A stretch of 64,000 nt of DNA, from positions 38,035,898 through 38,099,897 of the forward strand of contig CM036617.1 of assembly GCA_020746105.1 (NCBI GenBank), in the 5' to 3' direction. Position 1 is the stretch's first letter. Every line of letters starts with the position of its first letter. The notes below the pieces were generated by a model, which saw nothing but the letters and a program-made list of their open reading frames with translations, did no database searches and had not been told where the DNA came from. The position numbers and the translations under genes are program-made. This DNA comes from Trogon surrucura (lineage: Eukaryota > Chordata > Aves > Trogoniformes > Trogonidae). Of the stretch, positions 1-64,000 are shown in pieces.

Positions 1-1243
1 GCTCTTCTGAGACAGGAGTTCAACCAACCAGAGACAAATTTAGTGTGAGGAAGTGACTAGCAACAGTCTGTTTTCCTCTGATTACACTGGGAGAATACAC
101 AACGATCTTAGACTTGGAAACCTAAATTTAAGACAGCAAAATTAAAAGAAAAGAAATAATAATTCACAATGCTATAGCAGCAAACATTTCAGAGTTTTTC
201 TCTTTTTGTTTACTCCACCGCTGTTCCAACCCTTCAAGGTAAGAAATGTCTCTGTTTCTGAAGTCACATACCTATGCTAAACTGGCAAGACTTGTTAAAA
301 CAGCACAGTGCCCTGATAATAAGTCTACTGGTCCACAGTCTGTTCCAGAAATAGCTTTTATGCATTATTGAGTACTGTCTCTATAAACATACCCTCTCTT
401 TTTAAATCTAAACACCCTCACTTGACTATATTTTTCTTTTAAATATAACCCAAAAGTGTGAAATGCAGACTTTAACTGTCACACCTCTTAATTAATTTTC
501 CTTTTTCATGTTTTGTGAAACAACTGTTTCAGTTCTAACTCCCTCCTGTTCCTCACTTCAAAGAGCTTCTCTCTTAAAAAATAAAACAAGTTCTTAGACA
601 GGTGGGGTAGTTAAACTAAAGCATACTATATGGGTTGCAGATAATGACATTCAAAGATCTTCCTCTATGATCGCCCCTAAATGGCAGATCAGGGAGTATA
701 TTTGGAGGGAAAATGATTAAACAGTGAGAGCTATCCTTCAGCTAGCATAGTTAGCTGAACTAAATTAATCATAAGATATTCTTTTTGAGCTCAGTAAAGA
801 TACTGATCTAGAAAGCTTGCATCAAAGACTAACCTGCTTTCTAGGCTTTCTTAGGTTCATTCATCATGTTATGATTCTTAATTGCTTGCTAACTCTTGCT
901 AACTATAATGAGGATGTATTCTGGTTGTTCTAAAGAAGGTTTTGTGTCAGTTTTTAAATTGTTGTTGTGATACCATAAATTTCCATCATCAGGGACACAT
1001 ACAAGCTTATAAAAAAAGACAAAGATCTATTTTGAGTGCCTTTAAGATTCTCACTGTGATAATTACTTGCATTTGGAATAATGAGCCAAGTGGCTAGTTC
1101 TGTCCTTCATTACTTTTTTTTTTTTTTTTTTTGTAGCTTTATAACTTGAAGAGAGTCCGATAGACTTAATTTATGGAAATTTTATCTCAAAGAGATTTGC
1201 TTCTCTGAGAAAAGAGTAGTATATTTTGACTTTGGTAAAACCT
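1..1243. other. Intergenic AT-rich DNA
   Basis: No gene, RNA or recognisable repeat is visible. A 19-base poly-T run lies at 1114-1132. Confidence 0.6.
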
Positions 1244-1887
1244 ATCATAGAATCATAGAATGGTTTGAGTTGGAAGGAGCCTTAAAGATCATCTAGTTCC
1301 AACCCCCATTTCATGGATAAGGACACCTCCTACTAGACCAGGTTGCTCAAAGCTCCATCCAACCTGGCCTTGAATACTTCCAGGGAGAGGTCATCCACAG
1401 CTTCTCTGGGCAACCTGTTCAAGTGTGCTACCATCCTCATAGTAAATAATTTATTCCCAATGTCTAGTCTAAATCTACCCTGCTCTAGTTTAAAACCATT
1501 GCCCCCTGTCCTATTGCTACACACCCTTGTAAACAGTCCCTCCCCAGCTTTCTTGTAGGTCCCCTTCAGTTAGGGGAAGGCCACTATAAAGTCTACCTGG
1601 AGCCTTCTCTTCTCCAGGCTGAACAGTCCCAACTCTCTCAGACTGTCCTCTTAGCGGAGGAACTCCAGCACTCTGACCATCTTTATGACCCTCCTCTAGA
1701 CCTGCTCCAACAGTACTACAGCTGGAGCCTCACAAGAGCAGAGGAAAGCATCACCTCCCTTGACCTGTTGACCATATTTCTTTTGATGCAACCCAGGATA
1801 TGGTTGTTTTTTCAGGCTTATATTCAGCACACTGCTGGCTCATGTTCAGTTTTCCATCCACGAGGACTTCGAAGTCCTTCTCTGCAG
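1244..1887 (-). mobile_element. CR1 LINE 3' fragment
   Basis: On the minus strand this reads as the C-terminal end of CR1 ORF2 and the 3' UTR, finishing in the ATTCTATGATTCTAT repeat at the low-coordinate edge (1244-1262). The antisense of 1333-1524 still gives a recognisable CR1 C-terminal peptide with [12 protein letters not shown]-type wording. The 5' side continues to about 1887 as a more diverged ORF2 segment. The 3' UTR differs from that of the 17-kb and 45-kb copies, so it belongs to another CR1 subfamily. It is 5'-truncated and has no intact ORF. Confidence 0.85.
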
Positions 1888-4289
1888 GTTTTGTACTTGT
1901 AAAAGATTTGCCTTAGAGTAATGCCTATTAGTAATGAGTGATTTATATATGCTAAATAACTGTATCAGGCACTGAGGAAGGAAAGGTCTACAGCAGAAAC
2001 CAAGATCTACTCTATCTTAAATTACTCAGTCACTGGAAAAAAAATGTTAATGGGGCATATAGCTTTTGGTTTAGCTTTTTTTTGGAAAGCTGTTACATAG
2101 CAATTGGAGAAAAGATGAATTGAGAACAGAAATATTGGAGGAGGTAGCCTATTCAGGAGACTGATGAAAGCCAACTTCATTTCCTTTTTCAAAATTTCTT
2201 TTTCTTTCATTTTCTTTCTTTTCATCTTCCACATCTTAATCTTTCACTGTGAATTTGCATTCCGTATAATATGACACTGCTATGTCGTGTTTCAGAATAG
2301 GGTATTTCAATACTTTTTTTTTGTGAAAAAATATATTGTACTTCTGAATCCATATCTTTCAAGTATATGCTTTCTGAAGTGCCTCCTTTTTGTCATATTT
2401 TTTTCTCTAAATTGTCTACTGTAGGAGGTTTCTAGGTTTCCAGAAAAAGAAATTACATTGAGACTGTTTCAACTTATTTTTGTAAATATCACAAAACAGT
2501 GAAGTGAGACTGATTCTGATAAGAATGAACTTCCTGAAGTAAATTTTTAAGACTAATTACTTTTTTTCATGTTTTTCAGCTGGAAAAAGCATGATCCATG
2601 GTTATCAGAATAGACAAAAGAAGAAGTCTGCTTAGTTCATACAACAAATACGTGTTTTACAAAACTGTATTTTGTTGAAACAGTGGACCTTCAGAGATTT
2701 TCATCAGTTCAGACAGGGAAATGACTCAAACACTTTGCCAAAAAAAAAAAAATTTTTCTCTTAATAAAACATCCTAAAAATAGTACATGTCCTATTTCAG
2801 AGGAAAAGTTCAAACTCACAAGGAAAATCAAGCATCAAGAGGTCAAAATGTTGAAGACACGCTCAATTCTTGCGGTAATCTCCATAGGAGGTAGGGAGAA
2901 AGAAATACTTCCCCTTCAGGAGTTCAACAGTTCTGAAGTCTCTTTCTGGACATTACTTCAGTACTGAAAGTGAATCTTTGCTCTTACCTTCAAGCTCCTA
3001 GCTTTACCATATGTGGAACATGTTTTCTGCTTACCTCCATTAAACTTCTTAGGTAAATTTCACTGCAAATTCCATTCTACATAAAGAATTGTTCCAGAGT
3101 AAAAGTCATGGTTCTCTTTCCATGTTGGCATCTAAATATTCCTACTTGATCAAGACGATGTACAGTGCTCAAAACTATGCTGTGATCTCACTGAGATGGT
3201 GCAAAAACAAGTCTTTGTCCTGCAATAGAAGAACTAAATAATTTTGAATAGAAATTTTTGGATACATAAAGATATTGCTAAGAAATGGCTTTTATGAGGC
3301 CACCATTGTCATATTAGAATACAAGCACAGCATGTAAGAGGAAGGAAAAGAAAACAGAAGAAATGTGACAGAAATAAAAAAAAAAAAAGCAATATGTATC
3401 AAAACAGTGCTTTTAAACATGCTGTGAACTGACTCTTTCACTGAGGTGCCCCCATATAAAATTTATAAGACATCAAACCCACAACGTTCTGTGTGGTAGC
3501 AGTGATATGTGGGTAATACTTGGATGCTTCCACTGGTGTCAGAGGGGGAAAAAAACAATGTGGCTGTGTTTAATACATTTTACAGATGTAGTGACCTAAT
3601 CTTTAATGAGTGTGTATCGACTCTTCATCAACATCAGAACTGTAAATATTACTGAAGATGCATCACAATGAGTGGAGAGTGTTACATTGTGTAAAACCAA
3701 ATCGAGTTTCTTAACAAAAATGAAGAGCTTTCTTTTCAGTATAAGAGTACATATATACTGCCAAAACCGATCTTCAGTTTAATGCTGTCCAACTGAATTG
3801 TAGTGGCATAAGCTCAGAGTATGTTAGGGTTTGGAACATAAGAAAAAAATGTGAATTTCCTTTACTGACTTTTGTCTTTAAATGTTACCCCAGAAGCCAA
3901 AAAGAAGATATGAGGTTTGTGACATATGTAAATGACCGGAAAATAATGGCTGTCATAGGCATAAATGTTTTCTGCTAAACTCTGGGCTAATGAATAAAAG
4001 CAAATTATTTTGCAAAATAGTGTATTGCACTTGATGAATTAACATCTTTCTTAATTATTTTGCTACTTCTTTCTCTTTATATCCTTGGAGACAAAGTTTG
4101 GCATGAACCCACAGAACTCATTATGTCTCCATAAGTATGCATAGGAGTACTCTGACAACAAAAATAAATGAATTTAATCTAGAAATATGGTTAAAAGAAA
4201 ATGTGTTCATCTGTGTCTCGTTTAAATTAAATAGAATTGTTTGTCAATTTTAATGTCGAGATACAGTACATACAATGTTCTTATGTTTG
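1888..4289. other. Intergenic AT-rich DNA
   Basis: No gene or identifiable repeat is seen. Short ORFs on both strands look like chance frames in low-complexity AT-rich sequence. Confidence 0.55.
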
Positions 4290-4465
4290 TTCCTCTACTC
4301 TGCCCTGGTGAGTCCACATCTGGAATATTGTGTCCAGTTCTGGGCCCCTCAGTTCAAGAAGGACAGGGAACTGCTTGAGAGAGTCCAGCGCAGAGCCACA
4401 GAGATGATGAAGGGAGTAGAACATCTGCCTTATGAGGAAAGGCTGAAGGAGCTGGGTCTCTTTAG
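4290..4465 (+). mobile_element. CR1 LINE internal ORF2 fragment
   Basis: A 176-bp piece of the late ORF2 region is readable on the plus strand. It includes the CR1 hallmark peptide [19 protein letters not shown] followed by [20 protein letters not shown]. Both ends are lost: neither the reverse-transcriptase core nor the 3' tail repeat is present. That suggests later deletion as well as ordinary 5' truncation. Confidence 0.9.
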
Positions 4466-5817
4466 ATTGACTGCTGTCAAACACTTGAATGGGATGCATG
4501 ACTTGCTTTTTCAGATTTTTCATCATCTAAGGCCATGATATAAACAAGTGTACGTCAGCAACTACTAGCAGCATATGATATGTCAGTAAGTTCAAGAGTC
4601 TTCTCCTGGACTAGATTTGAAATTTTATATCACCTATCTGAGTCAGGATTTTCCACTTCCAGATAATGTTAAAAAAGCCTGAAATCATTTTTAGAAAATA
4701 GGACATGAACTCTGGACTTAAAACCGTAAAATATTCACATTTTAGTTGCTATGATCTACTCCTTCAAATGCAAATGCTAATAGTGCTGTAAGCAAGACAG
4801 TTAAAAGATTTGAGACAAGGTTTGTATGGAAAGCTAATATACTTTATTAGACAAAATGTTATGAGTGGAAAAAATGGGATTTTTTTATACACCACTTGTT
4901 ATTCATGCTTGATGATTGCCTTTTTAGGATGTAGTTCTTGTCTCAGTCCAGAGAATGATTGGGTTTCTTTTAACTTTTTTTTTTTTTTTTTTTCTAAAAG
5001 GCGCTATCTCTTCTTACAAGCTGTGTCTCATGAAATGTGTGAGACACGGTGGCAGAGCCATCTCTGTTATAGCATAAAAAGTTATAATATGATGATAGAG
5101 TGACATGCAATAGTGTTACAAGAAAAAGGAGTCAATGTAGTGCTTTTAAGTTGCAGAAATCACTGTCTTCATGTCTTAACTATAGCATACAATAACCCAC
5201 TAGCATATAATAAGCCCATGCAGGATCCACCCCTCTCCCTTCTTCAAACTATCGAGTTTTTGGTAAAGCACTAGAACCATCAACCATAAAGATTTTGATC
5301 TACTTCCTGACCATTAAGAAAAATCTGAAAATAACTTAAGCACATTGTTTACCTACTACTTTTATTGCCTGACTACATGACAGTGAAACAGACAGCAAGT
5401 TTGCCAAGCTGTCCCTCTCAAGGACCATCTTCTAAACTGGATTTAGCTATACCAGTCGTGTCTTTATTATAAACTCAGGTATCCACTTTTACTATTTGAG
5501 TTGCTCTGTTGTGAGGTGCCTTTGCAAAGTAAAAAGAACAAAGAGAGGACCAACTAAGAAATTCTGGACTTCAACACTATGAAATTTAACTGTCTGCAGG
5601 GATAGCCTTAATCTCTCATGCATGTGAGAGTTTACTTCCATTTATACTGTTTGTTATCCAGTTACCATACATGCACAATTTTATTTTATTCTCAACTTTG
5701 CCTCGGTGATTTGATCTTAGTCTTAATTTTTTTAAGTTAATGGAAGCCTTTTTATTCACATATGCAGACCTTCCACGTATTGGATTGAATACCGGTGCGT
5801 AAAGGACAAGAAAATCA
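4466..5817. other. Intergenic DNA
   Basis: No gene recognised. A 19-base poly-T run lies at 4975-4993. The small ORF spanning it is low-complexity (Phe-rich) and is not taken as a gene. Confidence 0.55.
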
Positions 5818-7000
5818 GCAGGAGTAGTCAGCATGGATTCACCAAGGGGAAGTCATGCTTGGTCAACTTGATAAACTTCTGTGTTGAAATGATTGGCCTG
5901 GTAGATGAAGGGAGAACAGCAGATATTGTCTGCCTAGACTTCATGAAGTCTTTTGGCATTGCCTCCTCCAAGATCCTCATAGACAAGTATATTGATATAT
6001 TATCAGTGACATGAAGTCTAGTTGGAGTCTGGTAACTATCAGGGTGTCGTGAGGGTCAATACTGGGTCCAGTCCTATTTAACGTTTTCTTTAAGATCTGG
6101 ATATTGGGACAGAGTGTACACATCAGCAAAATAAATAAAAACCTCAGAGGAGTGGCTGATGTGCCAGAGGGTCATGATGCTGTCCAGAAGAACCTCGGCA
6201 GGCTGAAAATTTAGTTGACAGGAAGCTCATGTAGTTCAACAAGCGAAAGTGTCAAGACTGTCACCTGGTAAGGAACAAACACATACACTAATATATGCTG
6301 AGGGCTGCTCAACTGAAAAGCAATTTGTCGCACAAGGCCCTGGAGATCTTGGTGGACACAAACTTGAACAGAAATCAGCAACAGGTCCTTGCCACAAAGA
6401 ATGCAAATGAAATCCTGGGCTGCATTAGGCAAAGTATTGCCAACAGGTTAGGAGAGGTCATCTTTCTTCTTTAATCAGCATTGGAGACCACACCCGGATT
6501 CCTGTGTCCAGTTCTGGGATCCTAAGTAGAAGAGAGACGTGGACATATTGGAGTGAGTTTTGCAAAGAGCATGCAGATGAGGAGGAGAAAGAGCAACCCA
6601 CAAACAAGAAAATGGTGAGAGGCCTGGGACTGTTCAGCCTGAAGAAAATAAGGCTCAAGGAGATTTTATCAAAGTGTATAAATATCTCTACGAAAGGGAT
6701 GCAAAGAGGATGGAGCCAGATTCTTCTCAGTGGTGCCGAATGACAGGATCAGAGGAAATGGGCATAAGAAACACAGCAAGTTTTGTCTGGATGTCAGGTA
6801 ACACTTTTTTCCTGTGAAGGTGACTAAGTAGTGGCACAAGTTGCCCAGAGAGGTTGTGGATTCTCCCACCCTGGAGATATTCAGAAGCTGTTTATATGCA
6901 GTCCTGGGCACCCAGTTCTAGGTGGCTTTACTTGAGCAGGGAGGGTTGGATGACATGACCTTCAGAGGTCCCTTCCAATCTCAACTGTTCTGTGATTCTG
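5818..7000 (+). mobile_element. CR1 LINE, decayed ORF2 and 3' end
   Basis: The segment starts in the reverse-transcriptase region ([11 protein letters not shown]-like wording around 5825-5865) and runs through the rest of ORF2 to a 3' tail ending in TGTGATTCTG at about 7000. Many frameshifts and stops break the frame, so this is an old copy. The middle portion (about 6240-6450) closely resembles the CR1 piece at 50.6 kb, so the two probably belong to the same subfamily. Confidence 0.9.
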
Positions 7001-10000
7001 TAGTCTAAGATCAGGATAAATGCAGAATATTACCTTCCACTTTTTTTTTTTGTGTTAGGTATTATGCAAATTTACTTTAAATATTGTTATGAATAGTACA
7101 AAATGGATTTAAGGTTTCAGTGGAATTGTAAAGAAATACAAGTGTCATTTTATTATTAAAATTTCACCCTTGAAATACATCGGTTCATCACCTCATCTCA
7201 AAAGTCTGTCATCTGTGTTCATTGAAATGGACAGTAATTAAATTCATGATATTGTCTGCCTTTTTTTTTCATGTGTGGAATATTTTTGCTTATGTAAAGT
7301 TCAGGAAGGCAAAATACCAATATTACTCACATAGTTTTAGACAAAGACCATGATGATTTAGCCAGATTTTAATTAATATTTATTATTTCGGGGTTTTGCT
7401 TAAGAAAAAGAACCCAAACCTGTGTACTGCTATCTATTCTCACTAAAAGTCTTTCACATGAAACAGATAACGTGATTTCCACTTTTGTATAGTATGTAAA
7501 TTAAATGAGTGGGACCCACAGCTATACACTGTCCCTTCTAGCTGTCTGTATTTTGATCAGCTGGACATTTCTTGTTCATATCTTGGTAACCTGTTGGGAA
7601 AAAAAACCAGAATTGTCTAAGCAATTAAAATTCAAGATAGATCATAGTAGTACACGACATGAACATAATACTTGATTTCACATAATAGAATAGACATTGA
7701 AAAATATCAATACCTCATTTTTGGATACGTATTTTAATAAGAACAGAAACTGCCACAATATAAATCAGTATGACATGATTTCTTAAACGTAAGGGGGATA
7801 GGAGAGGTGAAATATTAAAATCTCAAGATGTTCATTAGTCTGAAGACTGAAAAACTATGATTGCATTGGGTTACTATAACCCACTTCAAGAGGAAGGAAC
7901 CCTCTCAATTTGTCAAGCAGTTTGAATAATGAAGTAAAATACTTGTTTGCAAAGAAATCTTTTTTTTTACATTATTTAAGTGAAACACAAGCATTCTATT
8001 TTACTAGTCTTTGTCTCCAGTGGCCTGACTTGGAATGGAATTTGTACTCTTGAGCAATGTATCTGGATGCTCTGAGTAATACACAGGGCAAGATAACTTA
8101 TTAATGTTCCTAAGTTAGTAGCAAATACTTTGTATATTTGAATGTTCTCTACCAAATGGAACAAATAGATGAGGAAATTGTTAATAAAGCATTGTAAATA
8201 ACAAAGAAAAAGAGACATTTGAAGCACTTTATTCTTACTGAGAGAATTGTCTTCTCTTGTGGTTCTACAAATTGATTTATTGTAAACTATTTTACTATAA
8301 CACATTAAAATTCTCGAAAATTACATTATTCTTGGAAAAACATCTAGTTTGGTTATTTATAGTAATATTCATTAAATGGCATGATTAGTTGTATCAGTAG
8401 GCTTTCACCAGTGATCTTTCTTTCTTTAATACCTTAATGGAATAAAATGTAATGGAAATTGATTTAATTTTGAGGTACATATGATTTTTTATGAGCAGTA
8501 ATAGGTGATTTTCAGAGATTGTAGTGATATTTAAAATTTGTTGTATTAATGTTAAGATTCCTGTCGTATTGCTAAAGTCGTAACAGACCCTCACTAATAT
8601 TACCCAGTATTTCTGGGTAGTATTATTTATCCTTTTCAGTTATTGATTCTTTCATGTTTTTATCCTTTTCATCTCCTCTTAAGATCTTTCAGTTCTGTGC
8701 AGTAACGGATTCTAATATCTTTTTCAGTTTGATATTTCCTAACCCATATGACTTTATGGTGGATTTGTCTCTTTTTTTTTTTTGCAATGTGAAGTCAGGT
8801 AAAATGTTATGGTGTTGGTAGAAAATATATTTTGTCTAGTCCAAATCATCTATTAAAAACATGTATCCGGATTAATAATAAGGAAAACTTAACACGGTAA
8901 TGCTGCTCAATTTAGGAGTAACATTTGAATTTTTAAAGTTAGAAGGAATGAAGTCAAAACCAAAAGGCTCAGAGATGAAATAAAGTTGTTCTGTTTTAAC
9001 TAGTTGCTAGGTATTAGCTGAACAATTAAATTAAAATTATTTCCTTGACATTGCAACAAAATGGTGTTAAATTGAATTCTACCAGTTAGAATTTAAATTG
9101 AGTGAGACCAGATAAATAATTATTATACTTCAGTCACTATGTGAGATTGACTGTTAAACTATTTAAAGATACAGTGTGGACTGTCTCTGCATTGAGATAG
9201 TAAAGAAGCTTTTCTTTAAAGTGTGTTTTCCAACTTCATAGGTTGAATTAACAATACAAACCGCCAGTGATAGATGGAAGCTGAAATCTCTTGCGCTGTC
9301 CATAATGATCTTCCAGCTGGTACACAGGAGAACCAAGAAGAAGAAGAAATGGAAAAGTTTGAAGATGAAATAGTTGAGGACAGTCCTTTATATACCATTT
9401 ATATAATCTTTAAGCATAGCATAAACTAACAAAAAACCCACAAAAATATGCTAGACTATCCTGTCATTTAATCCAGCATTTTAAATCTTCTAAATTACTA
9501 GATTGGCCATAAAGGATCGCCTTGTTTTCTTACACTTTAAAATGTAATTGATTTTTCAAGATTAAAGTGATTATATAACCAATTATTTTCAAATTAAAAC
9601 CACTAACAATGAAAATAAATTTTTAACATTAACTTTTACATACAATTAAATATCATCTTAAAAATTTATAGTTGTGCAAGTAAACCAACTGACTTGAGGA
9701 CAATTATAATAAGTATTTGTAAAAGTATTCCCTGGGTACATTTTTATAATTCTGCATCTTAAATAAGAAAATCTGCCTTGAACTAAAAAGACACTCAAGT
9801 GTCACTAATTATAGTGACATTTATATTACAGTGACATTTATTTTATAGTGATATTTGTTTATCCCTTTCAGCTTTTCTTAAGGTCTTTCAGTTCTTTACA
9901 ATAATTTATTTTTATACAACATTTTGACTTCTTTTTATTTTCATATATATATATAGTTTCAAACTCTATAATCAAGCACAAATATTTCTACGCTGTCAAA

Positions 10001-13000
10001 TGAGAAGTAGTAGGAGTTAGTCTTTAAGTTTATGAAGAGAAAGCATCTGATGGATTCTTAGAGTAATATCAAGAGAATTTAAAAGATAAGTATATCTGTT
10101 CTTTCCTCAGTGGCAGATATTTATGGCCACTGATTGTGGCTTGGGAGTTTCAGACTGGATATTTTAAAAAATTATTTGCAAACTCATGCAGAACTGAAGC
10201 AGCTTACCTGGAGGTTTATGGAATCTGCACCCTTGGAGGTTTTCCAGGTTTAATAGCTAAATGCCATGGCCTGATGTAGTGGCAGTGGGAAGTGGGACAT
10301 AGTTGAGGTCCAGATCCCTTCTGTTATTTTAAAAAGGTCCTGTTATCTGGATCAAGCTGCATACTGTCAGGAGATCACTCACAATGCATGTATATCTTAG
10401 CTTATAATTTAGCTTTAATTTTCTAACAAACCAGTTTATTCCCAAATGAAACCAGAGTTCAGCAACAGTGACAATGACACCTGGCAATGATATTGTATGA
10501 CTTCTAACACCTTTTATTCCATAAAGCTCTCTCAAACTATCTTGTTAGGTTTTAAGGCTTCAAGATGCTGTACCCACAAGATTGTAATGCATCTCTTCAA
10601 GATGAATAAATCATACTCTTTGACATCATGTAACACAAACTGCACTTCCCACATATTATTTCAGGAGCTTTAACTGAAAACCAGAGTAATTATCATCATG
10701 CTCTAGTTATTAAGAAGGCTGAATGTGGCCTGCTAGAGTCGTTGTTCAAGTGATTCAAAGCGTCTATAACTGAGTTAGTCTAAAGTGGATTAGTTTTAAG
10801 TTGAGTAGGCAGCAGTCGTTCCAAATCAGTTAGCTTAGAAGCTACAGATTGTTTTTTGGAATGGATACTGTTAACAGGGTACAGGTACAGACTATACCTT
10901 ACATTGTATAAAAATAACATTGATTCAGTCCATGACCATAAAGTAATCTGAAACTTCCAGCATCATTTTGCTTAACGGAGAGTTTATATGTTTGTGTATA
11001 CATACTTTAACTAAAATAAATAGGTAAGTAGTGCTACCACTAGATGAATCAAATGGTCAGAAAGGGACTTATCTGAGCTAACCAGTCAAGGCACATATTA
11101 CCTTATATATAATTGGAGCAAAAGACTATGAAGACCTTGCTTATTATTTGTCTATTTCTCTCTGATCATTGTAAAAGGAACTTGGGATATTTAACCTTGA
11201 TGAGCACCTAGATTTTAGTTGCTCCGTCTTTGGCATCTAGTGCTGAGATACTCCAGAGAACTGTAAAAAACTGGCAGATACTAAACAGATCCTTTAAGAG
11301 ACATGGACATTTCCTTGCTTAGGATTAACTGAAGGTTAGGTGTGATACTTAGGGTATGTCACAAGTCCCTAGATCCTGGCAAGCTGAGATGAGCCCCTAG
11401 GAGAGGAATTCATCTCACTTATTTCAGGCCACTACAACATAGATGTTTAAATTCTCATTATAATAAATGAAAATTCAGTTGATACAGTCAATGGAATCTG
11501 GGAAGCAACTGATCTTATCCTAAAGTAAACAATCATATTTGGTCAGATAAATCAGTTCCCTTAGGTGAGATATAAATTGCTCTCTAGATTCCATTGTGTC
11601 CAGTGACTAGTTTTCCATTACCTATAAAAAAAAGTCTAGACATCTTTCTCAGAGGCAGGTGTTTATACCTAAAGTCAGACATGATGAATTCCACCCTAAA
11701 TCTAGGTGAGATAAATCCCGTTATCAATAACTGAAAGCAAAATTTCTCTTATTAAACATTTGAGACTTAAATATTGTCCCTCCTGATTTAGAATATGATT
11801 AACAGCTATAATAAAAAAGGCATTGCTTCTGATGGCACACCTTTTTATATTGTTGCTATCGACTACACAAAGTTTCGTGAAAGTATTTCTGAATTGGAAA
11901 CGAATTCCAGAAACAAATATGTTGTCAGTCTTTAGTTTGAAATATGAACTGTGATATTCTGGAATGTGAAATAACCTATAAAGGCATATTTTCACCAAGA
12001 GGAAAGAAGAGAAATAAATGAAGTATGAGGATACATCCTATTCTGCCAACTGTTCTAAAAGGATAGTAATGTCTGAGAGATCGATAGATGTGGTGGGAAA
12101 AAGCAATAATGTCTTGAAACACCAGAGCTAGATTTATCAGATGATATCTGTAAAAGCTCTGAGAGTATAATGCTTTCACTGTTTTCACATAACAGAAGTT
12201 GCCATTTCTGAACAACTCATAGTCTTCGGCCTATGCCTACATATCTCTGCTTTCTGTGTTACACCATTTTTGTTGTAAGAGTCACACTTAAAGGTTCGAA
12301 GTCCTTCTTATTCTTCAGGTGCAAGAAGGAAAAAAAGAAAATAACAGCAAAATAAAAAGGAGAGAAAAAACAGAAGGAAGGGAGGAAGCGATGGAAGGAA
12401 GGAAGATAGGGAGGGAGGGAGGGAGGTTACCTGTGTCAGATAACACCTTTTTGAAATTATTATGAAAATCAAACATTAAGACTAGGACAGACATTATTCC
12501 GTGCTTAGTAGCCTGTGCCCTTCTTTATTTTCAGAGTATTTAATAAATATATAGATACACATATGCATATATATTCACTGACATAACATATACACAGTAA
12601 AGAAACAATTACTGTCCTTATGAGAAAAATATACCTTTCCTTTATAAGTTTCAGAACTCTTTTACATTGAACTCATAAACTCTTAGGTCTCATGAACTTA
12701 TAGAAATAGATAGCTCAAAATACTATTTACGAAGGCATTTCTAGGTCATCCAGAAATTAACTCAGGCAGTCAAAATAGTTTATTAGTGTTTATTATTCCC
12801 TCCTTGTTCTCTAATATTAAATGGAAATGTTGTATTGCAAATTAAACTGGATGTTTCTTGTCACCTCAGAACATGTTGATCAACCTCCTACTTATCTGTT
12901 TGCTTTTAAGTAATTGAATATTGCTTTCCTGTCTTCCAAGCTCTAGACATCAAAAATCCAGTTCTTTCTGACTGTCTTCACTTACCCTGTTCTCTGACAA

Positions 13001-13229
13001 TAGTCATTCTCTTATACTCTTATGGAACTTTAACAGTATTTCCTCATTTTATCTAGGTAAGACCTTGTCTGGAGGCCTGTCCTTTCTTGAGAAATATGGA
13101 AAAGACAAATTCAAAATATTTTAGAACAAGTCGTTATAGAAATCACTTTGCAATAAAACATCTAAAAACGATATTTAATAATCTGGGGTTTTGGAAATTA
13201 TCTAGTGTACTCCAGATGGTTGCTGAAAT
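7001..13229. other. Long AT-rich intergenic stretch
   Basis: About 6 kb without a gene or clear mobile element. Several minus-strand ORFs of 60-109 codons occur, but they have no recognisable domains and an AT-driven composition. A short TA run lies near 9943-9954. Confidence 0.55.
12321..12427 (+). repeat. Purine-rich GGAA/GGGA simple repeat
   Basis: An almost pure A/G tract with GGAAGG and (GGGA)n units, ending in several GGGA copies. It is low-complexity microsatellite DNA of the kind that can form triplex structures. Confidence 0.85.
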
Positions 13230-13688
13230 CACAGAACCATAGAATCATTAAGGTTAGAAAAGACCTCTAAGATGATCCAGTCCAACTGTCAACCCAACAC
13301 TACCATGACCATTAAACCATGTCCCGAAGTCTACATGTGTTCTGAACACCCCCAGGGATGGTGACTCCATCACTTCTCTGGACAGTCTATTCCAATGCTT
13401 CTCCACTCTTTCAGTAAACAATTTTTTTCCCAATAGACAATCTAAACGTCGTGTGTCTCAGCTTGAGGCTATTTCCTCTCATCCTGTTGCTTGTTACTTG
13501 GTAGAAGAGACAAACGCCCACCTTTCAGATAACTGTAGAGAGCAATAAGGTCTCCCTTGTGCCTCCTCTTCTCCAAGCTAAACAATCCCACTTCTCTCAG
13601 CCATTCCTTGTAAGACTTGTCCTCTAGATCCTTAATTCACCTGCTTTTTCGCCCTTCTGTGGATCTGCTTCAGCACCTGATGTCTGAC
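13230..13688 (-). mobile_element. CR1 LINE 3' fragment
   Basis: The minus-strand 3' end is marked by the repeat at 13234-13249. It is followed by a CR1 3' UTR and C-terminal ORF2 sequence, decayed beyond any open frame. The wording (AAGGTTAGAAAAGACC on the plus strand) matches the older CR1 tail type, unlike the 17-kb copy. The 5' edge is approximate. Confidence 0.85.
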
Positions 13689-16600
13689 CAGAGTACCAAC
13701 TGAATGTCAGAAGAGAATGACACTTGTTTGTCTTGCAAATAAATTCTATATTTATTTCAGAAAGATTAGTTCACTGAACAACAGAAAACTAGGTACCTAA
13801 AAGAGTTAAGCTGAATGTCATCTAAACACTCAAATGTTTGAATATATAAGTACATGTCTGAAATTATGGAAGGAAACCAAGGCAAAGAGAGTGAAAGTGT
13901 CAGTGCAGAGGAAGGCAGACTATTTTTCTATGCTGGATAGAGACATGCAGAGCAGACGTGGTCTCCGTCACTCCAAGTAAATCCAATATTCACAAAACTA
14001 AAAAGGAGAACCAAGAGAGTAAATCAGATTTCAGTATCTAGGGAGGAATGTCCCAAGGACTTAGACACCCACAGTTAGAATATCCAGAAGAAAAAGATGG
14101 CCAATAGCTGAATGGTCAAAGACTTTCTTTGAAAGTAAACACAAATATACAGATTGCCGTTTGACTGAATTTGATTCACATAAACAGTGAGAACTATTTA
14201 AGAATTTGCATACAGAAAGAAAATTAGAGAAATTAGAAAAATCTCTTACAAGCTAGTAAAATGAATTATCCAAAATAAGAAGGAAAGGAAACTACACGTT
14301 CATGGCAATGGCCTTAAAACATAAATGTCAACCAACTCTGTGGCTTAGCAAGCAACATCCGTTTGTAATTATCTCCAAGTTGAAAAGGAGAACTAGAAGC
14401 TCCAAAAAGAGACCATTCTGGAGGCACAAATACAGTTGTCCTAGCACATTGTAAAGACAGAATGAGGTACAGTAAAAAGACACCAATATGGTTACATTTG
14501 GAGAACTGCAGTAAGTCAGAACTTGAAAAAGAAAAATTCAAAAGTGGAATCTAGACACACTGATAGAAAAAAAAGAAAACTTAGATGTAAAATCACCAAG
14601 GTAAAGGTATGAAATAAGATTCAACTAACAAACAGCATAACTGGAAATACAGCAGTTCTATAAATATATTGAGAAGGGAATGGTTAAAATTATAAATTAA
14701 TTGTTACATGGACACTCTACATCTTCTCAATATTCTACATCTTCTTAACTGAAAAGTGTCAATTGTAATAGATAATAAAATAATTACATTTGCAAACAAT
14801 TGTAAGGAAAGAACATTATAGAGTGCGTTCATAAGTCAACAGAGACACAAGTAAGAAATTTCCTGATAGGGAAACCATTAAAAATTACTGTATGATTTGG
14901 GAGAAATTCTTCTAGAAGAATTTAAGAAACAAATAGAAACAACATTTAGTGACGACAAAATTAATGATGATGGAAGAGGCCTGGGCAATATGCCGGTTTT
15001 TGTATTTCTTTTCTTCTTCTTCCTCCTCTTTTCTTTGAGGTAAAGTCATCTGTTCTTGGAGGGAAAAAACTGAAAACTGCTACTCATCCCTAAAAAGTGA
15101 AATTCACTTTGTTGAGACTTCAGCTCTTTACAGTTAATTTGAAATAAAATATGTATTTTTTTTTAAAGCAAAATAAATGAGCCATTTTCTATTTAGTGAC
15201 AACATTTTAAAGATTGATTTAAGAAAGTTCTCAATTCTTTTCCTCTTTCCTATTTAAAGGATAAACTGTTCTTATTGATGTTTTCCTTACACCATGCCAG
15301 CTGTATTAGTGACTATTCTCAGGGATGTAGAAATCACATCCATTCATTTTGTGGACTTTTCTACTATTTTTCACAGCAATCTGTACTGTGACAGGGATAC
15401 CTGTCAGAAATGTTTTGTTCTTTTATTTATCTTAAATCTAGTTCCTGTCCCTTGGTGTTTGTTTAGTTTTTTGCTGTTTCGTCTTTTATCTTTTTCCTGA
15501 CAGTCATCAAGGTGCTCAGCTCCCTCGGTTCAGCAAGATCCATGTGTCTTTAAAAAGTTTGATGGGGTCAAAACAGAGAGCTGATTTGCCTCTAACCTTG
15601 GCCCACCACTTGTTTTTCCTCCCTGGGTACCTAGAAATAACAACTACTCAGTTTTGTTTCATTTTAGAAAAGATTTGAGGTAGGCAGAGTGTTCAGATTT
15701 TTTTTCCGCTGAATTTCCTTCACATCAGTTAATTCAGCTGCCATAAAATGAAAATTACGATAGGAATTGGAGAACTTAGCTGATGAGGCTGGGTCAAACT
15801 CTAGCAGAAATATATTTATTATTTTTTTTTAAATATTAGGACAAAAAAAGTCATAAAGCCTGAAAAAAAAAGGTGATGAGCTAAAAAACAGAATCCGGGT
15901 TATTTGATTATAAAAACAGCTGCTACTCTCTGAGGTGTATTTATGACCTGCGTAGTCCCTAAGCTAGCTGATATCACAGAATACCTGTGGGAGAAAAACT
16001 AGGCACTACAGGACTTCTTAAACAGATTCATATGCCCAGAATGAGGTGGTCAGGTGGAGGCCACAGCTCGCATAGAAACCAAAACCCACAATGATGAACA
16101 TTTTACAGACTTCACAGTCCACTGCTGCACTGTCTCTGATATCTGCATGTTTACTCTGAAATTCGAAAGACCAGTTGTTTGAGCCAGGTCAACTTGAAAT
16201 ACATTTATGGGAAACAAACACATTTGAGTTATCTGATTTTTCTCTCCTTTCTTCCTCTCTCTGAGATACATGCAATGTGTTAAAAATGATAGTTTGGAGC
16301 TGAGTAAAAGCACCAGCCCAAATCACCTTGATGATAAATGTAAAAGAGACGTTTTAGAGGGTTTTTTTATTTTTGTTTGTTTGTTTGTTTTTGGTTTAAC
16401 CTTCATATTGGAAAATGACCAAAGAAAAACTACACATCTGATTACTCATTTGGACTGGGTAAATAAAACTGGCAACAGTTGAGAGCCACCTGCTCAACTC
16501 TTTACCCAACTTTCAAAATCTGAAAACAGAAAACCTAATTTGTTGTTACTGTATATGTTTTTGAGGGAACTGGGAAAAAAAAAGTAATTCTATTTCATAT

Positions 16601-17070
16601 CTGCTGTCCCCTGGTTGTAATAAGTGATTTAAATTGGCTTCCTGCTATGGGTAACCTGAATGGAAGTTAATGTGGTTTGTACATTTGTACTTGTACTTTA
16701 GCCTGAATAGGTGTGTATAACAGTCAACAGAAATATGTCTTGCTTTTACCAGCAGGCTATTTATAAAATGGCATTTTCAAGCTTGATTAGCACAACAAAA
16801 CACCAAAGAGTTAAGAATCGTAGATAATATTAACGTGGTCATTTAAGAAGTACATTTCTTGACAGAATGTTACTTTTCCTGCTCACAGCAGGCTGACAGA
16901 CTAGATGTAGAGAGAATAATAATGGTTTTTTTTGTCTGTGTTCATGTCCAGCATATAAGACAGCTAGACTAAATAGAAAGAAAACAATATGCCACTAATC
17001 CTCAAGAGGAATGCCTGTATATATATAAGCTGTCAGGAAACTGTCCTTTTACGATCGAGAACTTAGGCTT
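13689..17070. other. Intergenic AT-rich DNA
   Basis: No gene or clear repeat recognised. ORFs at 14314-14541, 15294-15500, 16050-16313 and 16270-16482 have no recognisable domain and look like chance frames. Confidence 0.5.
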
Positions 17071-18236
17071 ATAGAATCATAGAATCATAGAATGTTAGGG
17101 ATTGGAAGGGACCTCGAAAGATCATCAAGTCCAATCCCCCTGCCAGAGCAGGAATGCCTAGATAATGCTACATAGGAACGTGTCCAGGCAGGTCTTGAAT
17201 GTCTCCAGAGAAGGAGACTCCACAGCCTCTCTGGGCAGCCTGTTCCAGTGTTCCGTCACCCTCACTGAGAAGAAGTTTCTTCTCGAGTTTAAGCGGAACC
17301 TCTTGTGTTCCAGTTTCAGCCCATTACCCCTTGTCCTATCAGTGGTTGTCACCGAGAAGAGCCTGGCTCCATCCTCGTGACACTCACCCTTGATATATTT
17401 GTAAACACTAATGAGGTCACCCCTCAGTCTCCTCCAAACTAAAGAGCCCCAGCTCCTTCAGTCTTTTCTCATAAGGGAGATGTTCCACTCCCTTAATCAT
17501 CCTAGTTGCCCTGTGCTGGACTCTCTCCAGCAGTTCCCTGTCTTTCTTGAACTGAGGGGCCCAGAACTGGACACAGTATTCCAGATGGGGTCTCACCAGG
17601 GCAGAGTAGAGGGGAAGGAGAACCTCTCTCGACCTACTAACCACCCCCCTTCTAATACACCCCAGGATGCCATTGGCCTTCCTGGCCACAAGGCCACAGT
17701 GCTGGCTCATGGTCATCCTGCTGTCCACCAAGACTCCCAGGTCCCTTTCCCCTACACTACTCTCTAATAAGTCATTCCCCAACTTATACTGGAACCTCGG
17801 GTTGTTCCTACCCAGATGCAAGACCCTACATTTACCCTTGTTATATTTCATTAAATTTTTCCCCGCCCAACCCTCCAGCCTGTCCAGGTCTCGCTGGATG
17901 GCAGCACAGCCTTCTGGTGTGTCAGCCACTCCTCCCAGCTTGGTGTCATCAGCAAACTTGCTGATAGTACTCTCTAGTCCCTCATCCAAGTCATCGATGA
18001 ATATATTGAATAATACTGGTCCCAGTACCGACCCTTGAGGCACTCCACTGGATACAGGTCTCCAACCAGACTCCGCCTCATTGACCACAACTCTTTGGCT
18101 TCTTCCCCTCAGCCAGTTCACAGTCCACCTCACTACCCGAGAGTCTAGACCACACTTCCTCAGTTTAGCAGCAAGGATGCTGTGGGAGACTGTGTCAAAT
18201 GCTTTACTGAAGTCAAGGTAGACCACATCCACCGCT
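17071..18236 (-). mobile_element. CR1 LINE, 5'-truncated (young subfamily)
   Basis: This 1.17-kb minus-strand CR1 runs from the tail repeat at 17071-17093 to a truncation point inside the reverse-transcriptase domain at about 18236. Its sequence is very close to the CR1 at 43.6-45.9 kb, including the tail text GTTAGGGATTGGAAGGGACC. They therefore belong to the same, comparatively recent subfamily. Truncation of the 5' end is the normal outcome of target-primed reverse transcription. Confidence 0.95.
17158..18232 (-). pseudogene. CR1 ORF2 reverse-transcriptase remnant
   Basis: The frame from 18232 to 17417 encodes 271 residues that begin at [20 protein letters not shown] (RT block with a catalytic Asp). 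It goes on through [16 protein letters not shown] and FADDTKLGG (the catalytic DD pair) to [12 protein letters not shown]. The frame shifts near 17430-17440. There, a segment that is longer in the sister copies at 45.55 kb and 59.3 kb has lost about five bases, so the last 64 codons (17352-17158) lie in another frame. The N-terminal endonuclease is absent. No product is expected. Confidence 0.92.
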
Positions 18237-19844
18237 TATCTTCTAACAATCAACCTGTATTCTGTGCAGCACTTGTTCAGGAATCATAGCTGTTCTAGCT
18301 ATTGCACTTAATAATTCCTAAAAAAGTGAATTCTTTTTTCACTCTCTTGCCTTCCTTCTAGCCATATTGATAACTGTAATTTATATTTCTGTTACAAACC
18401 TAAAAGTCTCTTAATGCTTGAGGTTACAGTTTCTGAGCAGGATAAGTAACAAGCTGAGTAACCAAAAAGGAGCAACATTACAAGCACAACCTCTAGACAT
18501 CATTTCCTCTCTATTTACAATAATGCATGCTGCAAGCACCTTAGCCCTTTTTTTCAAGTCCTGAATGATGTTGAAATTTGTGTCTAGTTAGAATCTATCA
18601 ATTGCTGAGACATATCTCTATTTCTCTGTCTATCTGTCTATCCATCTATCTATAAATATATTTGTTATATGTATACAGGCACACAAGTATACATAATATG
18701 TATTTTTTTATATATATATGTGTGTGTATATATACACAGATATTGAAACATTTGACTTGAAACATTGACAAATAATGGTATATATTGTGCCTTTATTTCC
18801 TGGGATATGTTCATTTCAAGACTGGTGCTTTCTAGCCCGGCAGGAAAATGGGTATGATTTTCAAAGAGACTCACTGGAAATATTTTTGTTTTCTTACAGT
18901 CATTTACTCTGAGTTTGTTCAAAGCTGAGATATTTACAAATGTATGTCTTGTTCTGGCAAGGCACAATATCAATGCTGGTCCTCATTGAGTTTCATGTAA
19001 TAATTAACTATAATTCTCCCCTGCTTGCCATGCTACTGGATGCAGCTGTGTAACCAAGTAATTATTTATTATTATCTCAAATTAACATGCATTTATGACA
19101 TGCATATATATATTTATTTTCTTTTACAGCTGGTCTTTTGTCTTACTTAACTGCAGTGCAGATACATAGCTAGTAGCCTGGAATTCATTTTTCCCAATAT
19201 CATGATACATTGATTTGGGTTCTGGGACCTTCTCACAGGGAATTTATGTGAATTTATCTCTATAATCTAATACTGCATTACAATATGTGAGTGAAATATT
19301 TATACCACCTTTGTGAACTTAACTCATATTTATGAAATAAGTAATTTCCCTGTTGTCCATAAAATTTGTCAGTGCTGCAAATCCTGTAATAGAAAACCAT
19401 AGTGTTTCTTTTCAGTGATGGCGATAGAAGAGGCAATAGAATTAAAAGTACTAAGGTCTAAGTTTAACTTAATGAGTTTAGATTTTTCATAATGAAGCCA
19501 GACATCTAAATTAAAACAAGAAATTAATAGTAAAGTACTGAACCAATGACTGTGCAAGTTAAAGCTGGTCAGATACCCGTAGACACCGTATTAATCAGGT
19601 GTAAATCTCTCTGGATTGCCTGTCTCAGAGTAACCTAGCATATTGGTGTGCTGTTAAATGCTTATTTTTCTGTGAGTTACTGAAATTGTACATAGAATTC
19701 AATGTCATTTAATGGATTTTTTTTTTTAACATTGTTTTTGAATATGTAATGAGTTACAGCTAGAACTCACAGGTTTCAACCAGAAGAGGCAGTCTATAAT
19801 TTTAACTGCTTTATGTCCTGGGAGGAGAAAAAAAAGAAAAAAAT
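18237..19844. other. Intergenic DNA with microsatellite
   Basis: No gene recognised. A composite CTAT/TA/TG microsatellite lies at about 18610-18740. The small ORF overlapping it on the minus strand encodes TYIYKKI-type low-complexity sequence and was not accepted. Confidence 0.55.
18610..18740 (+). repeat. CTAT / TATATG microsatellite
   Basis: Tandem CTAT-like units (CTGTCTATCCATCTATC) pass into TATATATATGTGTGTGTATATATA. It is a simple repeat, probably length-variable between individuals. Confidence 0.8.
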
Positions 19845-20065
19845 AGAAAAAACTTTTTCACAGTGAGGGTGACAGAGCACTCGAACAGGCTGCCCAGGGA
19901 GGTTGTGGAGCCTCCTTCTTTGGAGACTTTCAAAACCCGCCTGGATGTGCTCCTGTGTGACCTACTGTAGGTGATCCTGCTCTGGTGGGGGGGTTGGACT
20001 AGATGATATTTTGAGGTCCCTTCCAACCCCTGACATTCTGTGATTCTGTAATTCCGTGATTCTGT
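19845..20065 (+). mobile_element. CR1 LINE 3' end
   Basis: About 220 bp covering the last ORF2 codons and the 3' UTR. The tail reads GACATTCTGTGATTCTGTAA and similar. The sequence is nearly collinear with the CR1 at 42.25-42.56 kb, so the two are members of one subfamily with the TTGGACTAGATGATATT 3' UTR. Confidence 0.92.
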
Positions 20066-20834
20066 GTGTACTCTTTTTACAGACTGTTTTTCCCTGGAGA
20101 TTGCTGGTAATGCTACACTTGCATTTTTGACTAGTTTTTAGTGATACAGTGCTATGTTAAATGTTACACTGTTTTTTGTCACAGTGTTTTATATTATCCT
20201 ACCAAAGGTTGGTACAATGTGAAACCAGGACTGCTTTTACATGTTTTCATCAAATAAAATACTTTAAATTGAGAAACTTGGTGAAATACATAAGAAATAT
20301 AACATTATGTTTCTAGTGTAAAAAATATTTTTTAAAAATAATTGTTTCCTAAATGTATTTGACATGGTATAATTGCAAATTTAATCTCACAGGTTTTACA
20401 CTGCTGTTATAATAAAATTACTCATTTTCAGAGCCATTAACCACCTTCTACTATAATGAGAAAGTCAAAGTGACCTTATATCAGGCAACAGGTGAAGTAC
20501 GTTGATTTATCATTTTCTACTTTAAGACAAATCCTATAGCACTTCTTCAGGTTGTATAAATCAGCTAAGCTCTCACTCACATGGGCAGCATCCAACTGCT
20601 GATCTGGACAATGGGAAATATGTTGTCATATGATATTTGTGCCAAATTATTTCGAAAACCCATATTGGATGCTTTTTTTTTTTTTTTTTTTTTCCCATGT
20701 CTGTGGGTATATTCTACCTAGATCAAAATATCTAGTCCATACTGTAAGGCTATATAGGATGTGTGAGCATCAGCTTCATTCAGGTTATCTGATAAAGTAC
20801 ATTTTCCATTCAGAAGGGGATAATAAGGGGGAAG
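20066..20834. other. Intergenic DNA before LTR-like block
   Basis: No gene seen. A 21-base poly-T run lies at 20673-20693. The last 20 bases (about 20815-20834) are purine-rich and sit directly before the proposed LTR start, as a polypurine tract would. No retroviral coding sequence could be read upstream. Confidence 0.5.
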
Positions 20835-22050
20835 TGATAACAAACAGAGACAGAAAACCAGTAGACAAGGGCAAACCCCCAAAGTTTCCATCACTAACTG
20901 ATGAGCCATCAAAAAACTGCAGGCACAGCTTTGGAGAGGGCCAGCCTGGCCTTAGTAACTGGTACAAAACCAGAATATGAGGAATTGGAATATCCCAGGA
21001 GGGCCTGTAGGACTACACAAAATTTATTAAGGAAGATTTAGAGGAGGGAGATTGAGAAGGAAAAAAAACCCAGGAGAATAGAGAGAAAGTAGTATAAAAA
21101 GGGTAGATCATGTGTAAATTGGGCTGGTCAGAATGCTTGTCTGGTGGAGCGCTGTACCTGATCATCCCAGTCTGTCCTGTCTCATTAAATCTTCTCTTAA
21201 CGACCTCTCTGAGTGATCTCATTCACTACCCCATGTGTGCCAGTGCTGCAAATGCTCAGTGCCAGCTACTGGGGGAACTGGTGTGAGGACATTGAGTCCC
21301 AGCTCCTGGAGTCAGACCTCGCAGTCTGAATGTGGGTGTCCCTGGCTGGTGGTGTCAGCTACTGGAGTCAGTGGTGTCTTTAACCTCCAGCCACTCAGGA
21401 GGAAGCAGTGTGTGTCCCAAAAAACCAAACTACTGAGGGGACAGGTGTAAATGAGGCAGATGAGGGGCTCAATGGCAGCAGCTGGATTGGGAACCCAGGT
21501 CACTGCCCGGGTGCTGGGTGCTGGATGCTGGGGATGAGTGTCTGTGCCTTTCCCAAACCAAGTGTGTGTGAGATGTGTCTGTGGATTCACTGGTAAACTC
21601 CAGGTTGGATCAGCAAGTGTGTATGATGTCCCTAGTCCAGGCAGGGGTATCAGGCAGGCAAAAGATCCATGCCAATATTTGGAGAGACCCATGAGTGTGG
21701 TTTGCCTGTGCGACGTGTGCAGTGAGCACCCAGTGGGACCAGTCAGTGAGTTGGGGACTCATGGGATGGGTAACGAGGGCCAAAATCAGGGCAGGTGCTG
21801 GTCCTTGAGGGATCCATGACTGTGCATGTGTCTGTGAACCTGGAGAGTGCAGTGTGTGTGCTGCACAAGTGACCTTCTGAAGAGAATGTGGGTGTCTGTG
21901 TCTGGTGTGAGTCCTGAATGTGGGTGCTGCTGGGGGAAGCCCCTTGTCTGTGGCTGTCTGTGTGACTCTGCCCATGCCCTCTATGTGTGTCTGTGTGATC
22001 CTCACTGCTGGTTGAAGGAACAGCAACAGGCATACCCTTCTACCTGGGCT
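20835..22050 (+). mobile_element. LTR-like element with GTGTGTCTGTG-rich 3' part
   Basis: A purine tract is followed by TG at 20835. A TATAAAA box lies at 21093-21099 and an ATTAAA polyadenylation signal at 21184-21189, a spacing typical of an LTR U3-R. Downstream, from about 21235, the base composition jumps to GC-rich with repeated GTGTGTCTGTG and GCTGCTGGG-type words. A block at about 21845-22045 reappears inverted at 25.41-25.64 kb, which shows that it is repetitive. The 3' end, target duplication and family are unknown. It may be an avian ERV LTR with an expanded R-U5, or a composite of an LTR and another repeat. Confidence 0.45.
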
Positions 22051-25000
22051 GAAGACACCAGAATGGTGTCTGGAGTTCCAGGCACCAGGATGGGAAGGAG
22101 GTGTCCTTGGCCTGGAAGTCCTGGAGGTGATAGCCACTTATCCCTTAGCATTAAGACAGTGGCTTTTGAAAGATGATCTAGTATGGGTGTATCCTAGTCA
22201 AATTTAGACTACTAACTTTGCACTGAAATCCTTTCTAGTGAAAGACTGGAGAAACATAAGCCATTCCAGAGGCCGTTCCAATCACTCAAACTGAGTTAAA
22301 CTTAACTGAAATGTAGAATAAATATGATCAGAATTGTTGCTGTAGTACTGCTGACAGAGCCTGAGAACCTAGTTATGCAATTAGTTGCCATGTATTAAAT
22401 GATCAATTAATAAATTAATAGTAATAAATTGCATGTTAATATTTGAATATAAATATTTGTAAATGCATAAAATAATTGGATCCTGAGTCTGAGTGTTCTT
22501 ATAGACTTCATTTGCAAATACATCTCTGTACAGAACTACATATTCCCCCAATATAGACCAAACCATAATGTAAAGTAATAAAACCAGTAACAATATAGAG
22601 AAAAAAAAAAGAAAAAAAAAGAAAAAAGAAAAAAGAAAAAAAAGAAAGAAAAGAAGAAAAAAATAAGAAGAAAAAAGACAAAAGAGAAAATAAAAAAAAA
22701 GAAAAAATAAAAAGGAAAAAATAAGAAGAAAGAAGAAAAAAGAAAAAAAGAAAAAAGGAAGAAAAGTTCTAAGTTAAACACATATTTACTTCAAATGCAG
22801 AGTATCATACAAATCAGAAAAGAATTTGTCACTGCAATTTCTGAAAAGATCAAGTGTAGAAAATGTGAACATGTTAATTACTCATATAAGAAACTCTTTG
22901 CTATCACAATCAAGCAAAATAAATGGACTGCATGGCTGATATCTCAATGAATTCAGCTTGGTCTCATCCAATTGCTTATTTAACTCTTAGACATGGCAAG
23001 CAGTTTAGAAGCAAATTAACATTGTGTCATTTCTGTTTCACAAAACTTGAGTCAAGCAAATTGCCCTCCAGGTGTGTCCTGAATAACATGTTTCTTGATT
23101 CGCTTCCAAAGGAAATTAGTGATCTACATTGCTTTAGAAAATTATTTACAATAAGATGAAATCTTTTCAGACAGATACTGATATGAACACCAAAATGAGC
23201 AGTCACCATTGACAACAGTTATTGTATTTACCCACATCCAAGACAATTATAACATGACTCTATTCATTTTCACAGTTGTTAGAAAAAAAGTCCAAACAAC
23301 CCCCCAATTTCCTTTATTTTTTTCCTTTGTTTTCTTCTTCACAGTCACACAGTTGATAAAATACACAGAGTTCTGCAGTGTTGAATCTTTCTTGTCCTGT
23401 TTTACATACTTCTGTGCCTAATGAACTACAAGAAAGTAATATATAATTCTGGCATGTTGCAAAGGATTCAATACTACTGGCTAAAGGGAGAGCATACACC
23501 AGCAGAGGAAGCCAGTTTCTCTTTCACCGGTGGCTACGCCGCTCTACGCTTCTTGTCATGCCTCATTTGGAATGAGGTAAACACCAGTGCCATGAGTAGA
23601 ACCTGTGTAACAGTCTCTAAAACATAGTAAATATGATGTAATTCCAAGCAGATTATTTTTCAAAGAAATACTTGTACTTCCCTTTCTGGATACCTGTCTC
23701 TTCTAATGATAAAGGGAATTACAACGGTCCACTTAGATTCATTGCTTATTTTTTTTTTCCTGAAAGGTAAAAGAAATTCCACCCAACAAAGGAAAAAACC
23801 TATTATTCATGATTCAGGTGAAATCAATCATATAGGCACTACAAAATACAACTCTATATCTTCCAGAGTAAGTATGGATGATTTTTCAGGTAACAAATCA
23901 AGACTGAAAAATTAATTCACTACCTATTACATTAAAGTTATTCTTACAAGTCCATTTGTGTATGTGCTAGTACCATAAAATCAATGACAGTAGATGAAAT
24001 TTATCCAGACTCATGTAAGGAGCTAGATAGGAAGTTAAGAAAATGAGGATGGAAGTGCTGTGTTAGCAGAGAAATATGCACTTTGAAAACAGCACTTTGA
24101 TAGCATGAGTATGTATCAAGAGAGTTCCTCTCATGAAGAATGCACTTCATGATAGCCCATGCAGGTGGAGCAGGACTCTGGTCATCATGTACAAACCAGG
24201 ACAAGTCCCTGGCTCTGCTTTCCATGGTGATGTGAATGATTATTCAACACCAATGCTTGGCAAATGTTTGTCACCTCAGAAGGTGAACTTCTCTTTTCAT
24301 CACAAATAACATTATGTGATTTACCTCTGAAACAGGCTAAGGTAATTTCAGAATGGGGATATTATTAGAACTTAATTTTCAAATTTATGCACAGAAAATA
24401 TCCCTGTGTATTTACAAGTAGGATTTTCAGATAAGAACTTTGCTTGTCATATTTAAATAATTTGATTTTTGGAAGAGCAATGTATCAATTTTTATCAATA
24501 TGAAAGTGTCTGTATCGATTGCTCACAGAAAGAATTAAACTATTTTAGTTTGCCTAGATTGAACTTCGTATAGGTTGATTAGCCTAGTGTAATGTAATCA
24601 CATTTATTTGCAAAAATTTTACCCATGTGGCAACAAAAAGTTGAAAAATAAACTGGTAGAAAAGGTGACTGGTACTTAGGAAAGCCTCACAAAGATATAA
24701 AAAAGTTGTGGAGATGAATACCATTTGTACAGATTTGGTCTATACAAAATTAATTGATTCCAGTTAATCAAACGGATGAAAAATCTCTTTATCTATTTTA
24801 GGCTGTGGAATAGTAAGAATACATATGAGATGAGCATAAAATAACAGAAAAGGAATACTAACATGGAAAAATTTTAACAGCAGCTTAGGTAGGGGATGGA
24901 AGTCATGACTAATAATCTCTCATATAACTCTCTAAAAAGCAGTTAACACTGCTTTTCCTGATCAAATTATTGTATAATGAAAATCCCATGATCAGTTCAA

Positions 25001-25299
25001 ATGCAATTCTCCATTAAGTGTAAGTTGATTAAAAAATCTTCTGGTTTGTAATCTGTGATTACAAGTGATTTTTATGTAGTGTACAATCTAGTTTTGCATA
25101 TGTAGAATCTTTTGTGAACTTTTCAATACCTAACATGAATTTCCTGTCCCGTGACTTACGAATGCAATCAGCAAACACATAACAGATGAAAAAAAATATG
25201 GCATTGGCACAGATTATATAACAACCTAGTATAAGCTAATGATAGATATAAACATTGTCATTTCAATTTGCATGTCTTAATGGATGTTAGAAGCATCTG
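22051..25299. other. Intergenic AT-rich DNA
   Basis: No gene recognised apart from the purine tract annotated separately. ORFs of 60-81 codons carry no recognisable domain. Confidence 0.5.
22596..22766 (+). repeat. 170-bp A/G-rich tract
   Basis: GAAAAA-, AAGAAG- and AAAAAG-type units run for about 170 bp with only a few interrupting T bases. The opposite strand reads as a Phe/Ser-rich pseudo-ORF. This is probably a degenerate microsatellite. Confidence 0.88.
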
Positions 25300-25800
25300 C
25301 TGCCTCCAGCAGCTCTGGGCCTGGGGATTTTTACTGCTCAGCGACTGTGCTGAGCCTCGAGACCTCAAGGTCTCCATCTGAGGCCCATGGACACAGCTGC
25401 TGCTTTCTTGTCTGCAGGTTCAACCAGCAGTGAGGACCCGTGTATCCCCTCTACACACAGAGGACATGGATACGGTCACACAGGCAACCACAGACAAGGG
25501 GCTACCCCCAACAGCACCCACATTCAAGACTTGCACCAGACATGGGCACAGACACCCACGTCCTCTCCTCCTCTTGGGCTGTCAGAGGCAGAAAGTCACT
25601 CATGCAGCACACACACCTGCAGGTTCACAAGCACACACGTGTTCACACATCGTCATGACCTCTCTGTCTGCCCAGCACTCCCGCTGACAAACAGAACATC
25701 AGTCGAACAGAAAGATACCGGTACAAAATACACCAGCTAAATTCACTGTATTGTATCAAGTAATGATCTAACACATGGACCTGCTTTATACTTCTGGCTG
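25300..25800 (-). mobile_element. LTR-like block, inverted relative to the 21-kb block
   Basis: The reverse complement of about 25412-25640 matches 21845-22045 in order and wording, for example GAATGTGGGTGCTG and CCCCTTGTCTGTGG. On the minus strand a TATAAAG-like box lies at about 25785-25791, upstream of the GTGTGT-rich part, as in the 21-kb copy. The regions outside the shared block differ. Boundaries are not resolved, and the LTR interpretation is an inference. Confidence 0.4.
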
Positions 25801-28800
25801 ACAGATATCTCTTGAACAAACTGGATGACTGAGACAATGGAGAAGTCCTGTATCTACAAGTTATATAAGAGGTCGGAGTAGACCTGGATATAATCAACAG
25901 TCTGGCAGAGAGGGTTGATCACGATCTGACAGTAACTGTCCAGGGACAAACTCAGGATCTTTCTCATGTCTCTGTTAAGATTAAATGTAGCCTCTTGATT
26001 CAACAGCTGTACCCTAATACATCAGGATCTTGGCAGGAGGCAGGATGGAGTAAGTTCATTTGCCGATTAAACAATAGCAATTGAGTTATAAGGTATTTCC
26101 TGGGGCTCATTGATCACAAGGAAGGAAATAAATGTAGCTAGTCATTATTCCCAGGAAAGTGTTCTGATTATTTTATTCTTTTCTACACATTTCTAAATGC
26201 TTCTTGACAAGGTTGGATAACAAGTACATGCATATCAGGATGATAAGCATCTTAAAAATGCTTGTGGTAGAGACCCTGAAGGTTATTAGTATTACAAGGT
26301 GAGAGTGAAAAAATAATCTCTAAGGTATGTACCTTTACTATGGCTATTATTATTTCATTGGTATGTATAATGCTTTTCTAGAAAATTAATGTACCATTTA
26401 CTAAGCAACCAGTTTCTGTGAACTACCTCTCTACATTCTATTCAGCATGTAATTAATATTTAAACATTTTTTTCCTCCTCTTTATTTTTGCATTGTTTCT
26501 GAATGACAAATATTTTTACAGCTCGAATAAACATTAGCCAGGGTCCTTAAATTAAGGTTTGTGTATATTTTCTGTTTAGTTTACGCAGTGAATGCCTGGC
26601 TATATCTGTTTCTACCCTTAGGTTCATTCCAAGTATCACTTTTTTTTTTTTTCCTTGCTTGTAGAAACATAATTTATTCATTGATTGAGGCATAACCCAA
26701 AATTATCAGTAGTAGCAGGTAAGAACTGAAAGATTATTATATGATTCTGGGATTTTGAAGGAGAAAAAAAGAATAACATATTACACACTTAGTAAGTTCT
26801 TGATCAAAAACCATTGAACGTAATAAAAATCTTCATCACTGTTAATAAGAAAGACAGCATACTTAAAATGCTTTACAGAGAGAACAGTACAAAGCAAATG
26901 CAATGCATTCTATGAAAAAAACCCACTCAAAACCTATTAATCAAAAACACCCAAACCCCCCAAAACCCCAACCAAACCTCAAAGTCAAAATGGAATCTCT
27001 TTACCTTTTAAAATCTAGATATATAGTAATTATTTGAAAACTAAATTATGCGGGTTCTTTTTTATATTGAAGCTTGTGGTACACTGATTCCTTTTAAATT
27101 TAACTTTTATTGTATTACATTTAGCTGAAACACACTTGGGAAATACACTATTCATAAATAGGTTACAGTAGAGATCGTATTTAGACATATCTGACCATAA
27201 TGTTAAACACACTTACTTGTCTCTAGAAGACTAGATTGGAATCACCATAGTTAACAGCCATTGACAGGACTGTGTTCTATTTATCTTTTTTCCAAACCTA
27301 TTATTCTTAATCACTGCAAAACTCTGGCAACAGGGTCCATAATTTAGTTATAGATGGCTTCAAATATTTTTAATCTTCTCCTTACTGGATATTCTCTACA
27401 TTTTTTCTTTTTTTTTTTTTCTTTTTAAATGACAATACTGAATAATCATCCCCTCTTCATCATCTTCACCATGCCTATCATGATTTTTCAGGCCTTCCTC
27501 ATAGCTCCCCTTAGTCATACTTTTTTCACAGTGAAGAGTTCCCAGGCCACTTAATCTTTCTTCATGAGGAGAATAACTTTCAAAAATCAGAAGATAGAGA
27601 ACAGGATGGATATCATTCATGCTTTAAGTGAGGAATGTAATTAGACCTGTCATAAAACTGGCCTCAGTGGGAGGAAAGATCTTATTGGGAAGAACCACAA
27701 AGAAATCACAACATTCATGGATTCTGGAAGACTGCCCATCTCATTTACTTTCTCTGAGACTTCTGTAATCCAGTTAAGTACATTGGGGTTAGGATGATCA
27801 GAAAGGAATACAGCATTAAAGATTTGAATTGGTATTTTAATACAATGAAGATTTCAATTTATTCCAACACCATTTGCTAATAAATCTGATACTCTTTTTC
27901 GTTTGTTTTATCTCTAGTGAGCACAGAGGGGACAATTTTGGAGGATGATCCACCACCCATACACATCATTTCACATTTACATGTACTCCAGTATCACTCT
28001 CTTGAAGGCGTAGCAGCACATTTAAATTATGCTGCTCAATAAGAGTGCATCTCCATTGTACAAAACAAGATACAAAGATCCTCAGATTAATGGAAATCGC
28101 ACACAAGGAATACTAGAGATGTGGTAGTATAGAGCCCTCTTGCCCACTGTTAGATTTAGTACATTTATATACCCTAGCTCTTGTCACAGAAATAATATTT
28201 GAGCAGGCCAAGTGGAGCAGGACCTACAGCCAACCTTATAAACTTAGGTTCAACATGTTGGCTAGATTTGGAGTCTCTGAACAGCACTACACTTGGCTTA
28301 CATGAAGTTAGCAGCTAAAACTTCCGCAGTCTTTACTGTGAAGGGTGAGTTCTAATTAAACCTTTTTACCTATAATCTCACAGAACTCAATTTTAACTTC
28401 TGAAAATGAATAAAGCACACTCCTTGACTTGGGGTTGGCTTCTGTGCTGACTTGTTTTTAAAATACATGAAGCTGAGGAAGAAACGGAGCATCTACTTGT
28501 TATCCAGGCAAAGAATAAACATCACCAAGAAGGAAGGATGGAAAACATCTCTAAAGATAGCAGAAGTTAATTTACTGAACTTTAACAATCTACTCATAAT
28601 GAAGGTTTTTTAATTTGTTTGACTGGGTTTTGCTTATTTGTTTGTGTCGTACTATTCTATAAAGTAAGAAGGTTCATCAGAACAGTGATACCTCCTATGC
28701 CAGCAATAGGCCCTAGAAATGCCATAGAAGTAAATTTCTCTGACACTCAGGACAAATTAATGAAACCTCAGACTCACCTGAATTTCCTGCAGATTTCTTG

Positions 28801-29007
28801 CCGTTTGACAAAGCAGCTCTAAAAGGAAGGATTGAGTCCTGCTCTTATCTTTGACATTATACTTGAAGTAGGTAAAGTGATCTTAGAGGCCTAGAGGAGT
28901 GCTTAATTCAAAACAGAGCATTGTAAAACATGAAAGAATGTAAAGCAAGAGAACAGATTTTCTTACAGAGAAAATTTTCTACGAAATCCTGTGGCGCAAG
29001 GAATTAT
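25801..29007. other. Intergenic AT-rich DNA
   Basis: No gene or identifiable element. A C/A-rich low-complexity patch lies at about 26918-26980. The ORFs at 27030-27212, 27396-27620 and 28619-28822 have no recognisable domain. Confidence 0.5.
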
Positions 29008-29190
29008 ATAGAATCATAGAATGGCCTGGGCTGGAAGGGACATCAGAGATCATTTTAATCCAACCTGTTGTGAGGAGGGACGCCACCTCTCGACTAGGTC
29101 AGGCAACACACTTGAGAACCGAACGGGAATCAAACCCACGACCTTGGTGTTTCAAGCACCACGCTCAACCCGCTGAGCTAAACCGGCCCT
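29008..29190 (-). mobile_element. tRNA-Ile-derived SINE with CR1 tail
   Basis: On the minus strand the element begins at about 29190 with GGGCCGGTTTAGCTCAGCGG, which resembles the start and A box of tRNA-Ile. It continues through a D-arm and anticodon-like arm to a B box reading GGTTTGATTCC (29127-29137). A CR1-like 3' segment follows and ends in ATTCTATGATTCTAT at 29008-29023. Passerine SINEs with a tRNA-Ile head and a CR1-derived tail (TguSINE1 and relatives) have this layout; they are transcribed by RNA polymerase III and mobilised by CR1 reverse transcriptase. The tRNA part has diverged in the anticodon loop and is not a functional tRNA. Confidence 0.85.
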
Positions 29191-31299
29191 CATATATTAG
29201 TGTTACTGTGTAAAAACTTTATTTATAATTATGTTTATTCTCTTTTTATATAATTATTAAAATATTTATAATATGTTATATAATAATTAATGTTGTCACA
29301 TAATATAATTATATTCATAATTGTAATTATTATTTTGGAACATTGAATCCATTATTAAAAAAAAGCCAAAATATTCACAAATTCATCAGAATTCAAGTAA
29401 TATTTTTTTCCTGGCCCATGATCATGTGTACTAATCTGAAAAACATTAAAGTACTTTTAAATTCTGGACCAAAAATAAAATTGATTAGTTGGAGGGAAAT
29501 ACTAGTTCTGTCACAGTATGAACTGCATGATTTTTTTATTACTGAGTGTACTGTAAAAAGCTCTTCTTGAACTTTCATAGTGCATACTGCCAATGATTCT
29601 CATGTTGAGGATTTAATAGCCCTGTGTGGCATTTATGGTCTTTTTACATCAATTTCTTGATATATAGTGTTTATTCTGTATATTGCAGACTCAGTGGTAG
29701 AGTTTATTGCAGCCATCATTTTACATGTCCTCGAAGTGTTTCAGCTCCTTCTTCCTAGGCATGATAAGGAAATGTATATTTAACATACAGATTCTTGACT
29801 ACCTACAGGGCCTTCTTTGACAAAGCCACCTGTAAAGATGTTTTGCTATAGGATATGTGAGTTGTGCAATTAAATTAATTTGTGTCAATGATGATATTAG
29901 GAATACATAATCTATAAAGTCACACTTTCTTACTATTGAGAATAAATTACTTACTAAATCATTAAGCATTCAGACAATACTTTGATGTAAAATGCTGGTT
30001 ACTAATGTATCTCCACATGAAAGATGACATGTTAGTCCATAGCCACAATTGCTTCAATGGCACATATCCTCCTGAAGCAAATCCAAATATTAAATTTCAT
30101 GTAACAGTTTTGCTGATTACACTACTCAATTCATGTCCAGTATCTTAACATGAAACAGCTCATTAGTTACTTTTTTTTTTTTTTCCAAAATAGTAACAGT
30201 AACTACAGTGGTTGTCTTTCATACAGAATAATTGCCTGTCAAATTTCATTTGAAAAACAAGTAATTCTAACTCATTCAATTTTTATAATGTTTTAAAATC
30301 CAAACACCTCTTTTGTCAGCTTTTTTCTTAAATAGTGAGATTTCCTAATGTATTTTTTTTTATATCCAAATGCAAAGTATTGACTTTCAAAATTAAAAGA
30401 TTTGATCTTGAGAAATTAAGATATTCAAAATATATCGCTTCACAATCCCCAGTAACTTCCTGGGTTTTCCTAAGATTGGATGAGTGAAATATAGAACAGT
30501 ATATTTCATATGGACGGTATTGTTACTCAGTGACAGCTGATACGAGATAGCCAAAATCTGTGCAATAAAGACATATCCCAACACTTCACTATTCCAGAAA
30601 TGATAGGTTTATATCTGTAGAGTGTCTAAAGTACAAGGAATGGGAACACTATCAATCTGCCATATGGCTGTGTTGCAGAACGTTGCTACACCAAGATGTT
30701 TTCAATTCCCTTTATTCTTTTAAGAATCACCACCTGTTAATTTATTTTGTATGTAACTGAATGTAGTTTATGTTCTTCTCCATCTTCACTCTGCTAAGAA
30801 GAAAAAAACACTGAAACAGATTTACAATGATTAAAAATGGTGTAATTTAACTTCCCTGTTTTCCTCTTGAGTGAGAATATTATTAATCTGGAAGGGTATA
30901 CAAAAGAAAGCAACAATGCCTAGAAAAACACAGGGACTCTGTTCTGTATCTTGAAATAGGTGGCAAAATTTGTTTGCTGAGGATATACACCCTCTCCTTA
31001 TCCAAAAATGATTTAGTCACATTGCCTGTATTTTCACAACTATTACTCAATGTAGCATGTATTTTAAGAGTGTTTAAATTGAGAGTAAAATGAACACCCT
31101 CCTTGCAGGTACCTCAACAGTGTCTCTCCAAGAGTACCTTCTCACAAATTCTTTAGAACCATGTATTTATGAAATTTTATTACATCTTATTAATTATTTT
31201 CAGTTTATTGATGGATTGTGTCCTGCAAGATATAATTCCTGGAGCAAATAATTTTGAAAATGTTTTTGTTGTCTCTCCCTAGATATTTTCACTACCCAA
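29191..31299. other. Intergenic AT-rich DNA
   Basis: No gene or element recognised. A stretch at about 29220-29340 is almost pure A/T. Confidence 0.55.
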
Positions 31300-31563
31300 G
31301 AGTGGTGTGTTGAACCCAACCTGGAGCTAAGCACCCATCTAGTCACTCACTCAGTTCTCTGTTCCCTCAGCAGGATGGGGAGAGGATTGGAAGTGTAAAA
31401 ACTGAAAATTCACTGGCTGAGATTAAGACAGTTTAATAGTTGAAGCAAAGTTGCGCAGTAAAATAAAACAAGGAATTAATTCACCACTTCCATTCAGCAG
31501 GATGATGACAAACATTTAAAGCACAGTGCCATAATTCTGCCCCAGACAGAGCCAGCAGACCAT

Positions 31564-31565
<2 letters not shown>
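31300..31565 (-). mobile_element. Old avian ERV LTR fragment
   Basis: The text from AACCCAACCTGGAGC through GACAGTTTAATAG to AATTAATTCACCACTTCC resembles a common avian ERV-L-type LTR in reverse orientation. The TTTAAT word (antisense ATTAAA) would be its polyadenylation signal. The match is from memory and only part of the LTR is present. A 30-base poly-A run follows directly at 31566-31595. Confidence 0.5.

Positions 31566-31595
<30 letters not shown>
31566..31595 (+). repeat. Poly-A run of 30 bases
   Basis: Thirty consecutive A residues are followed by an A-rich GAAAA segment. It could be a slippage-expanded tract next to the LTR fragment. No processed pseudogene is recognisable upstream. 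Confidence 0.95.
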
Positions 31596-31597
<2 letters not shown>

Positions 31598-34500
31598 AAA
31601 AAAGAAGCTATAACAAAAAAAGTAAAAACTTTAGGCTTTTTTATTTTCTTTTATACATTTTATCTGTCGTGAAGATGTTTGCACAGAGAGAAAAACTATG
31701 TCAGCTTATCTGTTTCTGTCTTTACACAAAATCCTGTTTCCATCAAAAGATGCACTAACCGGTTATTTGATAACGTATGCATTCATATACACACATACAT
31801 ACTTATATGTGCAAATGTGCATGTATATATACACAATGCATGTATATTTTTATATAACAGGTGTTGTCTGCTATTAGTTGTGAGTTTGGAGGGATCTTTT
31901 TTATCTTTTCTATCAGCTAAGTTATATCAGGAGAAGAACAGAAAGAAAATTAAGGATGAGTGTATTAATTGACACCTAAAATTCTCCATTATTTTCAATA
32001 TTTTATACTTTCTAGAGGAAATAATTTATACAAAACAAACAGTTTTGAAGCCCACAGTCTCTCCCAACTGTAAGGGCCTCTCTATGTAAAGATTTTTTTT
32101 GTTTATATATATATTAGTATTACCTGAACTGTGAGGGAAAGAAATTTTTACTTTTATTAGGTTATGTAAACAAGCTTTACAAAATCACCTAACCTAAATC
32201 ATAAATGGCATAATTGCTAATTGATTTTGCTGCCTCTTGCAATTGTCTGTAACTTTGTTTAGAAGTTGTAGTCCACACATTATTTTTCAGGGAGATATAC
32301 TGAATTTCTCCAGTAAACCTCAGCATATGGTGTAGTATACATGAATAACGTAAGTTCAAACATATGGTTCTACATTCAGTGAAACATGATTTAATATCAC
32401 AAAAATGTATATTCTTCAAGTAGGTTTTAATGATAAACCACAACAATTTAAAACTATTGTATAGTCTGCTTAATCTCTTGAAGTCTTTGTTGTGTAACTG
32501 GCTTTTTATTTCTCAGCAGAGTGGCTGTAAAACAGTTGTGACCAGAATATGTACATACACAGACTACACACAGGTAGATTTGCACAAAGGGATCTGCACT
32601 GACTGAAAATACAGCCTATCCATATTTACAACTATATCTTTATGCTGTTAGTCACCAGAAAACAGACATATTGATTACTGTCAAACTCACTGCTAACCTT
32701 GCAAGTTGAAAAGTTTCTGGTTTTGATGCTGAATGGGTATGATGTCGTACATTAACCACTAGTGCTCTCTTTGGGTCTGATTCAACAGTGAAAGAGAGAT
32801 TGAATTTTTAGGCCTATTTGAACCGCACTAGGGACACATGATCTCTCCGAAAAATGCCAATCCCTGACACTCAGTTCTCAGACAATTTGAATTTTCTATT
32901 TTTTCCCTTGCTTTCGGTGTTGTTGATGGTTTTCTTTGCATGTCAGTGGTTTTTTTTTTAAGTTTATTGACTTCGTGAAGGGAATTCACCATATATTTAA
33001 GAACTCAAACAACGTAAAATCACAAACCATTCGCATGTTACAAGCAAAAAATGCTATGTTAATTGATTAGTCAAATATTTCAATTAAATACAGATTCATC
33101 ACACCATTTTATGTTAATCTTGTATGTATATCCTTGTGTTCACATGTTTCTATTACTGGGTAGACTAAAAGCCTTCTGTGGATCATCTTTATACAATAAA
33201 TGGACATAGAACTTCAGTCACATTAGTTAAAACTAACATAAAAGCACAAGAGCATAGGTTTATGAGAATTTGGGCGTGAAAGCCAGAGTAAATAATAGAG
33301 ACAAGTGTTTTATATGATCTTCACCTCAGAATTAAGGTGTTCTTTTCATGTTATTCTTTTGTTGGAATTATGTTCTTTCTATCTTCTCTCATAAGGGTAG
33401 TCTTTCTCAAGAGCTCGCCTTTGTGGATATCTCTTCTAGTAGAGTAATGCTTTCAGGTCATTAACCCCTAATTTATAGTCTGAAAGAAAGGTTCGTACTA
33501 TTAAGTTCAGTAAAATCTATAAGCTGATATAACTAAATGGAACCCCAACCAGACTAGAGATACAAATAGCCAAAGGATTGTGTTTATAGCAAGTTGAAAT
33601 ATCTCCTCCTTGTAACAAACTTGGTTTCACTAAATAAAATTATATAGCTATAAATAATGAAGAAACGAGTAACATTTTGCAGTAGTCACCAAGTGTGTGT
33701 TTGATCTCTGACTTTATAATTAACTTCTTAAAAAAGAGTACAATTAACTTCTTAAAAAAGAGTACATGCTTAACTCACTTTTTTTCCAAAAAAAAAGAGA
33801 AATGGCTTATTTGAGTATTGGAAATGGCATTTTTACATCTTGCATTTGTTCATAATTAATATAATTAAAGGCAGACTCTGAAAGAAGTGGTTCATAATTC
33901 TGTGGCTCATAATTGATTCCCTGCTCATTCCAGTTGCATCTGTAATTTTTAAAAAATTTACCACAGACATCTGCGAGATAATAGCTGTGTTCATTCTAAG
34001 GCAGTCTGTCCTAAAGTACAAATCCGAGCTGACTCATTGAGATCACCATGCAAACTTACAAAATTATTCTCTTGGAACATAACATTAGGAAATGTCACAG
34101 CAAACTAGCTCGCTCACATTAACTATGCTTACATATTAAAGATGGGCAAGGAAGTACTTCTTAGATACAAGAGAGTTTTATATTATAATTTGGAGTTCAC
34201 TAATGCCAAATCTTTTGAGCTTCTCTAATCGGACTTTGCCACCATATGGCAAGTATCAGTTTTATTTTGTGATCTGACCTTCTTGCACCAAATCTCCAGT
34301 GAATACAAATAGAAACTGAAAAAGTGTCATCTGCTTTTGGATCCAAAATAGAACAGAGTCAGGCTAATGCTGAAATTTTACCTTTTTGCTAATATATACT
34401 ACCTGGCAATTGTTACAGCAAAATCAATGGATAAAAAATGTTGCTTGGGTCCCAGTCTAAGGAACTTAACAGCTCATATTCCCCAGCACAGAGCACAAAA

Positions 34501-35749
34501 TGCCTTGGCTATTGGAAGATTTCTTTTAAGGAAAAAGTACTAATCTGCACTGGTTCCTTTCCAGGGATGAAATCTGGGCTTACATGCAGGTGTGAGAGTC
34601 TCACCCAAGGGTCTGACAGCTTTCCTGCTTTTTTTCCATATGGGTACTGGCAATGCACCGTGTACTGCCATGGTTAGATCAGAAGACATCGTAACTCCTT
34701 GGGTAATAAGGGAAAGAATATAAGTGCCTGGCTGCTCTCACATCTCTCAACTGAAAGTTTAGGCTCAAGCAGATATTAATGAACAGGGAACAAATGTACT
34801 AGTGTAAAAGACAGCACTATTAGTTTCAGATTTCTTGGTAGCAACAGTATTCTACTGAAACTATTTTTTGCTTTATAAAGCAAAAGAATGGGTAGGGGAA
34901 ATGCTATTTTGGAATTTGTTCTAACTTGTATAGAAATAGCGACAGAATCTACACGTGTAACGTGAGTTGAATAAAAATTACTTAAAAGTCAATAATGACG
35001 ATTTTTCTAAGGACTTTATTACAGAAGAAAAAGAAAAGATAATACAGTTCAGAAAAGCCAATGTGGGCAACTCGGAGAACTAAGAGACAAGGTGCTCCCG
35101 AGAGAGATTTTAAGGTATGAAGGAATGTAAAAAAAAAATGGCAGTAACAGAAAAGTTGAGATTATATTCAGAATGGCAAAATATTGTATTGCATAGGAAA
35201 GATAGGAAGTATATTAGGATAGAAATACAAAGTCAGAACATCTTTAAGAACCTGAAAATAAATATTAGATACATGAAGAATGGAAACAAAGGTAGACGTT
35301 AAGAATGTGCCTAAAGGAAAAAAAAAGATATTGTGGTAAAATCAGAGAGACTAAGATGCAAAGTGAGTTTCCATTAGAAAGGGACAATAAAACCCTAGGA
35401 AAAAGGAATTAGAAATAAGACAAAAAAGAAGTTAGGATTCATAACAAACTTTGGATTAGTTAAAGCCTGAGAAAAATGGTGTCTTCTTTTTTTTTAAAAT
35501 AACCAAGCCCCCCTAAACCTTATTTTAATATGTATGTAAAGAAATAAATTTAATGAAGTGTTGTGAAGTACAGAACAGAATACAGGAAAAACAACTATAA
35601 ATTATGTGGTTTTTATAAAGTAAGATAGACAAATCCGGGTTGTGCAGCTCTGCTAAATCAATCTATTTACATAAGGAATTAATTGTACAAATTGTCTAGA
35701 CCTCTCGAAAATTATTTTTAGGAAGTTATGGTATCCAGCCTAATATCTA
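31596..35749. other. Intergenic AT-rich DNA
   Basis: No gene recognised. A CA/TA-rich microsatellite-like patch lies at about 31780-31860, and an exact 24-bp tandem duplication (annotated separately) at 33.72 kb. The A-rich stretch at 34.98-35.75 kb may be further decayed LINE sequence continuous with the ancient CR1 that follows, but I cannot read a protein in it. Confidence 0.5.
33718..33765 (+). repeat. Exact 24-bp tandem duplication
   Basis: The unit AATTAACTTCTTAAAAAAGA plus GTAC occurs twice in immediate succession (33718-33741 and 33742-33765) without a mismatch. It looks like a recent slippage or repair duplication in otherwise unique DNA. Confidence 0.95.
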
Positions 35750-36620
35750 AGCTCAAAAGAGAAGTTGGGAAAAAAAATAAGAAAAAAAAATGTACCCAGA
35801 ATATTATAACCATGTTAGTCTTACTTCAATTTCTGGCAAGATTCTATAAAAAATTATTAAGAAATCAATTTATAAGTACCTCAAAGATAATAAGGTGATA
35901 AAAATGGACAGCATGAATTTGTCAAGAATTGATCATGTAAAACTAACTTAATTTCTTTCTCTGACAGACTAATAGGCCAAGTGAAAAAAAAAAAAAAAAG
36001 CAGTAGGGTTATTACAGCTTGACTTTTATTAAGTTTTTTGACATTGCCATGCATGACATTCTTATAAGAAAACTAAGTGTAGTTAAGGTATAATCATCTG
36101 TTTAAAACTTACTCTGAAGAAGTACTTATTCATGGTTTACCTATATCTTAAGAGGGTATTTTAAGTATCATTCCTCATGGATCTGCCCTGGACTTAGTTG
36201 TCTGATATTTTTATTAATAGTTGAAATAGAGGGAATATGTAATTGGATGACATTACAGGAGAAGTAGTGGCAGTCATTTTCAAGGATGGGTTAAGACTAC
36301 AAGATTTTGACTACAAATTCCAACAAATTGCAATTCAGAGAATTTTAAATTTCAAATTACTCTTTAATGTTCACAAAACACATTGTCTCACAGCCTACTA
36401 TCAAATTAAAAATGAAGACTGACTAGATAATATTATCCTTTTTTATATATATAAAAAAAGCGCAAACATAGATCCTGACCTTATAATGGACTTGAAAACA
36501 ACTATGAGTCAGCAGTATGAAATAAAAAGAACAATCTAATTCTGAAGTATATTAAGGCAATATTCCATGTGTAAGACGTTGTGGCGATAACAATTCTGCT
36601 CTCTGCAGCACAGGGGAAGC
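35750..36620 (+). mobile_element. Ancient, heavily decayed CR1-type LINE
   Basis: The plus strand shows degraded reverse-transcriptase text. Around 35808-35842 the peptide VSLTSISGKIL is still readable, followed by SIYKYLKDNKVI. Around 36015-36070 come LDF and a shifted HDILI-like stretch, then a remnant that corresponds to a VDHKLNMSQQ-like region near 36480-36520. Stops and frameshifts are frequent. The wording is closer to the old amniote CR1 lineages than to the avian copies elsewhere in this window. Edges are approximate. Confidence 0.75.
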
Positions 36621-38108
36621 TCTGGCTGGAATCCTTCTGCTACTTAACACCCACAGATAGTCATCCACAATCTATAAATCCAAGTATTCAAAACTGCATT
36701 CAGACAAGAGACCTTTGAAGTCCTGTTAATTGGTTGGGTTTTTTTACAGCGATAACACGACACCTTTATATGCATATGCATGACACATGCATCATGACAC
36801 GATAAATGGATTTAGAAGCATCAACTCCGGTAAGTTATTTTTAAAAATCTGACTACAATAGTGAGGTACTTATGAATAATATTGCTACTTTTCACTAAGC
36901 TAGAAGAAACCCTTTCTTCCAGTAGGTGCCAAATTGGAGATTCCGTAAACTCACAGTAGGCAGCGAGACAATGTGTTTTGTGCATAAAGCTCTGTACAAG
37001 ACACACGCTGATTCTGAAAGACATTCCGTCTTATGAAGCCAGAGAAAACAAAATGTATCCTCTCCCATTTCCCTGTGCTGTCACTCATGTTCTCATTTAC
37101 TAAGTCGCAGGCTAAATAGAGGAGTAAGACCATTATTGTAGAGGGGTAAGAAGCTTTAGTGCACAGACATACTTATTTCACTCCAACTATTTTAATGTCT
37201 GGCTGAGTGTTTGCATGATATTCTTAAATGTTAAAATAACTATAATCAATCCATGCATTCAGTGTACTTCCTAATAGCTTATCTGCCATGTTGCAATTGT
37301 ATTCCAATAACAAAGTTTATAAATTTTCAAGCAATTCTACTGCATTTTAAGCATTAGACCATCTTGGAAATTGAATAGCCACTCAACTTCCAGAGCTCAG
37401 CTGACAAGGCAAATCCAAGTCATGTAGTCATTTGAATGGCTTATTAAACTTCAGTCATAACCAATTAGTACAGATGATATTGTTCCCCACCTCCGTTGGT
37501 AAATACTCATTTATTTTCTTGTCTCATTTACTTTCTTGTATAACCTTATTAATAAGTTTTCTCCCCTGCATAAAGCAACATGACTGCAAAAACTGATGAA
37601 ACAATAGAGTTCTTGTAGAGTACACATGCCAGCATTTAAGGGTTTGTAAAATTTTATTCACTGAGGCACTGGCCTTGTACTGTCTTGTATAGAATAAAAA
37701 GACCGCACGGTTTCCATTAAGTACAGGAAGGAAGATTCAGCATGAAAAAAAAAATACTATTGGAACCAAAATCATTCTTGCTTTCTGGAAAGTTCCATTT
37801 TGTCCTCACACACAGCTATAAAAAGGAAAGGTATGCATATGCATGCTAAGAGTTGATACAACAAACAGCACCTCACAAAAGAATTGCAGATTGTTCTTTA
37901 AATTAGTAATCTGTACTTCATATTGCAGAAAAAAAAATTCTCTCCATTTCTCTTTTTGAAGATATCTGCTCCTGCATATAGAGAACAGGCATTGCAACCA
38001 TGTTGAAACTGATCCTACAAGGACATGCATCAGTTCTGATATCCCCTCCAAACATGTCTTGAGCCTGGAGCCCACACGCAGACATTGATCTCATTTGATT
38101 TGCCGTGA
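36621..38108. other. Intergenic DNA
   Basis: No gene or element recognised; the ORFs are short and have no recognisable domain. Confidence 0.5.
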
Positions 38109-38213
38109 TCATAGAATCATAGAATCATAGAATGTTAGGGACTGGAAAGGACCTCGAAAGATCATCAAGTCCAATCCCCCTGCCAGAGCAGGAATGCCTA
38201 AATTATGCTACAA
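38109..38213 (-). mobile_element. Very short CR1 LINE 3' end
   Basis: About 105 bp of the same young CR1 tail type as at 17.1 kb and 58.9 kb, with three tail repeats at 38109-38131. It is truncated right after the position of the ORF2 stop codon, so it carries essentially only the 3' UTR. It illustrates extreme 5' truncation. Confidence 0.92.
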
Positions 38214-38955
38214 AGGAGATGTTTGGTTGCAGTGGACAGATGCATGAATGTTTGCCTTAAACATTCCTTAGCATTTTACAAATTTGTGGCTTGGTCAAAA
38301 AACAAGACCAGTTTCTGGTCCTGTGTGGCAAACTGTTAAGTGCCAAGTGGAATGTGGTAGACGAAAGCAGGAAACAGATGCCTCAAACAGCCTTGGACTG
38401 AATATGCATGAGATGAAGAATCTTGCGAAGGCAGGATGGCCTTGTCTCCTAGCATATCTCCCATAGAGATAAGACAATTGCATATGGTCATAAACAATGC
38501 TTCCCTACCAGACATACTGTACATCCTCAGGTCGAAAAAGTGTGTATAAATTGAGGTGGGATAAAGCAAAAAGGCAGACAGAAGAAGAGACAGAAGAAGA
38601 AGTAATGCAAGGCCTACCATACTGCTTGCTTAGTTTATACTTAGTTTCTTTCTTGTAATCACTAAGTATAATATTGCCTCTTAGATGTTGTTATATGTCC
38701 TTTTTTATCATTAAGTAGCATGCATCTTGGTGTAGTTTGTTGTATAGCTAGTCTTTTCCTGGTTGTTATTATTAAGTCATAATATATTGCCTGCCCTAGT
38801 GTGTCTTGCAACTAAAACCTATTATCCTAAGTCTGACCTATACGTTGTAAGAAATTAATAATTGTTTCTGTATGGGTCTTGACTCTTGTCCACTCTGTTG
38901 GGGAATTGCAAATCTAGGTCACTTGCCCCACTCCTGGGTGGGATGTGACACAGAC
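38214..38955 (+). other. Possible solo LTR (unproven)
   Basis: The segment has a TATAAA-like box at about 38545-38551 followed by AT-rich U3/R-like text. A candidate 3' edge is GGGATGTGACA near 38950. No matching target duplication was found at the candidate edges, and no second copy exists in the window. The call rests only on general LTR-like composition. Confidence 0.25.
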
Positions 38956-40984
38956 GTCCAAAATTTGCTCTAGATGTGGGGTTCTTCTAATGTTGATAGC
39001 CCTGTATGGATAAATGTCTAAAGTATCACAGGTGTTTGGAATTATACTAGACACCTATGCATATGTTTATGCCTAAGTAACTCAATCATCACTAACTCTT
39101 CTAGGACTCACCACTCCTGTATCAACAAGTAAAAAAGTTTCTTTTGTAAAAGTTGCTCAGGAATGTTCTGTCAAGAAGGATATCTTTTAAAAACTTGGAT
39201 TATTTAGAACAGCATAAAATATTTTTAGTTGAGACAAAAATTTAAATGTTACTTTAGTAAGTTGTCAACACATTGATTATATTTTCAAGACTACTAACAT
39301 TTGAGTTCAACACAGATTGTTTTTTAAGATGTGTATTAAATATTTAATGAATCACTAAATACAACTAATAAAATAATAAATGTAATTAAACCTAGAATTA
39401 TGCTTAAATTCATAGCTGTCAATGTAATTATTTTAAACACCAAACTCCTTCTGTATAATTTTTTTTTCCTTCCGTGCTTCTGATTTTCAGTGGAAATTAC
39501 TTCATTTTCTGAAACCACTTACATCACAATATTAATTCATCCTGAGTGTTTTAAATAATGTAAAACACAGGGAAATTATGATAAATTTTAACTTACTGTT
39601 TAGCTGAACTGTAGAATAAACATCCTTCAGCATCTTACTATGGATAAGAGCTAGTGAGATTTTTATGACATGCTACAACTTAATTGCATAAGGTTGTTCT
39701 CTTTGAAAACTTCCTATCTAATGCACTTACAGAGGGGGAAAAAAAGCCCAAACAACAAACAAAACAAAACAAAACAAAACAAAACTGTATGTCCAAACAG
39801 ACTCAAAGTTATCTCATAATAAAAAAAAAGCCAGAAACCAACACCCACCAAAAAAAAAACCCAAAGAAAACAACTCAAATAAATTAATATTTTATCATAT
39901 TTTCTGTAGACTCACTGTTTTAATTTAGAGATATTTTACCCATTCAAATATGGTGATATTTTGAGTATACAGCAGTACTGGAAGCCACAGTTTCGCATGA
40001 ACTTCACAACCTTGGTTTGAATTGACATGGCTATTACCAAGTTTATGTAAGAAATGCTATCTCAGTTCCTCAAAAGTAAGCAGCAGAACCTCAGAACAGT
40101 CTTCAAGAACATCTTTTCTGTACCCCTTGTTTCTTGTGATGTCCTTCTCCTTCTCTGTACTTCTTGCAGAGGCCCTGATGTGTGATCTAGCTGGGAAGTG
40201 GGAGGAAAGGAACATAGCTAATATCACACAGAGTAAAGATTAAAAACTCCTTCAACAATCTAAGCCCAAGAAAGCTGAGAGGAAGCCTCATTTATCTTTA
40301 TAAATATTTTCCGTGTCTCTGTTTCCCTGTTTATAATCAGTTGTACTTTGATGTGGGGCAACCTTATAAAGATAATTCTTGAAATAAAAGCAAGAAGGAG
40401 AAACAGATAACACAATTATTATGATTGAAGTGATGAAGAAGACTTCCTGAGACCTTACTCTCATATCTCTTTTGAAAGGAATAAAAATTGAGCAAAAACA
40501 TAGAAATAAAAAGACTGTTGGATAAAATCAGAGTAGAAATCCATGATATTTTGGTGAAAAAAAATAGTTAGAGATTGAGTTTTATTTATAAAAATAGCTT
40601 GTGTGCGTAGCACCAGCTAGGTTTATGTTACAGATCCCAAAACTGAAGGCTGGTTTAGAAGATCATAGAGCTACTACACTGCAGACTACTACGTCAAGCA
40701 AGACCAACTAAGTTATCACATCCTCTTGATTATGAAGACAGCCTATGATTTTACCAAAAATGAGGGGCTTATCTTACTAAATTTGTACAACTAAGCTTTA
40801 GATAAACCTAAACCAAGTATTTGAGAACCACATATGGCAGCCAAATTCAGTCTTTTTCCGTCTTTGGACAGTCTTGAGACTATTTTTAGTCTATTTAAGA
40901 GTAAATCATGACTTACCCATGTTGCATTAAAGGAGTAAATCAATTTGGTAGAAACTAAAACCACTTGTGTTCCAGATTGTCCTA
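38956..40984. other. Intergenic AT-rich DNA
   Basis: No gene recognised. Contains an (AAAAC)n microsatellite at 39752-39785 and other A-rich patches up to 39880. Confidence 0.55.
39752..39785 (+). repeat. (AAAAC)n microsatellite
   Basis: AACAAAC is followed by consecutive AAAAC units, then AAAAC interrupted by TGTATG. Confidence 0.9.
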
Positions 40985-41572
40985 GCTATCAGAGGGGCTG
41001 GAGGCAGCTAGGCTTAGATGCTGAGTGATGCCCAATTTGGCGTTAATAGTCTGGGCTAATAACATGAGGCATGTTCAATCTAGCAGCGCTCCTGGACTCA
41101 CACAACGAGCCTTAACGAGTGTGGCAGCATTCAGTAAGAAGTCTCACAGCCAGACTCAGCATGGCAGTGCCAACAGGAACTCTCACGGCCAGACTCAAGC
41201 AGCCTGGTGGCGTTCAATTAAGAACTCCCACGGCTAGATTGAGAAATAGCATAGTTTATTGAAGCAACAGATACACAAATTCTTTTTAGATTGCCAGTGA
41301 TAATGACTGTCTGCAAAGTACGTGCAAAGGCATGAATGATAAAGCCTGGCTACACATATGTTAGATTATAAAACAACTCGATAGAGATTTTCTGAGTGTC
41401 CTGGGGAAGCACTCAGTATAATCAAGTGTTCGAATCTTATGCAAAGACATTCCTATGGGGGAAAGAGAGGGTTAGCCCGTTGGCTGATTCCAGAAGTCAG
41501 AGGTGGTCCTGGGTGGTATCCTCCCTGACAGTGATGATATCTTCTCTGAAGGTGATTGTATCTTCCCTAACA
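40985..41572 (-). mobile_element. LTR of an older endogenous retrovirus
   Basis: On the minus strand the LTR begins TGTTAGGG at 41572, directly after a polypurine tract. A TTTTATAA box lies at 41366-41373 and an AATAAA polyadenylation signal at 41255-41260, about 110 bases downstream. The part after AATAAA contains imperfect repeats of a GGCYGTGAGAGTTC-like unit (41090-41230). The far edge is uncertain (about 40985-41075). It is the 3' LTR if the internal remnant to its right is genuine. Confidence 0.7.
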
Positions 41573-41585
41573 TCCCCCCCTTTCT
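41573..41585 (-). other. Polypurine tract of the 41-kb ERV
   Basis: The minus strand reads AGAAAGGGGGGGA immediately before the LTR TGTTAGGG. This is the position and composition expected for the plus-strand DNA primer of a retrovirus. Confidence 0.7.
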
Positions 41586-42248
41586 TGGGCCATTTTTGTA
41601 TTGTTTCTTACCTTTCAGGTGGAGCTTGAATGACTCTAGTCACATATACCTTTATCATAATTGGTGTAAATTTTCCTCACTTTGCTTTTGAAGGTAGAGC
41701 ACAAACTCAGTGAGGGGTAGTCGCACCTCAAAGGCAGGTAGGTTTTCGGAGAGAGGTGAGTTTTTGGTATTATAATGATTATAATGAGCATAGTTCACCC
41801 AAAGAACGGCATTTTGTCAAAAGATGACCAACTGTTGGCCCAGGGTGGCAAATATGCAGCTTATCAGTTCCATGGTAAATTCAAGTTTCTCTTATGTACA
41901 CAGAGACTGACCACAGTGTCTTCACTCCATTCCATCTATTTCATGTGGTTGCTCTTAGCGTCAGCACGTCGAGCTCCCTTAATACTACTAACATCTAAGG
42001 TTTCCTAGGGAACTTTTGTGGAAGGATTTTTTTTTGATATAGCAGCTGCACACCGTCCTCGAAACTTTCTTGATGTTATACCTTTTCCAATGTGTGGACT
42101 ATACTGTATATTTAATATAAATTTTATTTTCAAATTACCCTAAGCAATTATTCCACAACCCAGGATATACATTCCTATGCATCAGATATTAAGCTACACA
42201 GGTAGAAGAAAATACACATTCTTACTTTTTCATTTATAAGCATGTAAA
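41586..42248 (-). other. Possible ERV internal remnant, otherwise unassigned
   Basis: The sequence next to the polypurine tract should be the 3' end of a retroviral internal region if the LTR call is right. No retroviral protein could be read in any frame, so it is either non-coding or strongly decayed. It has no recognisable gene up to the CR1 at 42.25 kb. Confidence 0.3.
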
Positions 42249-42560
42249 GGGTGAGTGTCAGGAAGATGAAACCAGGCTTTTCTCAGTGATGACCAAGGAT
42301 AGGACAAGGGGCAACATGTGCAAGCTGGAGCATAGGAGGTTCCACAAAATCATTAGGAAAAACTTTTTCACTGTGAGGGTGACAGAGTACTGGAACAGGC
42401 TGCCAAGGGAGGTTGTGGAGTCTCCTTCTCTGGAGACATTCAAAACCCACCTGGACCCGTTTCTGTGTGACCTATTGTAGGTGATCCTGCTCTGGTAGGG
42501 TGGTTGGACTAGATGATATTTAAGGTCCCTTAAAACCCTTAACATTCTGTGATTCTGTGA
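42249..42560 (+). mobile_element. CR1 LINE 3' end
   Basis: This 312-bp plus-strand fragment starts in the last ORF2 codons. The frame 42286-42480 encodes a 64-residue C-terminus with [20 protein letters not shown]. It ends in the tail repeat at 42544-42560. Its 3' UTR matches the copy at 19.85 kb. Confidence 0.93.
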
Positions 42561-42944
42561 TGCTCTGAATATATAATCAAAATTATACCACTCCATACTG
42601 AGTTTACAACTCTATGCTGCAAATCACGGTGAACTGTCAAAAATCAAACCGTAACACAGACAGAAGGTGGTGAGATAAATGGCTAAGTGAACAGATCTTT
42701 AGTCAAGGATGGAAATGAGCTACACACAGTAATAACTACTGCACCTGGGTCTAGGCAATCCTCAATAACAGTACAGGTTGGGTGATGAAGAGATTGAGAG
42801 CAGCCTTGCAGAGAAGGTCTTAAGGATACCAGCAGATGAAAATAAGACATGAACCAGCATTGCATGTTTGCAGCTCAGAATGACAAGCATATTCTGGGCT
42901 GCATAAAAAAAAAAAAAAAGTGTGGCCAGTTGGCCAATGGTTGG
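42561..42944. other. Intergenic or unrecognised sequence
   Basis: No gene recognised. A poly-A run lies at 42905-42919, close to the start of the older CR1. Part of 42850-42900 resembles CR1 wording but could not be placed. Confidence 0.45.
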
Positions 42945-43590
42945 TATGGCCCGAAGATTATTATCCATTGCTCCTTTTTCATTTAGGCAGAGATGAAGTT
43001 GCAATGAGAAGACCAAGAGCGATCGAAAGAGACTTGAGAGCTTTGGGACAACTAGTTAAGGGATCAGGAGCACAAGCAGTGTTTTTTCTCCTCTACCCTT
43101 CCAGTTGAAAGGATGATGAGGGAAGAAACAGGAAGATACAGCAGATGAATAACTGGCTCTGAGACTGGTGTCATGGGCAATTTTTTTTTCTTTTTTTGAT
43201 CGTATGTCGGTCTACATGACACCAGGTCTGCTGATATCAGATGGGGTACACCTCTCTCAATGATGGAAAAGAATCTTTGTTCAGAAGTTACCAAGGCCCT
43301 TTGAAAGAGTTTTAAACTAGATTTGAAATGGGAAAGGGACAAAACCAGGATCACTAGAGACAAGAAGGTGGACAGTATGCCACTGCTTGAGGGACAACAT
43401 GACAGCAAGTTCCTTTGGTCTGCTCCGCGATGTGCTGAATACGCTGGAGAACATTTGAAATGTCCTTGTAAGAATGTGCATATCAATCTAGCCATATCCG
43501 TGGAGTTAGAGCATGGAGATCCATGTGCCAGCAAAGACACAAGGGATATTTGTGTGTTAAAAACCATGAAAGTGCCTGCAAGAGGAGCCG
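42945..43590 (+). mobile_element. Older CR1 LINE, 5' half (split by nested insertion)
   Basis: The order of words here (GAGAGCTTTGGGACAACTAG, then ATGACACCAGG, then GAGTTTTAAACTAGATTTGA and GCCACTGCTTGAGGGACAAC) follows the CR1 region upstream of the ORF2 endonuclease. The sequence stops being collinear at about 43590 and resumes at 45921 with the endonuclease region. The two parts therefore belong to one element interrupted by the younger CR1. No open frame survives. Confidence 0.75.
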
Positions 43591-45831
43591 ACTAGGAGAG
43601 GAGCACTGCTGGACCTCATCCTCGCTAACAAGGAGGATCTGGTTGAAGCAGTAAAGGTTGAGGGCTGCCTTGGCTGCAGTGACCATGAAAAGGTGGAGTT
43701 CAGGATCTCATGTAGCAGAAACAAAATAACAAGCAGAATTGCAACCCTGGACTTTGACAAGGCAAACTTTGGATTTTTCAAGCAATTACTAGAGAAAATC
43801 CCACGGGCAAGGCTGTTTGAAGGTAAAGGGGCCCAAGATAGTTGGTTAGTGTTCAGAGACTGCTTCTGCCGTGCTCAAGATCAGAGCATCCCGACACGTA
43901 GGAAGTCAAGGAAGGGAGCCAGGAGACCTGTGTGGCTAAACAGGGATCTGCTGGGTAAGCTCAAAGGCAAGAGGAGAATTTACAGATCTTGGAAGGCGGG
44001 GCTGGCCACTTTGGAAGAGTATAAGGCTGTTGTCCGAGGATGTAGGGAGGCAACTAGGAAAGCAAAGGCCTCCCTAGAATTGAACCTGGTGAGAGGGGTC
44101 AAGGACAACAAGAAGAGCTTTTTCAAATACGTGGCAGATAAAACTAACACCAGAGGCAATGTAGGCCCACTGATGAATGAGGTGGGTGCCTTGGTGACAG
44201 AAGATACAGAGAAGGCAGAGTTACTGAATGCCTTCTTTGCCTCTGTCTACTCTGCCGGAGGCTGTCCTGAGGAGCCCCGTTCCCCTGAGGCCCCAGAGGA
44301 AGTCAGGGCAGTGGAGGAGTCTGCTTTAGTCGATGAGGACTGGGTTAGGGACAAATTAAGCAATCTGGACATCCATAAATCCATGGGTCCAGACGGGATG
44401 CATCCACGGGTGCTGAGGGAGCTGGCTGATGTCATTGCTAGACCACTCTCCATCATCTTTGCCAAGTCTTGGGAGACGGGAGAGGTGCCTGAGGATTGGA
44501 GGGAAGCAAATGTCACTCCAGTCTTCAAAAAGGGCAAGAAGGAGGACCCGGGAAACTATAGACCGGTCAGCCTCACCTCCATCCTTGGGAAAGTGATGGA
44601 ACGACTTATCCTTGGTGCCATCTCAAGGCATATCAAGGATAAGAGGGTCATTAGAGACAGTCAACATGGCTTCACCAAGGGGAAGTCATGCTTGACTAAC
44701 CTCATAGCCTTTTACGAGGATATAACAAGGTGGATAGATGATGGCAGAGCGGTGGATGTGGTCTACCTTGACTTCAGTAAAGCATTTGACACAGTCTCCC
44801 ACAGCATCCTTGCTGCTAAACTGAGGAAGTGTGGTCTAGACTCTCGGGTAGTGAGGTGGACTGTGAACTGGCTAAGGGGAAGAAGCCAAAGAGTTGTGGT
44901 CAATGGGGTGGAGTCTGGTTGGAGGCCTGTATCCAGTGGAGTCCCTCAAGGGTCGGTACTGGGACCACTATTATTCAATATATTCATCGGTGACTTGGAT
45001 GAGGGACTAGAGAGTACTATCAGCAAGTTTGCTGATGACACCAAGCTGGGAGGAGTGGCTGACACACCAGAAGGCTGTGCTGCCATTCAGCGAGACCTGG
45101 ACAGGCTGGAGCGTTGGGCGGGGAAAAATTTAATGAAATATAACAAGGGTAAATGTAGGGTCTTGCATCTGGGTAGGAACAACCTCGGGTTCCAGTATAA
45201 ATTGGGGAATGACTTATTAGAGAGTAGTGTAGGGGAAAGGGACCTGGGAGTCTTGGTGGACAGCAGGATGACCATGAGCCAGCACTGTGCCCTTGTGGCC
45301 AGGAAGGCCAATGGCATCCTGGGGTCTATTAGAAGAGGGGTGGTTAGTAGGTCAAGAGAGGTTCTCCTTCCCCTCTACTCTGCCCTGGTGAGACCCCATC
45401 TGGAATACTGTGTCCAGTTCTGGGCCCCTCAGTTCAAGAAAGACAGGGAACTGCTGGAGAGAGTCCAGCACAGGGCAGCTAGGATGATTAAGGGAGTGGA
45501 GCATCTTCCTCATGAGAAAAGACTGAGGGAGCTGGGGCTCTTTAGTTTGGAGAAGAGGAGACTGAGGGGTGACCTCATTAATGTTTACAAATATATCAAG
45601 GGTGAGTGTCACGAGGATGGAGCCAGGCTCTTCTCGGTGACAACCACTGATAGGACAAGGGGTAATGGGCTGAAACTGGAACATAAGAGGTTCCGCTTAA
45701 ACTCCAGAAGAAACTTCTTCTCAGTGAGGGTGACGGAGCCCTGGAACAGGCTGCCCAGAGAGGCTGTGGAGTCTCCTTCTCTGGAGACATTCAAGACCTG
45801 CCTGGACACGTTCCTGTGTAGCATAATCTAG
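43588..45831 (+). pseudogene. CR1 ORF2 fragment, open reverse-transcriptase frame
   Basis: The frame is open from before the 5' truncation to a stop at 45829-45831, more than 740 codons. Full-length CR1 ORF2 also carries an N-terminal APE-type endonuclease, which is almost all missing here. Counting from codon 43693, the linker covers about residues 1-220 and the RT core about 225-480: [10 protein letters not shown] at 291, LDFSKAFD at 359 with a catalytic Asp, PQGSVLGP at 418 and FADD at 446. The remainder is the CR1 C-terminal region with [12 protein letters not shown]. Codons near 43693 are GTG, so no start is implied; there is no promoter or natural ATG. It is a dead-on-arrival copy, but too intact to be old. 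Confidence 0.93.
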
Positions 45832-45920
45832 GTGTTCCTGCTCTGGCAGGGGGATTGGACTTGATGATCTTTCGAGGTCCTTTCCAATCCCTAACATTCT
45901 ATGATTCTATGATTCTATGA
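43591..45920 (+). mobile_element. Younger CR1 LINE nested in the older CR1
   Basis: A 2.3-kb plus-strand CR1 begins inside the C-terminal endonuclease region ([12 protein letters not shown] from about 43606). It contains the rest of ORF2 without interruption and ends in three tail repeats, ATTCTATGATTCTATGATTC and so on, at 45896-45920. Right after the tail the sequence continues as CR1 endonuclease-region text from another, more decayed copy, which shows a CR1-into-CR1 insertion. No clear target duplication was seen, as is usual for CR1. Confidence 0.93.
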
Positions 45921-46934
45921 AGGAACTAGATCTACCCCAAGAAAGGTGATAGGATCAGTCAGTAGCTCAGCTGAAGTGCCTCTAGTCCAATGCACACAAA
46001 CAACAAACAAGAGGAGATGGAAGCCATTGTGCAGCAGGAAAACTATGACATTGTTACCATCACAGAAACACGGTGAGATGACTTGCACAGCTGGAGTACT
46101 GCAATGGATGGCTATAAACTCCAGAAGGGATAGGCAAGAAAGGAGAGGTGGTGGAGTAGCCCTGTATGTTAGGGAATCTTTTGAGGTCTAGAGCTTGATG
46201 AGGGTGATGATAGGGTTTAGTGTTTATGGGTAAGCATCAGAAGCAAGGTCAACAAGGCAAATATCGTGGTAGGAACCTGTTATAGACCCCTCAACCAGGA
46301 TGAAGAGGCAGCTGAAATGTTCTATAAGCAGCTTGGAAAAATCTCAGTGTTGCTAGCCTTTGTTCTCACAGGGGTCTTCAACTTACCAGTTGTCTGCTGG
46401 AAATATAATACAACAGAGAAGAAACAATACAGAAGGTTCCTGGAGTGTGTGGAAGGTAACCTCCTGACACTGCTGCCGAGTCAACTAGGAAAGACATACT
46501 ACTGGACCCGTTGTTTACAAACGGAGAAGGACTTGTGGGTGATGTGATGGTTGGAGGCTGTCTTGGGCATCACAATTATAGAATGATTTCTTTTTGATTC
46601 TTGGAGAAGTAGGGACCTTGGCCTTCCAGAGGAAATCCTTGCTCTTGTTTAGGAGTCTGGTTTACAGAGTCCCTTAGGAGGCAATCCTGAAGGGCAAAGT
46701 GGTCCAGGAACGGTGGACCTTCTTCAAGTAGGAAATCTTAAAAGTATAGGAGCAGGCTGCCCCGATATGCTGAAAGATGAACTAGAGGGGAAGAAGACCA
46801 GCTTGGCTGGACAGAGAGATTTAGCTGGAACTCAGGGAAAAAAAGGAAATTACGACTTTTATAAGAAGGGGCAGGCAAGTCAGGAGAGAAAGAAAGATGT
46901 GAGGTTGTGCACTCCAGATAAAAATGTCATTTAA
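45921..46934 (+). mobile_element. Older CR1 LINE, endonuclease-region half
   Basis: This continues the element at 42945-43590. The peptide EAIVQQENYDIVTITETR can be read around 46020-46072, which is the N-terminus of the CR1 APE-like endonuclease. Around 46255-46320 comes a VGTCYRPLNQDEEA stretch and around 46495-46560 a WVMVGGCLG-like region. An in-frame TGA near 46075 and several frameshifts break it. The ORF2 text fades out by about 46934, so the RT part is missing. Confidence 0.85.
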
Positions 46935-48599
46935 ACTACTGAGCATGTGACTTACATGTTCAGCGGCAGTAGAATATCCATTAACATATTACAAAAATAT
47001 CTCAGAAAGACCACTCCACATTTTTACTAGAAATATTTGTAAAATTTCAAAAATATTTTTAAAAAATACATCTTTTGCAATGAAGTAATGTAATAAAATA
47101 TGGAAAATAAATTATTTTGTAACATAAGGTGAATTGCACATAACTAACCCATATTGTTTTGTCTCTAAAAAAGAGTGAATTAGTTCAAAACACAATGTGA
47201 TGAAAACTTGCAGAAAAATAACTGCATGAAAAAGCCTTTTAATTACAACTGCCACGCCAGATACTATTACCATTATCAAATGAATTGTAAATTCTTGAAT
47301 AGACTTTAAGATATTATTTTTCATTTTCCATATGGTAAAGAATCTTTCTTTTTAGCTCCATTATTGATTCACTATTCAGGAGGTGTACTCATTTATTGAC
47401 TTAATTCACAAAGTCACAGAATCACAGAATGTTAGAGGTTGGAAGGGACCTCAGAAGATCATCTAGTGTTTTTGTGGAACCATTCCCAATTGAAATTAAT
47501 GTTTCAGAAAGGAACTACCATTTCAGAGACAGTGTTTGTCCTTTTAACAATATTTTACAATTTTTTCAATATTTTTTTAAGATTATAGTTAAAATATTTA
47601 GTAAATGAATTGTGGTAAAATAAGAAATAATACATTAGACTGAATTCTTCTCTGATTCATGATGCAAGGATGAAAAAAATCTACATTCTTAAACTGACAG
47701 GAAACTGCTGATTTGTTTTTAAGTGGAAAACGAATTGACTAGTTTGGCCCAGTGATTCCACTTAAAAGAGATTAATGTTCTTATAACATGCTATCTTTGA
47801 CTTTCTAGTGAAAGATAAAAACCATGATAGAATGACAGAAAAAAAGGACAAAATTAAATAGCACAAGAAAAAAATAGTATCTAAAAAAAAGAGAAAATAA
47901 AAACAAAACAGATTTTTTAAATCTTCACCTTTTGCACCTCATCTACGAACTTAGTTTTCCGTTAAATTTGAATTAGTTGAATTTCCAGGAAATCTTCCCT
48001 AATAGTCAAAAATATTTTCATATTATTATTAAGTTGAAAAATTAGCTCTTAACAAGACACTGTCTCTCCCACGTATAAAGAAACTAATCCTAAATCATAG
48101 ATGGATGTTAATATCATTATTTGTGGGATGTTTTTATTCATGAGCAATTTTCATGTTGTATTGGCTCCTTGTATAATTGGAATAAAAATCCTAATTCCAT
48201 GTTACATATGTAGCGGGCAATATTTTCAATAGTGTTACAAAGTTTTTTTTATTTAAACTCCAGAAAATATTTGAGAAGCTGCCAAAAAGACGGAAAAATA
48301 CAATTAAAAATAGTTACTACACTAAACAAATCAAGGACGAATGCTCTACTATCCCTAACAGAGCAATCCCGAAGCCTGAAGTAGTATATAGTAAATGTAG
48401 TTTAGACAGTCATCAGGTCTGTGGGGTCATCCTTGGTCATCCTTGGTCTCTTCTCTTTTGCCGTTGCTGAAGGTAGGATACTCAAACAGAAAGAAAATTG
48501 GCATGAAGGACATGTAGTACGGTATTTCCATCCTTAAGACATAAGGTTCCTCAAACCAGATGGGCAAGTTGAGAACATTTAAGTAAAGAAACAGAGGAG
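46935..48599. other. Intergenic AT-rich DNA
   Basis: No gene recognised. It contains a 54-bp CR1 tail (annotated separately) and a short TCATCCTTGG tandem duplication at 48426-48450. Confidence 0.55.
47414..47467 (-). mobile_element. Minimal CR1 LINE tail
   Basis: Only 54 bp of CR1 3' end remain on the minus strand: AGTCACAGAATCACAGAATG, then GGTTGGAAGGGACC and GATCATCTAGT. It is an extreme 5' truncation. Confidence 0.85.
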
Positions 48600-48848
48600 A
48601 CAAAACCCCATGAAACTGGTGAAGCAGCTAATCCTGGAAACCTGATGAGAATATTATCAGGAGCAGTCAGCATGGATTCACCAAATGGAAGACATGCTTG
48701 ACCAACTCAATAATCTAAAAGCTTTTGCCAGTTTCTCCCATAAGATCTCAAATGGACAAATTGCAGCGACACATCATCAGTAGGGAAAAACTAACCTGAA
48801 CTTGTCTCATGATGGTCTAAGCCCAGGTCACATTCCCTCTTAGTGGGT
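48600..48848 (+). mobile_element. CR1 LINE fragment left of solo LTR
   Basis: The text GTCAGCATGGATTCACCAAA through CATGCTTGACCAACTC (about 48663-48705) is the CR1 SQHGFTK-KSCLTN reverse-transcriptase region, decayed. The sequence is cut at 48848 by the solo LTR. The start near 48600 is approximate. Confidence 0.7.
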
Positions 48849-50007
48849 TGTATTGGCTTGGCCTGGGCCAGATTTTGGCAGTAGGGGAGGAGTTGCAGGG
48901 TGGCTTCTGCAAGAAGCTGCTAGAAGCTTCCCAGGTTTAATAGAGCCAATGCCAGCCGACTCCAAAGAGGGACCTGCCGCTGGCCAAGGCTGAGCCCATC
49001 AGTGAAGTGATAGGAGAGGAACGCCTCTGTGAAAACATATTTAAGAATGGGGAAAAAGAACTGCACCACAACAGCTGGCACAGAGATGGAGGAGTGAGAA
49101 TATGTGAAGACACCAAGGTCAGTGAAGAGGGAGGGGGGGGGAAGGATGAGCTCCAGGCGCCGGAGCAGAGAGTCCCCTGGGTCCATGGTGAAGACCATGG
49201 TGAAGTGGGTTGTTCCCCTGCAGCCCGGGGTGTAGATGTCCACCGTGGGGCAGAGAACCCCACGCCCTGTGAGTGGATGCCTGGAGAGGGCTGTGGCCTG
49301 TTGGAAGCCCACGCTGGACCAGGTTGCTGCCAGAGCCTGTAGCCTATGGAAGAGTGAATGCTCACGCTGGAGCAGGTTGGCTGGTGGGACTTTTGGGACG
49401 TTGCGGAGGATTCACGCTGGACTCACGCTTCCCCTGAAGGACTGCACCTCAGTCTCAGGAGTGGGTTGCCCTTCGTGATGTGTCTCATGTTGGGCAGTTT
49501 GTGATGAATCGTCCTTCGTGAGAGGACTCACGCCGGAGAAGAGAGCGTGAAGCTTGTCTCCCGTGAGAGAGACCCCACAATGGCCCTGGAGAAGAGTGAA
49601 GATTCCTCCCCCGGAATGAAGACACAGTGGAACCAACATTGGATGAACTGACCGTAACCCCCACTCCCTGTCCCCCTGCGCTGCTCAAAGGGAGGAGGTG
49701 GAGAAATCAGGATTGATGTGGAGCCCGGGAAGAAGGGAGGGATGGGGGGAAGGTGTTCTGCTTTTAAGATCTGTTTGCTTTTTCTTATTTCTCACTACTC
49801 CTCTCTGATTTGTTCTTTTAATAAATGTAATTAATTTCCCCAAAATCGAGTCTGTTTTGCCTGGGACAGTAAATGAAAGTGATCTCCCTGTCCTTATTTC
49901 AAACCTCGAGCCCTTGGAAATATTTTCTCCCCCTGTCTAGCAGAGAAGGGGGAGTGAAAGAGGAGCTATGTGGGTACCTGGCTGCCAGCCAGAGTCAAAC
50001 TACAACA
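48849..50007 (+). mobile_element. Solo LTR, copy 1
   Basis: A 1159-bp unit begins TGTATTGG and ends ACTACAACA. It is flanked by an exact 5-bp target duplication, TGGGT (48844-48848 and 50008-50012). An AATAAA signal lies at 49820-49825, fixing plus orientation. A second copy is at 62444-63628. There is no internal retroviral sequence, so this is a solo LTR left by LTR-LTR recombination. TG...CA ends with a 5-bp duplication fit a class III (ERV-L-like) element. ORFs of up to about 140 codons inside it on both strands are non-coding chance frames in GC-rich sequence. Confidence 0.92.
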
Positions 50008-50012
50008 TGGGT

Positions 50013-50239
50013 GAACAATCCAACGCTTGGTGAATTCTGCTTCAGAATGACAAGAAGAGATGACATTGAAGGATCAAAAAGTGATGTCGATATGAACACT
50101 TGGCTGCCACAAGCCAGTTATCCCGGTGGTGACTTTTCTGACACCTCCTGGTTAAAACCAAAAGGCCAGAAGGATCATGAGTCTCCACTTTCACAGTCCG
50201 TATTAGTACTGAAAATCAGGATCAAGCTGGATGAGCAGA
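50013..50239. other. Unassigned segment between solo LTR and CR1
   Basis: No gene or repeat was recognised. It must have been next to 48848 before the LTR inserted, and it may be decayed CR1 sequence. Confidence 0.4.
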
Positions 50240-50755
50240 CAGTGAGGTAAACTGAAAACTGAATGAATGGCTGCGTCCAGAGGGTGATGATTGGTGGTAC
50301 TAAGTCTGTTTGGAGCCTGTTAACCAGCAGTGTATTCCATAGGTCAATACTGGTTCCAGTCCTGGTTTACATCTTCATTAATGATCCACATGATGGAACA
50401 GAGTGCACCCACTGCAAGTTTGCTGATGACACAAAATTCGGAGGAGTGGTTGATTTGCCAGAGGGAGGTGCTACCATCCAAAGACACCTCAGCAGGCTGG
50501 AGAGCTGAGCTGGTGGGAACCTCATGAAGGTCGCCAAGGAGAAATGCAAAGTCGTGCACCTGGTGAGGAACAAGTCGATGAACTAATGTATGCTAGTAGT
50601 TGCCCAGCTGGAAAACTATTTGGCAGAAAAGGCCCTGGAGGTTCTATTAAATACCAAGTTGTCCAGAAGCCAGCAATGTGCCCTTGCTGCAAAGAATGCA
50701 AATGGTATCCCGGGTTATGTTAGGCAAAGTGTTGCTAACAGGTCAGACTGTCAGA
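50240..50755 (+). mobile_element. CR1 LINE fragment right of solo LTR
   Basis: The reverse-transcriptase core is readable: SVFHRSILVPVLVYIFIND near 50320-50380 and CKFADDTKFGGVVDLPEGGA near 50416-50475 (catalytic DD). Downstream ORF2 text follows to about 50755. The frame is broken by a TGA near 50506 and other changes. The element is 3'-truncated and lacks the tail repeat. It is probably the same CR1 as 48600-48848. Confidence 0.85.
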
Positions 50756-51220
50756 TTTTTAGAAATTTCTCACTTGTCTCTACAGCACATGATATGGGTA
50801 TTTTTTCTAATGAAATACAAAAAAAAAGCAGACATTAACAATACTTTTTCTCTTCCCCCCTCCCCCTATTTAACAGAGGTTTCTTGATTTTCCTGTTCTA
50901 CATAGTATGAATCTCTGTAGGATGTTCATAGAAGCGTGTTGTGGTTTGAAATACAGAAATGAGCATCTGTTAATGTTCTTGGGTTTCCATGACATTACAC
51001 ATTGACTGTGACTGCAAGAAATAGATGAAAAAATGTTGAACTAAATAAAATCTCCAGTTCATTCTTACATTCATTCTCTGTTGACATACCAAATTCTGAG
51101 GCAATAGAACAATGGTTTATGAAGCTACAAAAAAAAAGAGGAATATCTCTACTTTTTTAGAAGACTTCAGACAATTAAACTTGTGCTGAGATGCATAACT
51201 TTGTTTTCCTGATTGAAACC
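50756..51220. other. Intergenic DNA left of the provirus
   Basis: AT-rich, with no gene recognised. It ends in GAAACC directly before the proviral LTR. Confidence 0.6.
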
Positions 51221-52056
51221 TGTCGCGGGTTAGGGCTGGGCCGGCCACTAACGCGGACAGACGCTCTCTAACCGCCTCTTCCCCCCCTAAACGGGAAGAG
51301 AAAAGGGAATGAGGCAGAGAGACTTACCGGTGAGAGAAGAAAAAAAAACTAGAACAGCTTTAATGAAAATAATAGGAATAATGGTAAAGAGATAAAAGTA
51401 AAGAATTATATACAACTATAGATAGTAGCCCGATATCAAACCCGACTCCCTCCCCCGATAGAAATCACCACTGGTGCTGCAGAGCAGGAGGCACTGGGGA
51501 AACCCCAGGCTCAGCGGCGGCGGGAGCTGGATACAGGGAGCTGGATTCGGGAACTCAGGATCCGGATCAAAATCAGGAGGTCAGATGGAGTCCTCTCTGG
51601 ACACCGGCCATTGCAGAAAGGAAGGGCGAAAAGGCCGAAAAGGGCAAAAGGGGCAAAAGGGCCGAAAAAGGGCCGAAACTCTCGTGATCACTCAATTTAT
51701 ACTAAATATGACGTATATGGGATGGAATACTCTCGTTGGTCACCTGTCCTGTCTGTTACCCCCCGGAGGTGCCACCTTTTACTTCCTTGTGCCCCCCTCT
51801 TACTACCCAGCACCCCCAGCATGGCACACAAGAGCCAGCAGTGGCCTTGGTCACTATAGGAATAAGTATAAGCAAGAGCCTTTCTACATATCAGTCCCAG
51901 GCAGTAACTGTAAACATCAGGTGTTATCACTGCCAGTAGCACACACTGTCTGCAAAAACATGCTGCTGACTTCAGAAAGTGCAGCCTTTTAGAAGACACT
52001 AAACTGAAAAGAAAAAATCACTAAACAGGACTGGGTTTTTAGCTAAACCCAGGACA
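51221..52056 (-). repeat. 3' LTR of the provirus
   Basis: An 836-bp LTR that starts TGTCCTGGG and ends CGCGACA on the minus strand, with inverted TGTC/GACA termini. It is collinear with the other LTR at an offset of 6367. On the minus strand a TATATAA box lies at 51407-51413 and an ATTAAA signal at 51359-51364, giving a short R region near 51340-51385. U3 contains a GA-rich tandem repeat (about 51617-51680, AAAAGGGCC-like units). The 172- and 100-codon ORFs within the LTR are not taken as genes. Confidence 0.97.
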
Positions 52057-52067
52057 TTCCACCCCTT
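52057..52067 (-). other. Polypurine tract
   Basis: The minus strand reads AAGGGGTGGAA immediately before the 3' LTR TGTCC. It is the plus-strand primer, with one T interruption. Confidence 0.85.
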
Positions 52068-52250
52068 ATTCCATACCATTTACGTCATACTGATCACGAG
52101 CTAATGATCTACTTATAGGAAAAGTTCCGTAAGTTCATAAAGTTCAGAATCGTGGGTTCTATCCATCATGGCAGTCTCTCAGGGCAGGAAAGTTCATGTG
52201 GGATTCGTTACAGTTCGTGTCCATAGGTTGTAGGTTCACTTCAAAGAAGT

Positions 52251-52314
52251 TACTGGACGTCACTCGATGAGGCTAGCTCAGTTGTTGGATGTCACTCGAT
52301 GAGGTCAGCTCTGG
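52251..52314 (-). repeat. Two-copy 32-bp tandem repeat in the proviral 3' region
   Basis: Plus-strand GGACGTCACTCGATGAGG and GGATGTCACTCGATGAGG recur at a 32-base offset with few differences. A function, for example RNA export or stability, is not shown. Confidence 0.8.
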
Positions 52315-52375
52315 TCATCACTGGTTATTATTCTGAAAAACACTTATTGAACACTGTTAGTATTATGTAACAACA

Positions 52376-54970
52376 TCATACAGGATTAAATCGAGTATTC
52401 TCACCTAGAGTTAAATTTCCTTGAGGTACACATTGAACTTCACCATCTTTCATCATCACCCACCAAGTAGTTCCAGGTCCTTGAGCGAAAGCAACTCCAC
52501 GAATGGGTTTGCCTTTGCCCGAAGCAGGAAATACCCAGACAGTCTTCCCCAACAAATTCCTTTCATACACCACAGGGACTTTATCTCCCTCTACTGTATG
52601 CAAAGGCTCTGAATGAGCAGGACCAGCACGATTGATGGATCCTCTGGTGTTAACTAACCAGGTGGCTTGTGCTAAATGCTTGTCCCAGTTTTTAAAAGTT
52701 CCACCTCCCATAGCTTTCAGAGTAGTTTTTAACAGTCCATTGTATCGCTCAATTTTCCCAGAGGCTTGTGCATGATAAGGAATATGATATACCCATTCAA
52801 TACCATGTTCTTTAGCCCAATTGTCTATAAGAGTGTTTTTGAAATGAGTCCCATTATCTGATTCAATTCTTTCTGGAGTGCCATGTCGCCACAGGATCTG
52901 CTTTTCTAGGCCCAAGATAGTGTTTCTGGCAGTGGCGTGAGGCACAGGATACGTTTCTAACCATCCGGTAGTTGCTTCCACCATAGTGAGCACATAGCGC
53001 TTACCCTGGCGAGTTAGAGGAAGTGTGATGTAATCAATCTGCCAGGCCTCCCCATACCTATATTTTAACCATCGTTCCCCATACCACAAAGGTTTTAATC
53101 GCTTAGCTTGCTTAATTTCGGCGCATATTTCACAATCATGGATAACTTGCGCAATAGCGTCCATAGTTAAATCCACCCCTCGGTCACGAGCCCATCTGTA
53201 TGTTCCATCTCTTCCCTGATGTCCTGAAGTGTCGTGGGCCCACCGAGCTAGAAACAGTTCACCTTTATGTTCCCAGTCCAAGTCTATTTGGAACACTTGA
53301 GCAGCCTGATCCACTTGCTGGTTGTGTCGATGTTCCTCAGTGGCACGACTTTTGGGTACATGGGCATCTACGTGACGCACCTTTACAACTAAGTTCTCTA
53401 GCCGAGTAGCAATGTCTTGCCATATTTCAGCAGCCCAAATAGGCTTACCTCTGCGCTCCCAGTTATTGTTCTTCCACTGTTTTAACCAACCCCAAAAAGC
53501 ATTTGCCACCATCCATGAGTCAGTATAAAGATAGAGCACTGGCCATTTTTCCCGTTCAGCAATGTCTAAGGCCAGCTGGATGGCTTTTACCTCTGCAAAC
53601 TGACTTGATCCACCTTCTCCCTCAGTTGCCTCTGCAACGCGTCGTGTGGGACTCCACACAGCAGCTTTCCACTTACGACGATTTCCTACAAGGCGGCAAG
53701 ATCCATCAGTGAATAGGGCATACTGCTTTTCATTATCCGGTAACTGATTATATGGTGGAGCTTCCTCAGCACGTGTCACCACCTCCTTTGGGGGCACTGC
53801 AAGGTCTTTACCTTGTGGCCAGTCTGCGATTACCTCTAAAAGTCCTGGACGATTATGATGACCCATTCGAGCTCTCTGTGTAATTAGGGCAGTCCATTTA
53901 CTCCATGTAGCATCAGTGGCATGATGTGTGGAAGGAACTTTACTCTTGAGCATCCAGTTTAGGACTGGTATTCGTGGTACTAGGAGAAGCTGTGCCTCAG
54001 TACCAATCACTTCCGAAGCAGCTTTAACTCCTTCATATGCGGCCAATATTTCTTTTTCAGTTGCAGTATAGTTGGCCTCAGAGCCTCTATATTTTCGGCT
54101 CCAAAATCCTAAGGGTCGACCTCGAGTTTCTCCTGGTGCCCTCTGCCAGAGGCTCCAGGTAGGACCATTGTCCCCAGCTGCGGTATATAGCAAATTTTTA
54201 ATATCTTGCCCTGTTCGGATTGGCCCAAGAGCTACTGCTTGTACAATCTCTTGTTTGATTTGCTCAAAGGCCTGTTGCTGTTCAGGGCCCCATTGAAATT
54301 TGTTTTTCTTTCGAGTCACATCAAAAAGAGGTTTCACAATCTGACTATAACCCGGAATATGCATTCTCCAGAAACCCACAGTACCTAAGAAGGATTGTGT
54401 TTCTTTTTTGTTAGTTGGTGGCAACATAGCTGATATTGTGTCAATCACGTCTATTGGGATCTGGCGACGCCCATCTTGCCATTTCATTCCCAAATACTGG
54501 ATCTCTCGTGCAGGTCCCTTGACCTTGCTTCTCTTTATGGCAAAACCAGCATCCAAAAGAATCTCAATTATTTTCTTACCTTTCGTGAAAACTTCTTCTG
54601 CTGTGTTACCCCATACAATGATGTCATCGATGTATTGCAGATGTTCCGGAGCTCCACCTCTCTCCAGGGCGGTGTGGATCAGTCCATGGCAGATGGTAGG
54701 GCTGTGTTTCCACCCCTGGGGCAGTCGGTTCCAGGTGTACTGGATACCCCTCCAGGTGAAAGCAAACTGCGGCCTGCATTCTGCTGCTATAGGAATAGAG
54801 AAAAATGCATTAGCAATGTCAATTGTGGCATACCACTTAGCTGCCTTCGACTCCAGCTCATACTGAAGATCTAACATGTCCGGCACGGCAGCACTCATCG
54901 GTGGTGTAACCTCATTTAGGCCACGATAGTCTACAGTCAATCTCCATTCTCCATCAGACTTACGGACAGG
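52376..54970 (-). pseudogene. pol: pol: reverse transcriptase, RNase H, integrase (cut by an in-frame stop)
   Basis: The frame continues that of gag and protease after the TGA at 54971-54973, with 864 codons to a stop at 52376-52378. Residues are counted from the TTG at 54940. RT: D41 in DIANAF, RLPQGW at 72 and YIDD at 103-106. RNase H: D412, E450, D474 and the VRHVDAH block at 521-527. Integrase: zinc finger H569, H574, C603, C606; catalytic D636, D695, E731 (DD35E spacing); then a C-terminal domain. All catalytic residues are present. The single opal codon lies in the RT N-terminal region and disconnects everything downstream from gag-pro. No dUTPase follows integrase. YIDD and the integrase wording fit avian ERV-L-type pol. 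It would copy viral RNA and insert the DNA if it were made. Confidence 0.93.
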
Positions 54971-55567
54971 TCAGATAGGACTGTTAAATGGTGAGCGAGC
55001 TTTGCTGATCACTCCTTGGCTTTCTAGTTGACGTATCAGCTTATGGATGGGAACTACAGAGTCTCGGTTGGTACGATATTGTCGTCGATGCACTGTTTTA
55101 GTAGCAATTGGTACCTGTTGGTCTTCAGTTTTCATCAGCCCTACAACACTAGACTCCTCTGAAAGTTTGGGCAAGCTAGACAGCTGATCAATGTCCTCAG
55201 TCTCTACAGCTGCGATGCCAAAAGCCCATCGATACCCTCTTGGATCCTTGTAATACCCTTTCTTGAGGAAGTCTATGCCAAGAATGCATGGGGCATTTGG
55301 ACCAGTCACTATGGGGTGCTTTTTCCACATATTCCCAGTAAGGCTCATTTCAGCCTCCAATACAGACAGTTGTTGAGAACCACCTGTCACTCCAGAAATA
55401 GTAACAGTTTCAGTACTTGTATGATTCGATGGCATTAGAGTGCACTGTGCACCAGTGTCCACCAGAGCTCTATATTTTCGTGGTTCTAATGTGCCAGGCC
55501 ACCGAATCCACACAGTCCAATAAACTCGGTTGTCCCTCTCCTCCACCTGGCTGGAGGCAGGGCCCCT
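54971..55567 (-). CDS. pro: Retroviral aspartic protease and start of RT (readthrough product)
   Basis: An open frame of 198 codons directly follows the gag amber codon in the same frame and ends at a TGA (54971-54973). The protease active-site motif LVDTGAQCTLMP is followed by a flap-like SGVTGG region and the typical ILGIDFLKKG near its C-terminus. About 70 residues of connecting and RT N-terminal sequence follow (HKLIRQLESQGVISKARSPF). There is no ATG near its start, so it should be made only as a Gag fusion by readthrough. As an aspartic protease it would dimerise and cleave the polyprotein. A GTG at 55546 is not a credible start. Confidence 0.85.
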   Translation of the reverse strand, partial: RGPASSQVEERDNRVYWTVWIRWPGTLEPRKYRALVDTGAQCTLMPSNHTSTETVTISGVTGGSQQLSVLEAEMSLTGNMWKKHPIVTGPNAPCILGIDFLKKGYYKDPRGYRWAFGIAAVETEDIDQLSSLPKLSEESSVVGLMKTEDQQVPIATKTVHRRQYRTNRDSVVPIHKLIRQLESQGVISKARSPFNSPI

Positions 55568-55570
55568 CTA
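55536..55570 (-). promoter_or_regulatory. Amber codon plus hairpin, probable gag readthrough signal
   Basis: The gag stop TAG (55568-55570) is followed in the same frame by protease. Ten bases after it lies a perfect 6-bp stem, CCTCCA with TGGAGG (55557-55552 and 55545-55540 on the minus strand), closing a 6-base loop. A stop codon, short spacer and downstream structure is the arrangement used for termination suppression at gag-pol junctions of gammaretroviruses. Whether it works here is inferred. Confidence 0.55.
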
Positions 55571-57388
55571 ATTTTGAGGTTGATTCACGGGGTTTACTTG
55601 ATTCACGGTATTGGTATTAACTACATTTACATTCCGATTGTTCCTTCTCGTGGCAGATTGTTGTCTTCTATTGGTGTTTCGCAAATTGGATACTCGTTCT
55701 CGTAGAGCAGAAGTAGGTTTTCCATCCCAGTTTCTCATGTCCTCACCATATCCACGTAGGAAAATCCACAAGTCATTCCGTGACAAGTTGCCATCATTTT
55801 TAGTTGATCTTGAAGGTCTGTATTTTCTAACAGCATCAACGCGGCTCCATTGAGGTCTGTCATCTCTCTTGGACAATGTGTCAATCAGCTCTTTTAATGA
55901 TTGATTGGTTTTCTCAAATGATTCACTATTTTTCTCAATGGCTTGATTGGTTTTCTCCATTGCTTCATTGGTTTTCTCCATTGCTTTCCCAATGGATTGA
56001 TTCGTTTTCTCCATTGCTATCTCAATCGCTTTTTCAATTGATTTCTCCAGTGATCTGTTGTTTTCCTCGATTATTTTTTCCATGGCAGCAATCTGAATTT
56101 GTTGGGGATTGGCAGTACTGTCTTCATACTGTCGTGCTTTGTTGGCCACTTCACTCACTGTTGGTACCTGACCATCTCCATCTAATGCCCAGACCATTGT
56201 TGACAAGGTGTGCTTATACACTGGTGGGGCACTCCTCACAAACATCTGAATAACGTGTTTGTGGCAGGGCATTTGATCAGGGTTTAAAATTGTTTGTGGA
56301 TCGCTGTAAATCACCTCTCTCACTGCTAGTTCTCTCAGGAACTTAATGCCTTTTTCCATGTTGGTCCAGTTGGTTGTGTGGATAGGAATATCGTCTTTGT
56401 GGGTATACCGGTTCTTAATAGCTGTCAAGAGTCGTCTCCAGAGGCTGAGGCTGTTGTCGTCTTTTGCAAGTTCCGTATCAACGCCTGCGTTTCCAGAGAG
56501 GGATCCCAGCTGTTTGGCTTCTTTACCGTTCAGATTAATGGTCTCGGCTCCTTTATCCCAGCACCGGAGTAACCACTTGTAATATGATTCACCCTCACGA
56601 CGGCCAAAGTCCTTTCTCACATCTCGCATGTCCCTCAGAGTTAAAGGTTTGACAACTGCGTCTGATTCTGACCCTGAACTATCTGATGACTTCGATTGGG
56701 AAGGACCCTTTCCTGCATCAGAACCATCTGATGTTGGGTGATTTGTCTTTGTTAGATGTTTCTTCCCAGTCACAGGGATACCAGCTTTCTTTCCTGAGTC
56801 TGAATCTGAGTCATCTGATGGTGCTACTTTAGGAGGGCTTTGTCCTGGAGTTGTGTTATCTGTTGGTAGGGCAATTGACTTTCTACGATGTTTCTTTCTA
56901 GTCAAAGGGGCGACATTTGCTGATACACACTGAGTGTTAAAGGACACAGTGATACTCAATGACTTGCACAAATTCCTACAGAAACGCCACAATGCCAAGA
57001 GATTCATGGGCATTAACATCAGAATCAATAGCAATTCAATCTTTCGATTAAAATAACTGCATTCACAATCACAATCCTCAAAACCTGGTATACTCAGATT
57101 AGCAAACAAATTAGTATAATTTCCTAAGGTGAAATTGAAAGTGTAGTTAAAAACAAAATTCATCATTGTGCTCTTAAGGTATTCAGGTATGCCGATCACC
57201 CAAAATACTGCAGAATACACCGACACAAAAAAACCCAACACCGTGAAAATTCTCATTTTTAAATCAGAGCAGGCAAACCACAGACAGATATACCAAATCA
57301 CCCTCGAGAGTTTGGACAAAATTTTGACACCCAGGGAGGAACCCACATTTAAAAGAACATGACATAACATTTCACCGACTGATAACAT
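55568..57388 (-). CDS. gag: Gag-like polyprotein with N-terminal membrane domain
   Basis: A 606-residue intact frame starting at the first ATG after the leader and ending at an amber codon (55568-55570). Domains by residue: 1-45 weakly amphipathic, with a short hydrophobic patch 29-40; 46-66 strong transmembrane segment; 67-116 loop with sequons at N81, N85, N90, N97 and Cys 106, 108, 110; 117-134 second transmembrane segment; 164-170 basic RKKHRRK; 190-245 acidic Ser/Asp-rich linker; about 250-425 capsid-like helical region (LRDMRDVRKDFGRREGES, then FVRSAPPVYK); 435-505 coiled coil with repeated MEKTNQA-type units; 510-606 basic, Asn/Arg-rich tail. It would form the particle core. No CCHC zinc knuckle is present. 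Orthoretroviral Gag normally starts with a myristoylated matrix; a glycosylatable membrane loop is unusual. The capsid call is by position and wording only. Confidence 0.85.
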   Translation of the reverse strand: MLSVGEMLCHVLLNVGSSLGVKILSKLSRVIWYICLWFACSDLKMRIFTVLGFFVSVYSAVFWVIGIPEYLKSTMMNFVFNYTFNFTLGNYTNLFANLSIPGFEDCDCECSYFNRKIELLLILMLMPMNLLALWRFCRNLCKSLSITVSFNTQCVSANVAPLTRKKHRRKSIALPTDNTTPGQSPPKVAPSDDSDSDSGKKAGIPVTGKKHLTKTNHPTSDGSDAGKGPSQSKSSDSSGSESDAVVKPLTLRDMRDVRKDFGRREGESYYKWLLRCWDKGAETINLNGKEAKQLGSLSGNAGVDTELAKDDNSLSLWRRLLTAIKNRYTHKDDIPIHTTNWTNMEKGIKFLRELAVREVIYSDPQTILNPDQMPCHKHVIQMFVRSAPPVYKHTLSTMVWALDGDGQVPTVSEVANKARQYEDSTANPQQIQIAAMEKIIEENNRSLEKSIEKAIEIAMEKTNQSIGKAMEKTNEAMEKTNQAIEKNSESFEKTNQSLKELIDTLSKRDDRPQWSRVDAVRKYRPSRSTKNDGNLSRNDLWIFLRGYGEDMRNWDGKPTSALRERVSNLRNTNRRQQSATRRNNRNVNVVNTNTVNQVNPVNQPQN

Positions 57389-57562
57389 GATGTGAGCTGT
57401 CTGTTTTTTTCTCCTCTAACCCTTCAGAACTCTCAAAGAAAAGATCTGATACGCTCTCAACTGCGCCGGATGGAATTTAAACTATGCGGGCAATATATCA
57501 GAGCCCAGTTGTGTCTAAGTAACTGGTAAAATAGTCTGAGCCTGATTGGTGTTTGTTTTCGT
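57389..57562 (-). other. Retroviral 5' leader
   Basis: About 174 bases between the primer site and the gag ATG. There is no other ATG in the leader, so the gag start is the first available. It would be expected to hold the packaging signal, but no specific structure was identified. Confidence 0.6.
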
Positions 57563-57580
57563 GCCCCACGTTGGGCGCCA
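57563..57580 (-). other. Primer-binding site, tRNA-Lys1,2
   Basis: The minus strand reads TGGCGCCCAACGTGGGGC. This is the 18-base complement of the 3' end of tRNA-Lys1,2, as used by Mason-Pfizer monkey virus and foamy viruses. It lies 7 bases (57581-57587) after the end of the 5' LTR, a longer gap than the usual 0-3. It primes minus-strand DNA synthesis. Confidence 0.92.
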
Positions 57581-57687
57581 ATAAATCTGTCGCGGGTTAG
57601 GGCTGGGCCGGCCACTAACGCGGACAGACGCTCTCTAACCGCCTCTTCCCCCCCTAAACGGGAAGAGAAAAGGGAATGAGGCAGAGA

Positions 57688-57695
57688 GACTTACC
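57688..57695 (-). promoter_or_regulatory. Putative 5' splice donor in R/U5
   Basis: The minus strand reads CACCG followed by GTAAGTC, close to the consensus donor. The same site is in the other LTR at 51321-51328. Without an env gene a donor this early has no obvious viral subgenomic RNA to make, but it could create chimeric transcripts with neighbouring host sequence. Confidence 0.4.
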
Positions 57696-57773
57696 GGTGA
57701 GAGAAGAAAAAAAAACTAGAACAGCTTTAATGAAAATAATAGGAATAATGGTAAAGAGATAAAAGTAAAGAAT

Positions 57774-57780
57774 TATATAC
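57774..57780 (-). promoter_or_regulatory. Putative TATA box in the 5' LTR
   Basis: The minus strand reads GTTGTATATAATTC. It lies about 190 bases from the LTR end, with an ATTAAA word some 50 bases downstream, which fits a U3/R boundary. It is a motif only; the start site is not shown. Confidence 0.5.
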
Positions 57781-58423
57781 AACTATAGATAGTAGCCCGA
57801 TATCAAACCCGACTCCCTCCCCCGATAGAAATCACCACTGGTGCTGCAGAGCAGGAGGCACTGGGGAAACCCCAGGCTCAGCGGCGGCGGGAGCTGGATA
57901 CAGGGAGCTGGATTCGGGAACTCAGGATCCGGATCAAAATCAGGAGGTCAGATGGAGTCCTCTCTGGACACCGGCCATTGCAGAAAGGAAGGGCGAAAAG
58001 GCCGAAAAGGGCAAAAGGGGCAAAAGGGCCGAAAAAGGGACGAAACTCTCGTGATCACTCAATTTATACTAAATATGACGTATATGGGATGGAATACTCT
58101 CGTTGGTCACCTGTCCTGTCTGTTACCCCCCGGAGGTGCCACCTTTTACTTCCTTGTGCCCCCCTCTTACTACCCAGCACCCCCAGCATGGCACACAAGA
58201 GCCAGCAGTGGCCTTGGTCACTATAGGAATAAGTATAAGCAAGAGCCTTTCTACATATCAGTCCCAGGCAGTAACTGTAAACATCAGGTGTTATCACTGC
58301 CAGTAGCACACACTGTCTGCAAAAACATGCTGCTGACTTCAGAAAGTGCAGCCTTTTAGAAGACACTAAACTGAAAAGAAAAAATCACTAAACAGGACTG
58401 GGTTTTTAGCTAAACCCAGGACA

Positions 58424-58947
58424 AAAACTATTTGATTATTGGTGGAAAAGTGAAGAATAAAACCAGTTACCAAAGGAATACATTTTACATTCTTTAACTA
58501 TCCTATTTGACTTTGACTTTGTATACTGTCTCTGAAAAAAAAAGCAACCAAAAATCAGGACAATCACACAGTACCAGTGCCAACCTTCTCTCTCTGAAAA
58601 AGTCAGTTAATTTCTCTTTGGTACATCTGGAATTTTTCCATGTGAAATATTTGTTCTTTGCATGTATAAGTCAGAGATAACAACTAGCTCTGTGAGAATT
58701 TTTAGTATCTGAAAGAAAAAAGGAGCTTCGTTGAAAGACAGAATTTCTCTTACCAGTCTGGTCACTGCTAAAGCTCATAAAGAACATTTGCAGCTTACTT
58801 CTAAAGCTGTATAAATAGTCGAGAGAAGGGAGGCAGGCACAGCAGTGCAATTCGAAAAACTGAACTGGGTAGATTTGGTTCCAGACAATTTTGTATCTCT
58901 TTTTTTTTTTTTTTCCCCCGATTAAAGTTCCTACAATACACTCCTAA
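58424..58947. other. Intergenic DNA right of the provirus
   Basis: Starts with AAAAC, the imperfect partner of the left flank. No gene recognised. A poly-T run lies near 58900-58914. Confidence 0.55.
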
Positions 58948-59454
58948 TCATAGAATCATAGAATCATAGAATGTTAGGGATTGGAAGGGACCTCGAAAGA
59001 TCATCAAGTCCAATCCCCCTGCCAGAGCAGGAATGCCTAGATTATGCTACACAGGAACGTGTCCAGGCAGGTCTTGAATGTCTCCAGAGAAGGAGACTCC
59101 ACAACCTCCCTGGGCAGCCCGTTCCAGTGTTCCGTCACCCTCACTGAGAAGAAGTTTCTTCTCGAGTTTAAGCGGAACCTCTTATGTTCCAGTTTCAGCC
59201 CATTACCCCTTGTCCTGTCACTGGTTGTCACCGAGAAGAGCCTGGCTCCATCCTCGTGACACTCACCCTTGATATATTTGTAAACATTAATGAGGTCACC
59301 CCTCAGCCTCCTCTTCTCCAAACTAAAGAGCCCCAGCTCCCTCAGTCTTTCCTCATAAGGGAGATGCTCCACTTCCTTAATCATCCTAGTTGCCCTGTGC
59401 TGGACTCTCCAGCAGTTCCCTGTCTTTCTTGAACTGAGGGGCCCAGAACTGGAC
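58948..59454 (-). mobile_element. CR1 LINE 3' fragment (young subfamily)
   Basis: This 507-bp minus-strand copy ends in tail repeats at 58948-58970 and is nearly identical in text to the 17.1- and 45.9-kb copies. The frame from 59456 to 59037 encodes 139 residues of the ORF2 C-terminus (ERVQHRA-like text close to its start, then [20 protein letters not shown]). The stop is at the normal place. A small deletion near 59408 (CTCTCC where sisters have CTCTCTCC) shifts the frame before that. Confidence 0.94.
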
Positions 59455-60011
59455 ATAAAGATTTATTTTGATATTTTCTTAGAATAGACGTAATCATAGT
59501 TTATTTAAAATATTGCAGTATGAACATGAATTCATTTCTATTTGGCAATAACAGAACAGAGTTTTCAAACTTTTAGGACTGTCCATTTTATGGAAAGAGT
59601 TTCAAAACTGATTGACGAAAGTAAGAACTCTTTGTATAATAGAGGACTCAAACTCTCATATTTTAATGAACTCATTAATTCTTCCCCCTTCCAGAATTAC
59701 CCAGTTCAGCTTTCAGTAGTCACCATAACCTAACGTTTCTTTTCTCTTCATATTAAGAAAAAAAAAAAAAATCAGGAAGAAGGTTTTGAGAGACAAGACT
59801 GATATACTTTAACGTGAGAGTTCATATACATAGGATGTTTGCAATGGAAAAATAAGAAATACAAGAGCAAAAAAAAAAAAAAAGATTGAATTTACTACTA
59901 TTATTAATGTCTTAAATTGTCTGTCCTGTAGAATGCATCTCCTTTTTTTTTTTTTTTTTAGTTCATTTGAGAATCTCTCTCTTTTTCTTCCCTCTCAGTC
60001 TGGATTTTTAA
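59455..60011. other. Intergenic AT-rich DNA
   Basis: No gene recognised. Poly-A and poly-T runs lie at 59757-59770, 59869-59883 and 59944-59959. Confidence 0.55.
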
Positions 60012-60548
60012 TCTTAGAATCATAGAATCTTAGAATTTTAGAATCATAGAATCATAGAACAGTTCAGGTTGGAAAAGACCCTTGGGATCATCGAGTCCAA
60101 TCATTAACCCTACACTACAAATTCACCCCTAAACCATGTCACCCAACACCACATCTAAGCGACACTTAAACACATCCAGGGATGGCAACTCAACCACCTC
60201 CCTAGGCAGTCTGTTCCAGTGTCTGACCACTCCTTCTGTGAAGAATTTCTTCCTAATGTCCAGTTTAAACTTGTCCTGTTGCAACTTGAAACCATTCCCC
60301 CTGGTTCCCTCCCTAATGACCTGTGAGAAGAGACCAGCACCAACCTCTCTACAATGTCCTTTCAAGTAACTGTAGAGCATGATGAGGTTCCTCCTCAGTC
60401 TCCTTTTCCTTTAACTGAACAGTCCCAGCTCCCTCAGTCGCTCCTCGTAAGGTCTATTCTCCAGACCCATCACCAGTTTTTTGCCCTTTTCTGCACTCGC
60501 TCCAACACCTTCCAATACCTCCAACATCTTCAACAGCTGGAGGCCTGA
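60012..60548 (-). mobile_element. CR1 LINE 3' fragment (second subfamily)
   Basis: The tail repeats at 60012-60058 are expanded and irregular (TTAGAATCATAGAATCTTAG and more). The frame from 60380 to 60129 encodes an 83-residue ORF2 C-terminus with [20 protein letters not shown], still open. The 3' UTR text (CAGTTCAGGTTGGAAAAGACC on the opposite strand) separates it from the 59-kb copy. It is 5'-truncated near 60548. Confidence 0.92.
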
Positions 60549-62438
60549 GAGGACTTGTAATCTTTACCTCAGATTTGATGTCTTCTTTCTTACACAAAGA
60601 AAGAATGAAACCTGGACTAAAACACTGTTTGGAAAGAAAAGGGATGAAAGAAGTTTTGCATTGTTTTTACAGAAAACAAATAAACAAAATCCCTTTATTT
60701 TTAATTTTAATATAAACATTGTAAATCAAAACTGAATTCATATATTTGAGTGCACTATTTATATGACTTCTCTAAAATTACTTCCTGTTTTATAGCAGCA
60801 TGTTGCATATGTGTAAAATAATAACTCACTTGGAAGCTTTTTGGCCCATCCGCATCAGACCAGCATTTAAATGTAATAAAAAGCAGTGAAAAGGTTTATG
60901 GCACCTTTTTTATATTTTCATCTCTAGTACAACCTAGATGGATATGTGTTTTCTGTACTACAATAGCGAAGATTTTGCAGTAATGATAGACAGAAGTCAA
61001 GCATTAACTAACGCAGTGCCCTGTTATTCCATAATTTGGAGCACAGTTATAGATGAGGAATTAGGAAAACAGCTTTATTGAAAATCTAGGGCAACTACAA
61101 TCTCCAACAGTTTTGAAATTCTAGAAATAAAGAGGACTCCGAAGAACATTTTATGCAATATATGTCAGCAGTGAGCAGTGAGAACAACAGGACTATACTG
61201 GAAAAGTAAAAAAAATAATATTATTAAATTCACAGAAAAAAACATTTGCTTAAAAATGCAATATGCAGTTTTTTCTAAATTTGAGATGAAGCAATAAATC
61301 TATCTCTAATAAATAAATTCAGTGAGAAAGAGAGGGAGAATGGTGTTATGGGAGGGCAATTATAATTTCCCAAGTACAAATGATCACCCATTCTAACTCA
61401 AAAGTTACATCCTAGTTTTGATAATTTTAAATCAGAGAGAAAGCAACATGGGAAAGAAAAACTGTCAAGCAAGTAAAGCCCACAAAAGAGCCCACAAATA
61501 TTTATAAATGACAGATATTGATGTACACACCTCAAACATGATAATACTCGTTATTTAGAAATAAAATACAAGCATTGTGAGACACAACATAAGCGTGAGA
61601 ATTTATTAGATTATTTTGAGAGATTTGCAAAGAACAGCAACCTCATAACATAGCAGCCCAATTAGCTTAGAGAAATTTTCCATTAGAACAAAGAACAATA
61701 CTACAGGCAGAAAATGAATGTGTTATTGATCAGAAAGTAAATCAAACATTTGTACTTATAAGGTAGAAAGTCAAGGCAAAAATAAGTCACCAGTGAGGTG
61801 AATTGGAGGGAAGAAAAAGAATTCTTTTTAAAAGGGAAAAATACAGAACTGGCAACTATGAGCTTAATTTCATTTTAAAATTACCAATTATAATTATGAG
61901 AAAATGTATGTGTACAGCTTACAATGTGCCAGTAAAAAGTTTTCTAATGAGCTTTTGGGAATCAACCAACCAAACAAGGTAAGCACAAGTTACGCAAAGC
62001 AAGGGTGATCAGCTAGAACACACACGCCCAATGAAGCAGACCTTTATTTGTTTCTGACACCGAGGGACTAGTGAATAAGAGGACATTCGAGCTTATTGTA
62101 TTGCTTGCCTCTACCACAGAATAATTTTTCTTAATTTCATTGCTTTGGAGAACAGCTGACATTCAGTCTGGCTGAGAGAACTAAGATGTTTCTGAACTGA
62201 CTTCAACAATCTTTCTTTCTGACAGCTGGCTTGCCATGAATGAAGCTGAGTAATCAGCCACTCATGTCTGAAATAAGACCTTTACACCTGAAACATAACT
62301 TGAGTTCTTATTTCAGACATGTTTAGAGCTATGAGTATGTTAAGATTTTGCATATTTTAGAGACACTTCTGAGATTTTGACTGAATACTGAATATTGTAC
62401 GATCAATTACATTGAAAGAGATGTATATATAACATTTT
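60549..62438. other. Intergenic AT-rich DNA
   Basis: No gene or element recognised in 1.9 kb. Confidence 0.55.
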
Positions 62439-62443
62439 ATTGT

Positions 62444-63628
62444 TGTTTTGGTTTGGTCTGGTCGGATTTTGGTGGTGGCGGGGGGAGCTGCAGGGTGGCT
62501 TCTGCAAGAAGCTGCTAGAAGCTCCCCAGGTTTGATAGAGCCAATGCCAGCCGGCTACAAAGAGGGACCCGCCGCTGGCCAAGGCTGAGCCTATCAGTAA
62601 GGTGATAGCAGAGGAACACCTCTGTGAAAAACATATTTAAGAACGGGAAAAAGAACTGCGCCACAACAGCTGGCACAGAGATGGAGGAGTGAGAATCTGT
62701 GAAGACACCAAGGTCAGTGAAGAAGGAGGAGGGGGGAGGATGAGCTCCAGGCGCCGGAGCAGAAGGAGTCCCCCGGGTCCGTGGCGAAGACCATGGTGAA
62801 GCGGGTTGTCCCCCTGCAGCCCATGGGCGAGGTGCAGATGTCCACCGTGAGGATCACCGCGTAGATGTCCACCGAGGACTCCATGACGTGTGGGTGGATG
62901 CCTGGAGGGGGCTGTAGCCCGTGGGAAGCCCGCATCAGAGCAAGTCGCTTCCAGAACCTGTAGCCCGTGGAAGAGAGGAATGTCCATGCTGGAGCAGGTT
63001 GGCTGGTGGGACTTTTGGGACGCTGCGGGTGGCTCACACTGGAGGAGTTTCCCCCGAAGGACTGCACCTCAGACTCACGAGGGGTGGGCTGCCCCTTGTG
63101 AGGTGTCTCCGGTTGGGCAGTTTGTGATGAATTGCCCTTCGTGGGATGACTCATGCCGGAGAAGAGAGCGTGAAGCTTGTCTCCCGTGAGAGGGACCCCA
63201 CAATGGCCCTGGGGAAGAGTGAAGAGTCCTTCCCTGGAGCGAAGAAGCAGTGAAACCAACGTCGGATGAACTGACCGCAGCCCCCATTCCCTGTGTCCCT
63301 GTGACGCTCAGGGGGAGGAGGTGGAGAAACCGGGATTGATGTTAAGCCCGGGAAGAAGGGAGGGATGGGGGGAAGGTGTTCTGTTTAAGATCTGTTTGCT
63401 CTTTCTCACTTCTCACTACTCCTCTCTGATTAGTTCGCTTAATAAATGTACCTAATTTGCCCAAAACTGAGTCTGTTTTGCCCGGGATGGTAAATGAGGG
63501 TGATCTCCCTGTCCTTATTTCAAACCTCGAGCCCTTGGAAATATTTTCTCCCCCTGTCTAGCAGAGAAGGGGGAGTGAAAGAGGAGCTATGTGGGTACCT
63601 GGTGGCTGGCCAGGGTCAACCCACGACA
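62444..63628 (+). mobile_element. Solo LTR, copy 2
   Basis: A 1185-bp unit begins TGTTTTGG and ends CACGACA. It is flanked by an exact 5-bp duplication, ATTGT (62439-62443 and 63629-63633). It is collinear with the solo LTR at 48849-50007 but carries extra sequence near 62820-62880, where an AGATGTCCACCG word occurs twice. AATAAA lies at 63441-63446. It is an independent insertion of the same family, reduced to a solo LTR. ORFs up to 181 codons inside it are chance frames. Confidence 0.92.
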
Positions 63629-63633
63629 ATTGT

Positions 63634-64000
63634 TGATAATGGAAGCTGTTCAGCTATTTTCATTTGCATTTTCTTGATGATATCTCTTCCTCTGGACTAT
63701 GTGCATTTCAACATTACCTTCCTTGTGATCATGTTCACCTCAAGAGTTCATGTTTTATCATTTTGAGGGACTGGGTGAATAACATATCCTTGCTGAAGCA
63801 CTCAACTACTGCCATTACCAATTATTCTACTAATTTCTACAAAACAGGGGTTCTGGGCTGATTCTAAGGGGCCACAAATTACATTTATTATTACTTTTTT
63901 GAAAGAAGACAATTTTCAATAGGTTTTAAGTAGTTTAGGGTGAGCTATGGTCACAGTGCAAATATGCTTTGTCTGCAGATTGAAAAAGTTTGAAAATTAC
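63634..64000. other. Intergenic AT-rich DNA to window end
   Basis: No gene or element recognised. Confidence 0.55.

Follow-up and report, generated by a model that had tools for sequence, protein, structure and literature searches.

A predicted glycosylatable N-terminal hairpin in the Gag protein of an avian env-less, ERV-L-like element: a candidate membrane module for assembly at the endoplasmic reticulum

In the accepted view, retroviral Gag arrives at membranes with the help of a fatty acid or of a basic surface, or, in the foamy viruses, through Env. A provirus on the minus strand of a 64,000-nucleotide stretch of DNA from Trogon surrucura (the window, which denotes the whole of the stretch that was analysed) raises the question of how a Gag protein that begins with strongly hydrophobic sequence, in an element without env, would be brought to a membrane. 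The reading favoured here, to which a probability of roughly 0.55 is assigned, is that an avian ERV-L-like element without env encodes this protein as its Gag, and that the N-terminus of the protein is a membrane module of long standing which anchors assembly at the endoplasmic reticulum (ER).

The provirus is young, env-less and ERV-L-like, and all of its features given below lie on the minus strand. Its 5' LTR (TG...CA) occupies 57588..58423 and its 3' LTR, delimited by LTR comparison, 51221..52056; 839 of 841 aligned positions of the 5' LTR are identical to 51216-52056, with one difference within the 836-bp TG...CA span, and this near-identity points to a recent insertion. The primer binding site read from the sequence at 57563..57580, TGGCGCCCAACGTGGGGC, is presumably of the tRNA-Lys type. 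In the list of open reading frames (ORFs), gag is an open frame of 606 aa at 55568..57388 that ends in TAG. Protease and the start of reverse transcriptase (RT) follow in the gag frame at 54971..55567 (ORFs, Pfam), pol is broken near the RT start by a TGA at 54971-54973, and Pfam and motif matches place RT (YIDD), RNase H and integrase (HX4HX28CX2C, DX58DX35E) at 52376..54940, so that gag, protease and pol all share one reading frame, with the TAG after gag. The 319 nt from the pol stop to the 3' LTR contain no ORF of at least 80 aa; this copy is therefore env-less, as an earlier note on this DNA had held. A search of Rfam with 51000-58600 gave no match. The flanks at 51216-51220 and 58424-58428 (AAACC against AAAAC) form no exact target-site duplication, and a strong splice-donor-like site, ACCG/GTAAGT, lies at about 57693 in the 5' LTR, although the element has no env that such a donor could serve.

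Classification was based on the ERV-L (class III) characters in Table 2 of PMC8278194. Like ERV-L and MuERV-L, the element has no env, its Gag lacks both a myristate signal and a Cys-His box, and its Pol has YIDD, a DYR motif and the integrase motifs HX4HX28CX2C and DX58DX35E. ERV-L differs in having a GQR motif and a dUTPase, whereas no match to GQR was found in the window Gag and no Pfam match to a dUTPase was found after integrase, where just 123 residues follow the catalytic E. Because neither was found, and because the major homology region is unclear, we call the element ERV-L-like, on its sequence characters, and not ERV-L. It is also unlike the foamy viruses, in which, according to PMC8278194, pol has a different reading frame and its own start: here pol shares the gag frame, and env is absent.

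The two strongly hydrophobic stretches that had been noticed near the Gag N-terminus are confirmed by Kyte-Doolittle hydropathy (19-residue windows), which has maxima of 2.21 at residues 47-65 and 1.96 at residues 119-137; past residue 150 the top window reaches 0.35. Hydropathy and an insertion scale delimit two putative membrane spans, segment 1 at residues 47-67 (57188..57250) and segment 2 at residues 116-137 (56978..57043). The insertion scale, applied with our own weighting, gives two segments in the first 160 residues (47-67 and 116-134) and none in the rest. The intervening loop, residues 68-115 (57044..57187), probably lumenal from its motifs and charges, contains four sequons (N81, N85, N90 and N97) and three Cys (106, 108 and 110), and is followed by a patch of basic composition at residues 164-170 (56879..56899), all of them where the earlier note had put them. 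The remaining Gag sequons are at residues 178, 340, 444, 463, 495 and 534.

The probability of such an arrangement arising by chance depends on what is shuffled. Two windows of at least 1.9 occur in 0.1% of 5000 shuffles of the whole of Gag, and at least four sequons occur in 0.3% of 20000 shuffles of the loop, whereas shuffling residues 1-150 alone produces two windows of at least 1.9 in 26% of 20000 cases. The T fraction by codon position is 0.38/0.45/0.38 in codons 1-150, against 0.15/0.20/0.26 in the remaining gag. Since residues 1-150 are hydrophobic throughout and T-rich, the spacing of the segments is by itself unremarkable, and since two peaks are common within these residues, chance is best judged from relatives: a layout common to related sequences is stronger evidence than the window's own segment spacing.

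A search with Gag, in which the 7995 candidates sharing the most words were scored, gave 116 related proteins, and a search with the N-terminus of one of the relatives (P0009) gave 55, of which 30 were new, for a total of 146; hosts given by name include Mycteria, Grus, Balearica, Anas, Anser, Buteo, Accipiter, Morphnus, Theristicus, Tyto and Chamaea. In the relatives the hairpin is followed by a conserved globular domain (GWxGVWxxMGxxL...FTPEQ..., carried by 93 of the 146), which the window copy lacks: its Gag showed no significant match to the domain. No convincing fold was obtained for this domain of P0009 (low-confidence model, mean pLDDT 56), and it is therefore not called matrix. At least 75 residues precede the domain in 39 relatives, 22 of which were judged to have native starts, a choice made by eye (they begin Met-Leu or similar) and not blind to the outcome; the other 17, as far as checked (not all were), are truncated or fused gene models. 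At least two Kyte-Doolittle peaks of at least 1.5 are present in 20 of the 22 native-start relatives (the exceptions being P0032 and P0136), and a sequon is likewise present in 20 (the exceptions being the cranes P0071 and P0073). One alignment column keeps N-x-S/T in 19 of 21 N-termini while x (Y, S, Q or R) and the flanks vary, and the pairwise identity of eight representative N-termini is at most 50%. Because N-x-S/T is kept while x varies, the pattern is one expected from selection for glycosylation and not from the retention of one sequence; as an argument at the protein level, the aligned sequon is what such selection would leave.

The hairpin layout is thus common to several bird genera. 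The refuting case named in the earlier note, gag in other birds beginning at about residue 250 and lacking a conserved hairpin, is not what the complete-looking relatives show; in 12 of the 116 Gag matches the start does correspond to Met257, but these are gene models from Mycteria and Grus japonensis which we take to be 5'-truncated. No relative turned up when IMG/VR was scanned, either with pol or with the Gag alignment. Taken with the layout of the relatives, the hairpin looks like an old conserved module rather than a chance extension.

The window hairpin is probably the same module as that of the relatives, judging from its position, its spacing, the alignment of N81 with the relatives' conserved sequon, and its basic patch, which by eye is like their VAPxxKKKxxxKS motif. 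When scored against the relatives' profile, it had the second-highest full score among 502 sequences, but by best-domain score at least four shuffles lay above it among the matches listed. A comparison by hhalign with the relatives' hairpin gave a probability of 2% and P 0.024 over 23 columns, above all 60 shuffles. The sequence match is weak, so that the case for homology of the hairpin rests on position and layout. A thin similarity in the membrane segments is unsurprising given the long, divergent capsid branch of the window copy, which measures 1.4 changes per site, with at most 47% identity to any row, in a capsid tree of 24 hand-chosen rows (4 of 28 having been dropped for want of an anchor).

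From the charges and sequons, the loop would lie on the lumenal side of the membrane and the capsid part on the cytosolic side. The ratio of K/R to D/E in the window Gag is 5:2 ahead of segment 1, 3:5 within the loop and 3:0 past segment 2; in each of the 18 relatives scored the loop has a net acidic charge and the stretch past the last segment is strongly basic. Oligosaccharyl transferase follows a distance rule of about 12-14 residues from the membrane; N81 lies 14 residues past segment 1 and N97 lies 19 ahead of segment 2, spacings at which the loop sequons would be far enough from the membrane for the enzyme. At least three hydrophobic segments were found in 14 of the 18 scored relatives, and the two-segment score was failed by 4 of 22, so that the number of spans and the side on which the N-terminus lies are uncertain, and the N-terminal part may contain one span more. 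AlphaFold2 predicts helices at residues 18-65, 69-96 and 111-143 and disorder at 144-241, with pLDDT of 59-74 in the hydrophobic segments and 29-55 across residues 81-110; the folding alignments consisted of 50 (A2) and 44 (A3) sequences hand-chosen from the 146 relatives, beside or replacing the window sequence. Of the membrane hairpin that the earlier note had predicted, the two segments, the sequon-bearing loop and a topology consistent with the charges and sequons have held up, but the structure model is not a clean hairpin.

The rest of the protein has the capsid fold that characterizes retroviral Gag, in the predicted structure, at residues 251-427 (56108..56638), and in this model residues 328-427 resemble the C-lobe of retroviral and Arc capsids. 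The capsid is followed by a predicted long helix at residues 428-506 (55871..56107), derived in part from 21-bp tandem repeats, and by C-terminal helices at residues 537-586 (55631..55780; model and alignment) which are also found in the relatives. A strict match to QX3EX4(hydrophobic)X2R occurs at residue 496 alone, outside the capsid, with relaxed matches at 263, 341 and 545; residues 263-275 were considered as the major homology region, but the capsid model argues against them. Pfam gave no match to Gag near the cut-off and weak, scattered matches to 45 aligned Gags (best E 0.012), no hit of the PDB sequence searches fell below E 0.26 and 1.5, and Foldseek by itself had no hit at E<=0.001 in either PDB or BFVD.

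If the favoured reading is correct, the signal recognition particle (SRP) would bind segment 1 on the nascent chain and bring the Gag mRNA to the ER, where segments 1 and 2 would insert as a hairpin; judging from charges and sequons, the loop would enter the lumen and be N-glycosylated, and everything past residue 137 would remain cytosolic. Oligomerisation on the ER membrane could then proceed through the basic patch, the capsid lobes and the long helix, with particles assembling at the ER and perhaps budding into it, and the retrotransposition cycle would stay inside the cell without need for myristate or Env. Intracisternal A particles, which are env-less and bud into the ER, are similar in the first respect and, if the window element does bud there, in the second, but their Gag has an ER-targeting signal rather than a glycosylatable hairpin. 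By analogy with env-deficient MuERV-L, whose intracellular particles accumulate in the ER (PMC5930517), the most likely role of the hairpin is to tether Gag to the ER so that particles assemble inside the cell.

Other known systems share some of these features. For ERV-L Gag, compared here by description, no membrane segment is given in Table 2 of PMC8278194. XtERV-S of Xenopus, as portrayed in the same paper, has an ERV-L-like gag and pol, a gag stop in the pro-pol frame and basic Gag patches, but it carries env and a dUTPase, and its tagged Gag is found at the plasma membrane and in the nucleus. The glyco-Gag of MLV is also a glycosylated, membrane-inserted form of Gag, but, as described in PMC3423011, it is an extra form that starts at an upstream CUG and is of type II with its unique N-terminus cytosolic, whereas the window hairpin is part of the AUG-started Gag, has two segments and would leave the capsid in the cytosol. 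Ty1 Gag takes an SRP-dependent co-translational route to the ER ahead of assembly, but is reported to have no discernible signal or transmembrane segment and to enter the lumen, from which it is thought to return (PMC3945221). Drosophila Gagr is a gag-derived protein with a presumed anchor in the ER membrane, but according to PMC8956099 it is a domesticated host gene with a single GV-rich segment. PMC2717909 and PMC4299795 contributed nothing decisive.

The same topology and sequons would equally serve a hairpin that carries Gag along the secretory pathway as far as the cell surface, from which particles or vesicles made of Gag alone would bud, the glycosylated loop facing outward. GFP-tagged XtERV-S Gag does reach the plasma membrane (PMC8278194), and one PPVY motif lies at Gag residue 388, though inside the capsid region; but no PSAP/PTAP or YPxxL motif was found, and the particles of env-less MuERV-L form in the ER (PMC5930517), so that surface budding is considered unlikely, if a serious contender. 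It is more doubtful that the N-terminus is a separate accessory product, cleaved or spliced off after segment 2 to leave a cytosolic Gag. Three gene models in which USP4 is fused to gag and several from Mycteria, described below, join gag directly after segment 2, as if a splice acceptor lay at that point, and MLV glyco-Gag provides a precedent for a membrane form made beside Gag from the gag locus (PMC3423011); these joins are, however, known from gene models and not from transcripts, the window's candidate acceptor failed a crude splice scan, there is no ATG in the 200 nt ahead of gag, and the hairpin is part of the long ORF that runs from the first in-frame AUG.

It is very improbable that gag was fused at its front to the leader peptide of an env gene or to a host membrane gene that had been captured. 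The foamy virus Env leader, an N-terminal membrane module of 120-130 aa with a role in budding (PMC7828637), is similar to the hairpin in size and task, but residues 1-172 alone had no homologue at E<=10 among 171 candidates, and the search with the P0009 hairpin found gag-like proteins, from birds where the host is named; the suggestion of an env remnant or captured gene thus finds no support. Scarcely credible is a chance 5' extension, in which T-rich sequence happened to be open and hydrophobic: the T-richness at every codon position, the frequency of two peaks in shuffles of residues 1-150 and the weak match to the relatives' hairpin would all suit it, but relatives sharing no more than 50% identity with one another keep both the layout and the aligned sequon.

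An old module that anchors Gag in the ER would have consequences beyond this locus. A conserved glycosylatable Gag hairpin would be a further route to the membrane and would explain the assembly of env-less elements on internal membranes; no description of one was noticed in the literature searched, which comprised titles and the beginnings of abstracts, with few subscription journals. The foamy viruses use their Env leader peptide for particle release, and the same review raises the possibility that assembly associated with membranes is older than Env in some elements (PMC7828637), an idea which a Gag with its own hairpin fits. It is conceivable, but speculative, that the lineage swapped Env for an N-glycosylated Gag hairpin and so acquired a single-protein enveloped particle, maybe passed between cells. 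If true, each capsid subunit would bring its own anchor and glycosylated outer face to a particle that forms inside cells.

Several gene models join other sequence to gag at the hairpin. In P0007 (Buteo), P0078 (Accipiter) and P0040 (Tyto), the N-terminus of USP4 (...FLAKSCLGLQK) is joined, just after the hairpin, into a long gag reading frame. The gag parts of the hawk and owl models form one clade (98/98 in a tree of 23 hand-chosen rows), and the owl gag is the hawks' top match by bit score outside the hawk pair (75% between Buteo and Tyto over 507 columns), although some non-fusion copies have similar percentages to the hawk gag over shorter stretches. These gene models make the USP4-gag fusion a candidate domesticated gag, in which one old insertion would have been kept open; no paper on it was noticed in the literature searched. 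Four Mycteria models (P0019, P0062, P0102 and P0120) are separate gene models with the same gag join point after segment 2, which suggests a usable splice acceptor at the border between hairpin and domain. The window has TTTCTGTAG at the equivalent place (codons 135-138, by eye), which did not pass the splice scan.

Elsewhere in the window, direct repeats of about 1.2 kb at 48847-50007 and 62442-63628, 85% identical, flank the provirus. A 712-codon non-LTR reverse transcriptase ORF at 43693-45831, which we take to be CR1-like, has related copies at 17071-18236 and 58948-59455.
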